Shown here piece after piece: positions 1 through 25,285 of a DNA stretch of 25,285 nucleotides. Each line of letters starts with the position of its first letter. The stretch's first letter is position 1. This stretch comes from a virus, in IMG/VR virus record IMGVR_UViG_3300022707_002843, positions 1 to 25,285 of that record. One strand, given 5' to 3'. The position numbers and the translations under genes are program-made. Below the pieces are notes generated by a model. That model was not told where the DNA came from, ran no database searches, and saw only the letters and a program-made list of their open reading frames with translations.

Positions 1-144
1 ATAATAATAAATAATTCAGCTACCGGAGATGTCTACGTTCAAACTAATGAGTCAAGAATAAATGACACAATCAATGCCTTCTTAGGTAACGGAACTTTTG
101 GAGCGGCGGGAGGGACTGTTGTCTGGGCTGATGTGATAAATGGA
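1..144. repeat. Terminal direct repeat (left copy); circular-genome signature
   Basis: These 144 bases are identical to 25142-25285. The repeat runs past the tandem-repeat motif of the surrounding gene into a stretch (about 106-144, encoding GAAGGTVVWADVING) that the internal repeat copies lack, so it is not simply another internal copy. The reading frame is preserved across the join. The usual explanation is a circular genome cut at an arbitrary point by the assembler. Real terminal redundancy is the alternative. Confidence 0.9.
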
Positions 145-1518
145 ACTACACTTTTATCTGCGCAAAATGGAACGTTGAATGTTAATAGCTCCGACTTCTT
201 GGATACTGCTCAAGGAACTATTTCGGGAGTTAATTCTTCGGAGTTCAATGTAACAACCGGAACTCTTACAATTTATGTTCAATGGCTTTTAGATTTTATA
301 ACCGATAATTCAATAGGCACAGCCGTTGAGAGTATAAGAAGTGCTAACACTTTTATTTCTTTCAATGCTTCTACAGCAGATGTTGAAGCAACTTTTAACG
401 ACACAAGATTAAATAGAACAATCAATGCCTTCTTAGGTAACGGAACTTTTGGAGGCGGAGCCGGAGACATAACCGCAGTGAATCCATTCGACATTTCTAT
501 AATAATAAATAATTCAGCAAGTGGGGATGTTTACGTTCAAACAAATGAATCAAGAATAAACGATACAATCAATTCTTTCCTAGGCAATGGAACCTTTACA
601 GGATTTTTAACTACGGCAGTTGAAAGTATAAGGAGTGCTGATACGTATGTTGCTTATAATGATTCTAACCAAGATGTTGAATCTTCTTTTAATGAAACTA
701 GATTGAATCGAACCATCAATTCTTTCTTAGGCAATGGAACATTCGGTGGAGGTAGTGGAGATATTACAGCAGTTAATCCTTTTGATATTTCTATAATAAT
801 AAACAACTCAGCAAGTGGAGATGTTTATGTCCAGACTAATGAGTCAAGAATAAATGATACAATAAATGCTTTCCTAGGAAATACAACTTACACTTATGGG
901 GTTGGAACAAATAGTAATCTTACCATTTCAAGTAATAATTTTGTTGTGGATGTTGCTTCACTTGTAACTTATCTTAATTCTTTGTATCACACGATTGCGA
1001 ATGTCGTTGAAAGTTTTAGGAGTGTTAGCACTTATCTTGTTGTTAATGCTTCTAATGAAGACATTGAAATAACTCTTAATGAAACCAGATTAAATAGAAC
1101 CATCAATGCCTTCTTAGGCAATGGAACTTTTGGATCTGGCTCCGGAGATATTACAGCAGTCAACCCATTTGACATTTCAATAATAATAAATAATTCTGCT
1201 ACGGGAGATGTTTACGTTCAGACCAATGAATCGAGGATCAATGATACCATCAATGCTTTCTTAGGTAACGGAACTTTTATTTCCACCCCAAACTCTTCCC
1301 TAATGAGAAATGATGGGGATACCGCAACAGGGAATTATACTTTTGACACTACAACTTTCTTTATTGATTCAACCAATAATAATGTAGGATTTAATACTAC
1401 AACCCCAAGAGGTTCCGCAGTAACTATCAAAGGAGATTTAAATATAACTGCGAAGACTGGGGAGTCCGGATTAATTTTCCATAACGGAACAGGTATTTGC
1501 ATCGGAGCTTGTGCATAA
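1..1518 (+). CDS. Repeat-rich tail-fibre/adhesin-like protein, C-terminal part (continues from 24686)
   Basis: This is the C-terminal 505 residues of a 657-residue protein that starts at 24686 and crosses the window join in frame. It alternates two repeat types: one beginning GDITAVNPFDISIIINNS (near 463, 757 and 1144, plus copies on the far side of the join) and one beginning VESIRSA/VESFRSV (near 322, 619 and 1006). Both types usually end in NDTINAFLGNGTF or NRTINAFLGNGTF. Nearly every unit carries several N-x-S/T sequons. The C-terminal segment, with NNNVGFNTTTPRG, resembles the stretch seen near the ends of phage tail fibres (NNRVGIGTTSP-type). I infer a secreted, glycosylated receptor-binding fibre. 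No C-terminal membrane anchor is visible, so it probably attaches through neighbouring products. The gene ends 1 nt before the next start. Confidence 0.8.
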   Translation: MIINNSATGDVYVQTNESRINDTINAFLGNGTFGAAGGTVVWADVINGTTLLSAQNGTLNVNSSDFLDTAQGTISGVNSSEFNVTTGTLTIYVQWLLDFITDNSIGTAVESIRSANTFISFNASTADVEATFNDTRLNRTINAFLGNGTFGGGAGDITAVNPFDISIIINNSASGDVYVQTNESRINDTINSFLGNGTFTGFLTTAVESIRSADTYVAYNDSNQDVESSFNETRLNRTINSFLGNGTFGGGSGDITAVNPFDISIIINNSASGDVYVQTNESRINDTINAFLGNTTYTYGVGTNSNLTISSNNFVVDVASLVTYLNSLYHTIANVVESFRSVSTYLVVNASNEDIEITLNETRLNRTINAFLGNGTFGSGSGDITAVNPFDISIIINNSATGDVYVQTNESRINDTINAFLGNGTFISTPNSSLMRNDGDTATGNYTFDTTTFFIDSTNNNVGFNTTTPRGSAVTIKGDLNITAKTGESGLIFHNGTGICIGACA

Positions 1519-1519
1519 G

Positions 1520-3319
1520 ATGGAAGTTAAAAAAAAAGCAATTTTCTTCGGAATATTTTTAATTCTAGTGGGGGTTGTTATGTTTTTTGTTCTTAAACCC
1601 CAATATACTTCTGAGGATGGACTAAGTTTCCAAAATCTAAGGGGGGTTAATTCCCAAGCCATTGCTTTGAGAGAAAACACAACTTATTCTTCAACAACAA
1701 TAACAACTTGTGGTTCTGAAAGATGTTATACAGAATTTTATAGTGGAAGAGTGAATTATTGGGATGGATCAGGATTCATTCCTATAGATTATAATATAGT
1801 TTCTAGCTCCGATCCAATTTATGAATTTGAATCAATAGAAGGAACCTTTAATGTTTTCTTTAGAGAAAATCCCGACACGGGAGAGACTGTTAAGTTCTTT
1901 TACAATGAGAGTTTCTTAGAAGGAAACAACCCTCATAAATCTGGATTTGTAACTTTCCAACCATTGAGTTTGAATTATAGAAATGATTTGGATCAACTGC
2001 AACAGATTAGTAATGTTCAATCTGTTACAGGGGTTGCTTCCGAAGGAACATTCACTTATCCTAATATTTATGGAGAAGGAATTAATTTAACATATATCTC
2101 TGGAGGGATCGGCTTATTTAAAAAATTAATCATTGAAGATAGAACAGACTTGGTTGATCCAGAACAGTTTATAATTGATGGTGGAAACCCCACAATAGAA
2201 TTTGATTTCAACTTAGGTTTCAACGATGAACTAGACATTTTTATTAATGGAGAGGTTTGGGATGAAGCTCCAAACAATCCTCAAGAAACATCAGGGGGAA
2301 TTGAATTTCAACTAGATGGTGAAACTTTATTTGGATTACCTGCCCCTACTGCTCAAGATGATGTTGGGGAATTTTCAAATGGAAATTATTTAATAAGAAG
2401 GCAGGGGAATAATTTCTTTATCCAAGTTACTTTTGATTTTTCTTGGTTGAATGATACGTCAAGAGTTTATCCTGTTGAACTAGATCCAAGTATTATTTTA
2501 CAAGACGCTGGAACTGAGAACAGAGAGGATACTTGGGTTGCGAGTAATCAAGCTACCAGCAATTTTGCGACAGATGATGATTTGTCTATTAGTAATACAA
2601 CAGATGCGACAAGAGTTCATAGACAAGGTATGTTTAAATGGAATCTAACTCAGATCCCTTCTGGACAGCAAATTGATTATGCTAATTTAACTTTAAATCT
2701 TTTTACGGGTTCTGGTTTTGAATCTGGTGAAGGTTATAATCTTACCACAGAAAGAATTTGGAATAATTATACTTGTAGTGGTATTGATTGGGTTGAAACT
2801 TGTCCGACATATAATACAAGACCTTTGTTCGCAGGGAATCTTTCTTCAGGATTGGGAGGGTTTACAGTAGTTAATGAAACAAATGGGAATGCTGCTAATG
2901 TAGATATTTCTTTTAATGTTACAGGAATTGTTAGGGGATGTTATGCTGATGCCGAACTTAATTGTAGTATCTTTTTATATGCCGCCTTTTCTATAGGAAC
3001 TCCAACAGGGGCGGAAAGAGTTAGGTTTAGTTCTAAGGAAGATTCCACAACTACCGACAGGCCAATTCTAAATATAACTCACAGCGACGTAGGGGGAGCT
3101 ACTTGTGATTGCCCTTCTGTTAATACTGATTGGAGAATAGCGGATGGAAGTCAATGCTTATTGACAACTGTTTGTAATATTGGAACCGGGGGTTTGTTTA
3201 TTCATAGTGGAAGACTCCACATCACAGCTTCGGGGAGCTTGAATGCTAATTCATGTTACGTTGCAGATAGCCAATCCTTATACACAGATGATGGAGGAGG
3301 TTTAATCTGCCGGGCCTAA
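1520..3319 (+). CDS. Membrane-anchored surface protein with DNRLRE-like beta domain
   Basis: The protein has 599 residues from the ATG at 1520. A GTG three codons upstream is open but the ATG directly follows the preceding stop. A single hydrophobic helix near residues 8-24 (IFFGIFLILVGVVMFFVL) follows a KKK cluster, so it is a signal peptide or an N-terminal anchor. The middle of the protein (residues about 330-500) has the look of a DNRLRE domain: a DTWV start, then FKWNLTQIPSGQQIDYANLTL (the FDLS..P.GA.I..A.L.L pattern), then a W...TCPTYNTRP closing segment. The last 70 residues are Cys-rich (CDCPSVNTDW, CLLTTVC), resembling beta-helix-like stretches in archaeal surface proteins. It probably helps build the virion surface or spike together with its neighbours. 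Function unproven. Confidence 0.75.
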   Translation: MEVKKKAIFFGIFLILVGVVMFFVLKPQYTSEDGLSFQNLRGVNSQAIALRENTTYSSTTITTCGSERCYTEFYSGRVNYWDGSGFIPIDYNIVSSSDPIYEFESIEGTFNVFFRENPDTGETVKFFYNESFLEGNNPHKSGFVTFQPLSLNYRNDLDQLQQISNVQSVTGVASEGTFTYPNIYGEGINLTYISGGIGLFKKLIIEDRTDLVDPEQFIIDGGNPTIEFDFNLGFNDELDIFINGEVWDEAPNNPQETSGGIEFQLDGETLFGLPAPTAQDDVGEFSNGNYLIRRQGNNFFIQVTFDFSWLNDTSRVYPVELDPSIILQDAGTENREDTWVASNQATSNFATDDDLSISNTTDATRVHRQGMFKWNLTQIPSGQQIDYANLTLNLFTGSGFESGEGYNLTTERIWNNYTCSGIDWVETCPTYNTRPLFAGNLSSGLGGFTVVNETNGNAANVDISFNVTGIVRGCYADAELNCSIFLYAAFSIGTPTGAERVRFSSKEDSTTTDRPILNITHSDVGGATCDCPSVNTDWRIADGSQCLLTTVCNIGTGGLFIHSGRLHITASGSLNANSCYVADSQSLYTDDGGGLICRA

Positions 3320-3324
3320 TTAAA

Positions 3325-4071
3325 ATGAAAAAATTAATGTTGTTATTAATCGTGGGAATCGTTCTTCTAAATACTCTTGGCGCCACGGAAACCTGTTGGG
3401 AGACATATAAGCAGGGGGATGAAGTGGAGCTAATTCAGACTTGCCCTACTTGTTCATTCAATAATATAACCTCAGTTGTCTTGGCTAATAAAACAGTCAT
3501 CGATCTAAATCAAGAGATGACTAAGGTTGGAACGGTTTATAATTTTACATTCCTTTCAAATTACACGAATTCTTTGGGAATTTATTTAGTGAATGGTATT
3601 GGAGATTTAGATGGGACTAATGAAATCTGGGGATGTGATTTCGAAATAACTTATTCCGGGATTCAATTAACGACCGCCCAATCGATTATTTATTCAATAC
3701 TATTAGGAATATTTATTTTCTTCTTTATCATAACTATCTTTGGAATAAATAAACTTCCCGCATCTAATGCTGAGAATGAAGATGGGAGAATAATCTCAAT
3801 TAGTCTTTTAAAATATCTTAGGGGAACTCTATGGATGTTCGAATGGATGTTTATAATAGCCATTGTTTTCCTTTCCTCGAATCTAGCATTTGCATATCTA
3901 GGGGATGATTTGTTCGCTCAATTGTTATTTAATATATATCAAATTACATTTGCTCTAACTCCTTTAATAATTGTTGTTTGGTTCTCATGGATCCTTGTGA
4001 GAATGTATCACGACAAAAAATTCCAGAGGATGTTGAAGAGAGGAATCTTTCCACAAGGGAGGAACTTTTAA
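3325..4071 (+). CDS. Signal-peptide membrane protein with Cys-containing ectodomain
   Basis: The protein has 248 residues. Residues 1-19 look like a signal peptide (LMLLLIVGIVLLNTLGA). An ectodomain of about 90 residues follows, with cysteines at CWETY, TCPTC and WGCDFE and several sequons. Three strong membrane helices follow at about 114-138, 165-190 and 198-225, and the tail is basic (KFQRMLKRG). The next gene starts immediately after the stop. I do not recognise a named family. Its place in the virion operon, together with the large exported proteins, suggests a structural membrane protein of an enveloped particle. Confidence 0.75.
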   Translation: MKKLMLLLIVGIVLLNTLGATETCWETYKQGDEVELIQTCPTCSFNNITSVVLANKTVIDLNQEMTKVGTVYNFTFLSNYTNSLGIYLVNGIGDLDGTNEIWGCDFEITYSGIQLTTAQSIIYSILLGIFIFFFIITIFGINKLPASNAENEDGRIISISLLKYLRGTLWMFEWMFIIAIVFLSSNLAFAYLGDDLFAQLLFNIYQITFALTPLIIVVWFSWILVRMYHDKKFQRMLKRGIFPQGRNF

Positions 4072-4287
4072 ATGGCCAACATGAGCAAAAAGAGAAGAAC
4101 GGTTGTGGGAAGGAGTGATGTCAATTTTGTTAAAGAGATGAAGGAACTTGCAAAGTTTAGATTCATGAAAAACCTTGAGATAAAATTACCAACAGTTCAA
4201 GATATGCAAAAGTTAGCCATGAGAACAGAATCATGGAAGGGAGTTAAATTTGAATTACAAAGTAAACCAAGGAGGGAGAACATATGA
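4072..4287 (+). CDS. Small basic protein, unknown function
   Basis: The protein has 71 residues and is strongly basic, opening with MSKKRRTVVGR. It has no membrane segment. A GGGAGG ribosome-binding site lies about 10 nt upstream inside the end of the previous gene, and the stop overlaps the next start as ATGA. A second possible start is the ATG at 4081. The basic character and the virion-operon setting fit an internal, perhaps nucleic-acid- or membrane-contacting, protein, but nothing decisive is visible. Confidence 0.65.
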   Translation: MANMSKKRRTVVGRSDVNFVKEMKELAKFRFMKNLEIKLPTVQDMQKLAMRTESWKGVKFELQSKPRRENI

Positions 4288-4538
4288 ACTGTAAATTATG
4301 TCAAGAACCTTTGAACATTAAGAAGGACAAATGTGTTCACGTAGAAGATTGGGATAGGGGAAAACAACTTACTGATATCTGGTGTCATATAGTTTGCTTT
4401 AATAAATCCATGAACCGGGAATTGACAGAATTGGAAAGGAATGCAAAAGGAATTATAGCGAAGGCGGGAAGAGTATTGGAAAGTGATATGTTCCAAGAAA
4501 TGTTTCCCGAAAGAAAAAAGGAGTATATAATACAATGA
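4284..4538 (+). CDS. Small treble-clef/LIM-like zinc-finger protein
   Basis: The protein has 84 residues. The N-terminal half has a metal-binding pattern: C3-x2-C6, then C17 and H19, then W-C34-H35-x2-C38. This fits one zinc ion in a treble-clef or LIM-like knuckle. The C-terminal half is helical and charged. ATGA overlaps join it to both neighbours. Small zinc proteins of this kind are common in viruses of archaea and bacteria and usually act in regulation or protein contacts. The specific role is unknown. Confidence 0.7.
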   Translation: MNCKLCQEPLNIKKDKCVHVEDWDRGKQLTDIWCHIVCFNKSMNRELTELERNAKGIIAKAGRVLESDMFQEMFPERKKEYIIQ

Positions 4539-5095
4539 AAAAATTAATGAATGATAAAAGAGGAGTGATGAGAATAATATTCTTCTTCCTAATCTTATTT
4601 ACAATAGTAATAGTTGGAATTGTTTTGTCAATAACTGTTGCGCTATTTGATTTTGCAAGTGATGAAATTACTCCTATCATGACTACGCTAGGACAAGCGG
4701 GAGGGGCCAATCTTACTGAAGCCGGAGTGGTTACATTCGGAACATTACAAGTGGTTACAAATGCCTTGCCTTGGGTTGCAGCATTTGGCTATGTCGCAAT
4801 GCTCATCTTTTCATTAGTCTTTGTGATGTCTTGGAAAATAAATCCTAATCCAGTGTTCCTCGGACTTTATGTAATGTTTGTGATCCTATTAATATTTGGA
4901 ACCATCATCTTGAGTAATACTTATCAAGACATATATCAAGGGGATAACATTCTGGGAACTAGATTAACTGAGCAAACGGCGTTGTCATACATGATCTTAT
5001 ATTCTCCATTCATAATGACTCTGATAGCATTCATGGTGGGGATTTATGCTTTCGCCGGGAGACAGTCGGAATTTCAAGGAGGGTTTGATATATGA
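4535..5095 (+). CDS. Four-helix integral membrane protein
   Basis: The protein has 186 residues, a basic N-terminus and about four membrane helices (residues roughly 12-35, 73-95, 102-122 and 150-172). The sequence between helices 1 and 2 is polar with Gly/Ala-rich turns. It overlaps both neighbours by 4 nt (ATGA), so translation is probably coupled to the zinc-finger gene before it and the large glycoprotein after it. I recognise no named family. A role in the viral membrane or in assembly at the host membrane is inferred from context. Confidence 0.7.
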   Translation: MKKLMNDKRGVMRIIFFFLILFTIVIVGIVLSITVALFDFASDEITPIMTTLGQAGGANLTEAGVVTFGTLQVVTNALPWVAAFGYVAMLIFSLVFVMSWKINPNPVFLGLYVMFVILLIFGTIILSNTYQDIYQGDNILGTRLTEQTALSYMILYSPFIMTLIAFMVGIYAFAGRQSEFQGGFDI

Positions 5096-8000
5096 CAAAG
5101 TTATTCGCCTTAATGTTCATAACAATTATCTTACTTGGAAGTGTCTCTGCCTTTGAGTTTGATAATGTAGGGAGATATGATGTTGCAGAAAAAACAATAA
5201 CAGTTCAAAATGCTTTCGGGTTCGGGAGTGAAATAGCAACGGTAAAATTAGAGACGGAATTGAAAAGAACAATTTATAATTTGGATGAACACATCGCAGA
5301 ATTTAATATATTTAATCATAAAGGATATGATAATTTCCTTAGTAAGATTGAAAGTTTCGAGGAAGTCGATGGGGGAGATGTTTTAAACTTAGATTATAGA
5401 TATGAATATTTAAACGAAGAAATAGGGACACATACTGAAATAGAAGTTGGAGATGCTTTTTACGATAATGGAACTAGATATGATGAATCATATCCTGTGG
5501 AAGTTAAAGGAACTTGGGTTGATTTTGACAAGAATGAAAGGTTACCTTCCGGAAAGATAAGAGTGAGGATGTATTTCAATAGCGATGTTAAAGTGGATCA
5601 AGAAATAGAAGTGATCCCGACCTTCTTTGGTGAAAGAATTGATGAATGGTTCTTAGTGAAACTTGCAGAAAACTTTGATGATGAAACCCCCGCAGCAGGA
5701 GGAAGTCAATTAAATATAGAATCTGCCTTATCCGTATCAGCACATCAAATCTTTGCCCCGCAAACATCACAAATCATTCACACCGTTGAACTGCCTTTGA
5801 TTAGAAGTGGGGGAACTCCGACAGGGGTTATTTATGGTTTTATATTTAATGCTACAGTTCTTCCCGGTTACCCCGGAAATCAAACCCCCGTTGCGACATT
5901 CAATAATATTACGGCCAGTTCCATAACCGCAACAACAGGCATAGAAGCAAGAGCAGATAGGACAAACTTTACCTTCAATGGAAACAATGCTAGTTTAAAA
6001 GCTGGTGTTAATTATTCCATAGCTTTGTTTGGGGAGAGTGCAGAACCAATTAGAATACAATGGATCTTTTCTGCCGGAAGTTCTTATTCCGGGGGAAGAA
6101 CTATTGTTCAGGTTGGTAAAGGGACAGGTTTTGTTACGACTGGGCCTCTAAGATCTCTCTTGTTTAGAACTTGGGAGCTAACAAATGATACTTTCCCAAT
6201 AGTAACCACCATCTTCCCCGCAAACAATTCAAACTTCACAACAAGCAGCATAGATCACAACGCAACGGTTAGCGACGATAGAAATGTTTCCAAGGTAGAA
6301 TTTTATGTGAATAGCGTTTTGAATCAAACGAATCAATCAGCGGGAGTTTTTAATAATTCTGCCTTCCTTTTCAATGTGGCCCTAGCTGATGGAACTCACA
6401 CCTTGCAAATAAACGCTACGGACAATAACACTCTAGGAGAACAAAGCACAGTAGGGAATTTAATTTATGTAAACATCGACACAATAAACCCAAGCGTTAC
6501 AAACTTCACAATAAACAATACTGTAAATAGTTCTGTTAAGATTATTGGGTTCCACGAATCTGATGTAAACACAATTGCTTTTAGGTGGAATGTTTCAGAT
6601 ATCCATTTAAATGCCTGTAGGATTCTATTTAATTTTTCAAATAGAACAGAAACTTGTTCGTTGAACACGACAGTCGCAATACAAAATATAACTGATCGGA
6701 CAGTTACCAATGCTACCTTTTATGTGAATGATACTTTTGGACTTTCTACTTCAAACTTCATGACTTGGGATTATTATGTTTGGGCCAACAACGATTCATT
6801 CAACAATGTTTCAGTTGAAGGATCCACAGAAAGATTCAGCATAGATATATTCACCGGTAATGGAACGAATCTTTCTTCCGCTTTGTTATGGTATAATAAT
6901 ACTGCTCTTGCGGGATTGATAACAGAATTGGGAGGGGGGAGATATAATGTAACAAGGTCGAACCCCGCAGAAACAGTAACCGCAACAAATAATATTGATG
7001 TGTTTTGGAGCTTCAATCTTAATAATGGAATTCAAATAAATAGCACTACAAAAACTCAACAAGTTACAAACATTGGAATAGATGATTGCTCGGTCAATAC
7101 CGATGTCTTGTATAATTTTACAATAGCAGATGAAGGAAATAAAACTCTTCTTCCGGGTTCGACTCAGAACACAACTGGAAGAGTTAATCTTCAGGTCTTC
7201 TCCTATGCAACAACAGATCTAATTCAAAGTTTTAATCAGTCATATTTCCAGACAAATACTTTCTCAGTGTGTCTTAACGATAATTTAGCTAGTGGTCAGA
7301 GGTATAGCCACGATGTGGAAATTCAATATGAGGCGTTGGGATATTCTTCAGAGTTTAGATATATTCAAAACGAAACTCTTGACAATTCAGACTTCCCAAC
7401 AAATATAACTCTCTTAGATTTAATACTTTCTGAGGCACAAATATTTAAAATTATATTCAAAGATTCTTCCTTCTTACCTTTGGAAGACGCTCTAATAAAT
7501 ATATCAAGAAAGTATATTGATGAAGGGGTTTTTAGAGTTACAGAAATTCCAAAAACAGATGGAAGGGGAGAGACCGTTGCAAGTCTTGTTGTTAATGATG
7601 TTGTTTATAAAATAGAGGTTATTAAATTTGGAGAGACGTTAGCAACTTTCAATGATGTCATAGCTGTCTGTCAGATTCCCGGAGTCGTCGAATGTGAAAT
7701 TAACTTGAATGCTTTTTCAGATAATATCGTAGTTCCAGATTTTGAACAGGGTGAAGACTTCAATTTCACTCTCGGATATAATAATAACACAAGACTCATA
7801 ACAAGTGTTTGGAACATCCCAAGTGGAACCCTAGCAACAATATCATTGAATGTTACCCAAGAGGATGCACTTGGAACTTCCATATGTGCAGACATTCTCA
7901 CATCAACCTCCGGAACTTTAACTTGTAATGTCACAAATAACTTTGGAAACGCTACGGTCATTGCTAAGCTATACAAGAATGCTAATCTTCAGGCCCAAGG

Positions 8001-8262
8001 ACAGATTAAATTAGATCAAAACCCTGTGGATATTTATGGAGTGAGTCTAGCATTCTTAGCTTTGTTTGTAATGATAACTTTGATAGGCGCGGGAGTTAGT
8101 GATAATCCAGTCTTCACAGTCCTCTTCTTTATGGTTGGAGTTATATTCTTATTCGGACTAAATCTTGTTGCGAACAATGGATTCATAGGTGCTACGGCCA
8201 CAATACTGTGGTTGATATTAGCAGTCATCATTGTAGTAATTAAAGGAGCAAATAGAAATTAA
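5092..8262 (+). CDS. Very large Ig-like surface glycoprotein with C-terminal membrane helices (spike candidate)
   Basis: The protein has 1056 residues. A signal peptide covers residues 1-20 (LFALMFITIILLGSVSA). The ectodomain is beta-rich. Residues about 365-470 read like an Ig-like module (PIVTTIFPANNSNFTTSS, then VSKVEFYVNSVLNQT and DGTHTLQINATDN), a form common in archaeal surface proteins. Dozens of N-x-S/T sequons imply heavy glycosylation. The last 75 residues contain three membrane helices and end in KGANRN. By size and topology it is the best candidate for the main spike or host-recognition protein. It overlaps the upstream gene by 4 nt and abuts the next gene directly. It could also act as an adhesin left on the host surface. 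Confidence 0.8.
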   Translation: MTKLFALMFITIILLGSVSAFEFDNVGRYDVAEKTITVQNAFGFGSEIATVKLETELKRTIYNLDEHIAEFNIFNHKGYDNFLSKIESFEEVDGGDVLNLDYRYEYLNEEIGTHTEIEVGDAFYDNGTRYDESYPVEVKGTWVDFDKNERLPSGKIRVRMYFNSDVKVDQEIEVIPTFFGERIDEWFLVKLAENFDDETPAAGGSQLNIESALSVSAHQIFAPQTSQIIHTVELPLIRSGGTPTGVIYGFIFNATVLPGYPGNQTPVATFNNITASSITATTGIEARADRTNFTFNGNNASLKAGVNYSIALFGESAEPIRIQWIFSAGSSYSGGRTIVQVGKGTGFVTTGPLRSLLFRTWELTNDTFPIVTTIFPANNSNFTTSSIDHNATVSDDRNVSKVEFYVNSVLNQTNQSAGVFNNSAFLFNVALADGTHTLQINATDNNTLGEQSTVGNLIYVNIDTINPSVTNFTINNTVNSSVKIIGFHESDVNTIAFRWNVSDIHLNACRILFNFSNRTETCSLNTTVAIQNITDRTVTNATFYVNDTFGLSTSNFMTWDYYVWANNDSFNNVSVEGSTERFSIDIFTGNGTNLSSALLWYNNTALAGLITELGGGRYNVTRSNPAETVTATNNIDVFWSFNLNNGIQINSTTKTQQVTNIGIDDCSVNTDVLYNFTIADEGNKTLLPGSTQNTTGRVNLQVFSYATTDLIQSFNQSYFQTNTFSVCLNDNLASGQRYSHDVEIQYEALGYSSEFRYIQNETLDNSDFPTNITLLDLILSEAQIFKIIFKDSSFLPLEDALINISRKYIDEGVFRVTEIPKTDGRGETVASLVVNDVVYKIEVIKFGETLATFNDVIAVCQIPGVVECEINLNAFSDNIVVPDFEQGEDFNFTLGYNNNTRLITSVWNIPSGTLATISLNVTQEDALGTSICADILTSTSGTLTCNVTNNFGNATVIAKLYKNANLQAQGQIKLDQNPVDIYGVSLAFLALFVMITLIGAGVSDNPVFTVLFFMVGVIFLFGLNLVANNGFIGATATILWLILAVIIVVIKGANRN

Positions 8263-8694
8263 ATGGGACAAATTAAATATACCATATCTCTTATAATGAT
8301 AGCCCTATTTTCAATTGCGCTAATAGGATTTGGAGTAAATTTCGCAGCAGATAATAAGACGTCAGTTACTTTAGCAGATGATCCGGAGTTAAGTTTACTG
8401 AACACAAACGCCGAAGGTAACCTGTCATCTTTTAGAGGGGGAGCCGAGGATACGTATGAGTCCATTGTTCAATCATCTATTGAAGAAGGGGAAACAACTC
8501 CGAGTGGGGGCCAGTTTGCAATCACTCCTTTAAGCGCGGTTGGAACAGTCTCAAACATTTTGAAGGTTGGATATATAAAAATATTCGGAACTGGAAGTGG
8601 ATTTGGAATATTCATCACAACTCTTCTAGGATTGATAGCATTTGTCTTCGGAATGTATGTTTGGAAAACATGGGCAGGGAGGAACCCGGATTAA
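8263..8694 (+). CDS. Two-helix membrane protein
   Basis: The protein has 143 residues. An N-terminal helix (about 8-26) is followed by a polar segment of about 85 residues rich in Ser, Glu and Gly, then a second helix (about 112-134) and a short polar tail. The start abuts the stop of the spike gene. The two-hydrophobic-segment layout resembles that of the coat-protein candidates downstream but the sequence is not obviously related. It is probably a minor envelope protein. Confidence 0.7.
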   Translation: MGQIKYTISLIMIALFSIALIGFGVNFAADNKTSVTLADDPELSLLNTNAEGNLSSFRGGAEDTYESIVQSSIEEGETTPSGGQFAITPLSAVGTVSNILKVGYIKIFGTGSGFGIFITTLLGLIAFVFGMYVWKTWAGRNPD

Positions 8695-8695
8695 A

Positions 8696-9052
8696 ATGAA
8701 AGGAATATTCTTACAAGTAGTTCCCCATCTTTATGATTTACCGAACTCAACAGTCGGGCTTGATGCAATAGCTGCTGAAACCGTAAGTGCAGTTCCAGCT
8801 TTAGTTCCCTTGATAATGTTATTTGTTTGGTTCACAGTATTCCTCGGAGGGATTTCAAGACAGAAGCTAGGAGGGAGAAGTGCTGATTATGCAATGTGGA
8901 GTGTGGTTGCTTCTTTATCAACATACATGATTGCATTGATCTTAACTCTTGCTGACGGTTTGATTAGGTTGGATTGGTTGGTTATAATTACAGTTGTAAC
9001 AATCTTCTCCGGATTATGGCTTTTCTTAGACAGAAGAGCAGGGGAGATATAG
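8696..9052 (+). CDS. Three-helix membrane protein
   Basis: The protein has 118 residues from the ATG at 8696, which sits 1 nt after the preceding stop. An in-frame ATG at 8642 would overlap the previous gene by 53 nt and is less likely. Three membrane helices are visible near residues 34-51, 67-86 and 92-110. A basic loop (SRQKLGGRS) lies between the first two. No family is recognised. It closes the membrane-protein run of the virion operon. Confidence 0.7.
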   Translation: MKGIFLQVVPHLYDLPNSTVGLDAIAAETVSAVPALVPLIMLFVWFTVFLGGISRQKLGGRSADYAMWSVVASLSTYMIALILTLADGLIRLDWLVIITVVTIFSGLWLFLDRRAGEI

Positions 9053-9076
9053 AAATGGAGGGAGGTAATAAATAAA

Positions 9077-9301
9077 ATGACCAGCAATTTTTCACCAGCA
9101 ATTTTTTCTATATTTTTTAACCAACCAAAAAGATCCAAAAGATTTGAAACTAAGAGAGACAGTTTTTTGCTATCTCAAAAAATTGGGGGAAAACAAATTA
9201 AAATTGAAATATTTGATAGCAAATCTCAAGCACAAAAAAGGGCTAGAGAATTTAGAAAATCCGGTGATAAATCTAAATTTGTTATAACAAAAAGAAGATA
9301 A
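9077..9301 (+). CDS. Small basic protein, unknown function
   Basis: The protein has 74 residues and many Lys/Arg (KRSKRFETKRD, QAQKRAREFRKSGDKSKF), with a KIGGKQIKIEIF strand-like centre. A strong GGAGGGAGGT ribosome-binding site lies just upstream; it is itself inside a 6-codon minicistron (9055-9075) that ends right before the start. It is the last gene before a new promoter and may bind nucleic acid, but no motif proves this. Confidence 0.6.
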   Translation: MTSNFSPAIFSIFFNQPKRSKRFETKRDSFLLSQKIGGKQIKIEIFDSKSQAQKRAREFRKSGDKSKFVITKRR

Positions 9302-9302
9302 G

Positions 9303-9350
9303 TGTAACATTGTAACACCACCTTTTTAAGTAAGAAGTTCTTTAAAAATA
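9303..9350 (+). promoter_or_regulatory. Promoter region of the coat-protein unit with tandem TGTAACA boxes
   Basis: Two TGTAACA heptamers (9303-9309 and 9311-9317) stand in tandem 8 bp apart. A TATA-like tract, TTTAAAAATA, follows at 9341-9350. By archaeal spacing the transcript would start near 9372, giving a leader of about 37 nt that contains a GGGGGTAAGG ribosome-binding site. The heptamers lie about 55-70 bp upstream of the inferred start, a position more typical of activation than repression. The same heptamer forms a palindrome at the 20898 promoter. Confidence 0.5.
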
Positions 9351-9408
9351 TAACTTTTGCTATAGGCAAGAGGGACGATGTTATGAAAGGGGGTAAGGAA
9401 ATAAAAAC

Positions 9409-9747
9409 ATGAAACAAATGAGAAAAGTTCTTGTCCATAAATCTACAAAGGGACAGTCAGGCGGATTGATTACAGGTTTGGTAATGGGTATCGCATCCCT
9501 AGTGATTGGAGTTATTATCGCATTGGTAATTACCCAAACATTGAATGATGCTTCACTTTTAACCGCCGGGACTGCAGAAGCAAACGCTGTTGGTAATCTT
9601 ACAGCTAACTTCTCCGATGGAATTGACAGAATCTCTGAACAAATCCCAACCGTATTATTGATCGCTTCAATAGTTCTAATTATAGGAGTATTGGCCGTTC
9701 TTGTGGGAGTCTGGCAGAGAATGAGAATGGGAGGAGGTTCATTGTAA
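9409..9747 (+). CDS. Putative major coat protein (two-hydrophobic-helix type)
   Basis: The protein has 112 residues. A basic N-terminus runs to K14-G15-Q16-S17. Helix 1 is at about 20-44 (GLVMGIASLVIGVIIALVI), followed by a polar linker with the sequon NLT and NFSDGIDRISEQ. Helix 2 is at about 81-101 (TVLLIASIVLIIGVLAVLVG), and the tail is short and basic (WQRMRMGGGSL). Two hydrophobic helices with a short polar link and a basic tip is the layout of spindle-shaped-virus coat proteins (SSV1 VP1/VP3 type). KGQS also matches the archaeal class III (prepilin) cleavage pattern, so the N-terminus may be processed. It has its own promoter and a strong ribosome-binding site, as expected for an abundant protein. 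A pilin-like identity is the main alternative. Confidence 0.65.
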   Translation: MKQMRKVLVHKSTKGQSGGLITGLVMGIASLVIGVIIALVITQTLNDASLLTAGTAEANAVGNLTANFSDGIDRISEQIPTVLLIASIVLIIGVLAVLVGVWQRMRMGGGSL

Positions 9748-9766
9748 TCCTTCCCTTCTTAAAGCT

Positions 9767-10384
9767 ATGAAAAACATTAGAGTGTTGAAAAACAGAAAAG
9801 GACAGAGTGGTGGTTTAATTACTGGTTTAGTAATGGGTGTTGCTTCACTTGTGATAGCAGTGATCATTGCATTAGTAATTACTCAAACATTGAATGATTC
9901 AGGATTGTTAGGAGCTGAATCTAATGCTTCTTTATCTGTAACTAATGAAACAAATGCTTGGAGTTTTGGTAACGGAACTCTCTATCTGGTTAATGTAGAA
10001 AATTCTACTACGCAAACTTATAATGTTACAGACGTCTGGAGTACCATTGATGGGTTATATAATCTTCAGGCAAATGGAACTTTTAGGGATAGATTCACGA
10101 TAAGCACTGCGGGACTTTTAGATAACAGTTCTACATTAGGAAACTCTTCAACTTGGGACAACATAAGTATAAGTTATACGTATGTTTACACCTTCGAAGG
10201 TCTTCCGTCCGAAGCTGCTGCGGCAGGTAATTTAACTGCTAACTTCTCTGAAGGAATCAACAGAGTGTCTGAACAAATTTCAACAGTATTGCTAATCTCT
10301 GCAATAGTCTTGATAATTTCGATACTAGCTGTTCTTGTGGGAGTCTGGCAGAAAATGAGAATGACCGGTGGCGGATCTCTATAA
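9767..10384 (+). CDS. Coat-protein paralogue with inserted glycosylatable domain
   Basis: The protein has 205 residues. Residues 11-48 and about 152-205 closely copy the preceding protein (KGQSGGLITGLVMG at one end; GNLTANFSEGINRVSEQ, helix 2 and GVWQKMRM at the other). Between them, roughly residues 49-150, lies an insert absent from the first copy. It carries about ten sequons (NAS, NET, NGT, NST, NVT, NSS and others) and is predicted to be beta-rich. The insert sits in the linker between the two helices, which would be exposed. No clear ribosome-binding site precedes the start 19 nt after the first gene, so it may be translated less. I infer a minor, decorated coat protein. Confidence 0.65.
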   Translation: MKNIRVLKNRKGQSGGLITGLVMGVASLVIAVIIALVITQTLNDSGLLGAESNASLSVTNETNAWSFGNGTLYLVNVENSTTQTYNVTDVWSTIDGLYNLQANGTFRDRFTISTAGLLDNSSTLGNSSTWDNISISYTYVYTFEGLPSEAAAAGNLTANFSEGINRVSEQISTVLLISAIVLIISILAVLVGVWQKMRMTGGGSL

Positions 10385-10385
10385 A

Positions 10386-10416
10386 TCTTTTTTATTATTT
10401 TTTATTTTTTTTAAAC
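10386..10416 (+). terminator. T-rich terminator after the coat genes
   Basis: Directly after the stop of the second coat gene the plus strand holds several runs of T (CTTTTTTATTATTTTTTATTTTTTTT). Archaeal RNA polymerase terminates at such T-tracts. The region separates this unit from the convergent minus-strand gene that ends at 10499. The remaining sequence up to 10498 is AT-rich and holds nothing else I can name apart from one half of an inverted repeat at 10490-10500. Confidence 0.6.
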
Positions 10417-10498
10417 AACTTAGTGAGAACTAGGATTCATAATCTTTTTATACCAAATATTCATTGATATATTACTTTAATCCTTTAAGCATCGTCCC

Positions 10499-10756
10499 TC
10501 ATCCTAAAGGTAAATAAGTCCATCTTGAACCCGTAGAGTTGAAAGCCAAGGCCGGAAGCTGTCCTCTTTCAACTCTCAGAAACCCCGATCCTAAAAATTC
10601 TCTTCCAAATCTTTCTTCCATTTGTTTTGCGCCATAAACCAAAGGGTCAGAAATACATTCATTAATTTGTATTTTAAAGTAATATTGAAATGAGAAAATT
10701 CCAACTAGGAAAATTGAAAGGATACCAATGATTAAAAGATAATCAAATTTATTCAT
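10499..10756 (-). CDS. Small anchored protein, unknown function
   Basis: The protein has 85 residues with one N-terminal membrane helix (residues about 6-26, YLLIIGILSIFLVGIFSF). An exported segment follows with one cysteine (NECISDPLVYGAKQ), a helical ERFGREF stretch and a sequon (FNSTG). Its start overlaps the stop of the reading frame at 10753 as ATGA. No family name is known to me. It ends the minus-strand membrane-protein operon and lies tail-to-tail with the coat genes. Confidence 0.65.
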   Translation of the reverse strand: MNKFDYLLIIGILSIFLVGIFSFQYYFKIQINECISDPLVYGAKQMEERFGREFLGSGFLRVERGQLPALAFNSTGSRWTYLPLG

Positions 10757-10961
10757 CGCCGTTTGAAGAGTCGTCGCTTTGGCTTTCTGCTAACTTTTCC
10801 ATTCCCAACGCTAGTCTCTCCATCAGATGGAGCAACTGCTGTCGGAAATATGTCTCGTTCTGTAGATTCTGTTGGTCTTTGATGACCATCAGTTCTTGCT
10901 TCAGACTCTCGATCTCCTTCTCCCCTTCGCCGTTTTTCTTCTGCTTTTTTGGATCTGTCAT
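10749..10961 (-). CDS. Acidic coiled-coil protein nested in another reading frame
   Basis: The protein has 70 residues, is charged and is predicted to form a coiled coil (KEIESLKQELMVIKDQQ, FRQQLLHLMERLALGMEKLAE) with an acidic Ser-rich end. A GGAGGT ribosome-binding site lies about 12 nt before its ATG. Almost the whole gene overlaps the C-terminal half of the frame at 10753-11079. Its composition looks more protein-like than that of the overlapped frame, so it is probably translated. It may be expressed independently or joined to the upstream membrane anchor by frameshifting. Confidence 0.6.
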   Translation of the reverse strand: MTDPKKQKKNGEGEKEIESLKQELMVIKDQQNLQNETYFRQQLLHLMERLALGMEKLAESQSDDSSNGDE

Positions 10962-11079
10962 TTTCTGGTTTATACCTCCATGAATGATATTTTCTTGATA
11001 AGATGAACCATATGAACCACATTAAAACAATTAAAATAATAGACCCAATTGTTAAAAATTCAATATCAATGCTAACCAT
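10753..11079 (-). CDS. Membrane-anchor protein with basic C-terminal tail overlapping another frame
   Basis: The open frame encodes 108 residues. Residues about 9-27 form a strong membrane helix (LTIGSIILIVLMWFIWFIL), followed by a basic, Arg/Glu-rich tail that overlaps the 70-residue frame at 10749-10961. Its start overlaps the stop of the upstream gene by 8 nt and its stop overlaps the next start as ATGA, both typical of coupled genes. The anchor half has no competing gene and is believable. The tail may be a real overprinted sequence or may be unused if translation shifts frame. Confidence 0.5.
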   Translation of the reverse strand: MVSIDIEFLTIGSIILIVLMWFIWFILSRKYHSWRYKPENDRSKKAEEKRRRGEGDRESEARTDGHQRPTESTERDIFPTAVAPSDGETSVGNGKVSRKPKRRLFKRR

Positions 11080-11794
11080 TGGGGATTAGTGGAAGGATTA
11101 ACGACGCCGGTGCTAATCCAGAGGTTCCTCCTCTTTGAACGCTATCAATTTTTGTTAAGACTCTGTCAGCGAGTTCCACTGTTCTGAGATTTATTTCTGC
11201 CGCAGCATTTCCCGCACTCAATCCTTCGTTTATCTTTCCCGCGATCACCCAGAAACCTACGATCATAACAAGTAGGAAAACAAGCAACATCATCTGAACG
11301 CCATATTTCTGAAGGAAGTTTGAACCTCCGTAAGTCTCTGTAGATAACTTCTCTAGGGCCGCATGAAACATCCTCACATCTTTATCAACAGGTTCGATGT
11401 CTAACATTGCTAACTTCGTATCAAGATCTCCGAGAACAATATTATACCAATAACCGTCTTGACCTTTTGCATACCAATAAGTGTTCTTCCCCATTCTCTT
11501 TCCATAAGCTGAAATGAAATATCCTCCACTTAATGTTTTCAGAATCTCTTCTCCTCCTTTTCCAAATCTAATAATTCTTGCTCTCGTTTTTAACACGGGT
11601 TGATATCCCAATCCGGAAACATTCTCAAAAACAACAACCTTTCTTTTGTAAGTTGAGAAATATAATAGAATAGCGATTATAAAAATTAAAAACAATCCGA
11701 TGGCCGCGACTATTACAACATAAACCCAAGAGCTTGAAAAGAATCCTCCAACATCAATGTCTGGAAGTCCAACATCAAAACCAAGGATGGCCAT
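11072..11794 (-). CDS. Two-helix membrane protein with soluble domain
   Basis: The protein has 240 residues. One helix near 24-48 (VYVVIVAAIGLFLIFIIAIL) is followed by a soluble domain of about 110 residues with beta-strand-like segments (KTYWYAKG-type Tyr/Trp-rich stretch, GYWYNIVLGDLD). A second helix lies near 168-186 and a polar tail ends in LPLIPNG. The start follows the previous stop with no gap. The family is not recognised. Its operon of small membrane proteins and a ribbon-helix-helix regulator suggests an envelope or host-membrane function. Confidence 0.7.
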   Translation of the reverse strand: MAILGFDVGLPDIDVGGFFSSSWVYVVIVAAIGLFLIFIIAILLYFSTYKRKVVVFENVSGLGYQPVLKTRARIIRFGKGGEEILKTLSGGYFISAYGKRMGKNTYWYAKGQDGYWYNIVLGDLDTKLAMLDIEPVDKDVRMFHAALEKLSTETYGGSNFLQKYGVQMMLLVFLLVMIVGFWVIAGKINEGLSAGNAAAEINLRTVELADRVLTKIDSVQRGGTSGLAPASLILPLIPNG

Positions 11795-11926
11795 TCAATA
11801 ATAACCTCTCCTCTTTTTCTTTTTGAAAGTTTCAAAGTTTTTGCTTTGATTAATAGCAGTTTTGAGGAACCATAAAAAGAAGATCGCAACAACCCCCACC
11901 GCAATTCCTCCAAGCCAATTAAGCAT
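11795..11926 (-). CDS. 43-residue single-helix membrane protein
   Basis: A short frame not usually called by length filters. It starts MLNWLGGIAVGVVAIFF, giving one membrane helix of about 20 residues, and then has a basic tail (FETFKKKKRRGYY). Its ATG overlaps the stop of the upstream small gene by 8 nt, and its TGA is followed directly by the next ATG. These tight junctions and the clear helix-plus-basic-tail design support it as a real gene. The role is unknown. Confidence 0.6.
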   Translation of the reverse strand: MLNWLGGIAVGVVAIFFLWFLKTAINQSKNFETFKKKKRRGYY

Positions 11927-12050
11927 TTTTCTTCTTTCCTCCAAAATAATTTTCTATTCCTTTGCTAAAATACTTTCCAAGAATATATCCCACAATTAAA
12001 CCAAGCCACAATCTTAAACTAATAAAGAAACCTAAAAATTCATGAACCAT
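11919..12050 (-). CDS. 43-residue single-helix membrane protein
   Basis: A short frame starting MVHEFLGFFISLRLWLGLI with one membrane helix spanning about residues 5-27 and a polar, basic end (FGGKKKNA). It overlaps the ribbon-helix-helix gene upstream by 11 nt and the next tiny gene by 8 nt. GGAGGAAAG near its end serves as ribosome-binding site for the following gene. It and its neighbour have the size and layout of small viral envelope or holin-like peptides, but no function can be read from the sequence. Confidence 0.6.
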   Translation of the reverse strand: MVHEFLGFFISLRLWLGLIVGYILGKYFSKGIENYFGGKKKNA

Positions 12051-12183
12051 CTTTATGCTTCCTATTAAATTCTTTCAACAATTCATTCAAAACTGGGGAA
12101 AGTTTCTGTCCTGTCTTTAGATTTTCCTTTGCTTCCTTAACAACCTCTTCATCAAGAGTTACTGAGTAATTCCTCTTCCCCAT
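12040..12183 (-). CDS. Ribbon-helix-helix (Arc/CopG-type) DNA-binding regulator
   Basis: The protein has 47 residues: MGKRNYSVTLDEEVVKEAKE, a linker (NLKTGQKLS), then PVLNELLKEFNRK. This is the compact ribbon-helix-helix pattern, with a strand holding alternating residues (NYSVTL), helix A, a turn with Gly, and helix B starting with S-P-V. Such proteins bind DNA as dimers and usually repress their own or nearby promoters. It is the first gene of the operon running to 10499 and has a promoter just upstream. Targets could include the short palindromes in this genome; that is inference. Confidence 0.75.
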   Translation of the reverse strand: MGKRNYSVTLDEEVVKEAKENLKTGQKLSPVLNELLKEFNRKHKDGS

Positions 12184-12189
12184 ATTATA

Positions 12190-12217
12190 TAATAATTATA
12201 ACTATTATACTTATAAA
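12190..12217 (-). promoter_or_regulatory. TATA-containing promoter of the minus-strand membrane operon
   Basis: Read on the minus strand, AAAAGGTTTATAAG (ending at 12210) gives a BRE-like purine tract plus TATA box, and a second TATA-like TATAATA ends at 12203. The start codon of the ribbon-helix-helix gene is at 12183, 20-27 nt away, so the mRNA would have no or almost no leader. The region is extremely AT-rich. The rest of the gap (12218-12311) contains only the hairpin at 12278-12305. Confidence 0.5.
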
Positions 12218-12277
12218 CCTTTTGTTCAGAAAAACGTCCGTTTGTTTTTAATCCTCATTTGAAGTCGTTCCTCCCCC

Positions 12278-12305
12278 CTAGAAAACATACCCCCTTTATT
12301 TCTAG
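12278..12305 (-). terminator. Possible hairpin terminator after the zinc-finger gene
   Basis: CTAGAAA at 12278-12284 and TTTCTAG at 12299-12305 form a perfect 7-bp inverted repeat with a 14-nt loop, just downstream of the minus-strand gene that stops at 12312. Two G-runs (in minus orientation) flank it. No long U-run follows, so termination is possible but not clear. Confidence 0.3.
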
Positions 12306-12311
12306 TGGAAA

Positions 12312-12518
12312 TTATTCGGGAACTCTATCTTCAGGGCGTGTCCCCATTTTTGTGTAAATTCTTGAGCAGCGCCTAGAACAATTAATTGAACCAGCTCTTC
12401 TCACATTTGCACTTTTGATTTGGCTTGTGGTTCTTCTTTTCTTTCTATAAAATTCTCTTTGACAAATTTCACATTTAATCTTTTCCACGTTCGCCCTGTT
12501 TTGGGTCATTAATCTCAT
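12312..12518 (-). CDS. Small zinc-finger protein
   Basis: The protein has 68 residues, with Cys pairs C16-x2-C19 and C47-x3-C51 separated by a very basic stretch (YRKKRRTTSQIKSANVRR). This suits a single zinc site in a DNA- or RNA-binding knuckle. An alternative start is the ATG three codons in. It follows the adenine methyltransferase gene by 4 nt and is the last gene of its transcription unit. The role is unknown. Confidence 0.6.
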   Translation of the reverse strand: MRLMTQNRANVEKIKCEICQREFYRKKRRTTSQIKSANVRRAGSINCSRRCSRIYTKMGTRPEDRVPE

Positions 12519-12522
12519 TTTG

Positions 12523-13014
12523 TTATTTGTCCCTTTTGCGAATTTTCTTGTTGTCTAAAATAAAACAAGCTATATGTCTTCCAGTTCCTTTCCCTTGAGA
12601 TCCATCTTCTATTGCTAACCATTTTACATCTCCCAAATTTCTAACTTCTGCTCCATGCTCTAATAACATTAATATCCATTTATCTATTGGATAAACAAGA
12701 ACAACTTTCTTTCCTTTCTTATTTTCCTCAATGGCTTTTCTTACCCAAGCTGTTGCTCCCTTCTTCTTAGGTTTTTTATCGTTCTTTCCCTTATGCAAAA
12801 TTGCACCAAAAGGAGGATTAACATAATTTGATTTTCCCCATTCATTTTCCAATCCATCAAAATCATCTGGTTTTGGGTAAGGCGCCGGATCAAAGTCAAA
12901 TTTAAATTCATCATTTAATTCTTTCATTAATTCTGGGGGAGTTAGCCAATAATGTTTTCCATCAACACTATTTCCTTTATGGAATTTATTGTCTTCCGGT
13001 TTTAGTTTCTTCAT
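12523..13014 (-). CDS. Phage-type DNA N6-adenine methyltransferase (Dam-like)
   Basis: The protein has 163 residues from the ATG at 13014, which has a GGGGGA ribosome-binding site; a frame-open ATG at 13032 lies deeper in the recombinase gene. WLTPPELMKEL (23-33), FDPAP (41-45) and the catalytic NPPF (66-69, the DPPY-type motif) are the hallmarks of the phage N6-adenine methyltransferase family, followed by VVLVYPIDKW and a GKGTGRHIACFIL end. It would methylate adenine in short DNA sites using S-adenosylmethionine. No restriction nuclease is nearby, so it is an orphan enzyme, probably protecting the genome from host restriction or marking it for replication or packaging. It overlaps the recombinase gene by 29 nt. 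Confidence 0.85.
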   Translation of the reverse strand: MKKLKPEDNKFHKGNSVDGKHYWLTPPELMKELNDEFKFDFDPAPYPKPDDFDGLENEWGKSNYVNPPFGAILHKGKNDKKPKKKGATAWVRKAIEENKKGKKVVLVYPIDKWILMLLEHGAEVRNLGDVKWLAIEDGSQGKGTGRHIACFILDNKKIRKRDK

Positions 13015-13489
13015 CGTTTTCCCCCATCTCATATTTTCTTTTCTTCTTAGGTCTCCCCAACTTCTTTCCTTGCCTTCTCGCCCGATCCAATCCCGCCAAA
13101 GTTCTTTCCCTAATAATAGATCTCTCGAACTCCGCGAAAGCTCCCATGATATTCATCATCAACTTTCCAGTTGAAGTTCCAAGATCTATGTTCTCCATAT
13201 AGCTAATAATAATTACCCCTTTCTCATGGAGAGTTTCCATGTGAGTTACAAGCTCCCTCAAACTTCTGGCCCACCGATCTAATTTATAAAATAACAAACC
13301 ATCGAATTCTTTTTTCAACAACCTATTATATAAGGCCCATTGAACCGGCCGAGTTTTCCTAGTTGATTCTTTCTCCTCAAAGATTTCATACTCGTAGTTC
13401 ATCCTCTTACAATAATCAACCAGTGGATTGATTTGATTCTCTAGGACTTGATCTGTTCTGGAAACCCGAACATAAATAGCGACCTTCAT
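12986..13489 (-). CDS. Small serine recombinase (resolvase/invertase) lacking the helix-turn-helix domain
   Basis: The protein has 167 residues. The catalytic domain is intact: Y6-V-R-V-S10 (nucleophile Ser10, Arg8), a LFYKLDRWARS motif with the conserved active-site Arg residues, and the long helix with GAFAEFERSIIRERT. After GKKLGRPKKKRK the chain ends in an acidic/basic tail (YEMGENDEETKTGRQ). The C-terminal helix-turn-helix of about 40 residues found in Hin/resolvase proteins is missing, and no HTH appears before the next gene. The GRPKKK stretch may still contact the minor groove. It could resolve genome dimers or invert a segment. It overlaps the upstream membrane-protein gene as ATGA. 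Confidence 0.85.
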   Translation of the reverse strand: MKVAIYVRVSRTDQVLENQINPLVDYCKRMNYEYEIFEEKESTRKTRPVQWALYNRLLKKEFDGLLFYKLDRWARSLRELVTHMETLHEKGVIIISYMENIDLGTSTGKLMMNIMGAFAEFERSIIRERTLAGLDRARRQGKKLGRPKKKRKYEMGENDEETKTGRQ

Positions 13490-13674
13490 TTTTGTAATGC
13501 CTTTCTTTTAATTTCTTTCCCAACCATGATTGCAATCACAAGTCCTATAGTAAATAGGGCGATCGATATGACCGGACTAATCCAAAAAAGAAACCCAGAC
13601 ATAAAAAAAAATAAAACTTCGAAAAAGAAACCGACTCCTTCCACATAATTCTTTTTTATTTTATTTTTTATCAT
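13486..13674 (-). CDS. Two-helix small membrane protein
   Basis: The protein has 62 residues with a basic start (MIKNKIKKNY), two hydrophobic helices (about 14-33 and 34-53), then a short basic end (KEIKRKALQK). The TGA overlaps the recombinase start as ATGA. It sits 29 nt after the P-loop ATPase gene. The upstream gap is A/T-only and shows no clear ribosome-binding site. A holin-like or envelope role is possible, but nothing shows it directly. Confidence 0.55.
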   Translation of the reverse strand: MIKNKIKKNYVEGVGFFFEVLFFFMSGFLFWISPVISIALFTIGLVIAIMVGKEIKRKALQK

Positions 13675-13703
13675 TGTTAAATAATATAGTTGCTCCTTAA
13701 TCC

Positions 13704-14594
13704 TTATTCTTGGGAGACACCCCCCAAATTGGGGTGAGATTTCTTGAGAATGATGTCCGAGAGGGTAGTTTGATGAACCCCAAGTGCGATAGACATATCT
13801 TCTTGGGTAACTTGCTTCTTTTCTTTGAGGTAAACGTAGATCTTTCTTATCAACTCGGCCCTAATCTCACTTGGGGACTTCGCCTTCTTGTCGTCAGCGT
13901 CCCATTTCTCCAAATCCAGTGCTTTTGCCTTGATATAATCCTTTCTATCGACGCCATAACCGTCGAAGAACTGACCTGTGAAGTCCGGGGGCGTCGCTTT
14001 GTAGTTATGGAACTTCTTACCGTTCAAAAAGAGCTTTCTCTTAGAGTCGAACCCGTAAAAACGGAAGTATCCCCGGGAAAAGTTGCTCCCAAAGTGAACA
14101 TCGATAGCAAAAATGCTTCTTCCGATTGCGTAGGACATATTTAATTGGAAAAAATTGGGGATTATTATTAAAATAAACAAGTTTAACTGACGACACTTAC
14201 GAAAAAACGCCCTCAAAGTCGTTCCCAACTCGCTCCAATAGTGTGCGTCCTCCCATTCGTCCAAAAGTATCATGGAATACTTCGGAATTTCGAAACTTCT
14301 TTCGATTAATTCCTTCGCTCTCCAAACAATGTTGCGAGTTCCGTAATTTAAATCGATTCCGTGCTTCTTTTTTATTATTTCTTCCCAAATTTCTCCGATT
14401 TGTGTTGCAAAAACACTCTTACCTGTCCCAACTTCGAGGGTGGATGAATAAATAACGCCGAGAAAGGTCATGTCCTTAACAATTGTGTCGGCCATGATCT
14501 CTAAATTAGAATAAAGATAATCATCGACGTATCTTCCGTCTGTTTTTTGATATTTTAAGCTACCTTTTGGATATTTTTCTTTTAAAACTTTCAT
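13704..14594 (-). CDS. Zot/HerA-like P-loop ATPase with C-terminal helix-turn-helix (packaging/morphogenesis candidate)
   Basis: The protein has 296 residues. The P-loop is GTGKS at 56-60 (LEVGTGKSVFATQIG), but the first Gly of the classical GxxxxGKS is replaced by Leu. Walker B is MILLDEWED at 108-115. LFILIIIPNFFQL (139-151) resembles the strand-plus-polar sensor of the FtsK/HerA/Zot group. The last 40 residues (VTQEDMSIALGVHQTTLSDI) form a predicted helix-turn-helix. Proteins of this kind drive DNA packaging or extrusion at membranes in filamentous and membrane-containing viruses. The HTH could give DNA specificity or autoregulation. The start overlaps a tiny zinc-finger gene by 35 nt. DNA segregation or plasmid transfer are alternatives. 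Confidence 0.65.
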   Translation of the reverse strand: MKVLKEKYPKGSLKYQKTDGRYVDDYLYSNLEIMADTIVKDMTFLGVIYSSTLEVGTGKSVFATQIGEIWEEIIKKKHGIDLNYGTRNIVWRAKELIERSFEIPKYSMILLDEWEDAHYWSELGTTLRAFFRKCRQLNLFILIIIPNFFQLNMSYAIGRSIFAIDVHFGSNFSRGYFRFYGFDSKRKLFLNGKKFHNYKATPPDFTGQFFDGYGVDRKDYIKAKALDLEKWDADDKKAKSPSEIRAELIRKIYVYLKEKKQVTQEDMSIALGVHQTTLSDIILKKSHPNLGGVSQE

Positions 14595-14709
14595 TTTTTT
14601 TCCTCTCTGGCTTTTTAATTACTTCTTTGCAATGGCTACAAACATAATAACCTCTTGATTTCTTTCCGTGGGTTAAAATTCTTTTATATTTACGATGGTT
14701 GCAAGTCAT
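14560..14709 (-). CDS. 49-residue zinc-finger protein
   Basis: A short frame: MTCNHRKYKRILTHGKKSRG, then YYVCSHCKEVIKK and a basic end. Ligands C3, H5, C24 and C27 (or H26) are placed for a single zinc knuckle. Its ATG overlaps the upstream stop as ATGA, and it runs 35 nt into the ATPase gene, so the three genes are translationally linked. The small size and basic character suggest nucleic-acid or protein binding. Confidence 0.65.
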   Translation of the reverse strand: MTCNHRKYKRILTHGKKSRGYYVCSHCKEVIKKPERKKNESFKRKISKR

Positions 14710-14891
14710 TTTTTCTTTTCCTCAATTAAATCCACATAATAAATTAATTTATCTGCTTTCCAATTGTGAAGTAAGGCATGGAACAATAAAATAATCTTAT
14801 AATCATATCCAGAATTCCAAAGAGCAAAAGAATATTCTAAAATTTCTCTCTCTGTTGCGTTGGAACTTATCGTGAAGTTTTTATTGGTCAT
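14706..14891 (-). CDS. Small helical protein, unknown function
   Basis: The protein has 61 residues and no membrane segment. It is largely helical with aromatic residues (EREILEYSFALWNSGYDYK, LLFHALLHNWKADKLIYYVD) and a KKK end. Both junctions are ATGA overlaps. A GGAGGGAGA ribosome-binding site precedes it. No family recognised. Confidence 0.6.
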   Translation of the reverse strand: MTNKNFTISSNATEREILEYSFALWNSGYDYKIILLFHALLHNWKADKLIYYVDLIEEKKK

Positions 14892-15064
14892 TCTCCCTCC
14901 TGTTCAAATTCAAACTCAGATTTAAATTCAAATTCAGTTAATAATCTTAATTTTATTTCTTCTAGTCGATATAAAACCAAGGCAACTTCTTTCAAAGTTA
15001 CATCCTTGAACTTAAAATTGTCCACAACCTTTTGGCCATCGGTTTGAATTGATAATTTTATCAT
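14888..15064 (-). CDS. 58-residue protein, unknown function
   Basis: A short frame starting MIKLSIQTDGQKVVDNFKF and ending in repeated Phe-Glu pairs (EFEFKSEFEFEQEGE). It has a beta-strand-like start, a central helix (VTLKEVALVLYRLEEIKLRL) and an acidic tail. The ATG directly follows the TAA of the upstream gene and the TGA overlaps the next ATG. The tight packing supports translation. The role is unknown. Confidence 0.6.
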   Translation of the reverse strand: MIKLSIQTDGQKVVDNFKFKDVTLKEVALVLYRLEEIKLRLLTEFEFKSEFEFEQEGE

Positions 15065-15475
15065 TTACAACTGCCCCACGATTTTACTTGGATCTTTTCT
15101 TGGAGGCATCAAGAATTTTTGATCTTGTAAACAAATTTGAACGATGATAATAAATTCATTCAAAGTTTTCTCAAGAGTTTCACTATAAAAAGGTCTCTTC
15201 CCATTCGTTCTTGTGATCATCCCGAATTTTTGAAGGGTTTGAATCTCAACCGGCTTGAGATTGAGGATTTTATTTTGATTTTCTTCTCTTTGTTTTACAG
15301 TAAGAAGTCCCGCGCTTTGCATATATAATTCCTTGACCAATAATATCTTTTGTGATTGGATTTGATGAATATTTATCATCATGTTTTGTTCAACCTCGTA
15401 AATCCTTGTGAGAATTGAATCTATTCTCATCAGAGTTGCTATGGCCATATTGAAGGGTGCTTTTTCTTCTGTCAT
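15065..15475 (-). CDS. Helical protein, possible winged-helix-like end, unknown function
   Basis: The protein has 136 residues. The N-terminal 60 residues are long amphipathic helices (IATLMRIDSILTRIYEVEQN). The middle (VEIQTLQKFGMITRTNGKRP) reads like the recognition part and wing of a small winged-helix domain, but this is weak. A TATAAATA box 20 nt upstream of the ATG makes it the first gene of the unit that ends with the ATPase, recombinase and adenine methyltransferase, so a regulatory role is plausible. Confidence 0.55.
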   Translation of the reverse strand: MTEEKAPFNMAIATLMRIDSILTRIYEVEQNMMINIHQIQSQKILLVKELYMQSAGLLTVKQREENQNKILNLKPVEIQTLQKFGMITRTNGKRPFYSETLEKTLNEFIIIVQICLQDQKFLMPPRKDPSKIVGQL

Positions 15476-15494
15476 GTTATAATAATATAAATGT

Positions 15495-15502
15495 TATTTA
15501 TA
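15495..15502 (-). promoter_or_regulatory. TATA box 20 nt upstream of the 15475 start
   Basis: Minus-strand TATAAATA ends at 15495, 20 nt before the start codon at 15475. This is the same geometry as the promoters at 16141 and 17690, so the transcript is expected to be leaderless. The rest of the 37-nt gap to the methyltransferase stop is AT-rich with no other signal. Confidence 0.5.
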
Positions 15503-15512
15503 ATATTTGTGT

Positions 15513-16121
15513 TTACAATGTTTTTTGTTGATCTTTGAAGGCGCAATCGAGAATATGTAGTCCGACTTCTGGATCTACCATGTTTCTCAACACTTTTCTC
15601 TTCTCATCAATATCTGTTTTGGAAATATCAAAGCCATAAATAGGTTTGCTTCCAACAATTTCATTATGAATTCTGTTGTTTTGAATTTCTTTATCTAAGA
15701 TTATAAAATTACTCCAAAAGAAATGTCTGTGGGCCTTGAATGGTTTTATTAATGGCTTATAATATCCTACAACATTTTCAACAACCCATTTAGTCTCTAG
15801 TTTAACAAAATGCTTCAGTAAAATTATCTCTTCATACAATTTCATCTCCGGATAAACTGCTTTGTTCCTTCCCCTGTGAACTCCTGCTCTCCTAATGTCT
15901 GAATGTGTCGGACATGGAGGAGAACTCCAAATGAAATCAAACTCTTGGAAATGTTTCAGTAAATATTGATGAGCATCAGTAATTATAACCTTATCATTCG
16001 GAAAAAAGTCTTGATATATCTTAGCGATCTCTGAGTTATTCTCCACAGCGATTATCTCATGCTTGTCGCCCCAAAGTTTCCTGTTCCCTCCGATTCCTGC
16101 ATATAAATTTAGTATTTTCAT
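15513..16121 (-). CDS. Short DNA C5-cytosine methyltransferase (Dcm-like)
   Basis: The protein has 202 residues from the ATG at 16121. Motif I is LNLYAGIGG (4-12), motif II includes E27, motif III D49, and motif IV SSPPCPTHSD (66-75) has the catalytic Cys70. Motif VI is ENV (115-117), followed by an HRHFFW segment (131-136). The end (LRNMVDPEVGLHILDCAF) stands where motif X normally is. Usual enzymes exceed 300 residues, so the target-recognition domain is much reduced. It would methylate cytosine in a short site. With no nuclease nearby it is probably anti-restriction. A start at 16139 is open, but the TATA box 20 nt before 16121 favours the shorter, leaderless form. Confidence 0.85.
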   Translation of the reverse strand: MKILNLYAGIGGNRKLWGDKHEIIAVENNSEIAKIYQDFFPNDKVIITDAHQYLLKHFQEFDFIWSSPPCPTHSDIRRAGVHRGRNKAVYPEMKLYEEIILLKHFVKLETKWVVENVVGYYKPLIKPFKAHRHFFWSNFIILDKEIQNNRIHNEIVGSKPIYGFDISKTDIDEKRKVLRNMVDPEVGLHILDCAFKDQQKTL

Positions 16122-16130
16122 TTTGTTTTG

Positions 16131-16193
16131 CGTTACCATCTATTTTAAAGGGACGTTTTCCCCTTGTAAGGTAACGATGGTAACGATGATAAC
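16131..16193. repeat. Iteron-like GGTAACGAT repeats with an inverted copy
   Basis: GGTAACGAT occurs twice in tandem (16170-16178 and 16179-16187), followed by a degenerate GATAACC (16188-16194). An inverted copy, CGTTACCATC, lies at 16131-16140 and matches GATGGTAACG at 16176-16185 exactly over 10 bp. The repeats flank the methyltransferase promoter and lie next to the helicase gene and its AT-rich 3-prime end. They could be an operator for the methyltransferase or initiator-binding iterons of the origin. Confidence 0.45.
16141..16150 (-). promoter_or_regulatory. TATA box of the cytosine methyltransferase
   Basis: The minus strand reads CTTTAAAATA and ends about 20 nt before the ATG at 16121. 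This spacing matches the other leaderless promoters in the window. It lies between the two arms of the GTAACG inverted repeat, a layout suited to repression by whatever binds those arms. Confidence 0.45.
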
Positions 16194-16216
16194 CCATTAA
16201 AGTCTATAATAGAGTA

Positions 16217-17458
16217 TTAGTTATTACCGTTACTACTATTATTACTATTATTATCATTACTATCATTATTATCTATTATTATATTATTATTATTATTATT
16301 ATACATTAGATCTACACTGTTTGGGAGAATTATTGGTTTAAAATTTAAATATTCTTCACTAAGACAATAAACAATCCTTTCTCTGTTTAGATTATCTAAT
16401 TCGTGATGTTTTTCAAGAACTTTTAGATTAACCAAGCTCTCAACGTGTGGCCTGAGGTTCTGTAGAGCTATGTGGTGAGTTAATTTCGTGTGAATGTCAG
16501 ACAACCCTAGCATTTCTGTTGCTTCCTTCATAACTTCAACGATATCCTTCTGTCTTGTGTTCAAAGGGATGGAACTAATCCCTTGTTGAATGTTTGTGAA
16601 GATATCCCGGGCCTTATCGTAGTCTTCTAACTGCGCAATTAGAAATTCCCCATCACTTTCCCTTTGAAATTGATTCACACAAGTAATTGCCTTAATAAAA
16701 TCAAAGAATCTTTCAAAATTTCTTCTCTCTCCAATTCTTTTTGAAGGAAAGACATCAACAATCTTCTCCGCGAAAGGAATTTTAACGGAATGCCTTTGGA
16801 GATGACAAAGAGATTCAATTATTTCTTGATCATAACTATCTGAGAATCCTTCTTGCATCTTTTTGGATTGCATTTTCATTATTCTTTTCGTTTGTTCTTG
16901 ACTTTCGTCCAACCGAACAATTGAAAAGCGATTTAAGATCTCTTCATTAGGAGTTGAGGTCGCCGTGGTTGAAAAGATGACTGGCTTTCCTTTAATTTCA
17001 ATGTCCCGCGCTTCTCCCTTCTCCGTAATTGTTATGTGGGAGCCATCGGAACACATTAACTTCATTGCATCAGAATTTAAAACCGATTCACTAATGTCCG
17101 GGAGATATAAAACACATCCATCCCAACCTTCTTGTCCTATCTTCTTAAAAGGTTTCCAATAATTGAGAACGGTTGGTGAGATTCTAGTTCTGGAGAACAC
17201 ATAATTTGAAGGCATGATTTTCAAAACGTTTTTTGTTATGTAATCTTTACCGGCCGAACTTTCAGAGTGCATTAATAAATTAAAAGAAGTGTAGGAACAA
17301 TTGATAACTAATCTTCCCATTGCACACATGAAAATAATCTCTCGTGCCTCAAACTCCCCAACAATCTTCTTACTTAATTCATCCATCACAACTCTATTCC
17401 ACAAATCTTTTGATTCCAAAATGCTTTGGAGTTTTGGAGGAACATCTGTCTTACCCAT
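16217..17458 (-). CDS. AAA+-type helicase-like ATPase with winged-helix region and Asn-rich tail (replication)
   Basis: The protein has 413 residues. The P-loop region is LLMHSESSAGKDYITKNVL (61-79), with GKD instead of GK[S/T]. The Walker-B-like strand is VLYLPDIS (116-123), the sensor-1 strand PVIFSTTAT (159-167), and a likely arginine finger sits in NRFSIVRLDE (176-185). This order fits SF3/MCM-like AAA+ motors. Residues about 300-385 look like a winged helix (IHTKLTHHIALQNLRPHVES). The last 30 residues are nearly all Asn with Ile, Asp and Ser, encoded by a trinucleotide tract. It is the most likely replicative helicase/initiator. A GAGGGAGA ribosome-binding site lies inside the upstream Sm-like gene, with which it overlaps by 8 nt. 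Confidence 0.65.
   Translation of the reverse strand: MGKTDVPPKLQSILESKDLWNRVVMDELSKKIVGEFEAREIIFMCAMGRLVINCSYTSFNLLMHSESSAGKDYITKNVLKIMPSNYVFSRTRISPTVLNYWKPFKKIGQEGWDGCVLYLPDISESVLNSDAMKLMCSDGSHITITEKGEARDIEIKGKPVIFSTTATSTPNEEILNRFSIVRLDESQEQTKRIMKMQSKKMQEGFSDSYDQEIIESLCHLQRHSVKIPFAEKIVDVFPSKRIGERRNFERFFDFIKAITCVNQFQRESDGEFLIAQLEDYDKARDIFTNIQQGISSIPLNTRQKDIVEVMKEATEMLGLSDIHTKLTHHIALQNLRPHVESLVNLKVLEKHHELDNLNRERIVYCLSEEYLNFKPIILPNSVDLMYNNNNNNIIIDNNDSNDNNSNNSSNGNN
16221..16307. repeat. Trinucleotide (ATT/TTA) low-complexity tract
   Basis: About 87 bp made almost only of TTA/ATT/CATT-like triplets, ending in an uninterrupted run of ATT units (about 16275-16302). On the minus strand it encodes the Asn-rich tail of the helicase-like protein. 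Such a tract melts easily and may vary in length by slippage. Lying next to the GGTAACGAT repeats, it could serve as the unwinding element of an origin. Confidence 0.7.
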
Positions 17459-17669
17459 TGATCTTTGTCTCCCTCTTTTCTATTTCAAGAATCTCAATAA
17501 AATAAATGGGTGTTGCGCCATTCACTTCGTCGTCAAGAATTATTAAGTCTCCGGCAAACTCAAGGATCATTCCGTTGTGAAAGAACCCATTCTTTTTTGT
17601 AATATGCACACAAATTTTCTTATCATAGAAATATCTAACTTTGTTTTTCGTTAGTTCGTTAGTTTCCAT
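17451..17669 (-). CDS. Small Sm-like beta-barrel protein (putative)
   Basis: The protein has 72 residues from the ATG at 17669. An upstream in-frame ATG at 17711 would place the TATA box inside the coding region, so I reject it. The core KICVHITKKNGFFHNGMILE, then GDLIILDDEVNG and IYFIEILEIEK, has the five-strand pattern of small Sm/Hfq-like barrels (strand - NG turn - strand - LDD - strand - I..IE). Such proteins bind RNA or act as small adaptors. It is the promoter-proximal gene ahead of the helicase and overlaps it by 8 nt. Confidence 0.5.
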   Translation of the reverse strand: METNELTKNKVRYFYDKKICVHITKKNGFFHNGMILEFAGDLIILDDEVNGATPIYFIEILEIEKRETKING

Positions 17670-17758
17670 TCCCAAATTAATGAAGAAGAGTTTATAAACT
17701 TTACCCCTCAAGACTATAGTATAGAAAGGTTTATAAACCCCTTTAGTCTCTAGTAGTT
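17670..17758. promoter_or_regulatory. Mirror-symmetric divergent leaderless promoter pair
   Basis: Two identical palindromic TATA elements, GTTTATAAAC, lie at 17690-17699 and 17729-17738. The left one is 21 nt from the minus-strand ATG at 17669 and the right one 21 nt from the plus-strand ATG at 17759, so the whole region is symmetric about 17714. An ACTATAGT palindrome (17713-17720) sits at the middle. Both mRNAs would begin at or next to their start codons. A single regulator binding the centre could switch both directions. Confidence 0.75.
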
Positions 17759-18142
17759 ATGGAAATGAATATGAATTTATATGACATTTTTGATAAAGAC
17801 AAAGAGCTTAAAAAAATAAACGAAGAAATATCTAAATATGTAAATATTTTAGTTGATTTAAGAACTGACTTAGACAATATAAATAAACAGTTTGTTACAA
17901 TTAAGGAGGAAAAGGAAGATATTTTATTAGAAACAAAAGGTCAAACATTACCTGTTGAATTTTTTATTGAAAGACAAAGGAAACTTAAAAACATCAACGG
18001 GTGGAGAATTAGAACAAGACAAGCTTATGAATACAAAAATATAGAAGTTAGAGAACTTAAAAAAATCATGTATAAAATATATCTAAGAAGGGATGAAAGG
18101 AAAAAACAAATTAGAGAGGAGAATAAAATCAATGACAACTAA
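17759..18142 (+). CDS. Coiled-coil protein, unknown function
   Basis: The protein has 127 residues with long charged helices (KELKKINEEISKYVNIL, DNINKQFVTIKEEKEDIL) and a very basic C-terminal half. It is the first gene of the plus-strand accessory operon and probably leaderless, because the TATA box is 21 nt before its ATG. It overlaps the next gene by 11 nt. No enzyme motif is visible. Confidence 0.7.
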   Translation: MEMNMNLYDIFDKDKELKKINEEISKYVNILVDLRTDLDNINKQFVTIKEEKEDILLETKGQTLPVEFFIERQRKLKNINGWRIRTRQAYEYKNIEVRELKKIMYKIYLRRDERKKQIREENKINDN

Positions 18143-18290
18143 AATAAAAAAGCGCGGAGTGCAACGAATTGAATTTTATATAGAATGTTATGAGTGTAAG
18201 CAAGAGATAAAAGGAAACTCGAAGGATCAAGTACAGTGGAATTTATATCTTCATGTTGAGAAACATAAAAAGGAGGCGAAGAAGAAATGA
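18132..18290 (+). CDS. Small C2H2 zinc-finger protein
   Basis: The protein has 52 residues from the ATG at 18132; an earlier in-frame ATG at 18093 lies deep in the preceding gene and has no ribosome-binding site. The zinc ligands are C19-x2-C22-x18-H41-x3-H45, a C2H2 finger, flanked by Lys/Arg-rich ends. AGAGGAG serves as ribosome-binding site. Archaeal viruses often carry single C2H2 fingers as transcription regulators, which is a reasonable guess here. Confidence 0.7.
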   Translation: MTTKIKKRGVQRIEFYIECYECKQEIKGNSKDQVQWNLYLHVEKHKKEAKKK

Positions 18291-18472
18291 AAAAAGAAGA
18301 CTACAAAGAACAAATGAATTCCTACAAACACGGATACTCTGAAATGATTAAGATAGCAGATCAACTTCTCTTTCTCTTGAGGAAGCAAAGAATAATTTTC
18401 CTCTTCTTTATGGCCACTTGGTTTATAATTGGGATGCTGTGGGGAATTTCTTTTGGGGTGAGGTTCGGATGA
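18287..18472 (+). CDS. Small single-helix membrane protein
   Basis: The protein has 61 residues: a polar, charged N-terminal half and one membrane helix near 37-57 (IFLFFMATWFIIGMLWGIS). It overlaps both neighbours as ATGA. A GGAGGCGAAG ribosome-binding site lies upstream. Role unknown. Confidence 0.65.
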   Translation: MKKEDYKEQMNSYKHGYSEMIKIADQLLFLLRKQRIIFLFFMATWFIIGMLWGISFGVRFG

Positions 18473-18636
18473 AAAAGTTTGAGAACATGACGATAGCAGA
18501 TCTAAGAAAGCTAACAGAAAGTTATAAGAAAATGGAGAAGGAGAACTTCTTTTTGAAAAGAAAATACCCTAACAAAGTTTTTAAGGAAGAAGCCGAACCT
18601 AAAACTGCTGAGCAAATGGTGGGGGAATTGATATGA
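18469..18636 (+). CDS. Small charged helical protein
   Basis: The protein has 55 residues from the ATG at 18469, which overlaps the previous stop as ATGA; an upstream ATG at 18418 lies inside the previous gene. The sequence is helical and charged (TIADLRKLTESYKKMEKEN) with an acidic end. The stop overlaps the next start. No family recognised. Confidence 0.6.
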   Translation: MKKFENMTIADLRKLTESYKKMEKENFFLKRKYPNKVFKEEAEPKTAEQMVGELI

Positions 18637-18932
18637 TTAGTAGATTTATATTAAAAAACAAAGAGGCAATTCCTTGTGAGGATTTACTAGAGTGGGGACA
18701 AGCCATGGAAGATATGAACAGAGTTGTGAAACAAGAAGACATAGGGGATGTTAGAATATCGACAGTGTTCTTAGGTTTAGATCAGGGCTTTGGGATAGGA
18801 GAACCGTTGCTATTCGAAACTATGATCTTTGGAGGACAGCATCATAATTATCAAGATAGATGTTCTACTTGGGAACAAGCGAAAGAGATGCACTTAAAGG
18901 CCAAGAAAATTGTGGTGAATTCACATGGATAA
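18633..18932 (+). CDS. Conserved phage-type hypothetical protein
   Basis: The protein has 99 residues. The segment DVRISTVFLGLDQGFG, followed by EPLLFETMIFGG and then DRCSTWEQAKEMH, matches a pattern I recall in many phage hypothetical proteins (VSTVFLG-D-LFETM-FGG-STW-EA). The function of that family is not known to me. It is a compact alpha/beta protein with no metal ligands or membrane helix. It is linked by an ATGA overlap upstream and an 8-nt overlap downstream. Confidence 0.7.
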   Translation: MISRFILKNKEAIPCEDLLEWGQAMEDMNRVVKQEDIGDVRISTVFLGLDQGFGIGEPLLFETMIFGGQHHNYQDRCSTWEQAKEMHLKAKKIVVNSHG

Positions 18933-19113
18933 AAAAGAATTCGATAGGAGGAAAGAGATCTTGGAGTTGGAACAAAAGCTCAAAATGGAGAGATTAAAAT
19001 ACGAGAGAGAAAGCAACAATCTCTTCCATGAGCAAACACTTACGAGAGGGAGAATTAAATCCGCAGAGATTAGGAAAATGCAGATGAGGAAACAAGATGC
19101 TTTTAGACATTAA
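18925..19113 (+). CDS. Small coiled-coil protein
   Basis: The protein has 62 residues and is almost wholly a charged amphipathic helix (KEILELEQKLKMERLKYERE), ending basic. It overlaps the preceding gene by 8 nt and is followed by a 20-nt gap with a GGAGG ribosome-binding site for the next gene. Function unknown. Confidence 0.6.
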   Translation: MDKKEFDRRKEILELEQKLKMERLKYERESNNLFHEQTLTRGRIKSAEIRKMQMRKQDAFRH

Positions 19114-19133
19114 ATTAAACATGGAGGAAAAAA

Positions 19134-19397
19134 ATGGATGAAGAAAATTATAAGATCATAGCATTAGTTTTTGCAATATTGTTTGTTGGAACCTTAGCTT
19201 TTTGGACAATTCCAAACTACGGCGAAGGGGAATATGATAGGTTCTGTAAAGCTCAAGGTTTAGATTATGCAAATGTGAATATACTCTACGGGGAATTTGA
19301 ATGCTGCAAGATCTATAAGGTTTCAGATTGGGAAAACCAAATGACATACGAGAAGGAAGGTTGTTCCGAATCTTTTGATTTCGAGGTTGTTGAATGA
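19134..19397 (+). CDS. Single-helix anchored protein with Cys-containing ectodomain
   Basis: The protein has 87 residues: one membrane helix near 7-27 (IIALVFAILFVGTLAFWTI), then an acidic ectodomain with four cysteines (FCKAQG, ECCKIY, GCSESF) that could form disulfides outside the cell. The GGAGG ribosome-binding site is 7 nt upstream. The stop overlaps the next start as ATGA. The function is unknown; a cell-surface or superinfection role is only a guess. Confidence 0.65.
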   Translation: MDEENYKIIALVFAILFVGTLAFWTIPNYGEGEYDRFCKAQGLDYANVNILYGEFECCKIYKVSDWENQMTYEKEGCSESFDFEVVE

Positions 19398-19954
19398 CCT
19401 CAAAATGTAAAACTTGTGGACATACTTTCCACATTGGATTGTGTGATGCTTTTATGACTGGGAAACATTGTAAATGCGAGAAGTTCGAGGGGGAAGATGT
19501 TCCTCATGGTTCTCCATCTTATACTAATTGTGAATGTAAGGAGTGCAAACAACAAAAAGGTTGTGGTTGTCCTCATAACTGGGAATGCCCCTCATGTTCA
19601 ACTCAAAGTCCGCTATCACGCAAGATTAAGGACACGCCAGAGGAAAAAGAAACTTGTCAGTTGCTTTATAGTAAATCCTCTGGCAATCAAAGTCCTCAGG
19701 TCAATTCTAACAAATTTGATAGATCTGTTTCGAACCCTGAGGACACTAAAACTTTAAGTGATAAAATCCTCCCTACTTATGATGCTGAAGGGGACCAAGG
19801 AAGTATTCAAGTTGAAGATGTCAAAACCTTCATTTCGGATGAAACTCAAATAATTAATGATTATATTAAATGTAAGATAGGTCTTGATGAAATGTGGGAA
19901 AGGAGAATCAAACTCGCAGGATTAAAATTGTTAGAAGGAGGTAAAGAAAAATGA
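19394..19954 (+). CDS. Cys-rich zinc-binding protein
   Basis: The protein has 186 residues. The first 75 hold about 15 cysteines: KCKTCGHTFH, CKCEKF, NCECKECKQQKGCGCPHNW and ECPSCS. They suit two or three zinc knuckles. The middle is polar and probably disordered. The last 50 residues are helical (DETQIINDYIKCKIGLDEMW). ATGA overlaps link it to the anchored protein upstream and the SSB-like gene downstream, so it may work with single-stranded DNA, but this is inferred. Confidence 0.65.
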   Translation: MTSKCKTCGHTFHIGLCDAFMTGKHCKCEKFEGEDVPHGSPSYTNCECKECKQQKGCGCPHNWECPSCSTQSPLSRKIKDTPEEKETCQLLYSKSSGNQSPQVNSNKFDRSVSNPEDTKTLSDKILPTYDAEGDQGSIQVEDVKTFISDETQIINDYIKCKIGLDEMWERRIKLAGLKLLEGGKEK

Positions 19955-20241
19955 CATACGAAGAAATAAATCCAACTGATTGGACTTACAAAGAAGATGG
20001 AGATTTCATAGAAGGAGTTCTTGTTCAAGTTCAAAATAACGTAGGGCCTAATAGTTCCATGTTGTATAGTATTGAAACATCTGAAGGCATAAAAAATGTT
20101 TGGGGAACAACTCTTCTTGATTCAAGAATGAGTCTTACCAAAGTTAGCGATAAAGTTAAGATAACTTATAAAGGACTCGCGGAAGCAACTGGCGGAAAGA
20201 ATCCGGCTAAGATCTTTAAGGTTGAAGTAGACAAAGATTAA
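19951..20241 (+). CDS. OB-fold single-stranded-DNA-binding-like protein
   Basis: The protein has 96 residues. DGDFIEGVLVQVQNNVGPNS, then LYSIETSEGIKNVWGTTLLD and KVKITYKGLAEATGGKNPAK, give the strand order and the W-G-T-x-x-L-D signature I associate with small phage OB-fold proteins often annotated as SSB-like. It would bind single-stranded DNA during replication or repair. It is the last gene before the three-hairpin region and is joined upstream by an ATGA overlap. A GAAGGAGGT ribosome-binding site is present. Confidence 0.7.
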   Translation: MTYEEINPTDWTYKEDGDFIEGVLVQVQNNVGPNSSMLYSIETSEGIKNVWGTTLLDSRMSLTKVSDKVKITYKGLAEATGGKNPAKIFKVEVDKD

Positions 20242-20248
20242 CATCATA

Positions 20249-20339
20249 CTTAACTTCTATCCATGAAGTTAAGGGTCTCAGTGAATTCAAGACAATTCAT
20301 TTAGACCTCCTTCCTCCCTAGATCTCACGCCTAGGGAGG
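20249..20339 (+). ncRNA. Three consecutive stem-loops; candidate structured RNA that hides a ribosome-binding site
   Basis: Stem 1 pairs 20249-20257 with 20265-20273 (9 bp, CTTAACTTC/GAAGTTAAG). Stem 2 pairs GGTCT 20274-20278 with AGACC 20303-20307 and TGAATT 20282-20287 with AATTCA 20294-20299, with a symmetric 3x3 internal loop. Stem 3 pairs 20313-20321 with 20331-20339 (9 bp, CCTCCCTAG/CTAGGGAGG). The stems follow each other with 0 and 5 nt between them. The 3-prime arm of stem 3 contains GGGAGG, the ribosome-binding site of the gene at 20351. ACCTCC at 20305-20310 could pair with the same GGAGGT, a competing fold. It could be a cis-regulator, a separate small RNA or a single-strand replication signal. 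Confidence 0.6.
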
Positions 20340-20350
20340 TTATAATCAAA

Positions 20351-20458
20351 ATGGTATTCAAAAGTTATTGGGAAAGAAGAAGGGAAGAAAGAGAAAAAGC
20401 AATTGAGGAAAAGAAAAAAAAACAAGATGAAAATAAAAGAAAAGCTAGAGAAATTTGA
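20351..20458 (+). CDS. 35-residue charged peptide
   Basis: A short frame starting MVFKSYWERRREEREKAIEE and continuing as a Lys/Glu helix. GGGAGG 11 nt upstream is its ribosome-binding site and lies in the last arm of the hairpin region. It overlaps the next frame by 32 nt. The strong ribosome-binding site supports translation. The purine-rich sequence alone would give such a peptide by chance, so I am only moderately sure. Confidence 0.45.
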   Translation: MVFKSYWERRREEREKAIEEKKKKQDENKRKAREI

Positions 20459-20594
20459 GAAGTATATTAAGAGAACGAAGTTTCATTATTATCCTTCAAA
20501 GAAAAACATGATCTTTAGATTCCATCAGATCTTTCAAGAAGAAATGAAGGATACTGAAACAGGAAAGAAGTGGAGGGAGGGTTTAGAAAAATGA
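20427..20594 (+). CDS. Small basic helical protein
   Basis: The protein has 55 residues from the ATG at 20427; a TTG at 20403 is also open. It is basic (KIKEKLEKFEKYIKRTKFHY) with a second half FRFHQIFQEEMKDTETGKKW. No clear ribosome-binding site is seen. The stop overlaps the next start as ATGA, which supports it as a gene. Function unknown. Confidence 0.5.
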   Translation: MKIKEKLEKFEKYIKRTKFHYYPSKKNMIFRFHQIFQEEMKDTETGKKWREGLEK

Positions 20595-20830
20595 AAAGAC
20601 TAGAACAATTACCACTTGAAAATTCCTCACAGGAACTAGCGGCTTTCACACATGGGATTTTATTTGGATTGCATTCACTTGCCGTCTATTATAATCTTCG
20701 AAGGGGGAGAGTTAAAGATGCTTTAGTTCATGGGGCCGTTGCGACTTATGATATGATTGCTCTCTACAGACACGCCAAATATCTAAAGGAAGATGAGTTG
20801 GTTGATAGATTAAGGGATGCGGGATTGTAA
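20591..20830 (+). CDS. Small helical protein, family seen in archaeal/phage hypotheticals
   Basis: The protein has 79 residues from the ATG at 20591, preceded by GGAGGGAGGG and overlapping the upstream stop as ATGA. The pattern ILFGLHSLAVYYNLRRGRVK, then ALVHGAVATYDMIALYRHAKYL, gives two amphipathic or weakly hydrophobic helices with conserved-looking His and YNLRRG residues. I recall similar unnamed proteins in archaeal and phage genomes (memory, unverified). It ends the accessory operon. Confidence 0.6.
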   Translation: MKRLEQLPLENSSQELAAFTHGILFGLHSLAVYYNLRRGRVKDALVHGAVATYDMIALYRHAKYLKEDELVDRLRDAGL

Positions 20831-20842
20831 AAATTCATGAAA

Positions 20843-20871
20843 CATTTATAAGTGTTGTTACACTGTAACAA
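20843..20871 (+). promoter_or_regulatory. Promoter with TTGTTACA-C-TGTAACAA operator for the virion operon
   Basis: A TATA box, ATTTATAAG (about 20844-20851), is followed at once by a perfect palindrome with 8-bp arms and a central C (20855-20862 / 20864-20871). By archaeal spacing transcription would start near 20873, so the palindrome fills the space between TATA and start, a classic repressor position. The leader to the ATG at 20898 carries an AGGGGT ribosome-binding site. The half-site TGTAACA recurs as a tandem at the coat promoter. Confidence 0.6.
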
Positions 20872-20897
20872 TTAATCTTTAGGGGTTTTTAAAAAAG

Positions 20898-23444
20898 ATG
20901 GTTCATAAAAGGATTGGAGGATTTATTTCAAGGATTAGAGGGGGATCAGCTCCGCCTCCACCACCACCGCCCCCTGTTGCTAGTTCTGTTCCTCAACAAA
21001 GTTTTGGAACACCCGAAGACATTCCACAATCTATTCCTGATCAACCTCAGTTTACTCCAATACCAACTCCTCGTAGAGGAGGCGGAGGGGGAGGAGGAAG
21101 CCCCCCGCAACAAAGTTTTGGAACACCCGAAGACATTCCACAATCTATTCCTGATCAACCTCAATTTACTCCAATACCTTCTGGTGGAGGAGGATTATCT
21201 CCTCAACAAGTTGCCTCGGCAAGAAGACAACGAACGGGTGGAGGACAGCGAGGGTTTTCCGGAACTGTTGAACAATCATTTGATGGAACGGCGGAGAGAA
21301 CAAGGTTCTTTGTTGAGGGAAGACAGGTTGCTGAATCAAGAGCCGGTGAAGATTTCTTTAGGCCCAGTCTTTCCGGAAGAGAAACCGCAACAATAGAAAT
21401 CGAGAGAAATGGAGTAACAAGACAAATTCAAATAACTCCCGAAGAATTAAGAGACAGAGAATTCGAAATGAGAAAAGAATCTGCACAAAATTTATTATTT
21501 GGTGGAGGAATGTCAAGTGCGTTCTCTGGCTCAGGTGGGGAAGGTGGTGAACAACTCGGGGGAGTTTTAGTTAGGGGAAGTGAGATTGGAAGAACAGGAG
21601 AGGAAGCAAATCAAATCTTCGAGGTTCAACCAAGAGAACCAACGGTTACAGAAAGGTTAGCAACGGGTGTTCGTAGAACAGGATTTGGAAGAACAAGAGC
21701 TGGAATTAATCTTGCGGAGAATCTTGATCAAACACAATTAAGTATTGAGAGAGATGCACAATTAGCAGGATTTGAAAGAGACGCTTCAATATCTGACACT
21801 ATGAAAACAAGTGGATTGCCCGGTGTTGTTCGAGGAACCTTCGGAAGATTTGGCGCGGGAACCGGAGAGATTGCAAGAAGAGGGGGAGTCCCTCAACCAA
21901 TTGCTGAAAAGGCAGGAGTTATCGCGGGGGACATCGCATTGTTCGGTGGAGTTCTTGGGCCAGTCTCAGCGACGACAGCACAAATAGAAAGAGAAATATT
22001 ATCGGCTTCAAAGGTTAGCATCGTTGGAGTTACAAGAGAAGTGGGTGCTGCGAAAGCAAGAACTTCCGCAGTGTTTAAAGTTGAAAGAGCAGGAAGATTA
22101 AGAAGAGGTTTTGTTAGCGCTGAATCTATTAAGATTGCAATTCCTAGAATAGAAAGGTTTCAAATTGCTAAAGGAGTAAGAGGAGCTACATCAAAAGATG
22201 TTCAAGCAATTGTTTCTGCTGCGCGGGGAAGAGAGTTTGTAAGCGGTTTAAGATTCCCAACAGCAAGACAAGTTGTTCGACCAAGAGCAGAATTTGTAAG
22301 TGCTGAGATTGCGAAGGTTACCCGAAGATCAGTTCCCCAAACACAAAGGTTTCAAATTGCCCGGGGAGTAAGAGGGGCCACTAGAAAAGAGGTTGATCTT
22401 TTCTTCACAAGATCTATTGGAATTACTAGAAGGAGAGGAGAAAGAATTCCTTTTAGAGCGGTTGGCGTTTCAAGAAGGCGAAGAGATGTAATTGGACAGT
22501 TGGGTGCTGCGGAAACTGGTAGAGGATTTGCTTTTTCAAGAGGATTATTTAGGGTAGTTGATCGACCGGACACAAGAGCATTTAGGATTGGTGGAGCAAC
22601 TCCTCGAGGGGCAAGAATAAATTTAAATCAAATAACCCAACCAAGCCAGAGTGCTTTAACTTCTGCTAATGTTCAAGCAATAAAAAATGTTGTTGAGCAA
22701 TCTGTTAAGATTCAACCTCAACGACAATTAAATGTTCTAGGTTCTCCAACAGGATTACTAACTCCTTCCCCAAGACAAACTTCAAGAGCTGTTCTTAGGC
22801 CCCCTAGTATTCAGCAAGTTATTGCTCGGCAAAGAATCCTCCCGGCAATTTCTCAAAGATCTTCAGTGAGACAATTATCAGGACAAAGAACAAGTCAAGT
22901 TGTTAGAACTCGTCAAGCACAAAGACAAGTTTCACAACAAAAGGCAATTCAAAAATCAATTCAGCAAGTTGTTCAAACACAAATTCCCGCACAAAGACAA
23001 AGGTTTATAGCAAGGGCAAGATCAATTCCTATTAATAGATTTACTCAACGACCCCCTCCATTTATTCCTATTCCCAGAATCACTTCGCCCCCAAGAAGGC
23101 CTTTGATTCCTAGGGTGAAACAATTTAGGACTGTAACCCCTAGACAAATCTTCCCAAAGTTCCCAGTGTTTGTTAGGAGAAGTGGAAGGTTTAGATTAGC
23201 TGGATTCGGAAGAACACCAAGACAAGCCGTAAGTTTGGGAAGACAAGTTACCGGAAGAACTCTCGCCGCAACTTTTAAAGTTCCTTCATTCAAGGGAATA
23301 AATGTTCCGGGATTCAGAACCAAGAAAGAAAAGGGCGGTGTTGTTTTCATCGAGCCACGAAGGAGAAGATTATCCACAGGATCAGAGTTAAAAGAAATCC
23401 AAGCATTTCAACGAAGAGCATTGAAAGGAGGAATATTAAATTAA
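20898..23444 (+). CDS. Large Pro/Gly/Arg/Gln-rich basic protein (virion structural candidate)
   Basis: The protein has 848 residues, is very basic and mostly low in complexity. It has a PPPPPPPP run near residue 17-24, a 38-residue-period tandem repeat (QQSFGTPEDIPQSIPDQPQF, twice) joined by a Gly run, and Gly/Arg-rich middle segments. A second internal duplication has RFQIAKGVRGATSKDV and RFQIARGVRGATRKEV about 180 nt apart. A long Arg/Gln/Pro region follows, and a more ordered end (FRLAGFGRTPRQAVSLGRQV, then IEPRRRRLSTGSELKEIQAF). No enzyme motif or membrane anchor is clear, though residues about 345-365 are moderately hydrophobic. As first gene of the structural operon it may coat or condense DNA or act as a scaffold. 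Tape-measure function is an alternative. Confidence 0.7.
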   Translation: MVHKRIGGFISRIRGGSAPPPPPPPPVASSVPQQSFGTPEDIPQSIPDQPQFTPIPTPRRGGGGGGGSPPQQSFGTPEDIPQSIPDQPQFTPIPSGGGGLSPQQVASARRQRTGGGQRGFSGTVEQSFDGTAERTRFFVEGRQVAESRAGEDFFRPSLSGRETATIEIERNGVTRQIQITPEELRDREFEMRKESAQNLLFGGGMSSAFSGSGGEGGEQLGGVLVRGSEIGRTGEEANQIFEVQPREPTVTERLATGVRRTGFGRTRAGINLAENLDQTQLSIERDAQLAGFERDASISDTMKTSGLPGVVRGTFGRFGAGTGEIARRGGVPQPIAEKAGVIAGDIALFGGVLGPVSATTAQIEREILSASKVSIVGVTREVGAAKARTSAVFKVERAGRLRRGFVSAESIKIAIPRIERFQIAKGVRGATSKDVQAIVSAARGREFVSGLRFPTARQVVRPRAEFVSAEIAKVTRRSVPQTQRFQIARGVRGATRKEVDLFFTRSIGITRRRGERIPFRAVGVSRRRRDVIGQLGAAETGRGFAFSRGLFRVVDRPDTRAFRIGGATPRGARINLNQITQPSQSALTSANVQAIKNVVEQSVKIQPQRQLNVLGSPTGLLTPSPRQTSRAVLRPPSIQQVIARQRILPAISQRSSVRQLSGQRTSQVVRTRQAQRQVSQQKAIQKSIQQVVQTQIPAQRQRFIARARSIPINRFTQRPPPFIPIPRITSPPRRPLIPRVKQFRTVTPRQIFPKFPVFVRRSGRFRLAGFGRTPRQAVSLGRQVTGRTLAATFKVPSFKGINVPGFRTKKEKGGVVFIEPRRRRLSTGSELKEIQAFQRRALKGGILN
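20994..21178 (+). repeat. Two 71-bp direct repeats (114-bp period)
   Basis: 20994-21064 and 21108-21178 are the same 71 bp except for one silent change (CAG/CAA at 21050 and 21164). They encode the duplicated QQSFGTPEDIPQSIPDQPQF segment. The near absence of silent changes means the duplication is recent or kept alike by recombination. The spacer encodes a Gly run. Confidence 0.9.
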
Positions 23445-23445
23445 T

Positions 23446-23616
23446 ATGGTGAAGAAATTTACAAAAGACGTTCTTAGACAAGAAGCAGATAGACTTCAAT
23501 CACAAAATTTTAGAAAGGAAGGAAGAAAAATTTTTCTAAATGTAGACAAGAGAGCCAAAGCTGGAACAGCCCAAGGCACTGCTGTTGTGAATCCAAAGAA
23601 AAGATTCAGGGTTTAA
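23446..23616 (+). CDS. 56-residue basic protein
   Basis: A short frame starting MVKKFTKDVLRQEADRLQSQ and ending TAVVNPKKRFRV. The start is 1 nt after the stop of the large basic protein, with GAAAGGAGG as ribosome-binding site, and the next gene begins 3 nt after its stop. It is basic, with an N-terminal helix and a Lys/Arg end. It may accompany the neighbouring basic proteins inside the particle. Confidence 0.65.
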   Translation: MVKKFTKDVLRQEADRLQSQNFRKEGRKIFLNVDKRAKAGTAQGTAVVNPKKRFRV

Positions 23617-23619
23617 AAA

Positions 23620-23883
23620 ATGACACACAAAAAGAAAAAGAAAAGAAGAGACTCCATGAGTGACATCGCTATTGGAGGATCCCTCGGAATAAATATTGTT
23701 GGGGTAACCGCAAGAGTTGGTGGAGGTGCATCGGCTAAAGGTATCTCAGCTAGTTTTGCAGGAGGGGTTGGAAAGGTTGGAAGAACACTGCCGACGCTCG
23801 GAAGAATAAAGGGAGCGACTTTAGTTGTGGGTCAAGTGGGGAATCTAAAAAAGAGGAGGAGAATGTTTAGTAACAATTTATAA
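23620..23883 (+). CDS. Gly-rich amphipathic basic protein
   Basis: The protein has 87 residues: a basic head (KKKKKRRDS), a Gly/Ala/Val-rich centre (IAIGGSLGINIVGVTARVGG, GISASFAGGVGKVGRTL) and a basic end (NLKKRRRMF). Basic ends around a glycine-rich hydrophobic centre suggest DNA contact plus membrane or protein contact, as in core or membrane-active virion peptides. This is inference; no family is recognised. Confidence 0.6.
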   Translation: MTHKKKKKRRDSMSDIAIGGSLGINIVGVTARVGGGASAKGISASFAGGVGKVGRTLPTLGRIKGATLVVGQVGNLKKRRRMFSNNL

Positions 23884-23888
23884 TTAAG

Positions 23889-24698
23889 ATGGAAGAGAGA
23901 GACATGGAAAATATGATGGGACAAGCGACTGTTGCTAAGACAGTTAATGAAGCCAACCAAGGTGGTAATGCAAATGCTGCTGCGCAATATTATATGGAAG
24001 AAAGGGAAAAAGGAATCGTAGATGTTCAGTTGGAAGTTGATACTATCAAATCAGATATTTATCATTTGTTGAGTCAAGATAAATTAGAAGTTTTAGATGG
24101 GGGAAAAGTTGATTGGGTTCCAATTAAAAACCAACAACAAAGAACTCTCTCTGTTTGGGGCGTCGATAGAATTATGCAAGTGATTCATTTCTATATTAAT
24201 AAAAGTAATCTTCTATCCAACTTTAGTGAAGAACAAATAAATAGATTAATGTTAAGGTTTGTTAAGGAACTTAATGATCTTGTTTTATTGAAGTATCAAG
24301 TATTATTCCGGGAGACAACTTTTGATGAAGCAAAAATAATAATTCTTGATAAGATTGAATCCAAAAAGAAAATGAAATTGTTTGCTCTTGAGATTATTGA
24401 GAAGACTCCTAGTAAAGATGAAGAGGGGGAAATTGAAAGGAAGCTCTTGGTCGAATTAGAAAAAACTCTTGAAGCAGAAATGATTAAAGTGAGAGAGGAA
24501 CAAAGAAAAGAAAAGATAAGAGACTACGGATTACTTATGGCCCAATTAGAAGTTATAGTTTTTGGCGCATTGAATCGTGCCTACAAGGGAGAAGAAAGAG
24601 GATCGATAAGAAGGCACACAAGTATTACCGAATTGATTGGCCCAAGACCTCAACAAGCTCCAAGGCAACAGGGAGGGGCGTTGTCATGGGGAAAGTAA
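23889..24698 (+). CDS. Helical protein conserved-looking in archaeal viruses, unknown function
   Basis: The protein has 269 residues and no membrane segment. A polar Asn/Ala-rich head is followed by helical parts: VDWVPIKNQQQRTLSVWGVD, FYINKSNLLSNFSEEQINRL, FVKELNDLVLLKYQ, then a charged coiled coil (KLLVELEKTLEAEMIKVREE) and a conserved-looking end (LNRAYKGEERGSIRRHTSIT). I recall proteins with W-G-hxxI, LSNF-EE-IN and LN-A--G-ER-S-R motifs beside structural genes of archaeal viruses, but cannot name the family. It overlaps the fibre gene start by 13 nt. A virion assembly or portal-like adaptor role is possible. Confidence 0.65.
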   Translation: MEERDMENMMGQATVAKTVNEANQGGNANAAAQYYMEEREKGIVDVQLEVDTIKSDIYHLLSQDKLEVLDGGKVDWVPIKNQQQRTLSVWGVDRIMQVIHFYINKSNLLSNFSEEQINRLMLRFVKELNDLVLLKYQVLFRETTFDEAKIIILDKIESKKKMKLFALEIIEKTPSKDEEGEIERKLLVELEKTLEAEMIKVREEQRKEKIRDYGLLMAQLEVIVFGALNRAYKGEERGSIRRHTSITELIGPRPQQAPRQQGGALSWGK

Positions 24699-25285
24699 CA
24701 TTAATCTCTGCATTTATTTTAGTCTTTGCTTTGGTATTTGTTTCGGCATCTTTTGGCTTTGATAAAACCCAACAGACAACTAGACTTGTTACCATAAGCG
24801 CGGGAGCCGGAGATATAACCGCGGTGTTTCCTTACTCGAATAGTTTCCTTACAATAAATAATACTGATGCTGCGGATGTGTATATAATTTTTGATTCTTC
24901 TTTATTGAATGATACCATCAATGCCTTCTTGGGCAACGGAACTTTCGGTGCAGGTTCGGGGGATATTACAGCTGTAAACCCGTTCGATCTTTCTATTATT
25001 TTAAACAACACGGCTACAGGAGATGTTTATCCCCAAGTGAATATGACTTTTGTCAATGGAACAATAAATGCTTTCTTGGGTAATGGAACCTTCGGAGCTG
25101 GTTCCGGAGATATAACCGCGGTCAATCCATTTGACATTTCTATAATAATAAATAATTCAGCTACCGGAGATGTCTACGTTCAAACTAATGAGTCAAGAAT
25201 AAATGACACAATCAATGCCTTCTTAGGTAACGGAACTTTTGGAGCGGCGGGAGGGACTGTTGTCTGGGCTGATGTGATAAATGGA
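24686..25285 (+). CDS. Repeat-rich tail-fibre/adhesin-like protein, N-terminal part (continues at 1)
   Basis: The ATG at 24686 opens a signal peptide (LISAFILVFALVFVSASFG) followed by repeats starting GDITAV at 24809, 24959 and 25106, each ending INAFLGNGTFG. The frame runs off the window end at VWADVING, and the last 144 bases equal the first 144, so with the circular join the gene continues to 1518 and encodes 657 residues. The early repeats differ most from the consensus; copies 3 onward are close. Its start overlaps the upstream gene by 13 nt in another frame. Secreted and sequon-rich, it is a receptor-binding fibre or adhesin candidate. Confidence 0.8.
   Translation, partial: MGKVTLISAFILVFALVFVSASFGFDKTQQTTRLVTISAGAGDITAVFPYSNSFLTINNTDAADVYIIFDSSLLNDTINAFLGNGTFGAGSGDITAVNPFDLSIILNNTATGDVYPQVNMTFVNGTINAFLGNGTFGAGSGDITAVNPFDISIIINNSATGDVYVQTNESRINDTINAFLGNGTFGAAGGTVVWADVING
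25142..25285. repeat. Terminal direct repeat (right copy)
   Basis: This stretch is identical to positions 1-144. See the left copy for why it indicates a circular genome of about 25,141 bp and not an internal repeat of the fibre gene. Confidence 0.9.

Follow-up and report, generated by a model that had tools for sequence, protein, structure and literature searches.

In the window, by which we mean the whole stretch of 25,285 nucleotides of viral DNA that was analysed, three tandem stem-loops fill a non-coding gap on the plus strand between a small gene and two short, overlapping ORFs (Table 1). An initial annotation of this DNA had described the three stems, a GGAGG buried in the last of them and an ACCTCC upstream of it, and all of these are found in the sequence as described. 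By mechanical gene calling the gap (20242-20350) is also the largest non-coding one in this part of the plus-strand operon, the next being a gap of 67 nt at 20831-20897.

Table 1. Features of the hairpin block and its flanking genes, with similar pyrimidine stretches (window coordinates unless a contig is named)
Feature	Position	Strand	Remarks
Upstream small gene, 96 aa, beta-rich	19951..20241	+	OB-fold/ssDNA-binding-like by appearance only
5' box TCATACTT	20244..20251	+	TYATACTC-like
Stem-loop 1	20249..20273	+	9 bp, 7-nt loop, -8.9 kcal/mol
Stem-loop 2	20274..20307	+	13 pairs, one C.U mismatch, one G.U, 6-nt loop, -12.2 kcal/mol
ACCTCC, anti-SD-like, within pyrimidine stretch	20305..20310	+	read from sequence
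Stem-loop 3	20313..20339	+	9 bp, 9-nt loop, -15.0 kcal/mol; GGAGG 20335-20339 in 3' arm
3' box TTATAATC, then AAA, then ATG at 20351	20340..20347	+	recurrent hairpin-YATAATC(AAA)-ATG tag
First downstream ORF, 35 aa, basic, candidate gene	20351..20458	+	sequence; no family above cut-off
Second downstream ORF, 55 aa, overlaps first	20427..20594	+	read from sequence
CACCTC(C/T)TTTT-like stretches	L030 276, 1110; L045 15711, 17368; L050 5805, 9297; L044 6947; window 20305	sense	

The ends of the window are identical (1-144 equals 25142-25285, 144 bp) and the genome is therefore circular, with 25,141 bp. It encodes small hydrophobic virion-type proteins in tandem, an ATPase-like protein that is kept in the relatives, a resolvase and methyltransferases. 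The resolvase is a serine recombinase (12986-13489; Resolvase, Pfam E 3.9e-36) whose gene overlaps a methyltransferase-like ORF at 12523-13032. Two related small capsid-like proteins encoded in tandem (9409-9747 and 9767-10384) have two hydrophobic segments and the start GQSGGLITGLV, and are kept in most relatives; they presumably resemble the capsid proteins of spindle-shaped viruses. A diverged array of 99-nt repeats runs across the circular junction (24848-25141 and 1-1278) inside a large ORF.

Relatives of this virus were found via alignments of conserved virion proteins and comprise the contigs L002 (G001), G002, G003, G004, G005, G006 and G007. Single-protein searches with the products of 19951-20241 and 23889-24698 as queries gave no match, and none of the phage records matches the window. 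G003 is also found within a genome bin named Candidatus Pacearchaeota, and the same bin (G008) contains a second relative, G008:C37. Its contigs C45 and C37 are the two virus relatives and C8 carries a further copy of the gene upstream of the gap, truncated at the contig end. Together with the TATA-like boxes that can be read by eye 5' of genes, the Pacearchaeota bin points to an archaeal host, probably from the DPANN group. To our knowledge hardly anything has been described of how viruses of DPANN archaea regulate their genes. Besides the truncated copy, a homolog of the upstream gene with about 60% identity occupies the same position in G003 (L030:3835-4149). The predicted model of its product has the order E-E-E-H-E-E at low confidence (pLDDT 47), and no match was obtained in Pfam, PHROG, PDB or fold searches.

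The structure of the gap is confirmed to be more than chance. Its fold reaches -39.4 kcal/mol against -18.1 +/- 3.1 in 500 dinucleotide shuffles, none of which was as low (z = -6.98), and the gap is the strongest tandem-hairpin cluster of this genome on the plus strand. A wider stretch of 201 nt around it yields a z of only -1.9, since coding sequence is included. The antisense strand also folds well (z = -5.4); since the stems are nearly perfect Watson-Crick helices almost without G.U pairs, the contrast between sense and antisense is weak, and the wobbles are too few for G.U versus A.C asymmetry to be decisive. A terminator-like T-run is absent after each of the three stems (19900-21000 scanned), and no TATA-like box was seen by eye in the gap, the sigma-70 scan being unsuited to archaea. 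Used as a DNA pattern, stem 3 gave 19 matches in viral contigs that share no proteins with the window except weak similarities limited to a single large ORF and a short frame; these matches were treated as chance.

Strong folds recur in comparable gaps of the relatives. The z values are -7.0 for the window (G000), -4.3 for G002, -4.9 for G003, -6.0 for G005, -3.7 for G006, -5.9 for G007 and -6.9 for G008. Strict synteny, i.e. a homologous upstream gene, is demonstrable for the window and G003 only; in G003 the gap measures 166 nt and the hairpins are quite different (CCCTCAGAA...TTCTGAGGG and others). In G002, G005, G006 and G007 the gaps were chosen as similar by eye and follow small genes of similar size; outside the pair of the window and G003 the alignments of the upstream genes (A5, A6) are weak. 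The G008 contig was fetched later, via a virion protein. A single strong hairpin follows a similar small gene in G071 (z -3.3), and in G004 the gap after the similar small gene is unstructured (z +0.2), with hairpins preceding another ORF. Across these genomes the majority of the remaining gaps have z values above -3 and near zero, and random windows of 120 nt average -0.3. Further structured gaps occur at G002 7508-7645 (z about -7 to -7.7) and twice in G007 (near -4), and hairpin-rich gaps are thus a common feature of these viruses, found at more than one site. At L028 7508-7645 (G002) and L030 481-583 very short, similar-looking ORFs are followed by a hairpin directly 5' of the next ATG.

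It is the structure that recurs in these gaps, and the stems of different viruses have no sequence in common, so that the comparison is one of structure and not of individual base pairs. In most gaps the sense strand folds at least about as well as the antisense strand (-7.0 versus -5.4 in the window, -6.0 versus -2.8 in G005, -3.7 versus -0.1 in G006); in G007 and in a second G006 gap the antisense fold is equal or better. Upstream of the hairpins of G004 lies a tRNA-like stretch (L032 ~14545-14650, GCGAGGG...GGTTCGAATCC...CCCTCGC) for which ARAGORN made no call.

A second recurrent trait is the arrangement of hairpin, 0-3 nt, YATAATC(AAA) and ATG. After stem 3 the window reads TTATAATCAAA and then ATG, and the string of G008 is identical. 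The tag is TTATAATC-ATG in G002, TCATAATC-ATG in G005 and TTATAATCAAA-ATG at 14886 in G004, where the tagged hairpin has a modest z of -2.0, and the near variants CATATTCAAAATAAA and TATATTCAAA occur in G007 and at a second site of G002; before the ATG of G003 the tag is absent. In all related DNA (about 250 kb, both strands) the expression [CT]ATAATC(A0-3)ATG occurs ten times. Five copies open ORFs of 35 aa or more, and each of these is preceded by a hairpin whose end lies 0-3 nt away; the other five open ORFs of 4-24 aa, and upstream structure was found for none of them. The expression was formed after G000, G002, G005 and G008 had been seen, which leaves G004 as the one new case among the five with a hairpin. 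A TYATACTC-like or TCATACTY box opens the hairpin block in G002, G003, G004, G005, G006 and L096 (a contig described below). Within the elements T[CT]ATACTC, noticed post hoc, is found seven times (six sense) against 0.23 expected, and T[CT]ATANT[CT] 19 times (16 sense) against 3.9 expected, a count partly inflated by G004 and L096, which were found via the tag. For the seven elements picked independently of any motif, the level of exact 7-mer sharing was reached by 152 of 200 shuffles and is not significant on its own, and the k-mer result for nine elements includes G004 and L096, both picked via the tag; the case for the tag therefore rests on its start-codon position and not on k-mer counts. 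We regard both boxes as good leads, the start-codon tag being the stronger. As a general signal of the host the tag was rejected: TTATAATCAAAATG gave 37 matches in 371 genomes of the host phylum versus roughly 18 in the reversed control, and nearly none of 30 inspected loci lies behind a hairpin.

A scan of viral contigs with TTATAATCAAAATGG returned at least 120 stretches, and the 81 sites examined had a median upstream z of -0.4. Among the matches listed, L096 shows a perfect hairpin directly 5' of the tag (z -7.5), placed after a gene of 156 aa and before a Cys-rich ORF. This contig was selected by the tag, and its hairpin and neighbourhood lay outside the selection. It has portal and terminase genes, the best terminase match being the archaeal Halogranum tailed virus 1, and has no protein in common with the window family at 1e-4. 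It is a tailed virus unrelated to the window family.

Given the recurrence in relatives and in one virus outside the family, a shared RNA signal at gene boundaries, of an undescribed kind, is a better reading than a riboswitch. The explanation we prefer, tentatively and at somewhat short of an even chance, is an intercistronic RNA element that marks an mRNA processing or stability boundary. Here a sense-strand hairpin block would separate a small, possibly replication-associated gene from the first gene of a variable set of accessory genes, with the closing hairpin abutting an unpaired tag, UUAUAAUC(AAA)AUG. The boundary would most likely be constitutive: the hairpins would keep exonuclease from attacking the upstream cistron at its 3' end, and the AU-rich tag, as a site of cleavage or entry, would leave the downstream cistron with a very short leader, the outcome being two genes on one transcript with different expression levels. 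We infer that RNA is transcribed through the gap and cleaved at the tag, that the hairpins protect it and that the two genes differ in expression; the direct basis is the position of the block, its fold strength, the recurrence of hairpin, tag and ATG, and the absence of a T-run in the window gap. Numbers are small throughout and several choices were made after looking at the data. If the preferred explanation holds, a hairpin-plus-tag signal with unrelated stems offers a cheap and searchable marker for viruses of DPANN archaea, and a model in which to study how polycistronic viral mRNA that has no Shine-Dalgarno sequence is processed or translated in archaeal hosts with minimal genomes. A broader idea, possible but on the doubtful side, is that the UYAUANUY-flanked hairpin block represents a new structured RNA class common to unrelated archaeal viruses, serving as a portable gene-boundary and start signal, or as a small RNA excised by cleavage at the boxes.

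In bacterial operons intercistronic hairpins without a U-tract protect the upstream mRNA (PMC5927463), and in the window stable hairpins without a U-run likewise lie between co-oriented genes. The protective stem-loops of malE-malF, puf and menBCE (PMC5927463) are also stable, intercistronic, free of a uridine tract and sometimes consecutive. In contrast with them, the present elements belong to archaeal viruses, their last hairpin abuts the start codon via a recurrent tag, and protection from decay is presumed. The papBA-type sites processed by RNase, as cited in PMC5927463, resemble our locus in having structured intercistronic RNA beside a single-stranded stretch, whereas here it is an AU-rich tag 3' of the hairpin at which cleavage would occur.

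The initial annotation had read the block as a riboregulator or riboswitch in which mutually exclusive pairings control one ribosome-binding site. Part of this stands: the structure is non-chance, has no match in Rfam (release 15) at or above the gathering threshold, and is one instance of an element that recurs, which makes a cis-acting RNA signal plausible. As in Shine-Dalgarno-sequestering leaders and riboswitches, the GGAGG of the next gene lies in a stem in the window copy, its first four bases paired with a probability above 0.99 and the last with 0.70. The ACCTCC could in principle compete for it, and co-transcriptional or protein-driven refolding may occur. However, when the six ACCTCC/GGAGGT pairs were forced, the best resulting fold was 13.6 kcal/mol worse than the MFE (pair probability ~2e-6), so the alternative pairing exists on paper and switching at equilibrium is not supported. 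Unlike those leaders, the block lacks a competing fold of comparable energy and a conserved, aptamer-like core. Burial of GGAGG is confined to the window among the elements inspected: in G002, G004, G005, G007, G008 and L096 the last hairpin ends near the start codon and GGAGG is missing from its 3' arm, and in G003 none precedes the next ATG. Sequestration is not supported as a general function, and a translational switch that hides the GGAGG of the 35-aa ORF until a signal opens it is improbable.

A transcription attenuator or partial terminator, by which the hairpin cluster would reduce accessory-gene expression, is unlikely. Bacterial clusters of two or more close hairpins, no more than about 80 nt from a stop codon, have been proposed to terminate transcription (PMC8355165), and other hairpins in these viruses precede T-rich runs (G003 563-586, G004 972-995 and near 15810). 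Against this, none of the three stems is followed by a T-run, archaeal termination uses U-rich tracts, with hairpins no strict requirement (PMC7515710), and the block, unlike the bacterial clusters, lies inside an apparent operon with the next start codon 11 nt past the last hairpin and no obvious TATA-like promoter between. We give a small chance to a protein-bound RNA operator, in which a viral protein, perhaps the upstream gene product, binds the hairpins or the UYAUANUY boxes and autoregulates the operon. Boxes of the TYATANTY consensus stand at both ends of the block, and the upstream product looks like a small nucleic-acid-binding protein, but its OB-fold and binding are putative; moreover, the hairpins have no common sequence and the upstream proteins of different viruses show no demonstrable homology beyond the window and G003. 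Just as doubtful is a DNA element, i.e. an origin, a nicking or recombination site or an insertion point for accessory genes, acting as a cruciform or as single-stranded hairpins. The nearly perfect stems with their well-folding antisense strand would suit it, as would the replication-type genes found nearby in certain relatives, such as that of a D5-type primase-helicase in G002, and variable downstream genes, as at an insertion point. Yet, read in sense, the last hairpin fits directly onto a start codon, the six T[CT]ATAATC copies found in the elements are without exception sense, and the gap lies away from the cumulative GC-skew minimum near 18 kb, a weak test because skew follows gene direction.

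Several minor observations concern the surroundings of such hairpins and the intergenic gaps of these genomes. By inspection, CACCTC(C/T)TTTT-like pyrimidine stretches (Table 1) adjoin hairpins and resemble the 3' end of 16S rRNA, and one of them reads GGATCACCTCTTTA; the pyrimidine stretch with the ACCTCC of the window also resembles CACCTCTTTT stretches beside hairpins in G003, G006, G007 and G008. Inverted copies of GTTTATAAAC lie between divergent gene sets at 17690-17738 of the window and are likely two opposed TATA boxes. The palindromes TTGTTACACTGTAACAA, GTGTAACAATGTTACAC and GTGTTACAATGTAACAC occur in intergenic gaps (window 20855-20871, L031 1283-1299 and L044 3381-3397, respectively) and possibly represent a common operator; that of the window is found directly 3' of a TATA-like box, ahead of an ORF of 848 aa.
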